From the NCBI RefSeq assembly GCF_022012295.1, contig NZ_JAKLTN010000001.1, forward strand, positions 1,426,001 through 1,490,000: a DNA stretch of 64,000 bases. Direction: 5' to 3'. This DNA comes from Dechloromonas hankyongensis. Its GTDB lineage: Bacteria > Pseudomonadota > Gammaproteobacteria > Burkholderiales > Rhodocyclaceae. Below the pieces are notes generated by a model, which saw only the letters and a program-made list of their open reading frames with translations, searched no databases and was not told where the DNA came from. Both the position numbers and the translations under genes were made by a program. Of the stretch, positions 1 to 64,000 are shown one piece after another. Numbering within the stretch: position 1 is the stretch's first letter; each line of letters begins with the position of its first letter.

Positions 1-7
1 TGCGCGA

Positions 8-940
8 ATGAATTTCGACGGCTACCAGATCGTCCGCGAAATCAAGGGCAGCGCCCGCAGCCACATCTACCTGGCGGTGGACAACGAAAGCGGCGAACGG
101 GTGGTCATCAAGACGCCGTCGGTCGACCAGCAGGCCAACCAGGCCTATCTCGAACGCTTCCTGATGGAAGAGTGGATCGCCAGGCGCATCAACAGCCCGC
201 ACGTCCTCAAGCCGTGCTCGCAAACGCGCCAGCGCAACTACATCTACGTCGTCACCGAATACATCGAAGGCCAGACCCTGGCCCAGTGGATGATCGACAA
301 TCCCAAGCCCGACCTGGCAAGCGTGCGCGGCATCGTCGAACAGGTGGCCAAGGGGCTGCAGGCCTTCCATCGCCTCGAAATGGTGCATCAGGACCTGAAG
401 CCCGACAACATCATGATCGACGGCAATGGCACGGTGAAAATCCTCGATTTCGGCGCCACGCGGGTAGCCGGGATCATGGAAATCGCCACCCCCATCGAAC
501 AGATCAACCTGCTCGGCTCGGCCGCCTACGCCGCCCCGGAATACTTCCTCGGCGAAAACGGTTCGTCGCGCTCCGACATCTATTCGCTCGGCGTCATCGC
601 CTACCAGATGCTCTCCGGCAAGCTGCCCTACGGTGTCGAAGTCGCCAAATCGCGGACCAAGGCGGCGCAGAAGAAGCTCGCCTACCAATCGGTGCTGAAC
701 GAAGAGCGCGAAATCCCGGCCTGGGTCGACGACGCCATCCGTAAGGCGGTCGAGCCCGATCCCTTCGCCCGCTACGAGGAACTCTCCGAATTCGTTTTCG
801 ACCTGCACCACCCGAATGCGGAGTTCCTGAACAAAACCCGCCCGCCGCTGATCGACCGCAACCCGGTTGTCTTCTGGAAGAGTGTGTCCTTCGTGCTGCT
901 GCTGATGGTGATCGCGCTCAGCGTCGGGCGTTTTCACTGA
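8..940 (+). CDS. Membrane-anchored Ser/Thr protein kinase
   Basis: A Hanks-type kinase of 310 residues that probably phosphorylates Ser/Thr of cytoplasmic partners. Visible motifs are the ATP-binding lysine (K35 in VVIKTP), the catalytic loop HQDLKPDN (H127), the DFG motif (D147), AAPEYF and SDIYSLG. The loop has Gln where HRD kinases carry Arg, so activation-loop dependence may differ. The C-terminus (about 287-307) is one hydrophobic segment, placing the kinase on the inner face of the membrane. The kinase half and the tail (RNPVVFWK then a membrane segment) resemble the PP2C-kinase fusion at 6131-7819 (RNPLKFWK), so the two are paralogues. Only two codons precede the ATG in the window, so a longer upstream start, for example a fused phosphatase domain, cannot be excluded. 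The target is unknown. Confidence 0.85.
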   Translation: MNFDGYQIVREIKGSARSHIYLAVDNESGERVVIKTPSVDQQANQAYLERFLMEEWIARRINSPHVLKPCSQTRQRNYIYVVTEYIEGQTLAQWMIDNPKPDLASVRGIVEQVAKGLQAFHRLEMVHQDLKPDNIMIDGNGTVKILDFGATRVAGIMEIATPIEQINLLGSAAYAAPEYFLGENGSSRSDIYSLGVIAYQMLSGKLPYGVEVAKSRTKAAQKKLAYQSVLNEEREIPAWVDDAIRKAVEPDPFARYEELSEFVFDLHHPNAEFLNKTRPPLIDRNPVVFWKSVSFVLLLMVIALSVGRFH

Positions 941-957
941 GCCGCCACGCGGGCGGC
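941..957. terminator. Short GC hairpin between convergent genes
   Basis: GCCGCC (941-946) pairs with GGCGGC (952-957) around a 5-base loop, between the convergent kinase and binding-protein genes. There is no T-run on either strand, so termination here is inferred from position only. Confidence 0.35.
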
Positions 958-970
958 CCGTTCATACGGC

Positions 971-1852
971 TCAGGCTTTCTGCTGGGTGACCGCGTGGCG
1001 CTTGAAGATGGCGGCCAGCGTGCCGTCCCGCTCCAGTTCGGCCAGGGCACTCGTCAGGGCGGCGGCGAGGTCGGTCGCCTCGGCCTTGACCGCCATGCCG
1101 AGCGGCCAGCGTGTCGACATCATGCCGCCGATCTTGGTTTCGTCGATGGCGAAGCGCGTCTCGCCGTGCAGGGCGCCTTCCAGTTCGCCGCGCGGCGCCA
1201 TGATGGCCGCGATGCTGCCGTTGCGCAGCGCAGCACCCGCCTCGGTGATCGACTGGAAGTGCACGACGTTGTCCCGCAGGCGCCCATTCATGGTGCTCAG
1301 CAGGTAGGCATCGGCCAGCGTTTCGCCTTCGACGCCGATTTTCTCGCGGGTGAACACTTCCAGGGCCGTCGCCGCCGAGCCGACCGGCGCCGAAACCAGC
1401 GAGGGAATACGCGCCATGGCCATGGTTTCGACGTGGTACTGGCCGAAAATGTGCACCTTGTCATTCTCCTTGGCGAGGACGGGATCGACCGGCACATGCA
1501 TCATCACATCGGCCGGCTCGCCACGCAGGTAGTGCCCCTTCCACACCATGTTGCGCAGATCATCGCCCATGTCCTCGCCGGCCTTGAAGCCGAGGATGTC
1601 AGGCGTCAGTCCGAGCTTGGTCGCCAGCGCCTTGCCGATGTCCGCGTCGATTCCCTGGCCGGCGTCCGAGTAGGGGGCGAAGTTGTTGTAGACCGCGATG
1701 ATCAGCCGGCGACGCTGGTGGATGGCGTCCATCTGCTCGTCGGCCAAGGCCGGCAAGGCCGAGGCGAGCGGCAGGGCGGCCAGGGCCTGCAGGAAGCGGC
1801 GGCGCGGGTTGGGCATGGTGCTGCGGGGGCGGGGGGCAATGGAACGGGGCAT
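971..1852 (-). CDS. Periplasmic solute-binding protein, MxaJ-like
   Basis: A 293-residue protein of the family-3 (amino-acid type) binding-protein fold. The N-terminus has an arginine-rich stretch (PNPRRRFLQ) followed by a hydrophobic, Ala/Leu-rich segment ending near ALPALA, which looks like a Tat or Sec export signal. The body has the usual start of mature family-3 proteins (RRLIIAVYNNFAPYSD). Regions such as GEPADVMMHVPVDP resemble MxaJ-type proteins that accompany PQQ-dependent alcohol dehydrogenases rather than true transporter receptors. That assignment is from recall of the family and is moderate. The start at 1852 is preceded by AAGGAG at 7-base spacing; an internal Met at 1816 is the alternative. 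It lies downstream of the MxaD-like gene, probably in one transcript. No permease or dehydrogenase gene is next to it in the window. Confidence 0.7.
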   Translation of the reverse strand: MPRSIAPRPRSTMPNPRRRFLQALAALPLASALPALADEQMDAIHQRRRLIIAVYNNFAPYSDAGQGIDADIGKALATKLGLTPDILGFKAGEDMGDDLRNMVWKGHYLRGEPADVMMHVPVDPVLAKENDKVHIFGQYHVETMAMARIPSLVSAPVGSAATALEVFTREKIGVEGETLADAYLLSTMNGRLRDNVVHFQSITEAGAALRNGSIAAIMAPRGELEGALHGETRFAIDETKIGGMMSTRWPLGMAVKAEATDLAAALTSALAELERDGTLAAIFKRHAVTQQKA

Positions 1853-1962
1853 GGCTTGTCTCCTTTTGGTATGGACCGGGCTGTCACCCGGTCTGATTGG
1901 CTCCGTATCTTAGCCGGAACCTCGCACCCCCTTGGATGCGGGCGCGGGGCGGCTTTTCCGCC

Positions 1963-2493
1963 TTAACCCGGCTTTCCTGCTTCGAGTTGTTTCTTCAGGT
2001 TGTCCAGACCGCTGGTGTAGATGCCGCTGACGATCTTGCGGACCCCAGTGTCGTCGGCGCCCTCGACCGGCTTTTCGTCCTTGCGCCGGAACTGCGACGA
2101 CCAGGCGATAATGCTGCCGCCATCCTTGGCCGAGCTGACCTTCAGCGTGGACACATAGTCGCTGACCGGTAGCGGCGCGGAAACAATGCGGTATTTGAGC
2201 GACAGCGCGCCGTCGCTGCGCGCCAGCAGTTCCTCGACGAACTTGGCTCCGTCCTTGGCGGTCAGCGTGCGCTCCGCACCCTTGCGGCCGTCCTTGCCCT
2301 TGGTGATCTCCGTGCTGGCGATGACCGGGTGCCAGCCGAGGTCGCCGAACTGGCCGACGACGGCCCACACCTTGGCCGGTGAGGCTGCCACCTGGATACG
2401 TTCCTCGACCTTGAGCAGCGGCCGTTCGGCCAGTGCGTTGCCGGCCCAGGCCAGGGAAAGGGCTGTCGCTACAAGGGCTACGCGAAATTTCAT
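1963..2493 (-). CDS. Exported SRPBCC-family protein, MxaD-like
   Basis: A 176-residue protein with a clear signal peptide (MKFRVALVATALSLAW... ending near NALA) and a single SRPBCC/START-like domain (VEERIQVAASPAKVWAVVGQF, then GWHPVIASTEI and TLTAKDG). Exported SRPBCC proteins of this pattern are typified by MxaD of methanol oxidation systems, thought to help electron transfer or assembly of the quinoprotein in the periplasm. The start at 2493 is chosen because AGGAGG lies just upstream; the reading frame is open 25 codons further but without a site. It is transcribed toward the MxaJ-like gene 110 bases away, and the pair probably works together. The partner dehydrogenase is not in the window. 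Confidence 0.7.
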   Translation of the reverse strand: MKFRVALVATALSLAWAGNALAERPLLKVEERIQVAASPAKVWAVVGQFGDLGWHPVIASTEITKGKDGRKGAERTLTAKDGAKFVEELLARSDGALSLKYRIVSAPLPVSDYVSTLKVSSAKDGGSIIAWSSQFRRKDEKPVEGADDTGVRKIVSGIYTSGLDNLKKQLEAGKPG

Positions 2494-2755
2494 CGGGTCT
2501 TCCTCCTTGAATTGGATATGCAGGAAAGGCGCTGTCGTTGATCGCTCCAAGCAGCAGCCTGATTGCATCTTAGGAAGCGGGCCGAAGAAGGAGTAAGGGC
2601 AATTTGCCCGAAACGCAAAGGGAGAATGCCCAGCGTGCCCCGGTCAATAACGCTTGATTTTCCCTCGTTGGGCAGGCGTTCAACGTCACCTTGGGGCGGG
2701 CCGATTCAGCAGCTAGGCGGTTTGCTGGGCGAGCGCCATGTCGTTCGTCGCGCCG

Positions 2756-3142
2756 CTACCCAAATTTCGCCCCTTTCTCGGCCAATAGCGTGCGCAGGGC
2801 CGAGCGGTGGCAATGCGCCTCGTTCTCGCAATAGCAGCCGACCGAGAAATCGCTGCTGTGGGATAGGGTGGCGAGCAGCGCCAGGGCATGACTGGCTTCG
2901 GGCGACGACATTTCGCTCCGGTACTTTTTGATGAATGCTGCCCACTGTGCGGGCGTCTCGGCCTGCTGGCCCAGTTTCATGGTTTCGGGGCTTGGAGCGA
3001 GGGTCGGAAACCACACGTCGTACCAGTTTTGCGCAGCAAACTCGGTTTTGGGCACGCCCCGCGGTGGGCGGCGAACCGTTCCAATGCGCGTCCCTTCGCC
3101 TTCGAGGCGCGGACTGCCTAGCCTGACGACACGAATTGCCAC
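2756..3142 (-). CDS. DUF488 family protein
   Basis: A 128-residue protein of the DUF488 (YeaO-like) family. The C-terminal signature CYCENEAHCHRSALRTLL has the CxC...CHRxxL arrangement seen in the family. Central features are GVPKTEFAAQNWYDVWFPTLAPS and a basic N-terminus. The function of the family is not established. No ATG is well placed; a GTG at 3142 (VAIRVVRLG) has GGGAG six bases upstream and gives the usual family length, so I use it. The reading frame stays open to 3478, overlapping the next gene, and that extension is not credible. It stands between the VOC gene (upstream on the same strand) and an unremarkable 262-base gap (2494-2755) in which I see no gene or clear signal. Confidence 0.75.
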   Translation of the reverse strand: MAIRVVRLGSPRLEGEGTRIGTVRRPPRGVPKTEFAAQNWYDVWFPTLAPSPETMKLGQQAETPAQWAAFIKKYRSEMSSPEASHALALLATLSHSSDFSVGCYCENEAHCHRSALRTLLAEKGAKFG

Positions 3143-3239
3143 AGGAGTCTCCCGGGAAGAATGAAAGAGGTCTGGTTCAAAGCGGATTCTGGCATGCGGG
3201 GAAAACAGCGAAACTGACCCCTTTGGCTCATATCGCTTT

Positions 3240-3668
3240 CTACGCGTGGTCCTGCGGCAGCAGATGCGGGTTCCATACGACCTCCCACAAATGTCCATCC
3301 GGGTCCTGGAAATAACCCGCGTAACCGCCCCAGAAGGTCTCCTGCGCGGGTTTGACGACAACGGCTCCGGCAGCCTGCGCCTGTTGCATGACGGCATCGA
3401 CCTCGGCTTTTGAAACCACGTTGTGCCCGAGCGTGAATTCGGTCGCGCTGCGCTCGGCCAGCGGCAGACCCGAATCATGCGCGAGGCTGGTGCGTGGCCA
3501 GACGGCCAGTTTCAAACCGGCTTGCAGGTCGAAAAAAGCCACCGCACCGTGTTCGAACTCGGTGCCGATGATGCCCTCGGTCTTTAGGCCAAGGCCGTCG
3601 CGGTAGAAGCCAACCGCGCGTTCCAGATCGTCAACGCCGAGGGTGATAATGGTGATGCGTGGCTTCAT
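3240..3668 (-). CDS. VOC (glyoxalase/dioxygenase fold) protein
   Basis: A 142-residue protein of the vicinal-oxygen-chelate superfamily with two beta-alpha-beta-beta-beta modules. Markers are the opening ITIITLGVDDLERAVGFYRDGLG, the middle FEHGAVAFFDLQAG and the closing FQDPDGHLWEVVWNP. The PDGHLWEV motif carries the C-terminal metal-ligand glutamate of the fold. Members bind a divalent metal or simply a small ligand (lyases, dioxygenases, antibiotic-binding proteins), and the substrate cannot be read from the sequence. The start at 3668 has AAAGGAG upstream. The reading frame continues 29 codons further upstream with no site. It may be co-transcribed with the DUF488 gene 97 bases downstream. 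Confidence 0.85.
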   Translation of the reverse strand: MKPRITIITLGVDDLERAVGFYRDGLGLKTEGIIGTEFEHGAVAFFDLQAGLKLAVWPRTSLAHDSGLPLAERSATEFTLGHNVVSKAEVDAVMQQAQAAGAVVVKPAQETFWGGYAGYFQDPDGHLWEVVWNPHLLPQDHA

Positions 3669-3902
3669 GGCGTGTACTCCTTTAGACGAGATGAATCGTG
3701 ATGAGGGGGGGCGGAAGGGGGGCTTAAAGCCATGGTGTGCCCCTATCGTTCCCAATGTTGCTGACGCCCATCGGATGCCTCCAGCGTTGATTCAAATTGC
3801 CGCCAACTGTCGGGTACGGATTGTTTAACTCGCATCAATGCCCAAGCCGCTGGATCAGGCGCAGTATGCCTTTTCCTTCGCGAACGTGAACGAGGTGTAG
3901 CG

Positions 3903-4421
3903 ATGTTCCTGGATTTTCTGTTTGGCAAGAAAAAATCGGTACCCGCACCCGCCGCGGGCGAACCCGCGGCGCCTGCCCAGGCTGCGCCTGGTGCCGTGGC
4001 GCTGGGGACACACATTGCCTACCACCCTCAGCTGGTCGACGAACTGGTGCTCGACTGCTTCAATGCGATTGGCCAGGCCTTCGAGGGCGGCGATCTGGCG
4101 GCCACTTGTCGGGAGTTGGAGCATTTTCGCGGCTGCCTGTTGGCGCATTTGCTCAAGGAAAACGTCCGCTTCTACATCTACCTTGAACACGCGCTGGCTG
4201 GGGACACGGCCAGCCACACGCTGGTGCACCAGTTCCGCCACGAAATGGATGGCATCGGCAAGGCGGTTCTTGCCTTCCTTGGTAAGTACGCCGACCTTGC
4301 CAAGAACCCGGCGCTGGCCGCCAGCTTTGCCGGCGAGCTCAGCAGCGTCGGCGAGGTGCTGGTCCAGCGCATCCGCAATGAGGAAGATTCCCTCTACCCG
4401 CTCTATTTGCCCGCCTACTGA
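3903..4421 (+). CDS. Hemerythrin-like (HHE) protein
   Basis: A 172-residue protein. After a short basic start (MFLDFLFGKKK) and an Ala/Pro linker (about 12-33) comes a helical domain with His and Glu positions expected of a hemerythrin-type four-helix bundle: HPQLVDEL, LEHFRGCLLAHLLKEN, VHQFRHEMDGIG and NEEDSLYPLY. Such domains bind a di-iron site that senses or stores oxygen or nitric oxide, or act as iron-binding regulators. The gene stands alone before the nitrate island, whose HD-GYP gene also carries a hemerythrin domain. The assignment to the HHE superfamily is fair; the exact function is unknown. The 234 bases upstream (3669-3902) show no further gene. Confidence 0.7.
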   Translation: MFLDFLFGKKKSVPAPAAGEPAAPAQAAPGAVALGTHIAYHPQLVDELVLDCFNAIGQAFEGGDLAATCRELEHFRGCLLAHLLKENVRFYIYLEHALAGDTASHTLVHQFRHEMDGIGKAVLAFLGKYADLAKNPALAASFAGELSSVGEVLVQRIRNEEDSLYPLYLPAY

Positions 4422-4534
4422 GCCGTTGGCAGGTACCCGGCAGAACGGGGAAGCGTCAGCGTGCCGGGCGGAGCATCGTTCCGGCCGATGCGCTGCAAGC
4501 GATAGGGAATAGACCGCGACTGGTCGCGACCAGA

Positions 4535-4561
4535 GGTAACCGGGGTCTATCCCCGGTTGCC
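4535..4561 (+). terminator. Strong hairpin downstream of hemerythrin gene
   Basis: An 11-base-pair stem (4535-4545 with 4551-4561, one G-T wobble) with a 5-base loop TCTAT. It is followed by no T-run. It lies 114 bases after the hemerythrin stop and may end that transcript or simply be a structured element. The 407-base gap 4422-4828 otherwise holds the nasA control region described separately. Confidence 0.4.
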
Positions 4562-4602
4562 GTTATCCCGGCGCATAACCGGTAATCGATCCCCCAAAAT
4601 GC

Positions 4603-4639
4603 TGCACCGCAATGGAGAGGCATGCGCGCTTTTGGTGCG
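4603..4639 (+). promoter_or_regulatory. Possible tandem NtrC-binding sites for nasA
   Basis: Two imperfect copies of the NtrC pattern TGCACC-N5-GGTGCA lie 20 bases apart, centre to centre. The first (4603-4619) has a perfect left half TGCACC and spacer GCAAT but a weak right half. The second (4623-4639) is TGCGCG-N5-GGTGCG. They sit about 90-110 bases upstream of the predicted sigma-54 start, the usual place for enhancer sites. The individual matches are weak; position and the sigma-54 promoter give most of the support. Confidence 0.45.
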
Positions 4640-4692
4640 TATGGTCGGGGCGTGGGCGAGTAAAACCCTGATAAATCATAAGGCTAATGGCG

Positions 4693-4708
4693 TGGCACGC
4701 GGCTTGCG
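4693..4708 (+). promoter_or_regulatory. Sigma-54 promoter of nasA
   Basis: TGGCACG-CGGC-TTGCG matches the sigma-54 consensus TGGCACG-N4-TTGCA in all but the last base, with GG (4694-4695) and GC (4706-4707) exactly 10 bases apart. Predicted transcription start is near 4719, leaving a leader of about 110 bases before nasA. Confidence 0.75.
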
Positions 4709-4733
4709 TTACTGAGGGCAGCACAGCGATCTA

Positions 4734-4786
4734 CTCGTCAACGGCGGCGGGAACGTGATAACGACTTCATGCGCTGATCATTCCCG
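4734..4786 (+). promoter_or_regulatory. ANTAR-type hairpin in nasA leader
   Basis: CTCGTC (4734-4739) and GGCGGG (4746-4751) form a 6-base-pair stem with two G-T pairs around the six-base loop AACGGC, which has A at position 1 and G at position 4, as in RNA targets of ANTAR antiterminators. An alternative stem, GGCGGGAA (4746-4753) with TTCCCGTC (4781-4788, one wobble), uses the 3' arm of the first hairpin, so the two exclude each other. I find no second A-G hexaloop and no T-run, so this is at best a reduced version of the nrtA leader. Confidence 0.45.
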
Positions 4787-4828
4787 TCCCCATCGACCGC
4801 TCGCGGTCTACTACAGAGAGCTCGCATC

Positions 4829-6043
4829 ATGGACAAGAAATCATTCCTGCAGGCCGGCCACACCCCCACCTTGCTGGCCGCCTTCCTCTACTTCGACCTC
4901 GCCTTCATGGTCTGGGTCCTGCTCGGCCCGCTCGGCGTCGGCATCGCCAAGGATCTCGGCCTGTCGCACGCCGAAAAGGGTCTGATGGTCGCCACCCCGG
5001 TGCTGGCCGGCGCGCTGCTGCGCATCGCCATGGGTATCCTGGTCGACCGCCTGTCGCCCAAGAAAGCGGCGATCATCGGCCAGATTATCGTCATCGGCGC
5101 CATGGTCTATGCCTGGCTGGTCGGCGTCCATTCCTACTCCGAAGTGCTGGTGCTCGGTGTCTTCCTCGGCGTTGCCGGTTCTTCCTTCGCCGCCGCGCTG
5201 CCGCTGGCATCGCGCTGGTATCCGGCTGAACACCAGGGTACCGCGATGGGCATCGCCGGGGCCGGCAACTCGGGTACCGCGCTCGCCGCGTTGTTCGCGC
5301 CGGGCCTGGCTGCCATCTATGGCTGGACCAACGTCTTCGGCATCGTGCTGATCCCGCTGGTCATCGTGCTGATCGCCTTCGTCTTCATGGCCAAGGATGC
5401 GCCGGATGCGCCGCCGCCCAAGACCTTCGCCGAATACCTGAAGGTGCTTAAGGACAAGGACGCCTGGTGGTTCATGTTCTTCTACTCGGTGACCTTTGGT
5501 GGCTTCGTCGGCCTGGCTTCCTCGCTGGTCATCTACTTCAACACCCAGTATGGACTGGACCCGAAGACGGCCGGCTTCTTCACCGCCGGCTGCGTGTTTG
5601 CCGGTTCGCTGGTCCGCCCGATCGGCGGCAACGTGGCCGACCGCATCGGTGGCGTCAAGTCGCTGACCGTGATGTACATCTTCGCCGCCATCTTCCTCGG
5701 TATCGTCAGCTTCGGCCTGCCGGAAGCCTGGATGGCGCTGATCGTCTTCGTCTGCGCCATGCTCTCGCTGGGCATGGGCAACGGTGCGGTGTTCCAGCTG
5801 GTGCCGCAGCGCTTCAAGAAGGAAATCGGCGTCATGACCGGCCTGGTCGGCATGGCCGGCGGTGTCGGTGGTTTCTACCTGGCTTCCAGCCTCGGTTACT
5901 CGAAGCAGATGACCGGCAGCTATCAGGCTGGTTTCCTGATCTTCGCCGGCCTCGCCGTGCTTGCCCTGGTCGGCCTGACCGGCGTCAAGACCCGCTGGCG
6001 GACCACCTGGGGTGCCAGCCACCTGACGGCCGCCAAGATTTAA
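4829..6043 (+). CDS. nasA: Nitrate/nitrite transporter, MFS (NasA/NarK)
   Basis: A 404-residue inner-membrane permease of the nitrate/nitrite porter family with about 12 membrane segments. The glycine-rich nitrate signature GIAGAGNSGTALAALF in helix 5 and its counterpart GMAGGVGGFYLASSLG in the second half are both present, as is the loop motif GILVDRLSPKK after helix 2. It imports nitrate (or exchanges it for nitrite) for assimilation; the NasA subtype rather than respiratory NarK is inferred from the sigma-54/NtrC-like promoter and from the PP2C-kinase fusion downstream, a pairing known in Pseudomonas and betaproteobacteria. There is no strong ribosome site, only AGAGAG upstream. A terminator follows the gene, so the downstream kinase gene may be expressed by read-through. 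Confidence 0.88.
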   Translation: MDKKSFLQAGHTPTLLAAFLYFDLAFMVWVLLGPLGVGIAKDLGLSHAEKGLMVATPVLAGALLRIAMGILVDRLSPKKAAIIGQIIVIGAMVYAWLVGVHSYSEVLVLGVFLGVAGSSFAAALPLASRWYPAEHQGTAMGIAGAGNSGTALAALFAPGLAAIYGWTNVFGIVLIPLVIVLIAFVFMAKDAPDAPPPKTFAEYLKVLKDKDAWWFMFFYSVTFGGFVGLASSLVIYFNTQYGLDPKTAGFFTAGCVFAGSLVRPIGGNVADRIGGVKSLTVMYIFAAIFLGIVSFGLPEAWMALIVFVCAMLSLGMGNGAVFQLVPQRFKKEIGVMTGLVGMAGGVGGFYLASSLGYSKQMTGSYQAGFLIFAGLAVLALVGLTGVKTRWRTTWGASHLTAAKI

Positions 6044-6052
6044 CGGCCAGTC

Positions 6053-6071
6053 GCTAGCTGTTAGGATCGAG
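6053..6071 (+). repeat. Short repeat, copy 1 (also at 58157)
   Basis: The 19-base sequence GCTAGCTGTTAGGATCGAG recurs at 58157-58175 with a single change (C for T at the seventh base). Both copies follow the stop codon of a gene and run straight into an inverted repeat. Confidence 0.6.
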
Positions 6072-6102
6072 GGGGCGCGTACAGCCGGCCCCCTCGATTT
6101 TT
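6066..6102 (+). terminator. Intrinsic terminator after nasA
   Basis: ATCGAGGGGGC (6066-6076) pairs perfectly with GCCCCCTCGAT (6088-6098) and is followed by four more T residues. It lies between nasA and the PP2C-kinase gene and would limit transcription into the latter. Confidence 0.75.
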
Positions 6103-6130
6103 CATTTCAAACTCCTCGCTCCTCACCACC

Positions 6131-7819
6131 ATGCCATTGAACGTAGCCGTTGGACATTCTTCGCTGACCGGGCCGCGCGAGCGCAATGAGGACTTCTGCG
6201 GCATCGCCACGCCGGACGGCCAGGAGCTCGAGAACAAGGGCATCATCGCCGCCGTTGCCGATGGCATCGGCGGCCACAAGGGCGGGCGCGAGGCGGCCGA
6301 ATACACGGTGCGCGGGCTGCTTGCCGATTACTTCGCCACCCCCGATACGTGGAGCGTCCCGCGCGCCATCGAGACGGTGAGCACCGCGCTCAACCGCTGG
6401 GTGATCGCCGAAGGCAGCCGCAATGCGGACCTCGCCGGCATGGCCACCACGCTGTCGGCGGTTGTGCTGCGCGGCCGGCGCTTCTACACGGCGCACATCG
6501 GCGATTCGCGCATCTACCGGCTGCAGGGCGGCCGCTTGCAGCGGCTGACGGTCGATCACACCTGGGAACACCCGGAGCTGAACAATGTGCTGTCGCGGGC
6601 CATCGGCCTCGATCCGCGGGTGCTGATGGATTTTGCCGACGGCGAACTGGCGGTGGACGACCGTTTCCTGCTCGTTTCCGACGGGGTGTGGGGTGTGCTG
6701 CCCGACGCCCTGATGACCGACGTGCTGCTCGACCATCCCGAGCCGCAGGGCGCTGCCGCGGCGCTGACCAGCCTGGCGCTGGCCCACGGCGGGCACGACA
6801 ACGCCTCGGCCGTGGTGGTCGACGTGCTGGCGCTGCCACCGGCCAATCTGCGCGACAGCATGGAAGGTGCCGCCAACCTTCCATTGCCACCCAAACTCCG
6901 GCCGGCCCATGAACTCGATGGCCTGGTGATCGAGGAGGTGCTGCACGACTCGCGCGAAACGCTGCTCTACCGGGTCAGCAATCCGCGCAACGGCCAGCAA
7001 CTGGTGCTCAAGACGCTGCAACCGGGCATGGCGGGCGACGCCAGTGCCACGGCCGCGCTGCTGATGGAGGAATGGCGGGCCCGGCGCGTCGTGTCGCCGT
7101 TCTTCCCGCAGGTCATCCCGGCTGACCATCGCAGCGGCCTGTACTACCTGATGACCTGGCATGCCGGGGCGACTTTGCAGGAGCGCCTGGACGGCGATCA
7201 ACATTTTCCGGTCGGCGAGGTGGTGCGCCTCGGCGTCGCGCTGCTCAAGGCGATTTCCGCGCTGCATCGCCTCGACATCGTGCATCGCGACATCAAGACC
7301 GACAACATCCACCTCGGCCAGGACGGCGTCCTGCGCATCCTCGACCTCGGTGTCGCGGTCAGCTTGGCCGAGCGCAAGGTCGGCGATCCGATCGGCCAGG
7401 CCGGCACGCCGTCCTACATGGCGCCGGAACTGTTCGAAAATCCCGAGCCGGAATTCGGCCACGATCTCTACGCGGCTGGCGTCACCCTCTACCACCTGCT
7501 GACCCGCAAATACCCCTACGGCGAAATAGAGCCCTTCCAGACGCCCAAGTTCGGCGAGCCGGCCCGGCCCACCCGCTGGCGGCCGGAAATTCCCGGCTGG
7601 CTGGAAAACGTTTTGCTGAAGGCGGTGGCACTGGAAGGGAAGGACCGTTTCGAGACGGCGGAGGAATTCATCCTCGCCCTCGAACGGGGCGCCGCCCGGC
7701 CAATTGCGGCGCCGGCCCGGCAGCCGCTGCTGCAGCGCAATCCACTCAAATTCTGGAAAGTCACGGCCGGCATTTCGCTGGCCCTGAATCTGGTGCTCTG
7801 GCTTTTGCTGATGCGCTAG
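6131..7819 (+). CDS. PP2C phosphatase-Ser/Thr kinase fusion, membrane anchored
   Basis: A 562-residue two-domain signalling enzyme. Residues 1 to about 240 are a PP2C-type Ser/Thr phosphatase with metal-binding aspartates in the family motifs (RNEDFCG, VADGIGGHKGG, HIGDSRIYRL, SDGVWGVL, GHDNASAVVV). Residues about 260-530 are a Hanks-type kinase (lysine in LVLKTLQPG, catalytic loop HRDIKTDN, then DLG in place of DFG, MAPELF, HDLYAAGVTLY). The tail is one membrane segment (about 540-560) after RNPLKFWK. Opposing activities in one chain suggest a switch acting on a shared substrate. Its place behind nasA matches an arrangement known in pseudomonads and betaproteobacteria, which suggests control of nitrate uptake or reduction; the target is not known. 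The start ATG at 6131 begins at the PP2C domain with no good ribosome site visible. Confidence 0.9.
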   Translation: MPLNVAVGHSSLTGPRERNEDFCGIATPDGQELENKGIIAAVADGIGGHKGGREAAEYTVRGLLADYFATPDTWSVPRAIETVSTALNRWVIAEGSRNADLAGMATTLSAVVLRGRRFYTAHIGDSRIYRLQGGRLQRLTVDHTWEHPELNNVLSRAIGLDPRVLMDFADGELAVDDRFLLVSDGVWGVLPDALMTDVLLDHPEPQGAAAALTSLALAHGGHDNASAVVVDVLALPPANLRDSMEGAANLPLPPKLRPAHELDGLVIEEVLHDSRETLLYRVSNPRNGQQLVLKTLQPGMAGDASATAALLMEEWRARRVVSPFFPQVIPADHRSGLYYLMTWHAGATLQERLDGDQHFPVGEVVRLGVALLKAISALHRLDIVHRDIKTDNIHLGQDGVLRILDLGVAVSLAERKVGDPIGQAGTPSYMAPELFENPEPEFGHDLYAAGVTLYHLLTRKYPYGEIEPFQTPKFGEPARPTRWRPEIPGWLENVLLKAVALEGKDRFETAEEFILALERGAARPIAAPARQPLLQRNPLKFWKVTAGISLALNLVLWLLLMR

Positions 7820-7840
7820 GCGGCGCGCTTGACGGGCGCC

Positions 7841-9409
7841 TCAGGCGGCATCGCGCAGCACCGCCAGTTTGGCGTCTTCGACCTTGATGTGGTGGATCAG
7901 CCACCCGCGCAGGTAAAGTAGGGTGTCGAATGGGGCCGTTAGCGGGTTGTCGTGCAGTTCGGCATAGAACTCTTCGAGCTTTTCCTCGAAAGACCGGTGC
8001 TGGTCGTGCTGCCGGGTCTGCTCGGTGTAGCCGTAGTGGTCCATCATGCGTTCTTCGGCCCGGAAATGGACCTGCGTGTATTGGTCGAGGGCTTTGAGCA
8101 CCCGCGCCACCTCGCGTGCGCCGCGTTTCTCCTGGACGACGTCGAACAGGTCGTTGGTCAGGTCGAACAGGTAGCGATGATGTTCGTCGATGGCGTCGAT
8201 GCCGATGCTCAGCGAGGCATCCCAGGCGACCCATCCGTCCGCACGGTAGGCGCTGGCCGGCAGTGACACCGCCTGGTTCGGATCGATAATGTCGTCGCGA
8301 TACAGTTCGCGGATACGGGAGATTTCCGGCAGGGCACGGTCGAAGGCGGCGACCACCGCCGGATCGAAATAGGTGCCCGATTCCTTGTGCAGGTAGGCGA
8401 TGGCGTCTTCCATGGGCCACGGCCGCTTGTACGGGCGGATCGAGGTCAGCGCGTCGAAGACGTCGGCCAGGGCGCAGATGCGCGCCAGCACCGGGATGGC
8501 CTCGCCGCGCAGGCCGTAGGGATAGCCGGTGCCATCCCAGCGTTCGTGGTGGTAGGCGGCAATGTCGCGGGCGGCGGCGATCAGCGCGTCGTTGCCGCCG
8601 AGCAGGCGTTCGCCGATTTCGGTGTGGGTCTTCATCACCTCGTATTCGTCGGGCGTCAGCCGTCCGGGCTTGAGCAGGATGGCATCGGCGATGCCGATCT
8701 TGCCGACGTCGTGCATCGGCGCGCAGATGGCGAGCATTTCGCGCATTTCGAGTGGCAGATCCATCGCCTTGGCAATCGCCGTGGCGAAGTGGGTCATGCG
8801 CATGACGTGCATGCCGGTCTCGTTGTCCCGGTATTCGGAGGCGGCGCCGAGACGGCGGATGGCGTCGGTACGGGCATCCTCGAGTTCGACTTCGCGCACG
8901 CGCAGCGTCTCGTTCATCAGCCGGCGCGAGACGAGCATGGACAGGGCGCGCGACAGGTCGGTCATGAATTCGACCTCGATCGCATCGGGGCGCCATTCGG
9001 GGGCGATGAAAAGCAGGGCTTCGCCGAGCTGGCGTCCGTCGTCGGCGAGCGGCAGGACGAAACAGGGCGCCTGATCGTCGATGCCGGATACGGACAGGGC
9101 CGGATGATGGGTGGCCGGCGTCGCTACGTAGGCGATGTCGGCATGCAGCTCGGCTTCCGGCCGCGAATTTCCGCGCTGCACCGGGTTTTCCCAGGCCGCC
9201 GGCAGACCGAACTGGGCGATCTGGATCAGGTGCCGGCGCGGGTTGTAAAGCAGGATCGCGCTGTGCGGCAGGACATGAATGCCGGGCAGGGTGACGAGCA
9301 GGCCGTGCAGCTTAGCCAAGAGGCCGTCTAGATCAGTCTCGGCCTGACCCATGGTGGTCAGTTCGAAAACCAGCCGGCTGACGGCGAGGATTTCCTGGTC
9401 CTTGTTCAT
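7841..9409 (-). CDS. HD-GYP cyclic-di-GMP phosphodiesterase with hemerythrin domain
   Basis: A 522-residue protein in three parts. Residues about 10-170 look like a GAF-type sensor domain. Residues about 185-365 are an HD-GYP domain with HDVGKIG (metal-binding HD), HHERWDGTGYP (the GYP motif region) and ALADVFDALTS; this domain hydrolyses cyclic di-GMP. Residues about 390-520 form a bacteriohemerythrin domain with the di-iron ligand pattern DEHHRYLF, HFRAEERMM, QHDQHRSF and HHIKVED. The design couples second-messenger breakdown to oxygen, nitric oxide or redox state, which suits the nitrate island. It is transcribed convergently with the PP2C-kinase gene and divergently from cbiX. The ribosome site is weak. 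Confidence 0.9.
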   Translation of the reverse strand: MNKDQEILAVSRLVFELTTMGQAETDLDGLLAKLHGLLVTLPGIHVLPHSAILLYNPRRHLIQIAQFGLPAAWENPVQRGNSRPEAELHADIAYVATPATHHPALSVSGIDDQAPCFVLPLADDGRQLGEALLFIAPEWRPDAIEVEFMTDLSRALSMLVSRRLMNETLRVREVELEDARTDAIRRLGAASEYRDNETGMHVMRMTHFATAIAKAMDLPLEMREMLAICAPMHDVGKIGIADAILLKPGRLTPDEYEVMKTHTEIGERLLGGNDALIAAARDIAAYHHERWDGTGYPYGLRGEAIPVLARICALADVFDALTSIRPYKRPWPMEDAIAYLHKESGTYFDPAVVAAFDRALPEISRIRELYRDDIIDPNQAVSLPASAYRADGWVAWDASLSIGIDAIDEHHRYLFDLTNDLFDVVQEKRGAREVARVLKALDQYTQVHFRAEERMMDHYGYTEQTRQHDQHRSFEEKLEEFYAELHDNPLTAPFDTLLYLRGWLIHHIKVEDAKLAVLRDAA

Positions 9410-9468
9410 CGTAGTCTCGTTCTTGCGTTGCCGAGGCCGGTGAGGTCCGACCTTCGTTGATCCTACTA

Positions 9469-9485
9469 CCTACCAAATCGGTAGG
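9469..9485. promoter_or_regulatory. Palindrome in the HD-GYP/cbiX divergent gap
   Basis: CCTACC-AAATC-GGTAGG, a perfect 6-base inverted repeat, lies 60 bases upstream of the HD-GYP start in the 248-base divergent region 9410-9657. It could be an operator for either gene. The binding protein is unknown and no other clear signal is seen in the gap. Confidence 0.35.
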
Positions 9486-9657
9486 CCATTGGGATTATGC
9501 CACAAATGCTTAATTTGCGATTTTTAATGGTTAGCCGCGCCTTGAGCTTGAGCGAAAAATGCCGATTTCGCCGGCGAGACGGGCACTTTGGGCTGACAGG
9601 CTGGTCAGAAAAGGGCGAGCACCGCATAATCGACTGACTTGCCCCGAGATTGCATAG

Positions 9658-10029
9658 ATGAGTACAGCCCTGATTCTTTTTGCCCATGGCGCCCGCGACC
9701 CGGAATGGGCGCAGCCGATGCGCCATATCCAGTCCCTGCTCCAGGGACGGCAGACCGGTACCGAGGTCGAACTGGCCTTTCTCGAGTTCATGCAGCCGAC
9801 GCTGGCCGAATGCGTGGCCGAGCGGGTGCAGAGGGGGGCCACCAAAATCTGTATCGTCCCCATGTTCATCGCACAGGGCGGGCATCTGAAGCGCGAACTG
9901 CCGGAAATTGTCGAAGCGCTGCGCCACGACTACCCGGCAGTCGATTTCGTGCTGACCGGCCCGATCGGCGTCCAGCCGCCGGTCATGCAGGCCATGGCGG
10001 AGACCGCGCTGACCTTGGCTGGCCTGTAA
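9658..10029 (+). CDS. cbiX: Short CbiX-type sirohydrochlorin chelatase
   Basis: A 123-residue single-domain chelatase of the CbiX/SirB family, which inserts Co or Fe into sirohydrochlorin. The two metal-binding histidines are H10 (LFAHGARDP) and H76 (FIAQGGHLKRELP). The length fits the short CbiX form that acts as a homodimer, half the size of the usual two-domain enzyme. In this island the likely role is to make siroheme for assimilatory nitrite reductase, whose genes are not in the window, or cobalt precorrin for B12. It is followed 17 bases later by the ANTAR regulator gene, so the two are probably one transcript. Confidence 0.85.
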   Translation: MSTALILFAHGARDPEWAQPMRHIQSLLQGRQTGTEVELAFLEFMQPTLAECVAERVQRGATKICIVPMFIAQGGHLKRELPEIVEALRHDYPAVDFVLTGPIGVQPPVMQAMAETALTLAGL

Positions 10030-10046
10030 TTTGCTGGACAAGCGCC

Positions 10047-10622
10047 ATGCTTACCGTACTCGTAATTGACGAATCCAAGGCCAGGGCCGGCGAAATCTGC
10101 GCCGGGCTGGCGCTCGCCGGCTACCAGGTGGCCGCCATCCTGGCCGGCGCCGACAGCCTGACGGCCGAAGTCGAAAAACTCCAGCCCGACGTCATCCTGA
10201 TCGACACCGACTCACCCAGCCGCGACACGCTGGAAAACCTGGCCGCCATGAACAAGGACATGCCGCGCCCGGTGGTGATCTTTACCCAGGAAGACGGCCA
10301 GGAAACCATCCGTGATGCCGTCAAGGCAGGCGTTTCCGCCTATATCGTCGACGGCCTCGACCCGAAGCGCATCAAGCCCATCGTCGAGGTGGCGCGGGCA
10401 CGCTTCGAGGACACCCAGGCCCTGCGCCGCGAACTGGACGAGATTTCGCAAAAGCTGTCCGACCGCAAACTGGTCGACAAGGCCAAGGGCGTGCTGATGA
10501 AAGCCCGCGGCCTCGACGAGGATGCGGCCTACCACGCCATGCGCAAACTGGCGATGGAACGCGGCCAGACCATGTCCAAAGTGGCGAAGGACGTCATCGA
10601 CATGGCCCGCGTGTTGCTCTAA
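10047..10622 (+). CDS. nasT: NasT-like response regulator, ANTAR antiterminator
   Basis: A 191-residue regulator. Residues 1 to about 120 are a receiver domain (acidic pair D8-E9, probable phospho-acceptor D53 in ILIDTDSP, then VVIFTQEDG). A coiled linker (ALRRELDEISQKLSDRK) leads into an ANTAR RNA-binding domain (about 130-191) with the three-helix pattern LVDKAKGVLMKARGLDEDAA...AMERGQTMSKVAKDVIDMARVLL. ANTAR proteins such as NasT, NasR and EutV bind paired hairpins in nascent RNA and prevent termination. A matching leader begins about 160 bases downstream, ahead of nrtA. The usual partner NasS, a nitrate-binding protein that restrains NasT, is not encoded in the window. The start has no strong ribosome site; translational coupling to cbiX is possible. 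Confidence 0.88.
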   Translation: MLTVLVIDESKARAGEICAGLALAGYQVAAILAGADSLTAEVEKLQPDVILIDTDSPSRDTLENLAAMNKDMPRPVVIFTQEDGQETIRDAVKAGVSAYIVDGLDPKRIKPIVEVARARFEDTQALRRELDEISQKLSDRKLVDKAKGVLMKARGLDEDAAYHAMRKLAMERGQTMSKVAKDVIDMARVLL

Positions 10623-10645
10623 AGCTGTGCGGCTGGCGGGCGTGT

Positions 10646-10662
10646 TGCACTGCAATAGTGCA
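10646..10662 (+). promoter_or_regulatory. NtrC-type enhancer site for nrtA
   Basis: TGCAC-TGCAATA-GTGCA is a perfect 5-base inverted repeat, extended to 6 by a T-A pair, matching the NtrC pattern TGCACY-N5-RGTGCA. Its centre is about 124 bases upstream of the predicted sigma-54 start, the usual position for an NtrC enhancer. Confidence 0.65.
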
Positions 10663-10667
10663 TGCCC

Positions 10668-10688
10668 TTTCGGCGCCCCCCGCCGAAA
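10668..10688. repeat. GC hairpin upstream of nrtA promoter
   Basis: TTTCGGCG (10668-10675) and CGCCGAAA (10681-10688) form an 8-base-pair stem around five C residues. It follows the ANTAR gene by 46 bases and may end that transcript, but no T-run follows on the plus strand. Confidence 0.4.
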
Positions 10689-10715
10689 AACAAATCTCCA
10701 AGTGTTTGAAAATAA

Positions 10716-10749
10716 ACTAGTTATTTATAACTAGTACCAAAGAACTAGT
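10716..10749. promoter_or_regulatory. ACTAGT palindrome plus third half site
   Basis: ACTAGTTAT-TT-ATAACTAGT is a perfect 9-base inverted repeat (10716-10735), and another ACTAGT lies at 10744-10749, abutting the sigma-54 promoter. The AT-rich stretch between the NtrC site and the promoter is where a bending protein (IHF) or a second regulator would act. The factor is unknown. Confidence 0.45.
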
Positions 10750-10751
10750 GC

Positions 10752-10767
10752 TGGCACGGCCATTGCA
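10752..10767 (+). promoter_or_regulatory. Sigma-54 promoter of nrtA
   Basis: TGGCACG-GCCA-TTGCA is an exact match to the sigma-54 consensus, with GG (10753-10754) and GC (10765-10766) 10 bases apart. Predicted start is near 10778, which puts both ANTAR hairpins and the terminator inside the leader RNA. Confidence 0.88.
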
Positions 10768-10786
10768 ATAGTCCAGTCAAAGCGCA

Positions 10787-10848
10787 CGGTCAAAGGCGGC
10801 CGGGCGAGAGTCGAGCACCAGCCGACTCACACTGGACAAGGGCGTCCA
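10787..10848 (+). promoter_or_regulatory. Paired ANTAR-binding hairpins in nrtA leader
   Basis: Hairpin 1 is CGGTC (10787-10791), loop AAAGGC, GGCCG (10798-10802). Hairpin 2 is TGGAC (10833-10837), loop AAGGGC, GTCCA (10844-10848). Both have 5-base-pair stems and six-base loops with A at position 1 and G at position 4, the defining feature of ANTAR-protein targets in nas and eut leaders. The 30-base linker holds an extra small stem (GAGTCG 10808-10813 with CGACTC 10823-10828). Hairpin 2 shares bases 10840-10848 with the terminator below, so binding of NasT to the pair would stop the terminator from forming. Confidence 0.85.
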
Positions 10849-10895
10849 TCCGCGTTGCCAACCGGCAGCTCGGATGTGACGCCCGTTTTGTTTTT
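10840..10895 (+). terminator. Regulated intrinsic terminator in nrtA leader
   Basis: GGGCGTC (10840-10846) pairs with GACGCCC (10878-10884), extended inward by CATCCG (10847-10852) with CGGATG (10871-10876) and one bulged T. The run GTTTTGTTTTT follows (10885-10895). It sits 26 bases before nrtA and its 5' arm overlaps ANTAR hairpin 2, so it is the off state of an antitermination switch. Confidence 0.88.
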
Positions 10896-10921
10896 CGATT
10901 CGAGCAATCAAGGAGCAAGCA

Positions 10922-12199
10922 ATGGAAGACAAGAAACTGGCCCTGCCGGAAGCTGCCGCCGGCAAACCGTCCCTGTCACGTCGTGATTTCGTTTCAACTG
11001 CCCTGGGAGCCTCTCTGATGGCCATGGTCTCTCCCGGCGTCCGCAGCGGTGCCTGGGCCGCTGGTTCCGACGCCCCCGAAAAGAAGGAAGTCCGTATCGG
11101 CTTCATCCCGCTCACCGATTGCGCCTCGGTCGTGATGGCCGCGGTCAACAAGTTCGACGAGAAGTACGGCATCAAGATCATCCCGTCCAAGGAAGCTTCC
11201 TGGGCGTCGGTGCGCGACAAGCTGGTCAATGGCGAGCTGGACTGCGCCCACGTGCTGTACGGCCTGGTCTACGGCGTGCAGATGGGCGTCGGCGGTCCGA
11301 AGAAGGACATGAACGTGCTGATGACCCTGAACACCAACGGCCAGGCCATCACGCTGTCGAACCAGATGAAGGACAAGGGCGCCATCGACGGCCCCAGCCT
11401 GGCCAAGCTGATCGCCAAGAAGGAACGCGAATACACCTTCGCCCAGACCTTCCCGACCGGCACCCACGCCATGTGGCTGTACTACTGGCTGGCGGCGCAG
11501 GGCATCGACCCGCTCAAGGACGTCAAGACCATCACCGTGCCTCCGCCGCAGATGGTCGCCAACATGCGCGTCGGCAACATGGACGGCTACTGCGTCGGCG
11601 AACCGTGGAACAACCGCGCCATCATGGACAACATCGGCTTCACGGCGACGACGACGCAGGACATCTGGACCGACCATCCGGAGAAGGTGCTCGGCACCAC
11701 CGCCGACTGGGTCAAGCAGAACCCGAACACCGCCCGCGCCGTGGTCGCCGCCATCCTCGACGCCGGCAAGTGGATCGATGCCTCGATCGCCAACAAGCAG
11801 AAGACGGCCGAAACCATCGCCCAGAAGTCCTACGTCAATACCGATACCGACGTCATCGTCGCCCGCATGCTCGGCCGCTATCAGAACGGCCTGGGCAAGA
11901 GCTGGGACGACAAGAACTGCATGAAGTTCTTCAACGACGGTGCGGTGAACTTCCCCTACCTGTCCGACGGCATGTGGTTCATGACCCAGCACAAGCGCTG
12001 GGGTCTGCTCAAGAGCCACCCGGATTACCTGGCCGTCGCCAAGCAGGTCAACCGCATCGACATCTACAAGCAGGGTGCTACTGCCGCCGGCGTCGCCCTG
12101 CCCAAGAGCGAGATGCGCTCGAGCAAGTTCATCGACGGCATGACTTGGGACGGCAAGGATCCGGCCAAGTACGCGGATGGTTTCAAGGTCAAGGCTTGA
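10922..12199 (+). CDS. nrtA: Nitrate ABC transporter, periplasmic binding protein
   Basis: A 425-residue protein of the NrtA/CmpA family. The N-terminus has a Tat signal (SRRDFVSTALGASL, R20-R21) after an 18-residue leader. The mature part begins VRIGFIPLTDCASVVMA, typical of NrtA, and includes the family stretches PSKEASWASVRDKLVNGELDCAHVLYG, FPTGTHAMWLYYW and GYCVGEPWNNRAI. It captures nitrate (or nitrite) in the periplasm and delivers it to the permease encoded next. AAGGAG lies upstream of the ATG. Expression is predicted to need NtrC, sigma-54 and ANTAR antitermination. The Tat signal argues that this is the transport protein and not the cytoplasmic sensor NasS. Confidence 0.92.
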   Translation: MEDKKLALPEAAAGKPSLSRRDFVSTALGASLMAMVSPGVRSGAWAAGSDAPEKKEVRIGFIPLTDCASVVMAAVNKFDEKYGIKIIPSKEASWASVRDKLVNGELDCAHVLYGLVYGVQMGVGGPKKDMNVLMTLNTNGQAITLSNQMKDKGAIDGPSLAKLIAKKEREYTFAQTFPTGTHAMWLYYWLAAQGIDPLKDVKTITVPPPQMVANMRVGNMDGYCVGEPWNNRAIMDNIGFTATTTQDIWTDHPEKVLGTTADWVKQNPNTARAVVAAILDAGKWIDASIANKQKTAETIAQKSYVNTDTDVIVARMLGRYQNGLGKSWDDKNCMKFFNDGAVNFPYLSDGMWFMTQHKRWGLLKSHPDYLAVAKQVNRIDIYKQGATAAGVALPKSEMRSSKFIDGMTWDGKDPAKYADGFKVKA

Positions 12200-12265
12200 C
12201 ACCCTGATTCGCCATTCCCGGCGCGGCTGGGGATGGCGACAGAAATGAATGCTTAGGAGAAAACC

Positions 12266-13195
12266 ATGAGCGCAATGACGATGACAAGCGATTTCGGTGT
12301 CGAAAAACCGGCCGATCCCGCCACAACCAGCAAGCCGGTCGCGGCGGTAGTCGCAGAGCCGGCCAAGGAAAAGAAAATGGAACAAACCGCAACCCTGCCG
12401 GCCGGCGTGCCGCTCGGCGAAAAATTCAGTGCCCTGCTGCGCGCCGTGCTGCCGCCGGTTCTCGGCCTGATGGTGCTGATCGGCATCTGGCACGTCGCCA
12501 CCCACAAGGGCGGCAGCATTCCAGGGCCGGCCCAGGTCTGGGATGCCGCCGTGGCGTTGTTCTCCGACCCGTTCTACCGCAACGGCCCGAACGACCAGGG
12601 CATAGGCTGGAACGTGCTGTCCTCGCTGCAGCGCGTCGCCATCGGCTTCGGCTTCGCGGCGCTGGTCGGCATTCCGCTCGGCTTCATCCTCGGTCGCTCG
12701 GCTTTCCTGTCGGCCATGGTCAATCCGATCATCAGCCTGCTCCGTCCGGTGTCGCCGCTCGCCTGGCTGCCCATCGGCCTACTGGTGTTCAAGAAGGCCG
12801 ACCCGGCGGCGACCTACACCATCTTCATCTGCTCGATCTGGCCGATGATCATGAACACCGCCCAGGGCGTGCAGCGCGTGCCGCAGGACTACCTGAACGT
12901 CGCCCGCGTGCTGGCGCTGTCCGAGTGGAAGGTGGTCACCAAGATCCTGTTCCCGGCCGTGCTGCCCTACATGCTGACCGGCATCCGCCTGTCCATCGGC
13001 ACCGCCTGGCTGGTCATCGTCGCCGCCGAAATGCTCACTGGCGGCGTCGGCATCGGCTTCTGGGTGTGGGACGAGTGGAACAACCTGAAGGTCGAGCACA
13101 TCATCATCGCCATCTTCGTCATCGGCATCGTCGGCTTGATCCTCGAACAGGCGCTGATCCTGCTGGCAAAGAAACTCACCAAAGAAGCGTCGTAA
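12266..13195 (+). CDS. nrtB: Nitrate ABC transporter, permease
   Basis: A 309-residue inner-membrane permease of the NrtB/SsuC/TauC type with about six membrane segments. The conserved cytoplasmic loop that contacts the ATPase is near residues 195-225 (VPQDYLNVARVLALSEWKV, the EAA-type motif). An unusual N-terminal 60 residues, rich in Pro, Ala and Lys and probably disordered, precede the first membrane helix. TAGGAG is placed before the ATG. It lies 66 bases after nrtA and 11 bases before the ATPase gene, so the three form one operon. Confidence 0.92.
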   Translation: MSAMTMTSDFGVEKPADPATTSKPVAAVVAEPAKEKKMEQTATLPAGVPLGEKFSALLRAVLPPVLGLMVLIGIWHVATHKGGSIPGPAQVWDAAVALFSDPFYRNGPNDQGIGWNVLSSLQRVAIGFGFAALVGIPLGFILGRSAFLSAMVNPIISLLRPVSPLAWLPIGLLVFKKADPAATYTIFICSIWPMIMNTAQGVQRVPQDYLNVARVLALSEWKVVTKILFPAVLPYMLTGIRLSIGTAWLVIVAAEMLTGGVGIGFWVWDEWNNLKVEHIIIAIFVIGIVGLILEQALILLAKKLTKEAS

Positions 13196-13206
13196 GGAGC
13201 CTCATC

Positions 13207-14007
13207 ATGGAAAAGTTCGTCCAAATCGAGCGTGTCGGCCAGACTTTCGACACCAAGAAAGGCAAGTTCGTCGCCCTGCGCGATATCGACCTGACCATCG
13301 CCCAAGGCGAGTTTATCGCCCTGATCGGCCACTCCGGCTGCGGCAAATCGACACTGCTCAACCTGATCGCCGGCCTGACCAAGCCGACCACCGGCGTGCT
13401 GCTGTGCGATGGCCGCGAGATCGCCGGCCCCGGCCCGGAGCGCGCCGTGGTTTTCCAGAACCACAGCCTGCTGCCCTGGCTGACCTGCTTCGAGAACATC
13501 TACCTCGCCGTCGAGCGCGTGTTCAGCGCCAAGGAGGGCAAGCCCAAGCTCAAGGCCCGCACCCAGGCGGCCATCGAGCTGGTCGGCCTGGCGCATGCCG
13601 CGCACAAGTATCCGCATGAAATCTCGGGCGGCATGAAGCAGCGCGTCGGTATCGCCCGCGCCCTGTCCATGGAGCCCAAGGTGCTGCTGATGGACGAGCC
13701 CTTCGGCGCCCTCGACGCGCTGACCCGCGCCAAGCTGCAGGACGAGCTGATGAAGATCTGCGAGAAGACCAAGGCCACGGTGGTCATGGTCACCCACGAC
13801 GTCGACGAGGCGGTGCTGCTCTCCGACAAGATCGTCATGATGACCAACGGCCCGGCGGCGACCATCGGCGAGGTGCTCGAAGTCAAGCTGCCGCGCCCGC
13901 GCGAGCGCCTGACCATGGCCCACGATCCGGCCTACATCGGCTACCGCGCCGCGGTGCTCGAGTTCCTGTACGAAAAACAGGCCCACGTCGAGAAAGAGGC
14001 TGCATAA
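13207..14007 (+). CDS. nrtD: Nitrate ABC transporter, ATP-binding subunit
   Basis: A 266-residue ATPase of the NrtD/SsuB type. Walker A is GHSGCGKST, the Q-loop is in VVFQNHSLLPWLTCFENI, the signature is SGGMKQRVGIARAL, Walker B is VLLMDEPFGALD and the switch histidine is in VTHDVDEAV. It drives nitrate uptake with NrtA and NrtB. It has a single nucleotide-binding domain with no NrtC-like extra binding domain, so it probably works as a homodimer, as NasD does in Klebsiella. AAGGAG lies 9 bases upstream of the ATG. A terminator follows the gene. Confidence 0.92.
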   Translation: MEKFVQIERVGQTFDTKKGKFVALRDIDLTIAQGEFIALIGHSGCGKSTLLNLIAGLTKPTTGVLLCDGREIAGPGPERAVVFQNHSLLPWLTCFENIYLAVERVFSAKEGKPKLKARTQAAIELVGLAHAAHKYPHEISGGMKQRVGIARALSMEPKVLLMDEPFGALDALTRAKLQDELMKICEKTKATVVMVTHDVDEAVLLSDKIVMMTNGPAATIGEVLEVKLPRPRERLTMAHDPAYIGYRAAVLEFLYEKQAHVEKEAA

Positions 14008-14061
14008 GCAATTCTGTCTGTCAGTTCCATCGTCGCTGCTCTCTCTCCATAGCGACTTTTT

Positions 14062-14092
14062 GCCCGCCGTCGTCAGACGGTGGGCATTTTTT
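14062..14092 (+). terminator. Intrinsic terminator after nrtABD
   Basis: GCCCGCCGTC (14062-14071) and GACGGTGGGC (14076-14085) form a 10-base-pair stem with one G-T pair and a 4-base loop, followed by A and six T residues. It separates the transporter operon from narX. Confidence 0.88.
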
Positions 14093-14130
14093 CTTGATGC
14101 AGGTCCTTTGCAATTTGGTGGCTCGGCGCT

Positions 14131-16104
14131 ATGGTTCGCACGTTTACTAATGGACTTTCAAGGATGCTGGCCAACAAAGGCAGGCTATCGCGCAAAATCG
14201 TCGGCATGCTGGTGGTGTTTTTCGCCGTCGCCACCGCGGCCATCGGTTTGACCCTGCTCACTTCCTGGCAACTGGAAGGCGTCGCCGCGGCTATCAACGA
14301 CGCCGGCAGCCAGCGCATGCGCACCTATCGCATGGGCCACCTGATGGCGCGCGGCCTGGAAGCCAAGACCCCGGAAGATTCGTTCGGCCCCGCGCTCGCC
14401 GACGAACTGGCCCGCTTCGACAAGATGTTGCGCGACCTGCAATTGGGCGATCCGGCGCGGCCGTTGTCACCGCCCCGCAATTACGAAGTTCAGGATCGGC
14501 TGTCCGAAGTCGGCAAGGTCTGGCAGGCCAAGGTGCGGCCGCTGGTCGCCGGCTATCTGGTCGGCGCCCGGGATGAACGGGAACGCGTCACCGACCGCTT
14601 CGATACCGAACTGGAGCCTTTCGTCAGCCGCATCAACGAGCTGGTGCTGGCCATGGAGCGCAGCTACGCCGCCGACACCAACCTGTTGCGCACGCTGCAG
14701 GTCGCCCTGGTCATGCTGGCCATTTTCGGGACCGTCATCCTGATCCGCTATTTCGACCGCCTGGTCATCCGGCCGGTCGGTGTGCTGCACACCGGCATGC
14801 AGCGGATGATCGCCAACGACCTCGGCGTCCGCGTGCCGGTGGCGACCGACGACGAACTCGGCGGCCTGGCGGACGGCTTCAATAAAATGGCCGAGCATCT
14901 GGAGACCGTACACGGCACGCTGGAACACCGCGTCGAAGCGGAAACGCGTCGCCTGGCCGCGCGCAATCGCGAGCTGGGCATCCTCTACGGCATGACCACC
15001 TTCCTGACCGAGCCGGCCCCGCTGGAGGCCTTGTGCGAAGGCTTCCTCGAACGAATCAAGACCACGCTGGGCGCCGATGCCGGAGCGGTGCGCCTGTACG
15101 TGCCGCAAACCGAGCAGCTGTACATGATGACCTACGACGGCCTGTCTGACGACTTCATCGCCAATGAAGGGCAGATCAATTGTGCTGACTGTCTGTGCGG
15201 CAACGTTTTCCAGACCTCCCGGCCGGCCGCTTTCGCCACTGCCAACCCGCCGGAGGGCATGCGCCTGCGCACCTGCATCCGCGAGGGTTTCGCCACGGCC
15301 ACCGCCTTCAGCATCCTGTGCGACAAGCAGCGCATCGGGGTGTACAACCTCTATTTCCGCCGGCCGCAGGCGCTGTCCGATCAGGAAATCCACCTGCTCG
15401 AAACGCTCGGCCACCATCTCGGCGTGGCCATCGAGAACCAGCGCCTGAAATCGCGGGAAAAGGAACTGGCAGTATCCGAGGAGCGCAACCTGCTGGCCCA
15501 GGAGCTGCACGATTCCATTGCCCAGGGCCTGGCCTTCCTGAATATCCAGGTCCAGTTGCTGCAGGATTCGCTGCGCAAGGGGCGCACCGAGGAGGCGATG
15601 CAGACGGCCGGCCAGCTGCAGGAAGGCGTCCAGGAAAGCTACGACGATGTGCGCGAACTGCTCGTCCATTTCCGCACCCGCCTGCACCAGGCCGACCTCG
15701 ATTCGGCTATCCATGCCGCACTGGAGAAATTCGAGGGGCAGACCGGCATCAAGACTGACTACGAGCGCCGCGGCGCGATGGTTCCGATGGCGCCCAGCGA
15801 CGAAATCCAGATCATGCATATCGTGCAGGAGTCCTTGTCCAATATCCGCAAGCACGCCAAGGCCAGCCATGCACGCGTCGTCGTCGAGCAGGAAAAGGCG
15901 CTCAGCCGGATCAGCATCGAGGACGACGGGGTCGGTTTCGATCCGTCATCCAATCCCAACTGCCACTCCGACCGCCATGTCGGCCTGAAAATCATGCGCG
16001 AGCGCGCACACCGCATCGGGGCCGAATGTCGGATAACATCGCAACCGGGGAAAGGGGCCTGTGTGACCCTGAACCTGCCAAAAGAAAATAGGGAGACTGT
16101 CTGA
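14131..16104 (+). CDS. narX: Nitrate/nitrite sensor histidine kinase, NarX-like
   Basis: A 657-residue membrane sensor kinase. A first membrane segment (about 25-47) is followed by the nitrate-binding P-box INDAGSQRMRTYRMG (residues 55-69), close to that of NarX/NarQ. A second segment (about 190-210) leads to HAMP (about 210-265) and a GAF-like central module with clustered cysteines (INCADCLCGNVFQ). The kinase core is the HisKA_3 type: phospho-accepting H460 in LAQELHDSIAQGLAFL and an ATPase domain with N-box ESLSNIRKHAKA and DDGVGFD. It detects nitrate or nitrite in the periplasm and phosphorylates the regulator encoded next. The start is uncertain; ATG 14164 (MLANKGRLSRK) is a good alternative. 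Confidence 0.9.
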   Translation: MVRTFTNGLSRMLANKGRLSRKIVGMLVVFFAVATAAIGLTLLTSWQLEGVAAAINDAGSQRMRTYRMGHLMARGLEAKTPEDSFGPALADELARFDKMLRDLQLGDPARPLSPPRNYEVQDRLSEVGKVWQAKVRPLVAGYLVGARDERERVTDRFDTELEPFVSRINELVLAMERSYAADTNLLRTLQVALVMLAIFGTVILIRYFDRLVIRPVGVLHTGMQRMIANDLGVRVPVATDDELGGLADGFNKMAEHLETVHGTLEHRVEAETRRLAARNRELGILYGMTTFLTEPAPLEALCEGFLERIKTTLGADAGAVRLYVPQTEQLYMMTYDGLSDDFIANEGQINCADCLCGNVFQTSRPAAFATANPPEGMRLRTCIREGFATATAFSILCDKQRIGVYNLYFRRPQALSDQEIHLLETLGHHLGVAIENQRLKSREKELAVSEERNLLAQELHDSIAQGLAFLNIQVQLLQDSLRKGRTEEAMQTAGQLQEGVQESYDDVRELLVHFRTRLHQADLDSAIHAALEKFEGQTGIKTDYERRGAMVPMAPSDEIQIMHIVQESLSNIRKHAKASHARVVVEQEKALSRISIEDDGVGFDPSSNPNCHSDRHVGLKIMRERAHRIGAECRITSQPGKGACVTLNLPKENRETV

Positions 16105-16105
16105 A

Positions 16106-16762
16106 ATGAGCGAGAAAATCCGCGTATTGCTGGTCGACGACCACACCTTGTTCCGCAGCGGCATCAAGTCGCTGCTGCAACGCAACGACGATTTCGAGGT
16201 CGTCGGCGAAGCGGGCGATGGCCTGGAAGGCATCAAGCGCGTGCGCTCGCTGAAGCCCGATGTCGCGCTGCTCGACCTGCACATGCCGGGAATCTCCGGC
16301 CTCGAGGCGGTCAAGGTGATCAGCGAGGAAATGCCCGACGTGAACGTCCTGATGCTGACCGTGTCCGAAGACGCACAGGACCTGATGGAAGCCCTGCGCG
16401 CCGGGGCCAGCGGCTACCTGCTCAAGAACATCGAGACCGACATGCTGGTCGACGCCATCCGCAAGGCGGCACAGGGCGAATCCATCGTCTCCCAGCAGAT
16501 GACGGCCAAGCTGATCCAGGGCGTACGTAACCCGCCCAAGCAGGAATCCGTGGCCATCGAACGCGATCGCTTCTCACCGCGCGAGCGCGACATCCTTGCC
16601 TCCCTCGCCCAAGGCGAGAGCAACAAGGAAATCGCTCGCAAGCTCGATCTGGCCGAGAGTACGGTCAAGATTCACGTTCAGAACATCTTCAAGAAGCTGA
16701 ATATGAGCAGCCGCGTCCAGGTTGCGCTCTATGCCGTCGAAAACGGCTACGGGGGACGCTAG
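16106..16762 (+). CDS. narL: Nitrate/nitrite response regulator, NarL-like
   Basis: A 218-residue response regulator of the NarL/FixJ family. The receiver domain (about 5-120) has D11-D12 and phospho-acceptor D57 in VALLDLHMPG, with the switch Thr in MLTVSEDA and Lys in YLLKNIE. A LuxR-type helix-turn-helix fills about 150-212 (SPRERDILASLAQGESNKEIARKL and STVKIHVQNIFKKLN). It is encoded one base after narX and forms its cognate pair. It probably activates or represses nitrate genes in the island and elsewhere; I did not identify NarL heptamer sites with confidence. Confidence 0.92.
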   Translation: MSEKIRVLLVDDHTLFRSGIKSLLQRNDDFEVVGEAGDGLEGIKRVRSLKPDVALLDLHMPGISGLEAVKVISEEMPDVNVLMLTVSEDAQDLMEALRAGASGYLLKNIETDMLVDAIRKAAQGESIVSQQMTAKLIQGVRNPPKQESVAIERDRFSPRERDILASLAQGESNKEIARKLDLAESTVKIHVQNIFKKLNMSSRVQVALYAVENGYGGR

Positions 16763-16784
16763 GCAAGCATCTCGTCGTACCCAG

Positions 16785-16804
16785 GGCGAAGCAAAGGCTT
16801 CGTC
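16785..16804. terminator. Hairpin between convergent narL and small gene
   Basis: GGCGAAGC (16785-16792) and GCTTCGTC (16797-16804) form an 8-base-pair stem with one G-T pair and loop AAAG. It lies in the 45-base convergent gap and may end both transcripts, although there is no long T-run. Confidence 0.45.
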
Positions 16805-16807
16805 CGG

Positions 16808-17080
16808 CTAGTGATGGTGACCGGGCAGCGGATGCGACCGCTGCAGATGCTCGTACGCTTTGGCGAGCGTCTTCACATGTTCGAAATTGCCGCGGGCGCG
16901 GGCACGTTGCATGTTTTCCTGAAACATCACATGCAGCCGACACACCCCTTCCGGGGAGCACAGAAGGGACTCACTCATTTCTGCGGCCAGCGTGATGGGG
17001 ATATGTTCATGCTCGGCAATGGCCTCGATCTCGCCACGATCGAGATCGCAATAATCCAACACGTCCTGAATGGACAACAT
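16808..17080 (-). CDS. Small conserved-looking protein of unknown function
   Basis: A 90-residue acidic and histidine-containing protein that I do not recognise. It begins MLSIQDVLDYCDLDRGEIEA, is predicted largely helical, has two cysteines in ESLLCSPEGVCRLH, and ends in a His-rich tail (PLPGHHH). The start at 17080 is preferred over an ATG six bases upstream because AAGGAGG is then seven bases away rather than one. It lies between narL and the spermidine-synthase-like gene, and appears to have its own promoter. Base composition of the gap upstream is AT-rich compared with the surroundings. It could be a small regulatory or metal-binding protein, but nothing in the sequence proves this. Confidence 0.7.
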   Translation of the reverse strand: MLSIQDVLDYCDLDRGEIEAIAEHEHIPITLAAEMSESLLCSPEGVCRLHVMFQENMQRARARGNFEHVKTLAKAYEHLQRSHPLPGHHH

Positions 17081-17182
17081 AGGCATTCCTCCTTCATAAG
17101 GGAATAAAAAGTCAGGTTGCAAGCCTGCTTGTTATTTTTATGAGCCGCCTTGTAATTGGTATCGGTGGAGGGCCTCCTCTAT

Positions 17183-17208
17183 TTTTAGCCCAATGATTTT
17201 CAAAATCA
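17183..17208 (-). promoter_or_regulatory. Candidate promoter with palindrome for the small gene
   Basis: On the minus strand TTGATT, 16 bases, then TAAAAA form a plausible sigma-70 promoter about 100 bases upstream of the small gene. The perfect inverted repeat TGATTTT-C-AAAATCA (17194-17208) overlaps the -35 element and may be an operator. Confidence 0.4.
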
Positions 17209-17223
17209 AGAAAAAAAGCCGGG

Positions 17224-18000
17224 TCAAATGCGCAGTCGCCCTTCCGGCAAAGGATTGGCGATCTGCAGCCGGGTGATGGTCGGCAACAGGTCGAGACGGG
17301 TGTCCTTCTTGAGCTGGGTGGCGCGCGCCCGCATGTCGTCCAGCGATACATCGACCGGATCGCCGCCGGTGGCAAAGGCGATGGTGTTGCCGCTGTCGCA
17401 CGATGGGAAAACCGCCAGGCGCCCGTCGAAGGCCTGATGCAGGCGCTCGACGCTGGCCGGGAAGCTGCGGTCGCGGCCGAGCAGGTTGATGGCGAGCAGG
17501 CCGTTCTCGCTCAGGCGCGCCCGGCAGGCCTGGTAGAAAGGAATCGTGTCGAGCGGGCCGGTACGCGCTTCCGGATCGAAGCCATCGACCAGGATGTAGT
17601 CGAAAGTGCGCGTGCCGCCCAGCATGTAATCGGCACCGCAGCCGGTCACGACATCGAGGCGCTGCGCATCGTCGGGCAGCTTGAAGAACTGGCGGGCGAC
17701 GAATTCGACCTGCGGATTGATTTCCACCGCCGTAGTCCGGCACTCCGGCAGGTTGCGATAGATGAACTTGGCGAGCGAACCGGCGCCCAGGCCGACGAGC
17801 AGCGCCGAGCGCGGCCAGCTGGCAGCCGGGCGCAACAGTAGGCCGGCCATCATTTCCCGGGTATAGGCCAGTTCCAGCGACCACGGGCGGGCAATGCGCA
17901 TAGCGCCCTGGACCCAGTCCGAACCGAAATGCAGGTAGCGGACACCCTCGTCTTCGCTGATATCGATGGCGTGTTTAGGGGCTTTTCTGGTGTTTCGCAT
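17224..18000 (-). CDS. Spermidine-synthase-like methyltransferase-fold protein
   Basis: A 258-residue protein of the spermidine synthase/class I SAM-binding fold. The nucleotide-binding signature LLVGLGAGSLAKFIY is followed by the acidic residue in TAVEINPQV and by FDYILVDGFDPEA. The N-terminal strand region (GVRYLHFGSDWVQGAMRI) is like the small beta domain of polyamine synthases. Residues needed for putrescine binding are not clear, so it may be a spermidine-synthase paralogue of unknown substrate rather than SpeE itself. The start at 18000 (MRNTRKAPK) lacks a strong ribosome site; an in-frame ATG exists upstream at 18192 but that extension is not conserved-looking. It is divergent from nrdA. 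Confidence 0.75.
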   Translation of the reverse strand: MRNTRKAPKHAIDISEDEGVRYLHFGSDWVQGAMRIARPWSLELAYTREMMAGLLLRPAASWPRSALLVGLGAGSLAKFIYRNLPECRTTAVEINPQVEFVARQFFKLPDDAQRLDVVTGCGADYMLGGTRTFDYILVDGFDPEARTGPLDTIPFYQACRARLSENGLLAINLLGRDRSFPASVERLHQAFDGRLAVFPSCDSGNTIAFATGGDPVDVSLDDMRARATQLKKDTRLDLLPTITRLQIANPLPEGRLRI

Positions 18001-18183
18001 GCGGTACCGACCGGGAGATGAAGGGAGGCGAACTTCCTGTCGCCAATGGAAAAAGGACTTCAGGCTTGAGCGGAGCGAAGGATAGCACCCGTTTCCCCTG
18101 CCCATCCCGGCTGAAGTCGGCGCTGCCCGTGTTGCCGGCAAGATGGCGGGCGCCGATCCATGGAATCCGAAGTGTCGCCAAAA

Positions 18184-18230
18184 GTACTGCATCTAGTGGC
18201 TGTGGATGGTTCATGCACTACCGGTAGTGT
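18184..18230 (+). promoter_or_regulatory. Tandem NrdR-type boxes upstream of nrdAB
   Basis: Two 16-base sites follow the NrdR pattern ACACWATATATWGTGT. Box 1 (18184-18199) is GTACTGCATCTAGTGG; box 2 (18215-18230) is GCACTACCGGTAGTGT, which holds the perfect palindrome CACTACCGGTAGTG. Their starts are 31 bases apart, the three-turn spacing expected of cooperative NrdR binding, and box 2 sits just upstream of the candidate -35. NrdR represses ribonucleotide reductase genes when dATP is plentiful. Confidence 0.68.
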
Positions 18231-18236
18231 TTTGGC

Positions 18237-18266
18237 TTGACTGTGTCATGCACATGCCATTACAGT
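18237..18266 (+). promoter_or_regulatory. Candidate sigma-70 promoter of nrdAB
   Basis: TTGACT (18237-18242), 18 bases, TACAGT (18261-18266). Predicted start near 18273 coincides with the 5' edge of the B12 aptamer. Confidence 0.55.
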
Positions 18267-18271
18267 GGACA

Positions 18272-18450
18272 CCGTTGATGGTTCCCTCCCAGGGATTAAA
18301 AGGGAATCCGGTGCCGGGCCTATGGCCTGAAATCCGGAGCTGCCCCCGCAACTGTCGTCGGCGAGCGTTTCGTCAATCTGACCACTGGTTTTTGACCGGG
18401 AAGGCAGACGAAATGCGTTGAACCGAGAGCCAGGAGACCTGCCGCAACGT
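18272..18450 (+). ncRNA. Cobalamin (B12) riboswitch
   Basis: All core elements of the AdoCbl aptamer are visible in order: the AAGGGAATCCGGTG block (18300-18313), the GGAGCTGCCCCCGCAACTGT block (18336-18355) and the B12 box AGCCAGGAGACCTGCC (18428-18443). The outer stem P1 closes with CGTTG (18273-18277) and CAACG (18445-18449). It controls nrdAB: binding of cobalamin should turn the class Ia reductase down. A hairpin over the ribosome site is described separately as the likely read-out. Confidence 0.95.
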
Positions 18451-18586
18451 CCTTCCAACCAACGATGGGGCGGGGTGTCCCTGGCGAAAGGTTTTTGCGT
18501 GTTGCTGTTCGTTTTCGTTCGCGTGTCGTTTGCCGTCTTGGGCCTGGCCCACGCTGGTGTTCGTCCGGCGTCCGGCACGCTCTTTC

Positions 18587-18614
18587 GGTTCTCCGCCCCC
18601 CAATTCGGAGAATC
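18587..18614 (+). promoter_or_regulatory. Hairpin hiding the nrdA ribosome site
   Basis: GGTTCTCCG (18587-18595) pairs with CGGAGAATC (18606-18614), nine base pairs with one G-T, around a 10-base loop. The GGAG of the nrdA Shine-Dalgarno (18607-18610) is inside the 3' arm and the TTG start is three bases downstream. This fits a translational off state for the B12 riboswitch. The 18451-18586 stretch between aptamer and hairpin holds no gene I can support. Confidence 0.6.
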
Positions 18615-18617
18615 GTC

Positions 18618-21388
<2,771 letters not shown>

Positions 21389-21392
<4 letters not shown>

Positions 21393-22516
21393 CCGCCTTC
21401 CGCTTCGCCGACTGGGACACTGCATCCCCCTCTACCATGCCAGAACCCGCCGCTCGGCCGGATTCCGCACCCGGAGTCACCTTGCCACCGGAGGCCGTGC
21501 CGCGACCGGTCCTGGCCCCGATCAACGCCGCTGACAAGCGCATCGTCAATGGCAAGGCCGACATCAACCAGCTGGCGCCCTTCAAGTATCCGTGGGCCTG
21601 GGAGTTCTTCCTCAAGGCCAACCGCAACCACTGGACGCCGCTCGAAATCGGCATGGCGCAGGACGTGCACGACTACCAGCACAAGCTGTCCGCTGCCGAG
21701 CGCCACGTCTTCGGAAACGTGCTGGCCTACCTGACCACCTCCGACATCCTGGCCATGCGCAACATTGGCCTCGCCGTCATGGAGAAGATGAGCGCGCCGG
21801 AATTGCAGATCTACCAGGCCCGCCAGGTCTACGAGGAAGCGCTGCACACCTGGACCTACCAGCATTGCATCGAAAGCCTGGGCCTCGACCAGCAGGAAAT
21901 CTACAACCGCTACCGCGTCGTGCCGGAAATCCACGGCAAGATCGCGCTCGCCAACCGGCGGCTGGAGAAGGTGCTGCGCTCCGACTTCGATCTCGAAAAC
22001 CGCGCCAATCTGCATGAATTCGCGCTGTCCTACTTCTTCTTCGCAGTCATTTTCGAAGGCTGCTGGTTCTACAACGGCTTCACGCCGGTCTTCGCGCTGC
22101 AGCGACGCGGGTTGATGAAGGGCGCTGCCGAGCAGTTGCAGTACATCATGCGTGACGAGGTGCTGCACTGCGCCTTCGGCATCCGCGTCATCCGCGAATT
22201 GCTCAGGGAAGAGGGCATGGAACTCGACCCGCAGGCCCTGCGCGAACTGTGGGACGAGGCCGAGGCGGCCGAGCGGGCCTACGCTAGCTACATCCTGCGC
22301 GAACCCATCCTCGGCTACAACGCCGAACTGCACGTCCAGCAGTTCCGCTTCATCGCCAACCGGCGGGCGCGGCAGGTGGGGGTCGAAGAACCTTTCCCGG
22401 GCGCCGAGAACGTCCTGCCCTGGCTCGACGAGCAGGCCAACCTGCGCAAGGAGAAAAACTTCTTCGAAACGCGGGTAACCGAGTACCAGACGGGCGGGGC
22501 ACTGACGTGGGATTGA
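21389..22516 (+). CDS. nrdB: Class Ia ribonucleotide reductase, radical subunit
   Basis: A 375-residue di-iron subunit that generates the tyrosyl radical for NrdA. Iron ligands are in YEEALHTWTYQ (Glu and His), VIFEGCWFYNGF (Glu) and MRDEVLHCAFG (Glu and His). The radical tyrosine is the Y four residues after the first ligand His, at the same spacing as Y122 in E. coli. A Pro-rich N-terminal extension (about 1-45) precedes the fold. The ATG overlaps the nrdA stop (ATGA), so the two are translationally coupled. Confidence 0.93.
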
Positions 22517-23121
22517 GCGGGTCGCCGCTTCGTCGGCTGGATGCTTCCTGGCGGCCAGCCGTCCTGGGGCATCTGCTCAGTCTCGACGCCGACGACCGCT
22601 ACAGCCGCTTTGCCATGCCCATCAAGGATCATGGCATTGCGGCCTATGTGGCACGGATCGACTTTGCCCGCGATCTCTGTTTCGGCATGCAGGGAGATGA
22701 TCGCCGGCTCGCCGGGTTCATCCATCTGGCCGTTCAGGGCCGGGTCGCCGAATTGGGCGCCAGCGTCGCGCTCGAAGAACGTGCGTGCGGCGTGGCACGC
22801 CGCTTGTTCAGGGCTGCATTGGCGCTGGCCTGGCGGCAGGGGGTAGTCGAGGTCCATCTGGCTACCGGGCATTCCGTCGCCCGGCGCATCTGCCAGGGGC
22901 TGGGTTACCGGGTGGAAGGGGAGGGGGGCTATCCGCGCGCCAAGGTCTGGCTGGCCGGAGATTCCCCGGAGGAAATTCCGCCGGGATTTTTACCGGTGGC
23001 AGCCTGGCGCCCCCAGGTGGAATCGAACCACCAATTCGCCCTTAGGAGGGGCGTGTTATATCCATTTAACTATGGAGGCGCGCTGGAGGTGCGCATTGTA
23101 CCGAGGCTCCAGGCATTGTGA
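22507..23121 (+). CDS. GNAT-like acetyltransferase, 3' end antisense to a tRNA
   Basis: A 204-residue ORF with a GNAT-type acetyltransferase look: the cofactor region is around residues 80-105 ([23 protein letters not shown]) and the C-terminal part [24 protein letters not shown] matches the last strand-helix of the fold. The classical acetyl-CoA loop is not well preserved, so activity is uncertain. The GTG start overlaps the last ten bases of nrdB. The frame has no stop before the tRNA-Arg gene on the other strand, so codons for about the last 40 residues read antisense through the whole tRNA. The domain itself ends near residue 150. It is probably part of the nrdAB transcript. Confidence 0.6.
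23005..23079 (-). tRNA. tRNA-Arg (anticodon CCT)
   Basis: The minus strand folds into a full cloverleaf: acceptor stem GCCTCCA with TGGGGGC (one G-T pair), D-arm with GTTAAATGGATATAAC, anticodon loop CTCCTAA (anticodon CCT), T-arm GGTGG-TTCGATT-CCACC, discriminator G and an encoded CCA (23005-23007). It closely follows the layout of E. coli argW-type tRNA. It reads AGG codons. Confidence 0.96.
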
Positions 23122-23162
23122 TAGATTTCCCCGGGCAATATAAAACAGAAAAGGATGGGGAC

Positions 23163-25205
23163 ATGTTTGCCAGTTTTTCGCGGCGCCCGATTGCCCAGCA
23201 ATTAATTTTGGTGACCATTGCGGCGCTCGTCATTGTATTCGCGGTATTGGCCCTGATCGTGCAGAACAAGGCGGATAGCGCGGCGCTCGCGGTGACCGAA
23301 CGCAATCTCGAACACGAAGCCCGCTTGATCGCCAGCACGCTCGATTCGATCTTCGAGTCGGTCAAGTCGCGGGGCGAAGACGGGGCGCAGTTTTTCCGCA
23401 AATACATCGGCAACCAGCCCGAGCCGGCGGCCGGTCTGGTGAAGACCGGCGACGTGGATTTGCCGGTGGTCCGCCTGGGTGGCGAGGTGCTCAACGGTAA
23501 CGACCGCCTGCTCAAATCCTTCCGTGAACTGACCACTAGCGAGGCAGCATTTCTGCTCATCCACGACAACAAGGTCTATCGCCTGGCCACCCTGCTCAAG
23601 GACAAGGACGGCAAGGCCATGCACGGCACGTCGCTTCCTGATGGCGATCCGGTTGCCAAGGCGCTGCTCGCCGGGCAGGACTACCAAGGGCTGGCCATCC
23701 GCGGTGGCAAGTACAACTTCAGCACCGTCAAGCTGGTCAAGAACGCCGACGGCAAGCCGTGGCTGGCCTATTCGCTGCGGATTTCACTGGACAGCGAACT
23801 GAAGCGGGTGCGCGACCAGTTCGGCAGCCTGGTGGCGGGCAAGACCGGATACGTCTATATCGTCCGACCGACCGACGAAAAGGGCATCGGCGAGTTCGTC
23901 ATGCATCCCAAGTTCGAAGGCAAGCAGATCGGTGAAGTCGATGTGCCGGATTCGGCGCGCACGGTGCTGCGCCAGGTTCTGGAGCGCAAGAGCGGCCTGT
24001 TCCGCTATCAGATGAACGATGCCAACGGTTCGGCACGCGACAAGATTATTTTCGCGGCAACTTCGTCCGCCTGGGGGTGGACCGTGGGCACCGGCAGCTG
24101 GCTAGACGAATATCTTGAGGAAAGCCATGCACTGCGCAATCTGGTGGTCGTCATCAGCGTCGCCGCCGCCCTGTTGCTGGCCACTTTGGTCTACTTGTTG
24201 GTCAGCTTCCGCCTGCGTTCGCTGACCCAGATGGTGCAGGGTGCCGAGCGCATTGCCGGCGGCGATTTGCGCACCGTGATTCCGGGCGGCGAAGCGGGCA
24301 GCCGCAACGAGGTGCATATCATCGCGCAAGCCTTCAACGACATGGCCAATAGCATGCGGCAGCTGGTGCGCGGGGTGTCGGACTCCTCCGCCCAACTCGG
24401 CGTGGCGGCAAAGGAACTGGGCGAGGCGGCCATGACGGGGCGCGCTTCGTCGGAGCAGGCGTCCACTTCGGCCTTGGGCATCGCCGCCTCGGTCGAGGAA
24501 TTGTCGGTCAGCATCACGCATGTGGCGGACAGCGCCAACCACGCGGCGCAAATTTCCAGCGAAGCCAAGGAGGTGACGACCTCCGGGCGCGAAGTGGTCT
24601 ATCAGGCGATGAGCGAACTGGAGCGCGTGGCCGGCGACATCACCGAATCGGCAGCTCTCATCGAGTCGCTGGGCGAACGCTCAAAGCAGATTTCCAGCGT
24701 GGTCGGCGTGATCCGCGAAATTGCCGACCAGACCAACCTGCTGGCGCTCAATGCGGCAATCGAAGCGGCCCGGGCCGGCGAGCAGGGGCGCGGTTTTGCC
24801 GTGGTCGCCGACGAGGTGCGCAAGCTGGCCGAGCGCACGTCGCTATCGACCCAGGAGATCGCGACTACCGTGTCCGCCATCCTGGAAGAGACAAGCCGCG
24901 CCGTCCAGCGCATGCAGGCAGTCAGCAGCAACATGGGCGGCAGCGTCGACATGGCACGCCAGGCTGGCGATTCACTGGAGCTTATCGACCAGCGGGCGCA
25001 GGAAACCGTGGCGGTCGTTCACGACATCGCCGGCAGCACGCGCGAGCAGAGCGCCGCCAGCCAGGAGATCGCCAACCTGGTCGAAAAAATCGCCCAGGCT
25101 GCCGAAGGCAGCAATCAGCGGGCCATCCGCAACAGCGAGCGGGCGCAGAACCTGCTGCGCCTGGCCGAGGAACTGCAGGCGCAGTTGTCGCGCTTTAGCA
25201 CCTGA
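23163..25205 (+). CDS. Methyl-accepting chemotaxis protein with Cache domain
   Basis: A 680-residue chemoreceptor. A first membrane segment (about 8-32) and a second (about 326-350) bracket a periplasmic Cache-type sensor region ([27 protein letters not shown]). HAMP follows (about 350-405), then the long signalling helices with the conserved hairpin tip [20 protein letters not shown] near residue 520. It senses a small molecule, identity unknown, and controls the CheA kinase. The start at 23163 is chosen after GGATGGGGAC; the frame runs 15 codons further upstream. No C-terminal CheR/CheB docking pentapeptide is visible. A terminator follows. Confidence 0.92.
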
Positions 25206-25241
25206 TTGCCCGGCAGGTTGTAAAATCGGGGTCTTCCCAAC

Positions 25242-25266
25242 ACGGCGCCCGGCGGGGCGCCGTTTT
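25242..25266 (+). terminator. Intrinsic terminator after chemoreceptor
   Basis: ACGGCGCCC (25242-25250) and GGGCGCCGT (25255-25263) form a perfect 9-base-pair stem with loop GGCG, followed by TTT. Confidence 0.85.
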
Positions 25267-25277
25267 CATTACGACCG

Positions 25278-27200
<1,923 letters not shown>

Positions 27201-27250
27201 AGATTTTTGCCGGACGGCCGGCTTGGCGATGGTCCGCCGCCTGGTTAAGG

Positions 27251-28108
27251 TCAGCCGATATCCTGGCCGTCCGCTTCGCGGGCCGGCATGGGTTCCAGTC
27301 CCAGGCGCTGGCGCACGGCTTCCGGCGTGATGTTGAGCAGGTGGCCGATTTCGACGTAATCGTCGGGCAGGGCGGGGTCATCCCAGCCGTGCGAGGAATG
27401 ACGGGCCAGTTGCACGGCCAGCGTGACGTTCTTGACCCGCGGCTGCTTGGCGTTGTCGTCGTCCATAAGGGTGCGCAGCAGTTCGGGCAGGTGCCAGACG
27501 CGACACAGTTCGCTCTGGATGTCGTGGAAGGTGAAACCGAGCATCATCTTCTGGGCGTCGGCGCTGCGCATGCCGGGGTGGGTCTTCTGCATGTCCTGGA
27601 TGGCGAGCCCCAGTTTGGGCGCCGTGCACCACACCAGCATCTCGGCCAGGTCGTGGAGCAGTGCGGCGATGCGCACTTCCTCCATGTTGATGTCGTGGCG
27701 CCAGATGGCCCACTCCTGGGCATAATCGGCCGCCCGCTGAGCCCGGCGGATGATTTGCAGGATGCCGAGCAGCGCCTGCGGGCCGGCTTCCTTGACCTGA
27801 TCCTCGATGGTGAACAGTTCGCTGAAACGATTGAAGAAGGGTTCGATGCCGGCCATCATCACGGCGCTGGCGATGGTCGTGATGTCGTGCTGCAGCGAGC
27901 GGCCGCGCATCGGCTGGATGTAGGCGAGGACGCGCACCGTCATGATCGGGTCCTGCAGGATCAGGCGGGCCAGCTCGCGTGCATCGACCCGGTCGAGGTC
28001 GGCCCGCATTTCTTCCAGCCGTCGCTTGGTCACGCGCAGGATGGGCAGCCCGTTGTTGCTGAACATCAGGGTCCAGGAATCGATGTCGGGCAATGCGTGG
28101 TCGAGCAT
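27251..28108 (-). CDS. HDOD domain signalling protein
   Basis: A 285-residue protein built around an HDOD domain (about 10-210), related to HD phosphohydrolases but without a full catalytic set. Markers are LILQDPIMTVRVLAYI near the start and RIAALLHDLAEMLVW, where the HD pair survives. The C-terminal part (about 215-285) includes LLNITPEAVRQRLGL. HDOD proteins are regulatory adaptors in bacterial signalling; no enzyme activity can be assigned. The start at 28108 (MLDHALPDIDSW) is the first Met consistent with the domain. It is divergent from the metallo-hydrolase gene and convergent with uup. Confidence 0.82.
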   Translation of the reverse strand: MLDHALPDIDSWTLMFSNNGLPILRVTKRRLEEMRADLDRVDARELARLILQDPIMTVRVLAYIQPMRGRSLQHDITTIASAVMMAGIEPFFNRFSELFTIEDQVKEAGPQALLGILQIIRRAQRAADYAQEWAIWRHDINMEEVRIAALLHDLAEMLVWCTAPKLGLAIQDMQKTHPGMRSADAQKMMLGFTFHDIQSELCRVWHLPELLRTLMDDDNAKQPRVKNVTLAVQLARHSSHGWDDPALPDDYVEIGHLLNITPEAVRQRLGLEPMPAREADGQDIG

Positions 28109-28227
28109 GTCTTTCGGCTTTCGAAGAGTGTTTCGGGTCAGGCAGGGGGAGTGTAAGGGGGGCGACGCCGGCGGGCAAGGCCGTGCCGTGCGATAATCGG
28201 CGGCAATCAACCATATTCCGAATCGCC

Positions 28228-28869
28228 ATGCGCTATCAAATCGTTCCGGTCACTCCCTTCGAGCAGAACTGCACCATTTTCTGGTGCGAAAAGACCCGTC
28301 AGGCGGCGGTGATCGACCCGGGCGGCGACGTCGAGCGTATTCTCGGCGCGCTGGAAGACGAAAAGCTGACCCTGGCCAAGGTCCTCGTCACCCATGGCCA
28401 TATCGACCATGCCGGCGGCGTCGCCGCCTTGCTCGAACGGACCGGTGTGCCGGTCGAAGGGCCGCATGAGGAAGATCGCTTCTGGATCGACGGCATGCCG
28501 CAGCAGAGCAAGATGTTCGGCTTTCCCAATGTGCGCAGCTTCGAGCCGACCCGTTGGCTGCGGGGGGGCGACAAGGTGCAGTTCGGCGAGGTTGAACTCG
28601 ATGTCCTGCATTGCCCCGGCCACACCCCCGGCCACGTCGTCTTCTTCCATGCCCCAAGCCGTCTGGCGCAGGTCGGCGACGTGCTGTTCCAGGGCTCGAT
28701 CGGGCGTACCGATTTCCCGCGCGGTGACTACGACACGCTGATTCGTTCGATCAAGGACCAGCTATTCCCGCTCGGCGACGACGTCGATTTCATCCCCGGC
28801 CATGGCCCGATGTCCACTTTTGGCGAGGAGCGCCAGTACAACCCCTTCCTGTCCGGGCGCTTCGGCTGA
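28228..28869 (+). CDS. Metallo-beta-lactamase fold hydrolase, glyoxalase II-like
   Basis: A 213-residue hydrolase with the full metal-binding set: THGHIDHAGG (HxHxDH), CPGHTPGHVV and GDVLFQGSIGRTDFP, with the last ligand in IPGHGP. The size and the motif GSIGRTDFPRGD place it in the YcbL/glyoxalase-II-like group that hydrolyses thioesters such as lactoylglutathione, though the substrate is not proven. It sits between two HDOD genes, and its stop codon directly abuts the stop of the second one on the opposite strand. Confidence 0.9.
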   Translation: MRYQIVPVTPFEQNCTIFWCEKTRQAAVIDPGGDVERILGALEDEKLTLAKVLVTHGHIDHAGGVAALLERTGVPVEGPHEEDRFWIDGMPQQSKMFGFPNVRSFEPTRWLRGGDKVQFGEVELDVLHCPGHTPGHVVFFHAPSRLAQVGDVLFQGSIGRTDFPRGDYDTLIRSIKDQLFPLGDDVDFIPGHGPMSTFGEERQYNPFLSGRFG

Positions 28870-30045
28870 TCAGCTGGTGCGGATCTTTGCTGCCCAGCTG
28901 ATAGCCGACAGCTGCGCATCGAGGTAGGTTGCGGCGTCGATGCCCAACAGGTCGAGTTGCCGGGCGGCGGCATCCAGCTGGCGTCTCTCGGCGGCATCGA
29001 TTGCTCCCAGCACCCGCCCGAACGAGCCGCTGTGCGTGCCCAGCGCCTGTTGAGCGACTTCCAGCAGCGGCAGCTGGTGCAGGATGTCGGTCATCGACAT
29101 GTTGAGCAGCACGTCGAGCAGGGAGAAGGTGCCGATCATGAAGGCCAGGTCGCCGGCATTTTCCATGTCCGGATCAAGCCCGAGGTGCGGCATGAGCAAT
29201 TCGAGAAGGCGGCCGCGGGCCGCCGCTTTCTGAAGCAGCGGCGTCGGGTGCTGGCCGTTGTTCGGATCGGAATAGACCAGCAGTTGCAGCCAGCGCTGCA
29301 GTTGTCGGCGTCCGAGCAGGTTGATGGCCTGGCCGAAGCTGGTGATCGGGCTGCGCGGCGCCATGGCCGCCGAATTGACCAGGCGGAGCAGGCTGTAGGA
29401 CAGCTTCGATTCTTCGCGGAATATCTGCTCCAGGTCGCCGGTATTGGCATCCCCGTCGATCATGGTCAGCAGCTTGAGCAGCTTGAGCCGCGTCATGTCC
29501 GCCTTGTTCTGGGGGGTGGCGCGGACCAGCAGGTGTTCGCTGGTGGACAGAGTGCAGGCATTGGCCAACGACCAGTCGCGGTCGTTCTGAGTGCTCAGGT
29601 CGGTGAGGCCGACGATGCTGCGGCTGGCCATGCCGAGCAGGGTATAGGGAGGCAGGCTCCGCGCATGGCTGGCGCCGAACAGCAGGTAATCCCAGGTGCC
29701 GCTCGCCGGCAGCTTGACGCCGGGGCTGGTGGCCAGCGCAAGTTTCTGGTTGGCCTGCCGCAGCTCGCTTTCCTGGGCTGCTTGCGCTTCCTTGTCGTCA
29801 GCCGGGATTTCGGCCTGAAAGACGATGACCGAGCGCTCGCCCATCTCCTGCAGGCTGCCGCAATTGCTTTCCGCCGGGAAAAACCAGGGCAGGCGATGAT
29901 CGAACTCGTCGAATTGCGGCGACTTCGCCAAAGCCGACAGCAGTTGCGGGCTGCGCGTGCCGGCGGGCAGTTCTGCTTTGAAGGCTGACCAGGCGTCGTC
30001 CGGACCCAGCATGGGGTGAACGAAGACGTAGGCTAAGGCGGTCAT
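28870..30045 (-). CDS. HDOD protein with degenerate N-terminal (YuxH-like) region
   Basis: A 391-residue protein. The C-terminal half (about 185-390) is an HDOD domain (LLKLLTMIDGDANTGDLEQIFREESKLSYSLLRLVN and INLLGRRQLQRWLQLLVYSD), typical of YuxH-type proteins. The N-terminal half is where EAL domains occur in that family, but the EAL motif and catalytic acids are absent, so cyclic-di-GMP hydrolysis is not expected. A role as a signalling adaptor is likely. It is divergent from the DNA glycosylase gene with a 110-base gap in which I see no clear motif. Confidence 0.8.
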   Translation of the reverse strand: MTALAYVFVHPMLGPDDAWSAFKAELPAGTRSPQLLSALAKSPQFDEFDHRLPWFFPAESNCGSLQEMGERSVIVFQAEIPADDKEAQAAQESELRQANQKLALATSPGVKLPASGTWDYLLFGASHARSLPPYTLLGMASRSIVGLTDLSTQNDRDWSLANACTLSTSEHLLVRATPQNKADMTRLKLLKLLTMIDGDANTGDLEQIFREESKLSYSLLRLVNSAAMAPRSPITSFGQAINLLGRRQLQRWLQLLVYSDPNNGQHPTPLLQKAAARGRLLELLMPHLGLDPDMENAGDLAFMIGTFSLLDVLLNMSMTDILHQLPLLEVAQQALGTHSGSFGRVLGAIDAAERRQLDAAARQLDLLGIDAATYLDAQLSAISWAAKIRTS

Positions 30046-30155
30046 GGTGTGTTCTCGGCGTAAATTTTTTGGGTAATGCTAACAAACTTGCGGGTTCGGC
30101 GTCCCTCGAATGTGTCATATGAACGTCAAAAATTGCCTGCTCGTATAATCCGACG

Positions 30156-30773
30156 ATGATTCCCGATTACTGGATACTAGCCTCCACCGAGCTGTCGGCA
30201 GGTGATCCGCACATGGCGGAACTGGTGCAGCGCTATCAGGGCGCGTCGCTCGCTTCGCGCGGCGATCCGTTCTGTACGCTGGCGCGGTCCATCGTCGGAC
30301 AGCAGATATCCGTCAAGGCAGCAGATGCTGTGTGGACCCGCTTCGTCGCGCAACTTGGCGAAGTGACGCCAGCCCGGGTCGGCGAACTGGGCGAAAGCGG
30401 ACTGGCCGGCTGCGGCCTGTCGAAACGCAAGATCGAGTACGTGAACGATCTGGCTCAGCATTTCCTCTGCGGCCAGCTCGACCCGGCGGTTTGGGCGAGC
30501 CTGGACGACGACGCGATCATTGCCGAATTGAGCGCCGTGCGCGGCATCGGCCGGTGGACGGCGGAGATGTTCCTGATCTTCAACCTGATGCGCCCGGATG
30601 TCTTTCCGCTCGACGACATTGGTTTGCAACGTGCCGTCTTCGTGCGCTATTTCCAGGGCGAAAAGCAGCCGCGGCGTGTTCTGGCCGAATTCGGCGAACG
30701 CTGGCGGCCGTGGCGTTCGGTAGCCACCTGGTATCTGTGGCGCAGCCTCGATCCGGTGCCGGTCGAGTACTGA
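30156..30773 (+). CDS. DNA-3-methyladenine glycosylase II (AlkA-like)
   Basis: A 205-residue base-excision repair enzyme of the HhH-GPD superfamily. The hairpin-helix-hairpin is [20 protein letters not shown] and the catalytic aspartate is in [11 protein letters not shown] (D153/D154). [16 protein letters not shown] is the usual N-terminal helix signature. It removes alkylated purines. It lacks the N-terminal domain of E. coli AlkA, as in many shorter bacterial forms. It ends 58 bases before accA. Confidence 0.88.
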
Positions 30774-30831
30774 AACAATACCTCTCCTGCTTTGGGGTAA
30801 AATGCGGCCCAACTTAGCAACCGAGCAGTCC

Positions 30832-31800
30832 ATGAAAACAAGTTTCCTCGACTTCGAGCAATCCATTGCCGACCTTGAAGCCAAGATCGAAGAGCTGCGC
30901 TTCGTGCAGGACGATTCGGCCGTCGATATCTCCGAAGAAATCGACCGCCTGGAAAAGAAGAGTGGCCAGCTGACCAAGGATATCTACGCCAAGCTGTCGC
31001 CGTGGCAGATTTCCCAGGTGGCGCGCCATCCGCAGCGCCCCTACACCCTGGATTACCTGTCGCTGATCTTCACCGATTTCGAAGAGATGCATGGCGACCG
31101 CGCCTTTGCCGACGATCATGCCATCGTCGGCGGTCTGGCCCGCTTCAACGGGCAGCCGGTGATGGTCATCGGCCACCAGAAGGGGCGCGATACCAAGGAA
31201 AAGATCTACCGCAACTTCGGCATGCCGCGTCCGGAAGGCTATCGCAAGGCCCTTCGCCTGATGAAGCTGGCCGAGAAATTCGGCATTCCGGTGATGACCT
31301 TCGTCGACACGCCAGGCGCCTATCCCGGCATCGACGCCGAGGAGCGCGGCCAGTCCGAGGCGATCGGCCGCAACCTGTACGTGATGGCCGAACTGAAGGT
31401 GCCGGTCATCGTCACCATCATCGGCGAGGGGGGGTCCGGCGGCGCGCTGGCCATCGCCGTCGGCGATACCGTGCAGATGCTGCAGTATTCGACCTATTCA
31501 GTCATTTCGCCGGAAGGTTGCGCTTCCATCCTGTGGAAGAGCGCCGAAAAAGCGCCTGAAGCGGCCGAAACCATGGGCATCACCGCACAGCGCCTGAAGA
31601 CGCTGGGCTTGGTTGATAGGGTGGTCAACGAGCCGCTCGGCGGCGCCCATCGCGACCATGCCGCCATGGCGCAAAACCTCAAGAAGGCCCTGCAGGACGC
31701 GCTGAAGCAGCTTTCCGGGCTGTCCACCGGCGAACTGCTGGAGGCCCGCTACGAGCGGCTGATGAGCTATGGCCGCTTCAAGGAACAGCCCGTCAGTTGA
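30832..31800 (+). CDS. accA: Acetyl-CoA carboxylase carboxyltransferase, alpha subunit
   Basis: A 322-residue subunit that with AccD moves the carboxyl group from biotin to acetyl-CoA, the committed step of fatty acid synthesis. Sequence markers are the N-terminal coiled coil ([17 protein letters not shown]), [27 protein letters not shown] and the oxyanion loop regions [15 protein letters not shown] and [11 protein letters not shown]. Length is normal for the family. The start at 30832 is preferred to an ATG ten codons upstream because it matches the family N-terminus. Its last 32 bases overlap the start of tilS. Confidence 0.95.
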
Positions 31801-32740
31801 TCTGCCGCAGCGGGTCGGCGCTTTTCTCGCCGCCCGCCTCGCGCCGGATGCGCCGCTGGCAGTCGGATTGTCCGGCGGCTGCGATTCGGTGGTGCTGCTC
31901 CATATCCTGGCCGGGCTGCAGCGGGTCGGGCAACTGCAGGCCATCCACGTCCATCACGGCCTGTCGCCCAATGCCGACGCCTGGGCGGCCTTCTGCAGTG
32001 ATTACTGCCGCCGCCTGGGGGTGCCGCTCTCCATTCATGAGGTCACGATAGACCGCGCAACGGGGCTTGGCCTCGAAGCGGCCGCCCGCCGGGCCCGCTA
32101 CGCCGTTTTCGCCGACGCCGCGCCAGGCAGCCTGCTGCTCGCCCACCATCGCGGCGACCAGGCGGAAACCGTACTCTTTAATCTGTTGCGCGGCGCCGGG
32201 GTGACCGGGGCGGCCGGCATTCCCGTCGAACGGACCCGAGGCGGACTGCGCCTGCTGCGGCCTCTGCTCGACATCCCGCGCCGCGACATTGAAGCCTACG
32301 CCGAGGCCTCCGGGCTGGACTGGATCACCGACGAAAGCAATGCCGATACGGCATTGACGCGCAACTACCTGCGCCATGAAGCGCTGGTCGGCCTGAGCCG
32401 GCGCTTTCCGGCCGCCGAGGCGTCGCTGGCACAGGCCGCTGCCAATTTCGCCGAGGCGGCAGCGCTGCTCGACGAACTGGCCGAACTCGACTGGCAGCAG
32501 GTCGGTGACGGAGCCTCAGCAGCCATGGCCGGGTTGCGCCGCCTGACTGTGCCTCGCCTCAAGAATCTGTTGCGTTATCGCCTGCGTTGCCTGGGCTGGC
32601 AGGTTCCCGTCGCTTCCCGTCTGGACGAATTCGCCCGCCAACTGCACTCTGCAGCCCCCGATCGCCATCCGGAACTGCAGCTGCCGGACGGCAAAATGCA
32701 GGTCGCGGGTGGCCGGCTCCATTGGGTGCCTGGAAAATAA
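31769..32740 (+). CDS. tilS: tRNA(Ile)-lysidine synthetase
   Basis: A 323-residue enzyme that modifies C34 of tRNA-Ile(CAT) to lysidine. The PP-loop is [13 protein letters not shown] (Cys in place of the more common Val or Met), followed by [31 protein letters not shown] and [18 protein letters not shown], all family signatures. It is about 100 residues shorter than E. coli TilS and ends soon after the middle domain, so the C-terminal TilS domain is small or missing; shorter forms are known. It overlaps accA, which suggests coupled translation. Confidence 0.9.
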
Positions 32741-32819
32741 ACAAACTGTTACCAAGCGCCTTTCCGCGGCGAATGGGCTTCAGTTACAATCAAAGAATTA
32801 TTTTTTTCATATACAGGCC

Positions 32820-33698
32820 ATGATTACCGGATCCATTGTCGCCATCGTTACGCCCATGCATGAGGATGGCAGCCTCGATTTGAACTCCTTCCGCAATCTG
32901 CTCGATTTCCACGTGCAGGAAGGCACCGATGCCGTCGTGGTCGTCGGCACGACCGGTGAATCGCCGACGGTCAATGTCGAGGAGCATTGCGAGCTGATCA
33001 AGGTTGCGGTAAATCACATCGCCGGCCGTATCCCGGTCATCGCCGGCACCGGCGGCAATTCGACCTCGGAAGCCATTGAGCTGACCGAGTTCGCCAAGAA
33101 GGCGGGCGCCGACATGTCGCTGTCCGTCGTGCCGTATTACAACCGGCCGACCCAGGAAGGCATGTATCGCCATTTCAAGGCGATTGCCGAAGCCGTCGAA
33201 CTGCCGATCCTGCTCTACAACGTGCCGGGCCGTACCGTGGCCGACATGGCCAACGACACCATCCTGCGTCTGGCCGAGGTTCCGGGCATCGTCGGCGTCA
33301 AGGACGCCACCGGTAACCTGGATCGTGCCTGCGACCTGATCGCCCGCGCGCCCAAGGATTTCGCGCTGTACACCGGCGACGACATGACGGCCGTGGCGAC
33401 CATTGCCCTCGGCTTCCATGGCGACATCTCGGTGACCGCCAACGTCGCGCCGCGCCTGATGCACGAGATGTGCGTCGCTGCCCGCAATGGCGACATGGCC
33501 AAGGCCCGCGAGATCCACTTCAAGCTGGTCGGCCTGCACCGCGACCTGTTCTGCGAAGCCAACCCGATTCCGGTCAAGTGGGCAGTACACAAGCTCGGCC
33601 TGATGCCCAACGGCATCCGCCTGCCCCTGACCACCCTGTCCGAGGCCAGCCAGCCTCGCGTTCTGGCTGCACTGCGCCAGGCCGGTCTGATCGCCTGA
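32820..33698 (+). CDS. dapA: 4-hydroxy-tetrahydrodipicolinate synthase
   Basis: A 292-residue enzyme of lysine and diaminopimelate synthesis, condensing pyruvate with aspartate semialdehyde. The Schiff-base lysine is K161 ([10 protein letters not shown]), the proton-relay tyrosine is Y133 (LLYNVPGRT), and VGTTGESPT is the substrate loop. The length and motifs are standard. It is followed 18 bases later by bamC, a pairing also seen in E. coli. Aspartate semialdehyde is made by Asd, encoded at 48746. Confidence 0.96.
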
Positions 33699-33716
33699 CC
33701 CCGGAGTACAAGAAAC

Positions 33717-34844
33717 ATGAATCGTCGGCTTTCCGGCCTCTCCCTATCCCTGCTCGCCGTGGCGCTGGCCGGGTGCAGTATGCTTCCCGATTCGCGCAAG
33801 ATCGAATACAAGTCCGCCGGCAAGGCGCCGACGCTGGAAATTCCGCCCGATCTGTCGCAGATCGCCCGCGACGACAAGTACCTGGTGCCCGATGCCGCCG
33901 GCAAGGGCAGCGCCACCTTCTCGGCCTACAGTGCAGACCGCACGCCACAGGCCCAGGCGCAAAACTCCGTCGTCCTGCCCGAAGTCGACAAGGTGCGCGT
34001 CGAGCGTTCCGGCAACCAGCGCTGGCTGGTCGTTGCCGCGCCGGCCGACAAGCTGTGGGATACGGTCAAGGATTTCTGGCAGGAAACCGGCTTTATCATC
34101 AACGTCGAGCGTCCGGAAGCGGGCGTGATGGAAACCGACTGGGCGGAAAACCGCGCCAAGATCGGCCAGGATTTCCTCCGCAACACCCTCGGCCGCCTGC
34201 TCGATTCGCTGTATTCGACCGGCGAGCGCGACAAGTTCCGCACCCGCTTCGAGCCGGGTGCCACGCCGGGCACCACCGACATCTTCATCAGCCATCGCGC
34301 CATGGAAGAGGTCTATACCTCGTCGGCCAAGGACGATACCCGCTGGCAGCCGCGCGCTGCCGATCCCGAGCTGGAAGCCGAAATGCTGCGCCGCTTGATG
34401 GTCCGCCTCGGTTCCGAGGAAAAGCGGGCCGAAGCTTCGCTGGCTTCCGTCAAGGCCGAGCCGAAGGCCAAGCTGGCCAAGTCGGATGACGGTGCCGGCA
34501 CCCTAGAGGTGTACGAACGCTTCGACCGCGCCTGGCGTCGCGTCGGTCTGGCCCTGGACCGCGTCGGCTTTACCGTCGAGGACCGCGATCGTTCGCGCGG
34601 CCTGTATTTCGTCCGTTACGTCGATCCGGATGCCGACAACCGCAGCAAGAAGGACACCGGTCTGTTGTCCAAGCTGGCTTTCTGGAAGAGCGATGCGCCG
34701 GTCAATACCAACGCCCAGTACCGCATCCACGTGAGCGAAGACAGCCAGCAGAGCGTCGTCAAGGTACTGTCGGCCGAAGGCGGTACCGACAAGTCGGAAA
34801 CCTCGAAGAAGATTCTCGCGCTGCTCCTCCAGCAGTTGCAGTGA
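33717..34844 (+). CDS. bamC: Outer membrane assembly lipoprotein BamC
   Basis: A 375-residue lipoprotein of the BAM complex, which folds outer-membrane proteins. The signal peptide ends in the lipobox LALAGC-type sequence (VALAGC, C20). The unstructured N-terminal stretch with SRKIEYKSAGKAPTLEIPPDLS binds BamD in the family, and two helix-grip domains follow (about 95-210 and 255-370). AGTACAAG with weak ribosome pairing precedes the ATG. The stop overlaps the GTG start of the next gene. Confidence 0.9.
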   Translation: MNRRLSGLSLSLLAVALAGCSMLPDSRKIEYKSAGKAPTLEIPPDLSQIARDDKYLVPDAAGKGSATFSAYSADRTPQAQAQNSVVLPEVDKVRVERSGNQRWLVVAAPADKLWDTVKDFWQETGFIINVERPEAGVMETDWAENRAKIGQDFLRNTLGRLLDSLYSTGERDKFRTRFEPGATPGTTDIFISHRAMEEVYTSSAKDDTRWQPRAADPELEAEMLRRLMVRLGSEEKRAEASLASVKAEPKAKLAKSDDGAGTLEVYERFDRAWRRVGLALDRVGFTVEDRDRSRGLYFVRYVDPDADNRSKKDTGLLSKLAFWKSDAPVNTNAQYRIHVSEDSQQSVVKVLSAEGGTDKSETSKKILALLLQQLQ

Positions 34845-35608
34845 TACGTTTTGCCTCGCTCGGCAGCGGTAGCGCGGGCAACGCGCTACTCGTCGAGTCC
34901 GGGGCGACCTGCCTGATGCTCGATTGCGGCTTCGGGTTGCGGGAAACCGCGGCCCGCATGCTGCGCCTCGGCAAGCAACCCGCTGACTTGGCTGGAATCG
35001 TGGTCACCCATGAGCATGGCGATCACGTCGGCGGGGTATTCCGTCTGGCGCGCAAACATGGGTTGCCAGTCTGGATAACCCATGGCACCTGGATCGGCTG
35101 CCGGCAGGAGCGGGCCGGGCTCGATCTGCGCATCATCGACAGCCATCTGCCTTTTGCCGTCGGCGATTTCAACATTCATCCCTTTCCGGTGCCGCACGAT
35201 GCGCGCGAACCGGTGCAATACGTGTTTTGTGCCGGCGAGCGGCGTCTGGGCGTGCTGACCGACATTGGTGAGCCGACAGCGCATGTCTGCGCGATGCTTT
35301 CCGGCTGTGACGGGCTGGTTCTTGAATTCAATCACGATGCCGGACAACTGGCCCGTTCGGCCTATCCGCTCTCGCTAAAGCGGCGGATTGCCGGGCGTCT
35401 CGGGCATCTGGAAAACGAGGTTGCGGCGGCCTTGCTGGGTCGCATCGACTGTTCCCGGCTGCAGCATCTGGTGGCGGCCCACCTGAGCGAACGCAACAAT
35501 CAGCCGGAACTGGTGCAAAGTATTCTCGATGCGCTGCCCGGCGGCCTACCCGGAAACATTTTGGTGGCCTCGCAGGAACAGGGATTTGATTGGTGCTGCC
35601 TGAGCTAG
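34841..35608 (+). CDS. Metallo-beta-lactamase fold hydrolase, YycJ-like
   Basis: A 255-residue hydrolase. The metal site is THEHGDHVGG with further ligands in VLTDIGEPT and FNHDAG. The opening IRFASLGSGSAGNALLVES is characteristic of the YycJ/WalJ subgroup, thought to process nucleic acids or be linked to cell-wall control; the substrate is not known in this organism. The GTG start overlaps the bamC stop (GTGA), so dapA, bamC and this gene form one operon ending at the terminator at 35629. Confidence 0.85.
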   Translation: MIRFASLGSGSAGNALLVESGATCLMLDCGFGLRETAARMLRLGKQPADLAGIVVTHEHGDHVGGVFRLARKHGLPVWITHGTWIGCRQERAGLDLRIIDSHLPFAVGDFNIHPFPVPHDAREPVQYVFCAGERRLGVLTDIGEPTAHVCAMLSGCDGLVLEFNHDAGQLARSAYPLSLKRRIAGRLGHLENEVAAALLGRIDCSRLQHLVAAHLSERNNQPELVQSILDALPGGLPGNILVASQEQGFDWCCLS

Positions 35609-35628
35609 GTCGATAAAAACCTTCAGGC

Positions 35629-35662
35629 AACAAAAAACGGGGCCAAGGCCCCGTTTTTTGTT
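35629..35662. terminator. Bidirectional intrinsic terminator
   Basis: A perfect 16-base inverted repeat around AA, with core CGGGGCC/GGCCCCG (35638-35644, 35647-35653) flanked by A6 and T6. It serves the dapA operon on the plus strand and the lipoprotein gene on the minus strand. Confidence 0.93.
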
Positions 35663-35680
35663 GTTGCTGTGCTGGAAGAA

Positions 35681-35935
35681 TTACTTCTTGTCAGCAGCGG
35701 CCGGGGCAGCCGGAGCGGCTTCAGCCGGCTTGGCATCAGCCGGAGCGGCCGGGGCAGCAGCCGGAGCAGCGGCTTCAGCCGGCTTGGCAGCTTCAGCCGG
35801 GGCGGCCGGAGCGGCAGCAGCCGGAGCCGGGGCAGCAGCCGGAGCCGGAGCGGCGGCCGGAGCAGCTTCTTCCTTCTTACCACAAGCGGTCAGGGCAACA
35901 GCCAGCAGGGCAGCAACGAGAATAGACTTAGTCAT
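35681..35935 (-). CDS. Small Ala/Pro/Glu-rich lipoprotein
   Basis: An 84-residue protein with a lipoprotein signal (MTKSILVAALLAVALTACGKK, lipobox LTAC) and a mature part made almost wholly of Ala, Pro, Glu and Lys in PAAAP/AAPAEAAKP-like units. Such sequence is expected to be extended and flexible, as a tether between membrane and wall. I do not recognise a functional family. The DNA repeats that encode it are imperfect and in frame. AAGGAAATC lies upstream of the ATG. The gap upstream to 36070 (135 bases) is AT-rich and probably holds its promoter. Confidence 0.75.
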   Translation of the reverse strand: MTKSILVAALLAVALTACGKKEEAAPAAAPAPAAAPAPAAAAPAAPAEAAKPAEAAAPAAAPAAPADAKPAEAAPAAPAAADKK

Positions 35936-36070
35936 GGGATTTCCTTATCGACAAGAACCAACAAAATCTTAATTTATCGGAGATCAGGAGCTACCCGATC
36001 AGCACACGATTATAACAATATTTTATGAGCTGAGGCGGCGTTTGTTGCGCTGCAGAATGGCAGGCGAGTA

Positions 36071-36547
36071 TCAGAGTCCTACCGTCGAACTGGTGATGCG
36101 TTCGCCGCCTTCGGCCCATATTTCGCGGAATTTCAGCAAATAGGGGCGCAATTCGTCGGCTTCGTCGATCAATAGTTTGCTGCGCGCCATGTCGCGTTCG
36201 AAGCGAATCAGACCGTATTTATCGTCAACAATAATCATGCTGTCACGCAGGTGGGCCAGTTGGGCCGGGGTTTCCTGGGCAGCGGCGACGTGGCCGTAGG
36301 TGGTGAGCAGGTTTTGCAGCAACGGGTGCTGCTGGCGCAGCGGCGAGCCGTTGCGCAGCGCAATGCGCAGAACGTCAGAGTGGGCGGCGGACAGCAGCCG
36401 TTTGAGATGGGCGAGGCGGGGCGCGTCGTCCAGTTTCAGGGTGACTAGATCTTCGTCATAAATCCAGATCTTTTGGCTGGCGATGGCCAGCAAACGGTCA
36501 ATTGCCGTCTGATAGTCCATCCAGGATGTAATCAGTTCGCGAGCCAT
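36071..36547 (-). CDS. Uncharacterised protein, DUF7931-like
   Basis: A 158-residue protein resembling small proteins with a phospholipase-D-like fold remnant (IWIYDEDLVTLKLDDAPRLAHLKRLL, then VLRIALRNGSPLRQQHPLLQNLL). The active-site HKD motif is absent. It ends with a helical stretch (SKLLIDEADELRPYLLKFREIWAEGG). Function is unknown. It is divergent from rlmD with a 50-base gap. Confidence 0.7.
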   Translation of the reverse strand: MARELITSWMDYQTAIDRLLAIASQKIWIYDEDLVTLKLDDAPRLAHLKRLLSAAHSDVLRIALRNGSPLRQQHPLLQNLLTTYGHVAAAQETPAQLAHLRDSMIIVDDKYGLIRFERDMARSKLLIDEADELRPYLLKFREIWAEGGERITSSTVGL

Positions 36548-36597
36548 GGCGCTTAGTGTAACCGATTGATAGAATTCGCGCTTTTTCGGAGTCGACC

Positions 36598-37896
36598 GTG
36601 CCCATCGGGATTATCGAATCGCTGGACCACGAGGCGAGAGGCATCACCCGCCAGGAAGGCAAGGCCATCTTCGTCGATGGTGCGCTGCCCGGCGAAACGG
36701 TTGACTACGCCAGCTTCCGGCGCAAGCCCAACTATGAACTGGCGCATCTGGTCGGCGTGCTGAAACCGTCGACCGTGCGCGTCCAGCCGCGTTGTCCGCA
36801 TTTCGGCATCTGCGGCGGCTGCGCCATGCAGCATATGGAACCGTCGGCCCAGGTTGCCGCCAAGCAGCGCGTCCTCGAAGACAGTCTGTGGCACATCGGC
36901 CGGGTCCGGCCGCAGACCATGCTGCCTCCCATCCACGGCGAGCCTTGGGGCTATCGTCATCGGGCACGTTTTGCCGTGCGCAAGGTGGAGCGCAAGGGCG
37001 GCATGCTGATCGGCTTCCACGAAAAGCGCAGCAGCTATATCGCCGATATGAAAACCTGCGCCATCCTGCCGCCGCACGTTTCAGCCATGCTGGTGCCCTT
37101 GCGCGAACTGATCGCCGCCCTGTCGATTGCCGAGCGCATGCCGCAACTGGAACTGGCGGTCGGCGAGCATTGCACGGCGCTGGTACTGCGCATCCTACAG
37201 GCGCTGACGGCGGCCGATGAAAAGCTACTGCGCGCTTTTGCCGATCGCTACCAGGTCATTTTCTACCTGCAGCCCAAGGGGCCTGATTCGGCCTATCGTT
37301 TCTACCCGGTCGATGGGCCGCGGCTGTCGTACACCTTGCCGGAATTCGGGCTGGAACTCGATTTCCGGCCGACCGACTTTACCCAGGTCAACCATGCCGT
37401 CAATCGCATCCTGGTGCGTCGCGCCTTGGGGCTGCTCGAGCCGCAGCCGGGCGAGAGGATTGCCGACATGTTCTGCGGTTTGGGCAACTTCACCTTGCCG
37501 ATTGCCCGCTCCGGGGCGACAGCGCTCGGCGTGGAAGGAAGTCCCGCCCTGGTCAAGCGGGGGCGGGAGAGTGCGCTGGCCAACGGCCTGGGCGACCGCG
37601 TCGAATTCGGCGTCGCCAACCTGTTCGACTGCACCGAAGAGTCGATGGGCAAGCTGGGGCATTTCGACAAGATGCTGATCGATCCGCCACGCGAAGGGGC
37701 GATCGAACTGGTCAAGGCACTGGGGGCGAATTCGCCCCGGCGCATCGTCTATGTGTCGTGCAACCCGGCGACGCTGGCCCGCGATGCCGCCGTTCTGGTT
37801 TCGCTCAAGGGCTATCGCTTCGTTGCGGCGGGGGCGATCAACATGTTCCCGCATACGGCTCACGTCGAGTCGATTGCCGTATTCGAGCGAGACTGA
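36598..37896 (+). CDS. rlmD: 23S rRNA (uracil-1939-C5)-methyltransferase
   Basis: A 432-residue rRNA methyltransferase. An N-terminal TRAM domain (about 1-55) is followed by the iron-sulphur cysteines C66, C72, C75 and C154 ([10 protein letters not shown] and KTCAIL). The SAM fold has [14 protein letters not shown] and IDPPREGA, and the catalytic cysteine is in [12 protein letters not shown]. Start is GTG at 36598 with CGGAG upstream. Length fits RlmD (RumA). Confidence 0.93.
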
Positions 37897-37908
37897 AACA
37901 GGATTGCC

Positions 37909-37948
37909 GGAAACGTCAAGGGCGGCCTCGGCCGCCCTTGAAGTTTCC
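37909..37948. terminator. Long hairpin between convergent rlmD and BI-1 gene
   Basis: TCAAGGGCGGCC (37916-37927) pairs perfectly with GGCCGCCCTTGA (37930-37941), and GGAAAC (37909-37914) with GTTTCC (37943-37948) extends the stem past one mismatch. No T-run follows. The core is nearly identical to the hairpin at 42574. Confidence 0.7.
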
Positions 37949-37960
37949 GATAGGACTTGC

Positions 37961-38653
37961 TCAGTCGCGCTCGCCGGTGAAGGCCATGATCAACTGCAGC
38001 AGGCTGACGAAAACATTGTAGATATCGAGATAGACCGCCAGCGTCGCGCTGACGTAGTTGGTTTCGCCACCCTGAACGATACGGCTGATGTCGTACAGGA
38101 TGTAGGCCGAGAAGATGCCGACGGCGGCAACGGCGATGGTCAGCGACAGCGCAGGGATCTGGAAGAAGATATTAGCGACGGCGGCGAGCAGGATGAGGAT
38201 CATGCCGGCAAACAGGAACTTGCCCATGCCGGTGAAATCCCGCTTGCTAACTGCGGCAATCGACGACAGCGTGAAGAAGATGGCGCCCGTGCCGCCAGCG
38301 GCCAGGGCGATCATCGATCCGCCATTGGAAAAGCCTAGCGCCACTTGCAGGATACGCGACAGCATCAAGCCCATGAAGAACGTGAAGCCGAGCAGCAGGG
38401 CAACGCCCAGGCCGCTATTCTTGTTCTTCTCGATGCCCCACATGAAGCCCCACGCAATGCCGAGGAAGAGCAGGAAGGACATCATCGGGCTGCCGGCCAA
38501 GAAGCTGAACCCCATCTGGATGCCGGCCAATGCGCCGAGGACTGTCGGAATCATCGACAGGCCGAGCAGCATATAGGTGTTGCGCAGGACGCGATTCTGC
38601 TCCAGCGCGATTTCCGAGGAATTCTGGCGGGCCATCTCGAAATTGGTGTTCAT
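37961..38653 (-). CDS. Bax inhibitor-1/YccA family membrane protein
   Basis: A 230-residue inner-membrane protein with about seven hydrophobic segments and the family features: NTYMLLGLSMIPTVLGAL near the N-terminus and SAYILYDISRIVQGGETNYVSATLAVYLDIYN near the C-terminus, with the paired acidic residues of the BI-1 calcium/proton pore. E. coli YccA inhibits the FtsH protease; YbhL is the other paralogue. The start at 38653 is chosen over 38662 because AAGGAGA is then eight bases away. Confidence 0.9.
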   Translation of the reverse strand: MNTNFEMARQNSSEIALEQNRVLRNTYMLLGLSMIPTVLGALAGIQMGFSFLAGSPMMSFLLFLGIAWGFMWGIEKNKNSGLGVALLLGFTFFMGLMLSRILQVALGFSNGGSMIALAAGGTGAIFFTLSSIAAVSKRDFTGMGKFLFAGMILILLAAVANIFFQIPALSLTIAVAAVGIFSAYILYDISRIVQGGETNYVSATLAVYLDIYNVFVSLLQLIMAFTGERD

Positions 38654-38784
38654 GCAGGACATCTCCTTCAGTTATTTCATCAAAGGATAAGACTAACGGA
38701 GTGGACGAGAAGTTTCAACGCTCCGCCCGGCCGCGCCCGGCGCGAAATACGCGGCGCCGTGACTGTGCTATCATGCGCGCCGCC

Positions 38785-38872
38785 GGGTCTGTGGCAGAGC
38801 GGTTGAATGCACCGGTCTTGAAAACCGGCGTGCTGAAAAGCATCGTGAGTTCGAATCTCACCGGACCCGCCA
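38785..38872 (+). tRNA. tRNA-Ser (anticodon TGA)
   Basis: An 88-base class II tRNA. Acceptor GGGTCTG pairs with CGGACCC, anticodon stem-loop CCGGT-CTTGAAA-ACCGG gives TGA, there is a long variable arm (CGTGCTGAAAAGCATCG), a T-arm GTGAG-TTCGAAT-CTCAC, discriminator G and encoded CCA. It reads TCA and related serine codons. Confidence 0.97.
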
Positions 38873-38881
38873 AATTCTCTC

Positions 38882-40030
38882 TCAGAGATCGAGAAAATCC
38901 CCGACTTCAGTCGAACGCGCCATCGTGTCGGCGTATCCCAGGTCGATCAGGGCCTGGGTGTAGGGCTTCTCGAACAGCAAATAGCTGGTCAGCGTCCCGT
39001 TGCGCCGGCTCATTCCCCCGATACCGCCAAGCATCATTTTCATTGCCCAGGGCAAGGTATGGGCGTGCTCGACGGCAATGCGCTCGAGGCGCTCGGACGG
39101 CGAAATGATCAGCGAACGGATCGGACGCAGCGGGATGTCGCTATGGCTGCGGATGTCCGGCGGGATGGCGTCGAGTGTCCGATTGATGCGCTGCATGCGC
39201 TCGATGTCCACGGCAAGGCTGTCGAGGAAGATGGTGGACAAGGCGTGGCCGGCGATCTGGGCGAGCGACGGATGGCTATCGACACGTCGCCGGTCCTGGT
39301 GTTCGTTCCGGCGCCCGGCGCCGACGATCAGGATGCGTTCGGCGCCCAGGTGTATGGCCGGCGAAATGGGCGCCAGCTGGCGCATCGATCCGTCGCCGAA
39401 GTACTCGCGGTGGATTTTGGTTGCCGGAAAAATGAAGGGGATGGCGCTGGATGCGAGCAGGTGGTCGACGGTGATCTGGGCGCGGATGCCGATGCGTTGC
39501 ACCCGGCGCCACGGTTCGGCGCTGGAGTGGCCTTGGAAGAAATTGATGTTGTCGCCGGATTCGTAGCCGGAGGCGGATACGCTGACCGCATGCAGGGCGC
39601 CTTTGGCAATCGATTGGGCGATGCCGCGGAAATCGAGGTGCTGACTCAACAACTGACGCAGCGGCGCGTTATCGAGCAGCGAGCGCGGCGGGTTGTGAAA
39701 GAGCCAACCCATGGTCAGGGCCGACAGCCAGTGGGTGGCGGAAAGACCGATGCCGACCGGGTCGGCCCGGTATATATGGTCGGCGTGCATGTTGCGCCAG
39801 AACGTGGCGAGCACGGAAACCGCTTTGCTGAAGTTGTCGGCCAGGCAGGCGATGCTGGTGACGTTGATGGCCCCGGCCGAAGTGCCGCACAGGATGGGGA
39901 AGGGGTTGTGCCGCCGGTTGCTGGACAGTTTGGCGACGGCGAGCAGCACGCCGACCTGATAGGCGGCCCGGGCGCCGCCGCCGGTCAGGACGAGGGCAGT
40001 CTTGCGCTTGGCGTCCGGCGTTGAATTCAT
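38882..40030 (-). CDS. Patatin-like phospholipase
   Basis: A 382-residue lipid acyl hydrolase. The oxyanion motif is TGGGARAAYQVG, the nucleophile is S51 in GTSAGA, and the catalytic Asp is in FGDGSMRQ, where the usual DGG/A is DGS. The rest is helical with no signal peptide, so it is probably cytoplasmic or at the inner face of the membrane. Homologues act on phospholipids or polyhydroxyalkanoate granules; the substrate here is not known. It ends ten bases from tRNA-Ser. Confidence 0.88.
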   Translation of the reverse strand: MNSTPDAKRKTALVLTGGGARAAYQVGVLLAVAKLSSNRRHNPFPILCGTSAGAINVTSIACLADNFSKAVSVLATFWRNMHADHIYRADPVGIGLSATHWLSALTMGWLFHNPPRSLLDNAPLRQLLSQHLDFRGIAQSIAKGALHAVSVSASGYESGDNINFFQGHSSAEPWRRVQRIGIRAQITVDHLLASSAIPFIFPATKIHREYFGDGSMRQLAPISPAIHLGAERILIVGAGRRNEHQDRRRVDSHPSLAQIAGHALSTIFLDSLAVDIERMQRINRTLDAIPPDIRSHSDIPLRPIRSLIISPSERLERIAVEHAHTLPWAMKMMLGGIGGMSRRNGTLTSYLLFEKPYTQALIDLGYADTMARSTEVGDFLDL

Positions 40031-40103
40031 CTCGGCTGGCCTTTCGGCAAGTCGAGTTTTTCTGTGCGGTTCTTGCTGGTCTTATTCCGCATGTCCCCTC
40101 CGG

Positions 40104-40130
40104 AGCACCTGATCAGGCAGGTGCTGTTTT
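40104..40130 (+). terminator. Perfect hairpin with T-run in 40031-40160 gap
   Basis: AGCACCTG (40104-40111), loop ATCAGG, CAGGTGCT (40118-40125), then GTTTT. It reads as a terminator on the plus strand, where no gene lies upstream. On the minus strand it falls after queD and may still end that transcript. Confidence 0.45.
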
Positions 40131-40160
40131 ACCGCAGTATAGAGGGGGTGCCGTGTTGAC

Positions 40161-40613
40161 TCAATCGGCAGCCGGGCGCAGCGCGTCGGCCCAGCAGTTG
40201 GGCGTTTCGTAGAGCCTGACCTGTTGCAAGTGCAGGTGATTGCCGTAGGTGTCGCGATAGACCGCGTCGAGGCGCTCAAAGGCTAGGCGGGCCAGGTTTT
40301 CGGCGGTCGGGATGCAGTCAAGCAGGACCGTCTTGTGCTCGGGCAGGGTAGCCAGGAAATCGACGACGGCCTTGTCACCAACGAAGGCGAGGAAGGCGTG
40401 ATCCCAGGCGTCGACCAGGTGCTGCTTGGCCAAGTCCTTGACCTGCGAAAAATCCATCACCATCCCGTTGGCGGCGTCGCCCGCCTTGTTGATGATGTCG
40501 CCGGCGAGGGTGATCTCGATAACGTAACGGTGCCCGTGCAGGTGGCGGCACTGGCTCTTATGATCGGGGATGCGGTGCCCGGCATCGAATTCGAGGCGGC
40601 GGGTAATCAACAT
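40161..40613 (-). CDS. queD: 6-carboxytetrahydropterin synthase family (QueD)
   Basis: A 150-residue enzyme of the 6-pyruvoyltetrahydropterin synthase fold, acting on dihydroneopterin triphosphate in queuosine (7-deazaguanine) synthesis. Zinc-binding histidines are in FDAGHRI (H13) and CRHLHGHRY (H26 and H28), and the catalytic cysteine is C22 of the same motif. MVMDFSQVKDLAK and PTAENLARLAF are family stretches. Start at 40613 is the Met before LITRRLEFDAGH. It is divergent from the radical SAM gene. Confidence 0.93.
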   Translation of the reverse strand: MLITRRLEFDAGHRIPDHKSQCRHLHGHRYVIEITLAGDIINKAGDAANGMVMDFSQVKDLAKQHLVDAWDHAFLAFVGDKAVVDFLATLPEHKTVLLDCIPTAENLARLAFERLDAVYRDTYGNHLHLQQVRLYETPNCWADALRPAAD

Positions 40614-40623
40614 GGTGTATTGC

Positions 40624-40651
40624 TCGACAAGGCGGTCGCGGATTATACAAT
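40624..40651 (+). promoter_or_regulatory. Promoter giving a probably leaderless radical SAM mRNA
   Basis: TCGACA (40624-40629), 16 bases, TACAAT (40646-40651), each one mismatch from consensus. The ATG of the next gene is five bases after the -10 element, so transcription should begin at or beside it. No Shine-Dalgarno is possible. Confidence 0.55.
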
Positions 40652-40656
40652 GCGCC

Positions 40657-41493
40657 ATGCTTACCACCGATGATCACAGCCGGGACAGTGCCGGCCTGCT
40701 CTATGTGTATCCCGTTGTGTCGCGCCGCGCCGGGGGGGTGTCGATCGGCATCAATCTCAACCCCAATAACGCCTGCAACTGGGCCTGCCTGTATTGCCAG
40801 GTCGACAATCTGACGCGCGGCGGGCCGCCGCCGCTCGATCTGCCGCGTCTGGAGCGGGAACTGGAGACTTTCCTGCGCGATGTGCTGCACGGCGATTTCA
40901 TGACCCGCCACGTGCCGCCGGAGGCGCGCCGCCTGATGGACGTGGCGTTTTCCGGCAATGGCGAGCCGACGAGCGCAGCCGAGTTCCCTGAAGCGATAGC
41001 TGCTGTGGCTGACGTACTCGAGCATTGCGGCTTGCGGGGAAAATTGCCGGTTCGGCTGATTACCAATGGCAGTTTGCTGCATCGTCCGCAGGTGCAGGCT
41101 GGCATCCGGCTGCTGGCCGAGTGCGGCGGCGAAGTCTGGTTCAAGGTGGATCGGGCGCTCGATGCCGAGGTGGCCGAAATCAACGGCGTTCCCGGCAGCC
41201 AGGACAAAGTTCTGAAAAACCTGCAGCTATGCGCCGATTTGGCGCCGACCTGGGTGCAGACCTGCTGGTTCAGTCTGGATGGCAAGGTGCCGTCGGATGA
41301 GTCGCGGCAAGCCTATTGCGATTTGCTGCGCCAGGTGTCCGGCAAGTTGCAGGGAGTGCATCTCTACGGCCTGGCCCGGCCGTCACAACAACCCGCTGCG
41401 CCCCGCCTCGCTGCGGTGACGCCGGATGAGCTGACCGCCTTCGGGCGTCAGATCGAAAAAGAAACGGGCATCCGGGTCATTGTTACCCCGTGA
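40657..41493 (+). CDS. Radical SAM protein
   Basis: A 278-residue radical SAM enzyme. The cluster cysteines are in NACNWACLYCQVD (CxxxCxxC), and FSGNGEPTSAAEF is the SAM-binding glycine motif (GNGEPT). The opening YVYPVVSRRAGGVSIGINLNPNN is typical of a group often annotated only as radical SAM protein. The substrate is unknown. The divergent position next to queD could hint at 7-deazaguanine chemistry, but it does not look like QueE. Start ATG at 40657 lies at the predicted transcription start. Confidence 0.88.
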   Translation: MLTTDDHSRDSAGLLYVYPVVSRRAGGVSIGINLNPNNACNWACLYCQVDNLTRGGPPPLDLPRLERELETFLRDVLHGDFMTRHVPPEARRLMDVAFSGNGEPTSAAEFPEAIAAVADVLEHCGLRGKLPVRLITNGSLLHRPQVQAGIRLLAECGGEVWFKVDRALDAEVAEINGVPGSQDKVLKNLQLCADLAPTWVQTCWFSLDGKVPSDESRQAYCDLLRQVSGKLQGVHLYGLARPSQQPAAPRLAAVTPDELTAFGRQIEKETGIRVIVTP

Positions 41494-41533
41494 TGCCCGC
41501 TGATGCTGGCCTTGCCCTGTTGCCGGGGCAAAA

Positions 41534-41839
41534 TCAGGCCGCTTTTTTGGCGTGGCTACGTGCCGACTTCTTCAGGGACTTGAACAGTTCCGGTTCCTGA
41601 GACTTCAGGTACTCGACCACTTCCCAGTCGTCACGCTTGATGCTCTTGATGTCGACTTGTTCGACGTGCACCAGGCGCAGCAGCTCGCGAACCGGCTTCG
41701 GCATGTTGCGGCCGCTTTCGTAGCGGGAACCGCCGCTCTGCGTCACGCCCAGCGTGGACCAGAATTGTTGCTGGTTCAGACCAAGCTTGCGACGGATTTC
41801 GCGGGCGTCGATTTTTTCGATTGTCTTGACAGTGCTCAT
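41534..41839 (-). CDS. XRE-type helix-turn-helix regulator
   Basis: A 101-residue DNA-binding protein with a helix-turn-helix of about 14-70: IRRKLGLNQQQFWSTLGVTQSGGSRYESGR, similar to NadS-like and antitoxin regulators. The C-terminal third (DWEVVEYLKSQEPELFKSLKKSARSHAKKAA) is basic. No toxin-like partner gene is beside it. The start at 41839 is preferred over the ATG two codons upstream because GGAG is then seven bases away. Confidence 0.82.
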   Translation of the reverse strand: MSTVKTIEKIDAREIRRKLGLNQQQFWSTLGVTQSGGSRYESGRNMPKPVRELLRLVHVEQVDIKSIKRDDWEVVEYLKSQEPELFKSLKKSARSHAKKAA

Positions 41840-41845
41840 ATCCAT

Positions 41846-41930
41846 TCTCCATACGCTAACGTAATTGGCTTACCCAAGCATCGTAGCGCAGTATGACTTA
41901 GGTAATATGGCTAAGTATATATATGACTAT
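41846..41930. promoter_or_regulatory. AT-rich promoter/operator region of the XRE gene
   Basis: The gap 41840-42106 is clearly AT-rich, with TATATATAT near 41917. It holds the imperfect inverted repeat CTTAG-N9-CTAAG near 41896-41914 and related GGCTTA/TAAGCC-like half sites nearer the XRE start. The layout suggests autoregulation by the XRE protein. I see no gene in the gap. Confidence 0.35.
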
Positions 41931-42106
41931 GACGTTATGCAAGTTCGAAATTGATTAAATTTGTTAAATACGCCGATAGTTTTTTTGATGCCAGATGAGA
42001 TTTGTTGTACTCATAAGACACCGCGGCGGGAGGGGCGTTCTTTCAGAATTTGCAGGGATGTTCTAAGATCGTTCGCATCAATCATTCGTCAAGTCTGGAG
42101 AGCAAC

Positions 42107-42556
42107 ATGCAGGTTCGGGAAATCCTTCGCGTCAAGGGCGGGGCGCTGTATACGGTCACGCCGCAGCAGGCGCTGGCAGTTGCCATCGACTCCATGGCGG
42201 ATCTCGACGTCGGCTCGCTGGTTGTCATGGATGGCGGCAAGATGGTCGGTATGCTGACCTTCCGCGAAGTGCTCATGGCGCTCCGTCAGCATGGTTCCAG
42301 TCCGGACGGCCTGACGGTCGGCGACGTGATGGTCAAGGACCCGGTCACCGTCTATCCGGCGATGGAAGTGAATGAGCTGCGCGGCCTGATGATCGAAAAG
42401 CGCTCGCGCTACCTGCCGGTGGTCGATGGCGGCACCCTGATGGGGGTCATTTCCTTCCTCGATGTGGCCAAGGCCGTACTTGAGGAACAGAGTTTCGAAA
42501 ACAAGATGCTGAAGAGCTATATCAAGAACTGGCCGGAAGGAACGCCTGCGGCCTGA
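42107..42556 (+). CDS. CBS-pair domain protein
   Basis: A 149-residue protein made of two CBS motifs (about 8-60 and 70-128), which form one Bateman module for binding adenine nucleotides. Stretches are LAVAIDSMADLDVGSLVVMDGGKMVGMLTFREVL and VGDVMVKDPVTVYPAMEVNELRGLMIEKRSRYLPVVDGGTLMGVISFLDV. No enzyme domain is attached, so it is a stand-alone energy or redox sensor with an unknown partner. CTGGAG lies upstream of the ATG. A terminator hairpin follows. Confidence 0.9.
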   Translation: MQVREILRVKGGALYTVTPQQALAVAIDSMADLDVGSLVVMDGGKMVGMLTFREVLMALRQHGSSPDGLTVGDVMVKDPVTVYPAMEVNELRGLMIEKRSRYLPVVDGGTLMGVISFLDVAKAVLEEQSFENKMLKSYIKNWPEGTPAA

Positions 42557-42573
42557 GCGCTTCACGCTTTACG

Positions 42574-42595
42574 AAGGGCGGCCTTGGCCGCCCTT
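42574..42595 (+). terminator. Hairpin after CBS gene
   Basis: AAGGGCGGCC-TT-GGCCGCCCTT, a perfect 10-base inverted repeat, then GTCCTTTAT. The same core occurs after rlmD at 37918-37939 with a different 2-base loop. Confidence 0.75.
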
Positions 42596-42673
42596 GTCCT
42601 TTATGGGGCGGCAAAAACGGAGATGTTGCAGGCGTGATAAACTGCCTCGTTTCCAAAGCATCCAAGTCTCCCC

Positions 42674-43774
42674 ATGTCCGGCAATACTTTTGGCACCTCG
42701 TTTACCGTTACCTCGTTCGGAGAGTCGCATGGCCCGGCCATTGGCTGCGTGGTCGATGGCTGTCCGCCGGGGCTGGCCTTGTGCGAGGCGGATATCCAGG
42801 CCGAACTGGACAAGCGCAAACCGGGAACGTCGCGCCATGTGACGCAGCGACGCGAGCCGGATACCGTCGAGATCCTGTCCGGTGTCTTCGAGGGCAAGAC
42901 GACGGGTACGCCGATCGGCCTGTTGATCCGTAACCAGGATCAGCGCAGCAAGGACTACGGCAACATTGCCGCGACTTTCCGTCCGGGGCACGCCGATTAC
43001 ACATATACGCAAAAATACGGCTTCCGCGACTATCGCGGTGGCGGCCGTTCGTCGGCCCGCGAGACGGCAGTCCGCGTCGCGGCCGGGGCGATTGCCCGCA
43101 AGTGGCTCAACGAGCGTTATGGCGTGACGATACGCGGCTGGATGTCGGCCCTCGGCGAGATCGAGATTCCCTTCGTGTCCGCCGACGACATCGACGGCAA
43201 TGCCTTCTTTGCTCCCAATGCCGCGATCGTACCGCAGCTGGAAAGCTACATGGACAACCTGCGCAAGTCGCTGGATTCCGTCGGTGCCAAGATCACCGTG
43301 ACCGCCACCGGCGTGCCGCCGGGCTGGGGCGAGCCGGTGTATGACCGGCTCGACGCCGAAATTGCCTACGCCATGATGGGCATCAATGCGGTCAAGGGCG
43401 TCGAGATCGGCGCCGGGTTCGCCTCGGTGGCGCAAAAGGGCAGCGAGCACGGCGACGAAATGACCCCGCAGGGCTTTGCCAGCAATCATGCGGGCGGCGT
43501 CCTGGGCGGCATTTCCACCGGCCAGGAAATCGTCGTGAGCATGGCGATCAAGCCGACCTCGTCGATCGCCCAGGAGCGTCGCTCGGTCGATACGCACGGC
43601 AATCCCATCACGGTGGCGACGCATGGGCGTCATGATCCGTGCGTGGGCATCCGCGCGACGCCGATTGCCGAAGCGATGCTGGCCCTGGTCCTGGTCGATC
43701 ATGCCTTGCGCCATCGCGCCCAGTGTGGCGACGTCGTCTGCCAGACGCCGCGCATTCCGGGGAAAATCGCGTAA
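42674..43774 (+). CDS. aroC: Chorismate synthase
   Basis: A 366-residue enzyme that makes chorismate from EPSP, using reduced FMN, at the end of the shikimate pathway. Family signatures are [40 protein letters not shown] and [19 protein letters not shown]. The length is standard. Chorismate feeds tryptophan synthesis, of which trpF, trpB and trpA are in this window. Confidence 0.96.
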
Positions 43775-43826
43775 TATTTGTCGCACTTGGCCGCTCGTTG
43801 GGCGGGTTGTCGTTACGGGAGGAAAT

Positions 43827-44093
43827 ATGCAAGTCGATCACCACGATCTCCATCAGGACTTTCCGGAATTCAATGAGGCGATTCATGTGCTGAAGGTGGG
43901 CAATGCGCATTTCGCCCGCTTGTTCGCCACCTACAGCCGCCTGACCGGCAAGGTCGAGGATCTGGAAGAGCACGACATGCCGGTCGCCGACTTCACCATG
44001 GAAGACATGAAGAAGCAGCGCGTCAAATTGAAGGACGAGCTTTACCACATGCTGCTCGCCTTCCGCGCCGGCCAGCAATACGCCAAGGCCTGA
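43827..44093 (+). CDS. YdcH-like (DUF465) small protein
   Basis: An 88-residue helical protein of the YdcH/DUF465 family: an amphipathic helical hairpin with FPEFNEAIHVLKVGNAHFARLF and MKKQRVKLKDELYHMLL. The family function is not known; members are small coiled coils. GGGAGGAAAT lies just before the ATG, an unusually strong ribosome site. It is 52 bases after aroC and 39 bases before the MFS gene. Confidence 0.88.
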   Translation: MQVDHHDLHQDFPEFNEAIHVLKVGNAHFARLFATYSRLTGKVEDLEEHDMPVADFTMEDMKKQRVKLKDELYHMLLAFRAGQQYAKA

Positions 44094-44132
44094 TCCGGCC
44101 GTTGCCCGCTACGCATCCGGTAGAATTGCCGG

Positions 44133-45320
44133 ATGCATCCTCTGCCTTACTGGCGCCTCTCGGGCTATTACTTTTTCTATTTCGCCTTCATTGGCGCCTT
44201 TTCGCCCTATTTCGGGCTCTATCTCAAATCGCTGAATTTTTCTGCATGGGACATTGGCCTGCTGATGTCGCAGATGCAGTTGATGCGCCTGTTCGGCCCC
44301 AACCTGTGGGGCTGGCTGGCTGACCATTTCGGCCACCGCCTGGCCATCATCCGCCTGGCTGGCTGCATCGGACTAGCCGGTTTTACGGCCTTCTTCTGGC
44401 TCGACAAGCTGCCCGGCATGCTGGCCGCCATGGCGGTTCTGGCCTTCTTCTGGAGCGCCGCGCTGCCGCTGGTCGAGACCCTGACCTTCGATCACTTGTG
44501 CGACGACGGGAGCCGCTATAGCCGCATCCGCCTGTGGGGATCGGTCGGCTTCATCGTGGCGGTCATGGCGACCGGCTCTCTGCTCGATGTCGCCCCTCCG
44601 GTCGGCGTACTGTGGGTGTGCTGGACCATCCTGCTCGGCATCCTCGCCTATGCGCTGACCTTGCCCGAAGCGCCGCCCGTCGATCATGCCTGCGGCGGGC
44701 AGCCGATTGGCGACATCCTGCGCCAGCCCAAGGTCATGGCCCTGATGGCGGCCTGCTTTACCATGTCGGCAGCGCATGGCGCGTTTTACGTCTTCTATTC
44801 CATCCATCTCGACGCCCATGGCTATAGCAAGACCGGGGTCGGTCTGTTGTGGTCGCTCGGCGTGGTCGCCGAAATCGTCGTCTTCGTGTTCATGGCCCGG
44901 TTGGCCAAACGCTACTCGCTGCGCGGCATCCTGCTCGCCTGTTTCGCGGCGGCCGTGCTGCGTTTCCTGTTGATGGGCTGGGGTGTCGAATCGGTCGCCA
45001 TCATGGTCGTCGTCCAGTTGCTGCACGGGCTGACCTTCGGGGCCTACCACGCCTCGGCCATCGCGGCGGTCAATCAATGGTTTCCGGGCAAGGTACAGGG
45101 GCGGGGCCAGGCGCTTTATTCGAGTTTGTCGTTCGGTGCCGGCGGTCTGCTCGGGGCGCTGATCAGCGGACGAACCTGGGACTGGCTGGGCTCAGGCTGG
45201 ACTTTTACGCTGGGTTCGCTGTTTGCCCTGGTCGGTTGGTTGCTGATTTGGGGCTGGGTTCGCGACGAGCCCGGGGCGCGTGCTGCCGAAAGGGTAAAAA
45301 AACCCGATCCTGTGCAATAA
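44133..45320 (+). CDS. MFS transporter, HcaT/LacY-like
   Basis: A 395-residue inner-membrane permease with about 12 membrane segments. The N-terminal pattern YWRLSGYYFFYFAFIGAFSPYFGLYLKSLNFS and the loop LWGWLADHFGHRLAIIR are typical of the HcaT/oligosaccharide-proton symporter-like group. IRLWGSVGFIVAV is the helix-5 signature of the same group. The substrate cannot be inferred from sequence; aromatic acids or nucleosides are carried by relatives. Confidence 0.87.
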   Translation: MHPLPYWRLSGYYFFYFAFIGAFSPYFGLYLKSLNFSAWDIGLLMSQMQLMRLFGPNLWGWLADHFGHRLAIIRLAGCIGLAGFTAFFWLDKLPGMLAAMAVLAFFWSAALPLVETLTFDHLCDDGSRYSRIRLWGSVGFIVAVMATGSLLDVAPPVGVLWVCWTILLGILAYALTLPEAPPVDHACGGQPIGDILRQPKVMALMAACFTMSAAHGAFYVFYSIHLDAHGYSKTGVGLLWSLGVVAEIVVFVFMARLAKRYSLRGILLACFAAAVLRFLLMGWGVESVAIMVVVQLLHGLTFGAYHASAIAAVNQWFPGKVQGRGQALYSSLSFGAGGLLGALISGRTWDWLGSGWTFTLGSLFALVGWLLIWGWVRDEPGARAAERVKKPDPVQ

Positions 45321-45350
45321 TTCAACGTTTTACGGCTCACTTTTCCTTTC

Positions 45351-46757
45351 ATGTCGAAGACCCTTTACGACAAGCTCTGGGAGAACCATGTCGTCCATCA
45401 GGAAGCGGACGGTACGGCACTTCTCTACATCGATCGTCACCTGGTTCACGAAGTGACCAGCCCGCAGGCATTCGAAGGCCTCAAGCTGGCCGGCCGCAAG
45501 CCGTGGCGCGTTTCGTCCATCGTGTCGACGCCGGACCACAACACGCCGACCGACCACTGGGACGAAGGCATCAAGGACCCGATCTCGCGCCAGCAGGTCG
45601 AGACGCTGGATGCCAACATCCGCGAAGTCGGTGCCCTGGCCTATTTCCCGTTCAAGGATCCGCGCATGGGTATCCTCCATGTCGTCGGTCCGGAGAACGG
45701 CGCGACGCTGCCCGGCATGACCGTCGTCTGCGGCGATTCGCATACCTCGACGCACGGCGCCTTCGCCTGCATGGCGCACGGCATCGGCACCTCGGAAGTC
45801 GAGCATGTGCTGGCCACCCAGTGCCTGCTGCAGAAGAAGTCGAAGACCATGCTAGTCGCCGTCGAAGGCAAGCTCGGCAAGGGCGTAACCGCCAAGGACG
45901 TCGCGCTGGCCATCATCGGCACCATCGGCACGGCTGGTGGCACGGGCTACGCCATCGAATTCGGCGGCAGCGCCATTCGCGGCCTGAGCATGGAAGGGCG
46001 CATGACCCTGTGCAATATGGCCATCGAGGGCGGTGCCCGTCTCGGCTTCGTGGCCGTCGATGACACCACGATCAATTACCTGAAGGGCCGCCCCTTCTCG
46101 CCGACTGGCGAAACCTGGGACAAGGCGGTCGCCTACTGGCGCACCCTGCATTCCGATGCCGGCGCCCAGTTCGACCGCGTCGTTACCCTGAAGGCCGAGG
46201 ATATTCGTCCGCAGGTGACCTGGGGCACCTCGCCCGAAATGGTTGTTCCGGTCGATGCCGTGGTTCCGGACCCGGCCAAGGAAGCCGATCCGGTCAAGCG
46301 CGAAGGTATGGAGCGCGCCCTGCAGTACATGGGTCTGAATCCGAATACGCCGATCCAGAACATCGCCATCGACAAGGTTTTCATCGGGTCGTGCACCAAT
46401 TCCCGCATCGAGGACCTGCGCGAAGCCGCTGCGGTGCTCAAGGGGCGCCATGTCGCGGCCAACGTCAAGCTGGCACTGGCGGTGCCGGGCTCCGGCCTGG
46501 TCAAGCGCCAGGCCGAGGCCGAAGGTCTGGACAAGGTCTTCGTGGCCGCCGGTTTCGAGTGGCGCGAGCCGGGCTGCTCGATGTGTCTGGCCATGAACGC
46601 CGACCGTCTGGAGCCGGGTGAGCGCTGCGCCTCGACGTCGAACCGCAATTTCGAAGGTCGCCAGGGGCCCGGCGGGCGCACGCACCTGCTCAGCCCGGCG
46701 ATGGCGGCGGCAGCGGCGATTGCCGGCCGTTTTGCGGACGTGCGCGAAGTCCTGTAG
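45351..46757 (+). CDS. leuC: 3-isopropylmalate dehydratase, large subunit
   Basis: A 468-residue aconitase-family enzyme of leucine synthesis. It holds a 4Fe-4S cluster with cysteines in [14 protein letters not shown] and GCSMCLAMN, and the substrate stretch [13 protein letters not shown]. It works with LeuD, encoded downstream. It starts the leuC-lipoprotein-leuD-leuB operon. Upstream signals are limited to a 30-base gap after the MFS gene. Confidence 0.96.
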
Positions 46758-46760
46758 GTC

Positions 46761-46985
46761 ATGAGCGGTACGCGTTTTGTCCTGGTCGTGCTGCTGGCGG
46801 CGCTCTCAGCCGCCTGCAACACCGCGCAGGGCGTCAAGAAGGATGTGGCGATTGGTGCCGAAAAGGCCGGCGAAGCCCTGCACAAAGGGGGCGAGGCGGT
46901 TGGCGAGGCGCTGAACAAGACAGGTGAAGCAGTCGGCGGTGCTATCAAGAAGGGTGGCGATGCCGTGCAGAAGGTGGTGGAGTAA
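46761..46985 (+). CDS. Entericidin-like small lipoprotein
   Basis: A 74-residue lipoprotein: signal [20 protein letters not shown] with lipobox SAAC, then an Ala/Gly/Lys-rich amphipathic repeat ([36 protein letters not shown]). Entericidins are small membrane lipoproteins linked to cell lysis or stress in enteric bacteria; the present one shares only size and style. It lies between leuC (3 bases) and leuD (stop and start overlap, TAATG), so it is co-translated with the leucine genes. Confidence 0.82.
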
Positions 46986-47623
46986 TGGATAAATTCGTTC
47001 GTCTGGAAGGCCTGGTGGCACCGCTCGACCGTAGCAACGTCGATACCGATGCGATCATTCCGAAGCAGTTCCTGAAGTCGATCAAGCGTTCCGGTTTCGG
47101 CCCGAATGCCTTCGACGAGTGGCGTTACATGGATGTCGGTCAGCCGGGGCAGGATAATTCGCAACGGCCGAAGAATCCGAATTTCGTGCTCAATCTGCCG
47201 CGTTACCAGGGCGCCGAGGTGCTGCTCACCCGGGCCAATTTCGGTTGCGGCAGTTCGCGCGAGCACGCGCCGTGGGCCCTGCTCGATTTCGGCTTCAAGG
47301 CCATCATCGCCGAGTCCTTTGCCGACATCTTCTTCAACAACTGCTTCAAGAACGGCATCCTGCCCATCGTGCTGCCGGCGGCCGAAATCGAAGCGCTGTT
47401 CAAGCAGGTCGAAGCGACGCCCGGCTACAAGCTGGTGGTCGATCTCGCCGCGCAAGCCGTGCTTCGCCCCGACGGCCATGGCATCCCGTTCCAGATCGAC
47501 GCTTTCCGCAAGGAATGCCTGCTCAATGGTTGGGACGATATCGGCCTGACCCTGCGCCATGCCGAAAAGATCCGCGAATTCGAGGCCAAGCGCCGCGTCG
47601 AACAGCCGTGGCTGTTCTCCTGA
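46985..47623 (+). CDS. leuD: 3-isopropylmalate dehydratase, small subunit
   Basis: A 212-residue partner of LeuC. Key stretches are [16 protein letters not shown] and [15 protein letters not shown], which form the swivelling substrate domain. The ATG overlaps the stop of the small lipoprotein gene. leuB follows after 14 bases. Confidence 0.96.
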
Positions 47624-47637
47624 TATAAGGAAGAAAA

Positions 47638-48693
47638 ATGAAGATTTGTGTATTGCCGGGTGACGGCATCGGTCCGGAGATCATGGCGGAAGCCGTCCGC
47701 GTTCTGAAGGCGCTGGACCTCAAATTCGAACTCGAAGAAGCCCTGCTCGGCGGCGGTGCCGTCGACGCCACCGGTACGCCTTATCCGGAAGCGACCAAGA
47801 AGCTAACGGCCGAAGCGGACGCCATCCTGCTCGGCGCCGTCGGTGGCCCGAAGTGGGACACCCTGGCCCGCGAACTGCGCCCTGAGCGCGGTCTGCTCGG
47901 CATCCGCAAGGATCTGTCCCTGTTCGCCAACCTGCGTCCGGCCATTCTCTATCCCGAACTGGCCAATGCCTCGACCCTGAAGCCGGAAGTCGTGGCCGGG
48001 CTGGACATCCTGATCGTCCGCGAACTGACCGGCGACATCTATTTCGGCCAACCGCGCGGCATTCGCGAAGAAAACGGCGAGCGAGTCGGTTTCAACACCA
48101 TGGTGTACATCGAGTCGGAAGTCCGCCGCATCGGCCATGTCGCCTTTCAGGCGGCGCAGAAGCGCAACAAGAAACTGTGCTCGGTGGACAAGATGAACGT
48201 GCTGGAAACCACCCAACTGTGGCGCGACGTGATTATCGAAGTGAGCAAGGACTATCCGGACGTCGAACTCAGCCACATGCTGGTCGACAACGCCGCCATG
48301 CAACTGGTGCGCGCACCTAAGCAGTTCGACGTGATGGTGACCGGCAACATGTTCGGCGACATCCTGTCCGACGAGGCGTCGATGCTGACCGGCTCCATCG
48401 GCATGCTGCCGTCGGCCTCGCTCGATGCCAATAACAAGGGCATGTACGAACCGTCGCACGGTTCGGCGCCGGATATCGCCGGCAAGGGCGTGGCCAATCC
48501 GCTGGCCACCATCCTGTCGGCCGCGATGATGCTGCGCTATACCTTCAACCTGGAAGAGCAGGCGCAGCGCGTCGAAAACGCCGTCAAGAAGGTTCTGGCC
48601 CAAGGCTATCGTACCGGCGACATCTACGAGCGCGGTACCAACAAGGTCGGCACCAAGGAGATGGGCGACGCTGTGCTGGCTGCATTGGCGTAA
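47638..48693 (+). CDS. leuB: 3-isopropylmalate dehydrogenase
   Basis: A 351-residue NAD-dependent decarboxylating dehydrogenase of leucine synthesis. Substrate residues are in [22 protein letters not shown] and [15 protein letters not shown], metal-binding aspartates in DNAAMQLVR and [15 protein letters not shown], and [16 protein letters not shown] binds NAD. TAAGGAAG lies upstream of the ATG. It is followed by asd after 52 bases. Confidence 0.96.
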
Positions 48694-48745
48694 ACCGAAA
48701 CGCGCATTCGTGCGTTAAATAAAGGTTCTATTCGGAGAGTAAGTC

Positions 48746-49879
48746 ATGAAGAAGGTTGGTCTGGTCGGTTGGCGTGGCATGGTCGGTTCCGTGCTGATGC
48801 AACGTATGGTCGAAGAGGGCGATTTCGCCCACATCGATCCGGTGTATTTCTCCACTTCGGCTGCCGGTGGCAAGGCTCCGGTATTCGGCGGCAAGGAAGC
48901 CTCGTTGCCGCTGCAGGACGCATCCAACATCGATGCGCTGAAGGCATGCGAAATCATCATTACCTGCCAGGGCGGCGACTACACCAAGGAAGTCTTCCCC
49001 AAGCTGCGTGCCACCGGCTGGAGCGGTCACTGGATCGATGCCGCCTCAGCACTGCGCATGGCCGATGACGCCGTGATCATCCTCGACCCGGTCAACATGA
49101 ACGTGATCAAGGACTCCCTCTCCAAGGGCGGCAAGAACTGGATCGGCGGCAACTGTACGGTTTCCCTGATGCTGATGGGCCTCGGCGGCCTGTTCCAGAA
49201 TGACCTGATCGAATGGGCCACCTCGATGACCTACCAGGCCGCCTCCGGCGCCGGTGCCCAGAACATGCGCGAACTGATCGCCCAGATGGGGACTATCCAC
49301 GCCTCCGTCGCCGACCTGCTGGCCGATCCGGCTTCGGCGATTCTCGATATCGACCGCAAGGTTGCCGAGACCATCCGTTCGGATGCCTTCCCGAAGAAGA
49401 ACTTCCGCAACACCCCGCTCGCCGGTTCGCTGATTCCGTGGATCGACGTGCCGGTCGAGGGCGGCCAGTCCAAGGAAGAGTGGAAGGGCGGCGCCGAATG
49501 CAACAAGATCCTCGGCCGTCCGGCCTTCAAGACCGCCGGCTCGATCCCCATCGACGGCCTGTGCGTGCGTATCGGCGCCATGCGCTGCCACAGCCAGGCG
49601 CTGACCATCAAGCTGAAGAAGAACGTGCCGCTCGACGAAATCAGCGACATGCTGGCCAAGGCCAACCCGTGGGCCAAGGTTGTGCCGAACGATCGCGAGA
49701 TCTCCGAGCGTGAGCTGACTCCGGCTGCCGTCACCGGCACGCTGACCGTGCCGGTCGGCCGTCTGCACAAGATGGCGATGGGTCCGGAGTACCTCGCTGC
49801 CTTCACGTGCGGCGACCAGTTGCTGTGGGGTGCTGCCGAGCCGCTGCGCCGCATGCTGCGCATCCTGCTCGACGCCTGA
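48746..49879 (+). CDS. asd: Aspartate-semialdehyde dehydrogenase
   Basis: A 377-residue NADP-dependent enzyme that makes aspartate semialdehyde for lysine, methionine and threonine. The nucleotide loop is [11 protein letters not shown], the catalytic cysteine is C137 ([12 protein letters not shown]), and [21 protein letters not shown] and [11 protein letters not shown] are substrate-binding stretches. CGGAGAGTAAG precedes the ATG. Its product feeds DapA (32820) and, via homoserine, MetZ (62394). Confidence 0.96.
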
Positions 49880-49898
49880 TCGGGCTGTCGGCCAACTG

Positions 49899-49928
49899 AA
49901 AAAACCGGGGCTTCGACCCCGGTTTTTT
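49899..49928 (+). terminator. Intrinsic terminator after asd
   Basis: A6-CCGGGG (49899-49910), loop CTTCGA, CCCCGG-T6 (49917-49928): a perfect 12-base inverted repeat with a T-run. It closes the leucine/asd group before fimV. Confidence 0.93.
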
Positions 49929-50038
49929 ATTTGTTGGGGATATGCCAAAAGGGCAAGAATGAGAAGCAGGTTTAGCTTGCATTGCTAAGTCCATGATGTT
50001 AATTTGAAAGTCCCAAATTCCACACTCAGGGTTTCGCT

Positions 50039-53000
50039 GTGACCGAAACTAAACACACCCAATTCAAGAAGCGGGCGGTAGCGCTGGCCGTCGCTTCGTG
50101 TCTGTCGCTTGCCCCGTGGTTCGCGGAGGCGGCGGGACTTGGCAAACTGACCGTCTTGTCCGGCCTGGGGCAGCCTTTGCGAGCGGAGCTCGACATTGGC
50201 GCGGCGAAGGATGAATTGGCCGGCATGACCGCGCGCCTCGCGCCGCAGGATGCCTTCAAGCAGGCTGGGGTCGATTTCGCCAGCGTGCTGCTGGATTTGC
50301 GCTTCTCGGTCGAAAAACGCCCGGGTGGGCAGGCGGTGGTTAAGGTGACTTCCTCCAGGCCGATCAACGAACCCTTTCTCGACATGCTGGTCGAGTTGAA
50401 CTGGCCGGCCGGTCGCCTGGTCCGTGAATACACCTTCCTGCTCGATCCGCCAGAAATTGCCGCCAAACAGACCGCGCGGCCGGTGGCTGAGGCGCGCATC
50501 GTCGAAACGGTGCGCGGCGGCAGTGCGGCCGACGAGCGGCCGGCAGCTCCGGCCAAGGCTGCGCCGCGCCCGGCACCGCAACCGAAGGTGGCGGCCGAGC
50601 CGAAGGCCAAACCCGAGGTCGAGGCGGGAAATGCCCGCGTCGTCCGCCAAGGCGAAACGCTACGCAAGATCGCCGATGAAACGAAATATGATGGGGTTTC
50701 CCTCGAACAGATGCTGGTCGGATTGTTCCAGCGCAATCCCGATGCCTTCATCGGCGAAAACGTCAATCGCCTGAAGGCCGGCGCCATCCTGAACGTGCCG
50801 GAAAAGTCGGCTGTCGAATCGGTGTCTCCCGCCGAGGCCAAGAAAATTTATGTCGCCCAGACCGGCGACTGGAACAACTATCGCCAGAAACTGGCGGCCT
50901 CGACGGCTAAGGCGCCGGCCAAGGCCGACGAGGGCAGTGCCCAGTCCAGTTCAGGCAAGATCACCGCGAAAGTCGAGGAAAAGGCTGCGCCGGCCGAGCA
51001 GGCCAAGGATCAGGTCAAGGTTGCCCGCACCGATGCGGCCGCAAAGGGCGGCGCCGCAGCCAAGGCGGCTGAAACGGCGGAACAGCTGGCCAAGGAAAAG
51101 GCACTCAAGGATGCCCAGGAGCGCATGGCGGTCCTCGAGAAAAATGTCAACGAGTTGCAGAAGCTTCTGGAAATGAAGAACCAGAAGTTGGCCGAATTGC
51201 AGCAGCCGCCCAAGAAGGAAGAGCCGAAACCGGCACCCAAGCCGGTTGAGCCGCCGAAGGCCGTCGAAGCACCCAAGGCCGTCGAGCCGCCTAAGGTTGC
51301 CGAAGCACCCAAGGTTGTCGAGGAGCCGAAGCCGGTCGAGCCACCGAAGCCTGCAGAAGTGAAACCCGCCGAACCGCCCAAGGCCGAAGCACCGAAACCC
51401 GAGGAAAAGCCGAAAGCGGTTACCCCGCCGACCCCGGCTCCAGCTCCCGCTGTCGAGGAACCAGGCATCGTCGATTCGCTGATGGAAGACCCGCTGCCCT
51501 TGGCCGGTGGTGGTGTGCTGGCCCTGCTGGCCGGCTATCTGTTGTTCAAGCGCCGCCGTTCGCAAAGCGCTTCGCTGGAAACCACGGCGGCACCTATGCC
51601 GTCCAGCTTGGGACCGAATTCCGTTTTCCGCATGACCGGCGGGCAGAGCGTCGATACCGGCAACACCCCGCCGCAGACCGGCGAGTTCAGCCAGACCGGC
51701 CCCGGCACGATCGACACAGACGAGGTCGATCCGGTCGCCGAAGCCGATGTTTACATGGCCTACGGCCGCGACACCCAGGCTGAAGAAATTCTGCTCGAAG
51801 CGCTGCAGAAGGATCCGCAGCGCACCGCGATCCACGCCAAGCTGCTGGAAATCTACGCCAACCGCCGCAGCCTGAAGCAGTTTGAGACGCTGGCCAGCGA
51901 GTTGTACGCCCAGACTGCGGGCGTCGGTGCGGACTGGGAAAAAGTCGCCGCTCTCGGCGCCAGCCTCGACCCGAGCAATCCGCTCTACAACCCGTCGGGT
52001 GCGCATGCGGTTTCAGCCGCCCCGGTTGTCGAGCCTGAAGCGTCAGACGAGCAGCTGTTGCTGCCGGAGACTGCTGCGGCCGAACCGGAAGCCGTGGTCG
52101 ACGCGGCGCCTGAACAAGCCGAGGCGCCGTTGCCCGATGTCGGCTTCGCCAGCACCGAGCAGGATACAGCGGTTCTGTTGGCGGAACCGGCCGAACTCTC
52201 GGCTGTCGCCGACAGCGAGCCGGTCTCTCTGGCCGATAATCTCGATGCTGCGAACGATGGCATGACCCTGGATTTTGATCTTGGCGAGAGCGCCATCGCC
52301 CCCGAGTTCAAGGAAGCGGCGCAAGCTCAGGAGCCGGCCGCCGACGAGGCGGTGGCACACATCGAAACGGATGCCCTGGATTTCGATCTGGCTGCTGAAG
52401 TGGTCGAGTCCGAAGCAGCTGTGCCGGAAATTTCGCTGGCGATCGATTCCGAAGCGGTCGAAGCCGCGGCACCTGAGGCGGGGGCCAACGATTTCGATTT
52501 GAACGTTGCTGAGGAACCTTTGCTCGATCAGGACAGTGCGACGGCCGTGGCCCCGGATTTCTCGCCGGAAGGCACGCTGGTCATGCCGTCGGCCTCGGTC
52601 AATGACGATTTCGACGTCGGTCTGGGAACCTGGGTCGGGGTCGAAGGTCAGGGCGGCTCCGTCGATACCTCGGCCAGTCCCGAGCCGTCGGCGGATGCGT
52701 CGTCGCCCTTTACGCAAACGGTGGTCAATCCACTGGCCGGCACCGACACCTTCGTCGGCGGTGCCGATCTGCTCAATTTTGATGGCGAACCGGATGAGGC
52801 GAGATTGACCAGTACCGTCGTCAATCCCGGCGTGACCGATACCGATTCGCTTGAATTCGATGTCAAGCTGACCGATTCGGTTTTCCTCGGCGAGCCGATG
52901 GCTACCCCGGATTTCGATATCAGTTCGATCAATCTCGACCTGTCCGCCGAACCGCCGGAACCCGTCGAAGAGCTACGGGAGGTGGTTGCGCCGGCTGTGG

Positions 53001-53233
53001 CCCCCGAACTGGCTGCAGCACCCGAGCCGGCAGTGGTGTTCGAACCGGCGGCGGAAGCCACGGCCCGCGATGCGCAATGGGAAGAGGTCAATACCAAGCT
53101 GGATCTGGCCAAGGCCTACGAGGAGATGGGCGACCTGGAAGGGGCGCGTGAACTGCTGCAGGAAGTGGTCGGCGAAGGACCGGTCGATCTGGTCGAACAA
53201 GCCAAAACGATACTTGGCCGTATCGGCGGGTAG
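50039..53233 (+). CDS. fimV: FimV-like pilus assembly/peptidoglycan-binding membrane protein
   Basis: A 1064-residue inner-membrane protein. Parts in order: signal peptide (about 1-32), FimV N-terminal domain (LGKLTVLSGLGQPLRAELDI, about 33-130), a LysM-like domain (NARVVRQGETLRKIADE, about 198-260) that binds peptidoglycan, a coiled coil (about 335-395), a long Pro/Lys/Glu-rich linker (about 395-475), one membrane segment (PLAGGGVLALLAGYLLF, about 483-505), an acidic cytoplasmic region and a C-terminal TPR-type repeat (WEEVNTKLDLAKAYEEMGDLEGA). FimV supports type IV pilus assembly, twitching and polar localisation. Start is GTG at 50039, with CAGGG upstream. Repeated PKAVEAPKAVEPP-type units are seen in the linker. 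Confidence 0.93.
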   Translation: MTETKHTQFKKRAVALAVASCLSLAPWFAEAAGLGKLTVLSGLGQPLRAELDIGAAKDELAGMTARLAPQDAFKQAGVDFASVLLDLRFSVEKRPGGQAVVKVTSSRPINEPFLDMLVELNWPAGRLVREYTFLLDPPEIAAKQTARPVAEARIVETVRGGSAADERPAAPAKAAPRPAPQPKVAAEPKAKPEVEAGNARVVRQGETLRKIADETKYDGVSLEQMLVGLFQRNPDAFIGENVNRLKAGAILNVPEKSAVESVSPAEAKKIYVAQTGDWNNYRQKLAASTAKAPAKADEGSAQSSSGKITAKVEEKAAPAEQAKDQVKVARTDAAAKGGAAAKAAETAEQLAKEKALKDAQERMAVLEKNVNELQKLLEMKNQKLAELQQPPKKEEPKPAPKPVEPPKAVEAPKAVEPPKVAEAPKVVEEPKPVEPPKPAEVKPAEPPKAEAPKPEEKPKAVTPPTPAPAPAVEEPGIVDSLMEDPLPLAGGGVLALLAGYLLFKRRRSQSASLETTAAPMPSSLGPNSVFRMTGGQSVDTGNTPPQTGEFSQTGPGTIDTDEVDPVAEADVYMAYGRDTQAEEILLEALQKDPQRTAIHAKLLEIYANRRSLKQFETLASELYAQTAGVGADWEKVAALGASLDPSNPLYNPSGAHAVSAAPVVEPEASDEQLLLPETAAAEPEAVVDAAPEQAEAPLPDVGFASTEQDTAVLLAEPAELSAVADSEPVSLADNLDAANDGMTLDFDLGESAIAPEFKEAAQAQEPAADEAVAHIETDALDFDLAAEVVESEAAVPEISLAIDSEAVEAAAPEAGANDFDLNVAEEPLLDQDSATAVAPDFSPEGTLVMPSASVNDDFDVGLGTWVGVEGQGGSVDTSASPEPSADASSPFTQTVVNPLAGTDTFVGGADLLNFDGEPDEARLTSTVVNPGVTDTDSLEFDVKLTDSVFLGEPMATPDFDISSINLDLSAEPPEPVEELREVVAPAVAPELAAAPEPAVVFEPAAEATARDAQWEEVNTKLDLAKAYEEMGDLEGARELLQEVVGEGPVDLVEQAKTILGRIGG

Positions 53234-53257
53234 AATTCAGGTTTGCGAATGGCAGAT

Positions 53258-53284
53258 GGCCCCGCGAGGGGCCTTCTGCATTTT
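53258..53284 (+). terminator. Weak terminator after fimV
   Basis: GGCCCC-GCGA-GGGGCC (53258-53273), then a short T-rich stretch ending TTTT (53281-53284). It lies between fimV and the next gene and supports a start of that gene downstream of it. Confidence 0.5.
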
Positions 53285-53296
53285 GGGAGCCAGAAT

Positions 53297-53890
53297 TTGC
53301 ATCCATCCTGCGCCTTGATCGTCTGGCTGGCCGCCGTCGTCGGTGCCCAGTTTGTCGGCTATGCCGGGCTGGCCCTGCTGGCAGGGGCAGCGCTGATGCT
53401 CGCGCCGCGCAGCGTCCATCGCTGGCTGGGCTATGTCCGCCGGGCGCGTTGGCTGTTGCTGACCCTGTGGCTGATCCTGGCCTACAACGCGCCTGGCGAA
53501 GCATGGCTGGACAGCACCTGGGCGCCGACCTACGAAGGTATGGCCGAAGCCAGCTTGCAGGCGGTCCGCCTGCTGGTCATGCTGCTCTGGCTGGCCTGGC
53601 TGTTCGCCGGTCAGGGGCGGGACGGCTTGGTCAGCGGCTTGTGGGGGCTGCTTCGCCCGTGTCGATTCTTCGGGCTCCAGGCCGATCGCCTGGTCGTTCG
53701 CCTGTCGCTGCTGCTGGATAATTTGCAAATGCCGCAGGAAAAAGGTGCCTGGCGCCATATGCTGCTGGCCCATGCGCACTTCGCCGAGGGGCCGGCCAAC
53801 CTCAGTTTGCTGGTCGTCCGGTGGACACCTCGGGACAGCTTGGTGGCGTTGGGTTGTATTGTCGGATTAGTGGGGGTGTGGGTGCTGTGA
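53297..53890 (+). CDS. Small polytopic membrane protein, CbiQ/EcfT-like
   Basis: A 197-residue protein with four or more hydrophobic segments (about 6-40, 50-72, 90-115, 175-197) and a cytoplasmic stretch between, which resembles T-components of energy-coupling factor transporters (EcfT/CbiQ). The defining Ala-Arg-Gly motifs of EcfT are not clear, and no ATPase genes are near, so the assignment is weak. The TTG start at 53297 has GGGAG seven bases upstream and follows the fimV hairpin; a TTG at 53243 and ATG at 53249 are alternatives. The stop overlaps the GTG of truA. Confidence 0.55.
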   Translation: MHPSCALIVWLAAVVGAQFVGYAGLALLAGAALMLAPRSVHRWLGYVRRARWLLLTLWLILAYNAPGEAWLDSTWAPTYEGMAEASLQAVRLLVMLLWLAWLFAGQGRDGLVSGLWGLLRPCRFFGLQADRLVVRLSLLLDNLQMPQEKGAWRHMLLAHAHFAEGPANLSLLVVRWTPRDSLVALGCIVGLVGVWVL

Positions 53891-54675
53891 GAGTGGCTTT
53901 GGGGGTTGAATACTACGGCACCGATTTTCGCGGTTGGCAGAGCCAGGCTGGCGGCGGAACGGTGCAGGATGCGCTGGAGTCCGCCCTGCGGCGGATTGCC
54001 GGCGTGCCGGTCGGGGTGCTCTGCGCCGGGCGTACTGATTCTGGGGTGCACGCCACGCAGCAGGTCGTTCATTTCGATACCGATGTCGAGCGTCCCCTCT
54101 CTGCCTGGGTGCGCGGCGTCAATTCCCATTTGCCGGACGGCGTGGCCGTGCGCTGGGCAATGCCGGTGAGCGATGAATTCCATGCCCGGTTCAGTGCCCG
54201 CGGCCGGCGTTACCGCTATCTGTTGCTCAATCGCACACAGCGGCCGGGCCTGTGGCAGGGGCGGGTAGGCTGGTTCCATCTGCCGCTCGATGTTGCCGCC
54301 ATGCAGCAGGCAGCCGCCCGTCTGCTCGGCGAGCACGATTTTTCGGCTTTCCGGGCGGCCGAGTGCCAAGCCAAGTCGCCGGTCAAGCTGATGACGCAGG
54401 CGGCGGTCCGTGCCTATGGCAACATGGTGGTTTTCGATTTCGAGTCCAGCGCCTTCCTGCATCACATGGTGCGCAACTTGGTCGGCACCCTGGTCTATAT
54501 CGGCAAAGGCGCCCAGCCCGTCGGCTGGGTCGACGCATTGCTCGGCATGAAGGACCGCAAACTCGCGGCCCCGACTTTTTCACCCGACGGGCTGTATTTC
54601 CGGGGGCCGGTCTATGAGCCGCAGTGGGGCTTGCCGGACCCGGCCGACGATTTTCTCGATGGGATACTGACATGA
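53887..54675 (+). CDS. truA: tRNA pseudouridine(38-40) synthase
   Basis: A 262-residue enzyme that makes pseudouridine at positions 38-40 of tRNA. Catalytic D51 is in CAGRTDSGVHA, and RGRRYRYLLLNR and FLHHMVRNLVGTLVYIGKG are conserved. The GTG start overlaps the upstream stop (GTGA), and the stop overlaps the trpF ATG (ATGA). This chain of overlaps marks one long operon with the trp genes. Confidence 0.95.
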   Translation: MRVALGVEYYGTDFRGWQSQAGGGTVQDALESALRRIAGVPVGVLCAGRTDSGVHATQQVVHFDTDVERPLSAWVRGVNSHLPDGVAVRWAMPVSDEFHARFSARGRRYRYLLLNRTQRPGLWQGRVGWFHLPLDVAAMQQAAARLLGEHDFSAFRAAECQAKSPVKLMTQAAVRAYGNMVVFDFESSAFLHHMVRNLVGTLVYIGKGAQPVGWVDALLGMKDRKLAAPTFSPDGLYFRGPVYEPQWGLPDPADDFLDGILT

Positions 54676-55298
54676 GAACCCGTATCAAGATTTGCGGCCT
54701 GACCCGCGAAGCGGATGTCGACGCGGCGGTGGCGGTGGGCGCCGATGCCATCGGCTTCGTGCTCTATCCGCCCAGTCCGCGCTATGTGACGCCGCAACGG
54801 GCAGCCGAGTTGGCCAGGCGGATTCCGCCCTTCGTCGATGTCATCGGCCTCTTTGTCAACGAGGCGCCGGCGGTGGTGCAGGCGGCCTGCGAGGCCCTGC
54901 CGATCAACCTCCTGCAGTTCCACGGTGACGAGGATGCCGCTTATTGCCGCGGCTTTTCAAGGCCTTATCTGCGGGCAGCACGGGTGAGGCCGGGCCTCCA
55001 TCTGGTAGAATTCGCCCGCTCGTTTCCCGATGCCCGGGGTCTGCTGCTCGATGCCTTTGTCGAAGGCTATGGCGGCGGCGGACACGTCTTCGACTGGACG
55101 CTGATTCCGTCTGGATTGCCCGGTTATCTGGTGCTCTCCGGTGGCTTGAACGCTGACAACGTCGGCGACGCCATCCGGCGCGTGCGGCCGGTGGCAGTCG
55201 ATGTGTCGTCGGGGGTGGAAATGGGCAAGGGCATCAAGGATCACGCAAAAATCGCTGCCTTCGTGGCGGCTGTACGGAAAGCCGATGAGTCAATATAA
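54672..55298 (+). CDS. trpF: Phosphoribosylanthranilate isomerase
   Basis: A 208-residue TIM-barrel enzyme of tryptophan synthesis. Catalytic cysteine is in IKICGLTR (C8-like) and the general-acid aspartate in [10 protein letters not shown]; phosphate-binding glycines are in [10 protein letters not shown] and [13 protein letters not shown]. It overlaps truA and trpB. trpC and trpD are not in the window, as in many betaproteobacteria where they lie elsewhere. Confidence 0.95.
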
Positions 55299-56484
55299 CT
55301 TCCCCGACGCCAAGGGCCATTTTGGTCCCTATGGCGGTGTGTTCGTCGCCGAGACGCTGTTTGGCGCGCTCGATGAACTGAAGGCCGCCTATGTCGCCGC
55401 CCAGGCCGATCCGGCCTTCCGCGCCGAATACGAATACGAGTTGAAGCATTTCGTCGGCCGTCCGTCGCCGATCTATCACGCCAAGCGCTGGTCCGACCTG
55501 CTCGGCGGCGCGCAGATCTACCTGAAGCGGGAAGACCTGAACCACACCGGCGCCCACAAGGTGAACAACTGCATCGGCCAGGCCATGCTCGCCAAGCGCA
55601 TGGGCAAGCCGCGCGTCATCGCCGAAACCGGCGCCGGCCAGCACGGCGTCGCCACCGCCACGGTCGCCGCCCGCTACGGCATGGAATGCGTGGTGTACAT
55701 GGGCAGCGAGGACGTCAAGCGCCAGGCCGCCAACGTCTATCGCATGAAGCTGCTTGGCGCTACCGTCGTACCCGTCGAGTCCGGCTCGAAGACGCTGAAG
55801 GACGCGCTGAACGAAGCGATGCGCGACTGGGTCACCAACATCCACAACACCTTCTACATCATCGGTACTGTCGCCGGTCCTCACCCGTATCCGATGCTGG
55901 TGCGCGATTTCCAGAAAATCATCGGCGAGGAATGCCTCGAGCAGATGCCGGAAATGGCCGGTCGCCAGCCGGATGCGGTGATTGCCGCGGTCGGTGGCGG
56001 GTCCAACGCGATGGGCATCTTCTACCCCTACATCGACGTCGAGGGCGTCCGCCTGATCGGCGTCGAGGCCGCCGGTTCCGGTATCGAGACCGGTCTGCAC
56101 GCCGCTTCGCTGACCGCCGGCGTGCCGGGCGTGCTGCACGGCAACCGGACCTATCTGTTGCAGGACGAAGACGGCCAGATCATCGAGACGCATTCGGTAT
56201 CCGCCGGCCTCGACTACCCGGGCGTCGGCCCGGAACACGCCTGGCTGAAGGACATGGGCCGCGCCGAGTACCAGCCGATCACCGACGCCGAAGCGCTCGC
56301 TGCCTTCCACAACCTGTGCCGCCTGGAAGGCATCATTCCGGCACTCGAATCGAGCCACGCCCTGGCCTATGCCGCCAAGCTGGCACCGACGCTGGGCAAG
56401 GACAAGATTCTGCTGGTCAACCTCTCCGGTCGGGGTGACAAGGACATGCATACCGTGGCCGAGAAATCCGGGATCGTCTTCTGA
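55285..56484 (+). CDS. trpB: Tryptophan synthase, beta chain
   Basis: A 399-residue PLP enzyme that joins indole and serine. The PLP lysine is K92 ([12 protein letters not shown]), [13 protein letters not shown] is the substrate loop and [10 protein letters not shown] holds the PLP phosphate. Length is normal. It overlaps trpF by 14 bases and meets trpA as TGATG, consistent with equal synthesis of the two chains of the alpha-beta complex. Confidence 0.97.
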
Positions 56485-57290
56485 TGTCGCGCATTCAAAA
56501 AGCTTTCGAACGCCTGAATGGCGAGGGCCGCAAGGCGCTGATTCCCTTCATCACTGCCGGCGATCCCAATGCCGACCTGACCGTGCCGCTGATGCACGCC
56601 CTGGTCGAAGCCGGTGCCGACGTGATCGAGTTGGGCGTCCCGTTCTCCGATCCGATGGCCGACGGCCCGACCATCCAGCGCGCTTCCGAGCGGGCTTTGG
56701 CCCGTGGCATGACGCTGCGGAAGGTGCTGCAGCTGGTCACCACCTTCCGCACCGTCGACGACAAGACTCCGGTGGTGCTGATGGGTTACGCCAACCCGAT
56801 CGAGGCCATGGGCTTGGAACGTTTTGCTGAAAAGGCCGCCCAGTCAGGTGTCGATGGCGTGCTGGTCGTCGACTACCCGCCGGAAGAGGCCGAAAATTTT
56901 GGCGCTGCAATGAAGGCGCATGGCCTGGATCCGATCTTCCTGATCGCGCCAACCTCCAGCCCGGAGCGCATTGCCCACGTGGCGACGATCGCCAGCGGCT
57001 ATGTCTATTACGTCTCGCTGGCCGGGGTGACCGGTTCCGGCGCCCTGAACGTCGATGCGGTGGCCGAGAAATTGCCGGCCATTCGCGAGAAAACCGGCTT
57101 GCCGGTCGGCGTCGGTTTCGGCATTCGCGATGCCGCGACGGCGTCGCGGATCGCCGCCTTTGCCGATGCTGTCGTTGTCGGCAGCCGGATTATCGAAGAA
57201 ATTGAAAAATCGACCGCAGAAACGGCTTGTGCCAACGTCAAGGCGTTGGTCGCGGATATCCGTCGCGGTGTGGATGAGGTGAAAAAATGA
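56484..57290 (+). CDS. trpA: Tryptophan synthase, alpha chain
   Basis: A 268-residue TIM barrel that splits indole-3-glycerol phosphate. Catalytic residues E49 ([11 protein letters not shown]) and D60 ([10 protein letters not shown]) are present, with phosphate-binding loop [11 protein letters not shown]. The stop overlaps accD (ATGA). Confidence 0.97.
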
Positions 57291-58156
57291 GCTGGCTGAC
57301 CAAACTGCTGCCCCCGAAGATCAAGCGCGAGCAAGGCCCGCAGCGCCGCGGCAATCTGCCGGAAGGCCTGTGGAGCAAGTGTCCGTCCTGCGAGGCGGTG
57401 CTCTATGCGACCGACCTCGAGAACAACATGCAGGTCTGCCCCAAGTGCGGCCACCACAACCGCCTGAATTCCCGCCAGCGCCTCGACATGCTGCTCGATA
57501 CGGAAGGCCGTTTCGAAATCGGCGCCGAAGTGGTGCCGGTGGACAGCCTGAAATTCAAGGATTCCAAGAAATATCCGGATCGCCTGATGGAAGCCAACGT
57601 GGCGACCGGCGAAAGCGATTCGCTGGTCGTCCTGCAGGGCGCCATCAAGACCATCCCGGTCGTTGCCGCCGCCTTCGAGTTCGATTTCATGGGCGGTTCG
57701 ATGGGCTCCGTGCTCGGTGAGCGTTTCGTGCGTGGCGTGCAGAACGCCGTCGAGCAGAAGATGCCCTTCATCTGCATCACCGCTTCCGGCGGCGCCCGCA
57801 TGCAGGAAGGCCTGTTCTCCCTGATGCAGATGGCCAAGACGACGGCCGCTCTGACCAAACTGTCGGAAGCCGGTCTGCCCTTCATCTCCATCCTGACCGA
57901 CCCGACCATGGGCGGCGTTTCGGCTTCCTTCGCCTTCGTCGGCGACGTGGTGATTGCCGAACCCAAGGCCCTGATCGGCTTTGCCGGCCCGCGCGTGATC
58001 GAGCAGACGGTGCGCGAGAAGCTGCCGGAAGGCTTCCAGCGTTCCGAGTTCATCCTCGAAAAGGGCGCCATCGACATGATCGTCGACCGCCGCGACATGC
58101 GCGAACAGGTGGCTCGCGTCCTGGCCCTGCTGCAAAAACTGCCGGCAGCAGCTTGA
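57287..58156 (+). CDS. accD: Acetyl-CoA carboxylase carboxyltransferase, beta subunit
   Basis: A 289-residue subunit that pairs with AccA (30832). The N-terminal zinc finger uses C32, C35, C51 and C54 (KCPSCE, CPKCGHH). The crotonase-fold part has [35 protein letters not shown] and [13 protein letters not shown]-like loops (LTDPTMGGV). It closes the truA-trpFBA-accD chain of overlapping genes. Confidence 0.96.
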
Positions 58157-58175
58157 GCTAGCCGTTAGGATCGAG
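58157..58175 (+). repeat. Short repeat, copy 2 (also at 6053)
   Basis: GCTAGCCGTTAGGATCGAG, 18 of 19 bases the same as 6053-6071, beginning at the base after the accD stop codon. Confidence 0.6.
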
Positions 58176-58248
58176 TTGCCGAGGATCGAGTGGGCCGCCT
58201 TGGGCGGATACGCGATCGGTTTTGCTCGATCCTAGGCAACTAGGCAAC
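58175..58248. repeat. Long inverted repeat between accD and folC
   Basis: GTTGCC (58175-58180), one mismatch, AGGATCGAG (58182-58190) pairs with CTCGATCCT (58225-58233), one mismatch, GGCAAC (58235-58240). The inner part holds a second stem, CCGCC with GGCGG. TAGGCAAC is repeated in tandem at 58233-58248. The structure covers nearly all of the 94-base gap and ends 10 bases before folC. Confidence 0.6.
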
Positions 58249-58250
58249 TA

Positions 58251-59570
58251 ATGACTAAAAACGACTGGCTGCACCACCTCGAAAGCCTGCACCCCAAGGG
58301 GCAGGCCGGCATCGAGCTGGGCTTGGACCGTATCCGTCGCGTCAAGAATGCCCTCGGGCAGACGCAGCACTGCCCGGTGATCATCGTCGGCGGCACCAAC
58401 GGCAAGGGCTCGACCTGCGCCTATCTGGAAAACATCATCGACCGGGCCGGCTACAAGGTGGGCTGCTACACCTCGCCGCACCTGCTGGACTACAACGAGC
58501 GGGTGCGTCTGAATGGCCGGCCGGTGAGCGACGACGCCCTGTGTGCGGCCTTTGCCCGGGTCGAGGCGGCGCGGCAGACGGCCGGCGCCAACGGCGAAGC
58601 GGTCGCGCTGACCTATTTCGAATTCGGCACGCTGGCCGCCTGGGAAATCTTTGCAGAAGCCGAGGTGGAAGCGGCGATTCTCGAGGTCGGCCTGGGCGGT
58701 CGCCTGGATGCGGTGAATGCCTACGAGCCGGACGTTTCCATCGTCACCACGGTGGCGCTCGACCACACCGACTGGCTGGGTCCGGACCGCGAGTCGATCG
58801 GCTTCGAAAAGGCCGGCATTTATCGCGCCGGCAAACCGGCTTTTTGTGCCGACCCCAATCCGCCGCAACGCCTGCTCGATCATGCGGCGGCCATCGGCGC
58901 CGACCTGCGCCTGATCGGACGCGACTTCGGCTTCGAGCGCCCGGCAGCGGATAGTAACGAGAACCGGTTGCAATGGCGCTGGTGGTGTCGTTCCGGCGAG
59001 CAACTAATCAAACGAGCACTGGCTTATCCCGGCTTGCGCGGCCCCACCCAGCTGTTCAACGCCGCAGTCGTGCTGGCCGCCCTGGAGGCCATTTCCGACA
59101 AACTGCCGGTGACCATGCAGGCCATCCGTCCCGGCCTCATTGAAACCGAACTGGCGGGGCGCTTCCAGGTCGTTCCGGGCAAACCGGCCATCGTGCTGGA
59201 CGTCGGACACAATCCGCAGGCGGTCAAGGTGCTGGCCGACAACCTGTCGAGCATGGGTTTCTTCGACCGCACGCTGGCCGTGGTCGGCATGTTGAGCGAC
59301 AAGGATATCGCTGGGGCGCTGGCGCCGCTGAAGGGCAAGGTCGACGTCTGGCATGTCGCCACGCTGGGCGGAATGCGCGGTACGCCGGCCGAAACCCTGG
59401 CCGGGATCATCGCCGCGGCCGGTCTGGGCGGCGAGGTGGTGTGCCACCCGTCACCCTGCGAGGCGATGCAGGCGGCCAAGGGGCAAGCCTCTGAAAGTGA
59501 TAGAATCTTGGCCTTTGGTTCTTTCTACACGGTAGCCGGTGCACTCGAGGCGCTCGGCAAAAAAGCCTGA
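58251..59570 (+). CDS. folC: Folylpolyglutamate/dihydrofolate synthase
   Basis: A 439-residue Mur-ligase-family enzyme that adds glutamate to folates. The ATP loop is IVGGTNGKGSTCAYLE, followed by YTSPHLLDYNERVRLNG, the carbamylated-lysine/metal region EVGLGGRLDAVNAY and DHTDWLGPDRESIGFEKAGIYR, and the C-terminal DVGHNPQAVKVLADNL. No clear ribosome site precedes the ATG, which follows the TAGGCAAC tandem. It begins a group with dedD, cvpA, purF and metZ. Confidence 0.94.
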   Translation: MTKNDWLHHLESLHPKGQAGIELGLDRIRRVKNALGQTQHCPVIIVGGTNGKGSTCAYLENIIDRAGYKVGCYTSPHLLDYNERVRLNGRPVSDDALCAAFARVEAARQTAGANGEAVALTYFEFGTLAAWEIFAEAEVEAAILEVGLGGRLDAVNAYEPDVSIVTTVALDHTDWLGPDRESIGFEKAGIYRAGKPAFCADPNPPQRLLDHAAAIGADLRLIGRDFGFERPAADSNENRLQWRWWCRSGEQLIKRALAYPGLRGPTQLFNAAVVLAALEAISDKLPVTMQAIRPGLIETELAGRFQVVPGKPAIVLDVGHNPQAVKVLADNLSSMGFFDRTLAVVGMLSDKDIAGALAPLKGKVDVWHVATLGGMRGTPAETLAGIIAAAGLGGEVVCHPSPCEAMQAAKGQASESDRILAFGSFYTVAGALEALGKKA

Positions 59571-59572
59571 TC

Positions 59573-60355
59573 ATGGACGACAACGACGCTCAGTTGCCCC
59601 TCAAGAAACGCGCCCGCCGCCGTCTGGTCGGGGCGATTTTCTTCGTCTCGGTGGTCGCCGTGGTCTTGCCGATGGTGATGGATCACGAGCCGCGCCAGGC
59701 CGTTCAGGACGTCGAGATTCGCATTCCCGGGCAGGACGAGAAACCCTTCGCGCCCAAGTTCGCCGCTGCGCCGGTCGACAAGGCGCCCGAAAAGGCGATT
59801 GAGAAACCGGTCGCTGTCCCTTCGGACAAGCCGTTGCCCGCCGCAACCCCCGCGCCTGAAGCCAAGCCGACCGCACGCGTGCTGGAGGTGGTGAAGGACA
59901 GCAAGCCGGCAGACAAACCGGCAGACAAACCGGCCGACAAGCCGAGCGAAAAACCGGCCCCGAAACCGGAAAAAGCGCCAGAAAAGACAACTGAGAAGCC
60001 GGCCGCCAAGGCGCCGGAAAAGCCGGCTGACAAGCCCAAGGACGATGCCAAGCGCGCCGCCGCCATCCTGGCCGGCCAGGCGGCCGACGCCAAGAGTACC
60101 GACAGCAAGCCGGCCGCCAAGGCGGGCGAATACCTGGTGCTGATCGGTGCATTCTCCAACGAAGCCAATGTCAAAACCCTGAAGGCCAAGCTGTCCGAGC
60201 AGGGCATCAAGACTTTCAGCGAGCCGCTGGATACACCGCAGGGCAAAAAGACCCGGGTGCGGGCCGGTCCATTCCCGAATCGCGAAGCGGCCGAGAAGGC
60301 GCTGGAAAAGATGCAGCGCATCGGCGTTTCCGGAGTCGTCGCGGCCAAGTCATGA
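59573..60355 (+). CDS. dedD: SPOR-domain membrane protein, DedD-like
   Basis: A 260-residue protein anchored in the inner membrane by one segment (about 16-34, RLVGAIFFVSVVAVVLPMVM). A long Lys/Pro/Ala/Glu-rich periplasmic linker (about 60-180) includes repeated KPADKPADKP units. The C-terminal 75 residues are a SPOR domain (YLVLIGAFSNEANVKTLKAKLSEQGI and VRAGPFPNREAAEKALEKM), which binds denuded peptidoglycan at the division septum. Its position between folC and cvpA matches dedD of gammaproteobacteria. The stop overlaps cvpA. Confidence 0.9.
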   Translation: MDDNDAQLPLKKRARRRLVGAIFFVSVVAVVLPMVMDHEPRQAVQDVEIRIPGQDEKPFAPKFAAAPVDKAPEKAIEKPVAVPSDKPLPAATPAPEAKPTARVLEVVKDSKPADKPADKPADKPSEKPAPKPEKAPEKTTEKPAAKAPEKPADKPKDDAKRAAAILAGQAADAKSTDSKPAAKAGEYLVLIGAFSNEANVKTLKAKLSEQGIKTFSEPLDTPQGKKTRVRAGPFPNREAAEKALEKMQRIGVSGVVAAKS

Positions 60356-60843
60356 CCGGATTCGACTACGCTGCCCTCGGCATCGTCGGCGTCTCCTTGG
60401 TCTTTGGTTTGTGGCGGGGCGTGGTTGGCGAGATCATCGCGCTAGTGGCCTGGATTCTGGCCATCTTCGCAGCGGTCGAGTTCGGTTCGCGGATTGGAAC
60501 CTCCGTGTTCGCCGGCTTGTCTGATCCGGCGCTACGGACGGTGGCGGGGTGTGTGGCGATTTTTGTGGGAGTGCTGGTCGTGATGGCGCTGTTCAGGATG
60601 CTGGTCAGGAGCATGGTCAAGGCCCTGGGGCTGTCCATCTCCGATCGCATTCTCGGCATGCTCTTCGGTCTGGTGCGTGGCGTGCTGGTGTGCATGGTGC
60701 TGGTCGGTCTCGGCGGCATGACATCGGCGCCGACTCAACCCTGGTGGCGGCAGGCAACGCTGTCGGCACCTCTGGAAACAGCCGTACTGGCGACCAGGTC
60801 CTGGTTGCCGGACGATTTGGCAAAACGAATTCGATTTACCTAG
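60352..60843 (+). CDS. cvpA: CvpA family membrane protein
   Basis: A 163-residue inner-membrane protein with four hydrophobic segments and the family sequence LGIVGVSLVFGLWRGVVGEIIALVAWILA. In E. coli CvpA is needed for colicin V production and bile resistance; its molecular function is not settled. It overlaps dedD by ATGA and lies 12 bases before purF, the classical cvpA-purF pairing. Confidence 0.92.
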   Translation: MTGFDYAALGIVGVSLVFGLWRGVVGEIIALVAWILAIFAAVEFGSRIGTSVFAGLSDPALRTVAGCVAIFVGVLVVMALFRMLVRSMVKALGLSISDRILGMLFGLVRGVLVCMVLVGLGGMTSAPTQPWWRQATLSAPLETAVLATRSWLPDDLAKRIRFT

Positions 60844-60855
60844 GCAGGAAAAAAT

Positions 60856-62394
60856 ATGTGCGGGATTCTCGGTGTAATGGCGACAACGCCGGTCAACCAG
60901 CTGCTTTACGATGGTCTGATGGTGCTCCAGCACCGCGGCCAGGATGCGGCGGGTATTGCAACGGCGGAAGGGAACACCTTCCACTTGCACAAGGGGCCGG
61001 GCCTGGTGCGCGACGTTTTCCGCACCCGCAACATGCGCGCCCTGCCGGGTAACTGGGGCATCGGCCACGTCCGCTACCCGACTGCCGGTTCGGCCTACAA
61101 CTTTGCCGAGGCGCAGCCCTTCTACGTCAATTCGCCGTTCGGCATCGTGCTCGGCCACAACGGCAACCTGACCAATGCCGAACAGCTGAAGGAAGAGATG
61201 TTCCGGATGGATCGCCGGCACATCAATACCAATTCCGACTCGGAAGTCCTGCTCAACGTGCTGGCGCACGAGCTGCAGTCGGCGGCGCACGGCTATGAAC
61301 TCGACGTAGACAGTATCTTCCAGGCCGTAGCCGGCGTGCATCGTCGCTGCCGCGGCGCCTACGCCGTGGTCGTGCTAATCGCCGGCTATGGCCTGCTCGC
61401 CTTCCGCGATCCGCATGGCATCCGCCCGCTGGTCTATGGCCAGAACGAAACGCCGGAAGGCATGGAATACCTGGTGTCCTCCGAATCGGTCGCCCTCGAC
61501 ACCCTGGGCTTCCAGGTGGTGCGCGACATCGAGCCGGGCGAAGCGATCTTCGTCGATCTCAATCACCAGTTGCATGCCCGCCAGTGCGCGCAGCAGCCGA
61601 TGTACGCCCCGTGCATCTTCGAATATGTGTATCTGGCCCGCCCGGACACCGTGATCGACGGCGTGTCCGTTTACGAAGCCCGTCTGGCCATGGGCGAACT
61701 GCTGGCCGAGAAGGTCAAGAAGCACATCCCGGTCGAGGAAATCGACGTCGTCATCCCGATTCCGGACTCCAGCCGCCCCTCCGCCATGCAACTAGCGCAG
61801 GCGCTTGGTATCCCGTTCCGCGAAGGCTTCGTCAAGAACCGCTACGTCGGCCGTACCTTCATCATGCCCGGCCAGGCCATGCGCAAGAAGTCGGTGCGCC
61901 AGAAGCTGAACACCGTCGGCCAGGAGTTCAAGGGCAAGCGCGTGCTTCTGGTCGATGACTCCATCGTGCGCGGCACGACCAGCCACGAAATCGTCGAGAT
62001 GGCGCGGGCCGCCGGCGCGGTCAAGGTCTATTTCGCCTCGGCCGCTCCCCCGGTGCGTTTCCCGAACGTGTACGGCATCGACATGCCGACCCGTTCCGAA
62101 CTGATCGCCACCGGCCGTACCGATGCCCAGATCGCCGCCGAGATCGGCGCCGACGCGCTGGTCTATCAAGATATCGAGGCGCTGAAGCAGTCGATCACCA
62201 ACCTGCGTTCCGACCTGACGGTGTTCGACGCCTCCTGCTTCGACGGCTGCTACATCACCGGTGACATCGACAGCTACTACCTCGATGCCGTCGAAGGCAA
62301 GCGCGGCGGCAAGCCGGCCAAGAGCGACGACGACGGCGACAGCCGTTCTTCCGAGCAGATGGTGCTCGGCCTGGCGAATGGCGGGCAGGAATAA
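60856..62394 (+). CDS. purF: Amidophosphoribosyltransferase
   Basis: A 512-residue enzyme of the first step of purine synthesis. The glutaminase nucleophile is Cys2 (MCGILGVMATTP) after removal of Met1, with HRGQDAAGIAT and the phosphoribosyl site LLVDDSIVRGTTSHEIVEM. No propeptide is present, as in the E. coli-type enzyme. A 12-base gap with AGGAAAAAAT precedes it. The stop overlaps metZ (TAATG). Confidence 0.96.
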   Translation: MCGILGVMATTPVNQLLYDGLMVLQHRGQDAAGIATAEGNTFHLHKGPGLVRDVFRTRNMRALPGNWGIGHVRYPTAGSAYNFAEAQPFYVNSPFGIVLGHNGNLTNAEQLKEEMFRMDRRHINTNSDSEVLLNVLAHELQSAAHGYELDVDSIFQAVAGVHRRCRGAYAVVVLIAGYGLLAFRDPHGIRPLVYGQNETPEGMEYLVSSESVALDTLGFQVVRDIEPGEAIFVDLNHQLHARQCAQQPMYAPCIFEYVYLARPDTVIDGVSVYEARLAMGELLAEKVKKHIPVEEIDVVIPIPDSSRPSAMQLAQALGIPFREGFVKNRYVGRTFIMPGQAMRKKSVRQKLNTVGQEFKGKRVLLVDDSIVRGTTSHEIVEMARAAGAVKVYFASAAPPVRFPNVYGIDMPTRSELIATGRTDAQIAAEIGADALVYQDIEALKQSITNLRSDLTVFDASCFDGCYITGDIDSYYLDAVEGKRGGKPAKSDDDGDSRSSEQMVLGLANGGQE

Positions 62395-63584
62395 TGGCCA
62401 AGTTTGACGCTGCCTCGGGGTATCGCCCGGAAACGCTGTCCGTGCGGGCCGGCCAGGAGCGTAGCCAGTTCGGCGAGCACGCCGAGGCGCTGTACCTGAC
62501 CTCCAGCTTCGTCTTCCAGAGCGCCGCGCAGGCCGCCAAGCGCTTCTCCGGCGAGGAGGAGGGCAATGTCTACGCTCGCTTCTCCAACCCGACTGTCACC
62601 ATGTTCGAGGAGCGCCTGGCCGCCCTCGAAGGTGCCGAAGACTGCGTGGCGACGGCCAGCGGCATGGCCGCCATCATGGCGGCGGTGCTGGCGCACCTCA
62701 AGCAGGGCGATCACATCGTCGCCTCGAACAGCCTGTTCGGCGCCACGGTGCAGTTGTTCAACAACATCCTGTCGCGCACCGGCATCACGACGACCTTCGT
62801 GTCGCACACCGATTCGGCCGCCTGGGAAGCGGCGATTCGTCCGGAAACAAAGCTGTTCTTCCTGGAAACGCCGTCCAACCCGCTGACCGAAATCGCCGAC
62901 ATCCGCACCCTGGCCGCCATCGCGCACGCCAAGGGCATCCTGGTCGCGGTGGATAACTGCTTCTGCACGCCCATCCTGCAAAAGCCGCTGGAAATGGGTG
63001 CCGACTTGGTCATCCATTCGGCGACCAAGTACATCGACGGCCAGGGTCGCGTCCTCGGCGGTGCCGTGTGCGGTCCGAAGAAGCTGACCGAGGAAGTCTT
63101 CAAATACCTGCGTACGGCTGGTCCGACCCTGTCGGCCTTCAATGCCTGGGTGCTGCTCAAGGGGCTGGAAACCCTCAAGCTGCGCGTCGAGGCGCAAGCT
63201 GCCAACGCCGCGCAGCTGGCCGCCTGGCTGGAGGCGCATCCGAAAGTGGCGCGTGTTTTCTACCCCGGCCTGCCGTCGCATCCGCAGCACGAACTGGCCA
63301 AGGCGCAGCAAAAGAACGGAGGCGGCATCGTCTCCTTCGAGGTCAAGGGCGGGCGCGACCAGGCGTGGACCGTCGTCGATCATTGCCAGCTGCTGTCCAT
63401 CACCGCCAACCTCGGCGATACCAAGACCACCATCACCCATCCCGCCTCCACCACGCATGGCCGTATCAGCCCGGAAGCCCGGGCGGCTGCCGGCATCAAC
63501 GAAGGCCTGCTGCGCATCGCAGTCGGCCTCGAAGCGGTGGAAGACCTGCAGGCCGACCTCGAGCGCGGCTTCTCTCTGATCTGA
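62394..63584 (+). CDS. metZ: O-succinylhomoserine sulfhydrylase
   Basis: A 396-residue PLP enzyme that makes homocysteine from O-succinylhomoserine and sulfide. The PLP lysine is in [16 protein letters not shown], with [15 protein letters not shown] and [17 protein letters not shown] as family signatures. MetZ is preferred to MetB or MetC because of its place after purF, an arrangement known in pseudomonads and betaproteobacteria. It overlaps purF by one base. Confidence 0.93.
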
Positions 63585-63634
63585 TTCATGCGCGGCGCCC
63601 GGCTCCGGCCGGGCGCTTCGCTTTGGAGTTCCCC

Positions 63635-64000
63635 ATGCATTTTTCCGACCTCGGCCTGAAGGCCGAAATCCAGCGCGCCGTCGCCGAACAAGGCTACGAC
63701 ACGCCGACGCCCATCCAGCAACAGGCGATACCGGCCGTGCTGGCCGGCCACGACCTGATGGCCACGGCGCAGACCGGCACCGGCAAGACGGCCGGCTTCA
63801 CGCTGCCTATCCTGCACCGCCTGGCTTCCGGGTCGAGCGACCGCCTGACCCGCGTCGCCCGCACGCCGCGCGTATTGGTCCTGACGCCGACGCGCGAGCT
63901 GGCCATCCAGGTCGAGGAAAGCGTGCGCACCTATGGCAAGCACCTGCCGATCAACTCGCTGGCCGTTTTCGGCGGCGTCGGCATCAATCCGCAGATCGCT
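63635..64000 (+). CDS. DEAD-box RNA helicase (RhlE-like), 5' part
   Basis: The first 122 residues of a DEAD-box helicase cut by the window end. The Q-motif is [14 protein letters not shown]...[11 protein letters not shown], motif I is [13 protein letters not shown] and motif Ia is [13 protein letters not shown]. The linear order and the sequence [10 protein letters not shown] point to the RhlE group, which acts in ribosome assembly and RNA turnover. The DEAD motif itself lies beyond the window. TTTGGAGTT precedes the ATG. Confidence 0.9.

Follow-up and report, generated by a model that had tools for sequence, protein, structure and literature searches.

An nrtA leader of the ANTAR class with a hairpin in its linker, next to a nasT gene, in a Dechloromonas hankyongensis genome in which NasS was not found

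Introduction

Leaders read by ANTAR-domain proteins (EutV at eutP, NasR at nasF, AmiR at amiE, and those read by NasT) contain two hairpins, P1 and P2, with six-base loops that have A at position 1 and G at position 4 (A1/G4), and P2 overlaps a terminator. The nasF leader of Klebsiella serves a nitrate operon under ANTAR control, in which NasF is presumably the nitrate-binding protein. In the EutV systems, A1/G4 as well as the spacing of the hairpins matter: natural eut linkers are 5-12 nt long, and induction drops drastically when the linker measures 3 or 14 nt (PMC3369931). Moreover, 20 added nt abolish antitermination by EutV, and the authors propose that EutV is handed from P1 to P2 and that space limits this step (PMC8934654). 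An actinobacterial ANTAR survey curated its hits to linkers of 2-25 nt (PMC8164766).

In the NasS-NasT systems of Paracoccus, Azotobacter and Bradyrhizobium, a NasT-type regulator also has nitrate genes as targets, and the usual sensor of nitrate is NasS. In Bradyrhizobium, the narK leader was predicted to contain NasT hairpins, and narK rose without nasT (PMC6759348). In Dechloromonas aromatica RCB, a NasDEFT cluster with narK close by was pointed out in 2009 (PMC2907700); the passage concerned carries no mention of leader RNA, antitermination or NasS. Beyond the works cited here, a literature search for NasT in betaproteobacteria or Dechloromonas, for NasS absence, for narK RNA and for P11 yielded only that paper (mainly non-subscription papers were covered, others were judged by title).

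The nrtA leader of D. hankyongensis has the hexaloops of the known ANTAR leaders, an overlap of P2 with a terminator and a regulator with an ANTAR domain. It differs from them in its 30-nt linker, which is folded into a covarying hairpin. It differs from the Paracoccus, Azotobacter and Bradyrhizobium systems in that NasS was not found by the searches described below and that the target is nrtABC, and from Klebsiella, where NasR senses nitrate itself through its own NIT domain (PMC3369936). The window holds the same genes as the D. aromatica cluster, in the same genus group.

Results

The window, by which we mean the whole 64-kb stretch that was analyzed, lies on contig C1 of a 4.1-Mb genome (99.98% complete). 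It contains, in this order, a cbiX-like gene (9658), nasT, the leader, nrtA, nrtB, nrtC, a terminator-like stem, a narX/narQ-like gene and a narL-like gene; nasT, nrtABC, narK and the elements ascribed to them below are on the plus strand. The nasT gene (10047..10622), which ends about 165 nt before P1, encodes a 191-aa protein with a receiver and an ANTAR domain (Pfam ANTAR 67.7 bits, Response_reg 39.9 bits), the REC-like plus ANTAR composition of NasT in the NasS-NasT system. It was the only match of a whole-genome ANTAR search (all 38 candidates scored). The product of nrtA (10922..12199) is a nitrate-binding protein (PF13379, 352 bits; best solved relative NrtA 2g29, E 3e-85) with an SRRDF motif, which we take to be a Tat-type signal. 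It is followed by the permease gene nrtB (12266..13195; TIGR01183 252.6 bits, cut-off 209) and by nrtC (13207..14007), an open frame with a start codon that was named ATPase from sequence and position, not from a family search. A terminator-like stem (14061..14086; 11 pairs, then TTTTTT) would close nrtABC; the region has 13 sites of this type versus 6.5 expected. Close to nrtABC lies a NarX/NarQ-like kinase gene (14131-16104), and the window also includes narK (4829..6043), whose product scores 298 bits with the nitrate/nitrite transporter model TIGR00886, slightly below the cut-off of 311.7. By NasT, the nearest relatives are named Azonexus, Dechloromonas, Azonexaceae or Rhodocyclaceae, or only unplaced betaproteobacteria. 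Elsewhere in the window, a cobalamin riboswitch (111 bits, 18261-18460) stands directly before a 975-aa open frame that by eye resembles ribonucleotide reductase.

A preliminary description had placed two A1/G4 hairpins with six-base loops ahead of nrtA, and reading base for base agreed with it. P1 (10787-10802) consists of CGGTC (10787-10791), the loop AAAGGC (10792-10797) and GGCCG (10798-10802), and the antiterminator hairpin P2 (10833-10848) of TGGAC (10833-10837), the loop AAGGGC (10838-10843) and GTCCA (10844-10848). A linker hairpin of six covarying pairs is located between them (10808-10828). In the intrinsic terminator (10840..10895), bases 10840-10852 pair with 10871-10884, and the U-tract TTTTGTTTTT (10886-10895) follows. 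Bases 10840-10848 are common to P2 and the terminator stem (10840-10884), and direct reading thus bore out that the 5' arm of the terminator is taken from P2. The proposed mutual exclusion of the two structures also held, since they share these bases and folds of transcript prefixes switch from P2 to the terminator. P2 was present in the best fold at transcript ends 10848, 10854, 10866, 10872 and 10878 and absent at 10860, and the terminator was present from 10884 onward; P2 is favored until the 3' arm of the terminator emerges. Structures, Pfam domains and gene order agree with the architecture described earlier, an ANTAR leader before a nitrate ABC transporter with the regulator encoded adjacent upstream. 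We conclude that this is very probably a transcription-attenuation leader for nrtABC that is read by the ANTAR protein NasT, which would bind it and allow read-through.

The combination of these structures is rare. A generic scan of both strands of the 64 kb (hairpins of at least 4 bp, A..G.. loops, linkers of 2-60 nt, an overlapping stem and then a T-run) detected 20 dual hairpins, only one of which, the nrtA leader, had a terminator. In 60 dinucleotide shuffles, a mean of 11.7 dual hairpins was found, none with a terminator (0/60). The predicted fold of 10770-10910 surpasses those of shuffles by 6.7 SD. A covariance search, proposed with the preliminary description, was conducted with model R1, built from 24 leaders (see below), and gave 116 bits for the window site. 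In the same genome, the sole other match with E<=1 was the same terminator on the reverse strand, and no second nrtA-type leader was found with R1 (150 of 3,966 first-look candidates scored). The genome has 31 other sites that match the P2 core exactly or with a single mismatch. The one inspected, an exact match, lies by eye inside a gene, without P1 or a terminator.

Upstream of the leader, pattern matches revealed a sigma54-type promoter, TGGCACGGCCATTGC (10752..10766), with a predicted start at about 10778, and a palindromic NtrC-like site, TGCACTGCAATAGTGCA (10646..10662); the patterns correspond to what we take to be the sigma54 and NtrC consensus sequences. The sigma54 consensus has two matches in the window versus 0.16 expected, namely, the nrtA and narK promoters. 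The NtrC-like pattern has one, with a shuffle mean of 0.11 (11/100 shuffles have one). The promoter is present in 26/26 extracted leaders, at a distance to P1 that is constant within 3 nt, and an NtrC-like site is present in 26/26 by a loose pattern that was drawn up after viewing those sequences. Judging from these sites, NtrC and sigma54 probably use this promoter, and because the start is predicted at about 10778, P1 would lie at the 5' end of the RNA. Between the NtrC-like site and the promoter, we noted a perfect palindrome, ACTAGTTA-TTTA-TAACTAGT (10718-10737), and a further ACTAGT (10744-10749), with similar words in 11 of 26 relatives; the palindrome is possibly a further regulator site.

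The predicted start also bears on bases 10771-10777, which pair with the 5' arm of P2 in the best fold of 10770-10910 and could in principle act as an anti-antiterminator strand. We rejected this reading as very improbable: these bases are upstream of position 10778 and are probably untranscribed, because the sigma54 site sets the start there, and by eye the match is smaller or gone in many relatives.

NasT was found in 30/36 same-genus genomes, this one included; the search gave no nasT in G003, G004, G011, G013, G021 and G032. From the 30 nasT loci, 26 complete leaders were extracted with patterns containing the P2 core and most of P1. Two loci that end at a contig edge (L004 and L023) were left out of the count, and among the 28 reaching far enough, extraction failed only in L019 and L020. 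In L020, another gene follows nasT and the leader (L088) is located about 1.3 kb further on; in L019, no leader was seen and nrtA follows nasT at once. In the genome of the latter (L019/L047/L085), promoter and leader are apparently missing and the nrtA start is altered. In another genome (G057), nrtA-nrtB is flanked by two nasT copies (L038). Loss of the A1/G4 loops in homologous leaders, which according to the preliminary description would speak against it, was not seen: A1/G4 is present in all 26, although partly by construction, because the extraction pattern fixes A1/G4 of P2 and most of P1. A T-rich tail (at least 8 T in 12) follows the terminator stem in 25/26 leaders and is shorter in L016.

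For 24 leaders, pairing was compared; their relatedness inflates the shuffle control, and one of them served as the template for drawing the structure. Six of the seven P1 pairs are invariant and the remaining one varies on one side, while P2 shows no variation at all (its four core pairs are invariant). Since P1 and P2 do not vary, covariation cannot test them. The terminator helix is 94.6% paired, with two-sided changes at 3 of 13 pairs; two pairs are often broken, one in 7/24 leaders and another in 10/24.

The linker hairpin behaves differently. It is present in 24 of the 26 leaders, and the other two (L010 and L032) have 4-nt linkers instead (7 nt by the P1 core alone). All six pairs of its stem changed on both sides, and 97.2% of 144 cells are paired (24 leaders). 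The covariation score is 0.265, compared to at most 0.071 for slid versions, and it was reached by 0/500 shuffles, a control weakened by the relatedness of the leaders. As the linker stem covaries and P1 and P2 hardly vary, the former seems to be kept as a fold and the latter as letters. The linkers of 23-33 nt fold to at most 10 free bases. In the window, the P1-P2 distance is 30 nt, of which about 5-9 bases are unpaired once the hairpin has formed (1 + 4 if the outer three pairs of P1 are counted, about 8-9 otherwise).

To place this in a wider sample, we surveyed the linkers of 47 unique leaders with a terminator from loci L037-L138 and L149-L171. Eight linkers are 3-8 nt long and without a hairpin, and 39 measure 16-44 nt. 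Most of these 39 leaders come from one genus. Of the long linkers, 31/39 beat shuffles at p<=0.05 and 36/39 fold to at most 10 free bases; the three that do not shorten this far are L044 and L163, both of 16 nt and lacking a hairpin, and L053 (39 nt folding to 23). The P1 called by the script is possibly wrong in the distant L053, L162 and L164, and four P2 sites were dropped for want of a P1 call. That the third stem exists was thus confirmed exactly, and the spacing role suggested for it earlier gained support from covariation that stops short of proof. We consider it probable that the linker hairpin is a spacer selected for its fold and not for its letters. A pause or folding-order element would likewise need the fold and not the letters to be kept, and is the unlikely reading of the two, as leaders without the hairpin mostly have linkers of 2-9 nt (with two 16-nt exceptions), which fits spacing better.

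Two Rfam families appear to be NasT/ANTAR leaders, that is, the same element under other names: narK RNA (RF03032) and P11 (RF00625). In the consensus lines of both, the sigma54 promoter and a P2 hairpin whose loop has A1/G4 can be read, but the window leader stays below both gathering scores (17.1 versus 43.2 for RF03032 and 22.4 versus 70 for RF00625), and P11 is typed by Rfam as a gene, unlike a leader. With strict filters, the narK model found 13 places in 12 of 274 class genomes (2 above the cut-off) and the P11 model 10 places in 10 (1 above the cut-off); two places are common to both sets. Both hairpins are present in 11/13 narK places; L156 is without P2, and L157, which has the appearance of coding sequence, has no terminator. 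A P2 whose loop has A1/G4 occurs in 10/10 P11 places, together with a P1 of at least 4 bp in five; in the other five, P1 is shorter, interrupted or doubtful. Model R1, for which only the 24 leaders were used, recovers 12/13 narK places (not L157) and 10/10 P11 places at E<=0.011. A NasT-like match (E<=1e-3, some partial) lies within 1.5 kb of 9/13 narK and 6/10 P11 places. Both models seem to include sigma54 promoter DNA (L149-L171). The Rfam family ncS035 was a weak candidate relative, as P2 was not seen in its consensus. Reportedly, a study of nirBD antitermination in P. aeruginosa may already place P11.

The second sigma54-type promoter of the window (4693..4707; consensus match, predicted start at about 4719) precedes narK. 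The narK leader (about 4720-4777) has an outer stem (4724-4728/4772-4776) that closes two hexaloop hairpins, a P1-like one (4735-4750, loop AACGGC) and a P2-like one (4755-4770, loop AACGAC, closing U-U), and it has no terminator. The double hairpin was found in 16 leaders with a sigma54 site, 14 without the near-copies L086 and L096; six other same-genus narK genes (L067, L078, L081, L091, L092 and L093) have no sigma54 site of this type. A T-run of at least 4 before the start codon is absent in 15/16 leaders (L087 has TTTTT). Loops were searched as [AG]..G.., so that G4 is present by construction; position 1 is A in 14/14 P1 loops and in 10/14 P2 loops, and G in the other four. In the 14 leaders, 4-5 of 5 pairs are formed in P1 and 3-5 of 5 in P2, and two-sided changes occur at 6 of 14 consensus pairs. 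L077, L082 and L087 form the outer stem from different bases; the best fold of L077 differs, and L062, L071, L090, L095 and L096 alter loop or stem size. As a single sequence, the window narK leader folds no better than shuffles (z -0.27), and searching it with Rfam, narK model included, gave no ANTAR-type match. We regard it as a likely second NasT target and the junction as a putative terminator-less relative of ANTAR leaders. The rise of narK without nasT in Bradyrhizobium (PMC6759348) provides a precedent for a role other than antitermination.

A cytoplasmic nitrate-binding NasS was not found in the genome with four protein queries and PF13379. The NrtA query returned NrtA only, as did a divergent NasS (L037). 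PF13379 gave NrtA and one exported SsuA-type protein above the cut-off and two matches below it. That protein (L034) was rejected as NasS, since it looks like an exported protein of the SsuA type, encoded next to a permease. In 12 same-genus genomes, the Oleispira NasS query had one match, nrtA by its place, in 11, and in G002 a 28-bit scrap in addition. The Methylococcaceae NasS query reached 404-489 bits in 4/4 controls with an abutting NasS (G328, G199, G180 and G178) and 470-565 bits in G184, G210, G299 and G213, where the match is about 4 kb from nasT. In contrast, 11/11 genomes with a Tat-type NrtA after nasT had no NasS-level match, with NrtA at 268-287 bits; G056 has, besides its Tat-type NrtA, a second match of 213 bits. 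The divergent NasS of G038 scores 186 bits, below its own NrtA, so that the score alone cannot separate NasS from NrtA, but the number of matches can. A strict link between Tat-type NrtA and a missing NasS was weakened by three genomes with another NrtA type (G093, G191 and G069), in which this query also gave no NasS-level match. At the class level, 71/274 sampled genomes encode NasT. An abutting or overlapping NasS-like gene is present in about 17 of the 40 nasT neighborhoods fetched, a rough count, because the signal-peptide rule misreads Sec types. In a Candidatus Accumulibacter genome (L109), a guanidine-II riboswitch (6657-6709, 38.2 bits) is located immediately 3' of nasT, and the ANTAR leader follows about 3.4 kb beyond it.

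How NasT would then receive the nitrate signal can be read in several ways. Tat cargo folds before export, and a tentative but possible reading is that the Tat-exported NrtA precursor substitutes for NasS, holding NasT in the cytoplasm and freeing it upon nitrate binding. The synteny nasT-leader-nrtA is in line with this, as are the 11/11 Tat-type genomes without a NasS-level match versus 4/4 controls above 400 bits. On the other side stand the three genomes with the other NrtA type, the second match in G056 and a tree that does not group the window NrtA with NasS, whose branches are long; a derivation of NrtA from NasS, also considered, found no support in that tree. The receiver of NasT speaks for control by a partner and not by phosphorylation, because its conserved Lys is replaced in 18 of 19 NasT rows, with or without NasS, as expected of a partner-controlled receiver, and Asp53 is lost in five (L109, L112, L115, L118 and L124).

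Asp53 is present in the window NasT and a NarX/NarQ-like kinase gene (14131-16104) is close by, but in view of these replacements and of the terminator-like stem standing between nrtABC and narX, phosphorylation of NasT by such a kinase is quite improbable. A sensorless NasT that is active whenever made would agree with the failure to find NasS by the four queries and PF13379. The leader would then read the amount of NasT, and nitrogen control would be left to NtrC and sigma54 alone. We consider this somewhat unlikely, as the genus has retained both the terminator and the loops, for which an always-active NasT would offer little reason.

Discussion

The leader structures with their conservation and covariation, and the regulator gene, are established here, and they place the nrtA leader in the ANTAR class, with a hairpin that is probably a spacer and a regulator for which no NasS was found. 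The cluster of nasT, nrt and narK in D. aromatica has been known since 2009 (PMC2907700). The promoter, the failure to find NasS, the narK leader of this window and the link to the Rfam families narK and P11 are new beyond the preliminary description. Neither the nrtA leader nor the narK junction calls for a new principle.

According to our model, NtrC and sigma54 would start the transcript at about 10778 under nitrogen limitation, as suggested by their sites. P1 would form at once after transcription start, and P2 could fold as long as RNA polymerase stood between about 10848 and 10878. If no active NasT were present, the terminator would then invade P2 and transcription would stop at about 10895. 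Active NasT, bound to P1 and handed to P2, would let P2 keep 10840-10848, and the operon would be read through; in this way the nrtA leader would presumably respond to nitrate. The linker hairpin would fold away 21 of the 30 linker bases, bringing P1 and P2 as near to each other as in short-linker ANTAR leaders.

Taken as a whole, a wider picture for Azonexus/Dechloromonas is speculative and rather improbable. In it, a NasS-less NasT would run a nitrate-uptake regulon with two leaders, and the NrtA precursor would sense nitrate in the cytoplasm besides serving as transporter subunit. The spacer of the nrtA leader would be folded, and the narK leader would be a terminator-less three-way junction bound by NasT, either for control of narK other than by attenuation or as a decoy that determines how much NasT is free.

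With no NasS found, the question of how nitrate is signaled to NasT in this genus is reopened, and the tie to ANTAR leaders gives the Rfam labels narK and P11 a mechanism. In eut, the best-studied ANTAR switch, linkers are short, an insertion of 20 nt abolishes function and the protein is currently modeled as moving from P1 on to P2. Leaders of the nrtA type, with equally long but folded linkers, could test whether distance, length or time is the limit. If the spacer reading is true, the folded nrtA linker means that the ANTAR hand-over is limited by distance in space and not by the number of bases or by time. The nrtA leader and the narK junction make such open points of ANTAR regulation testable.
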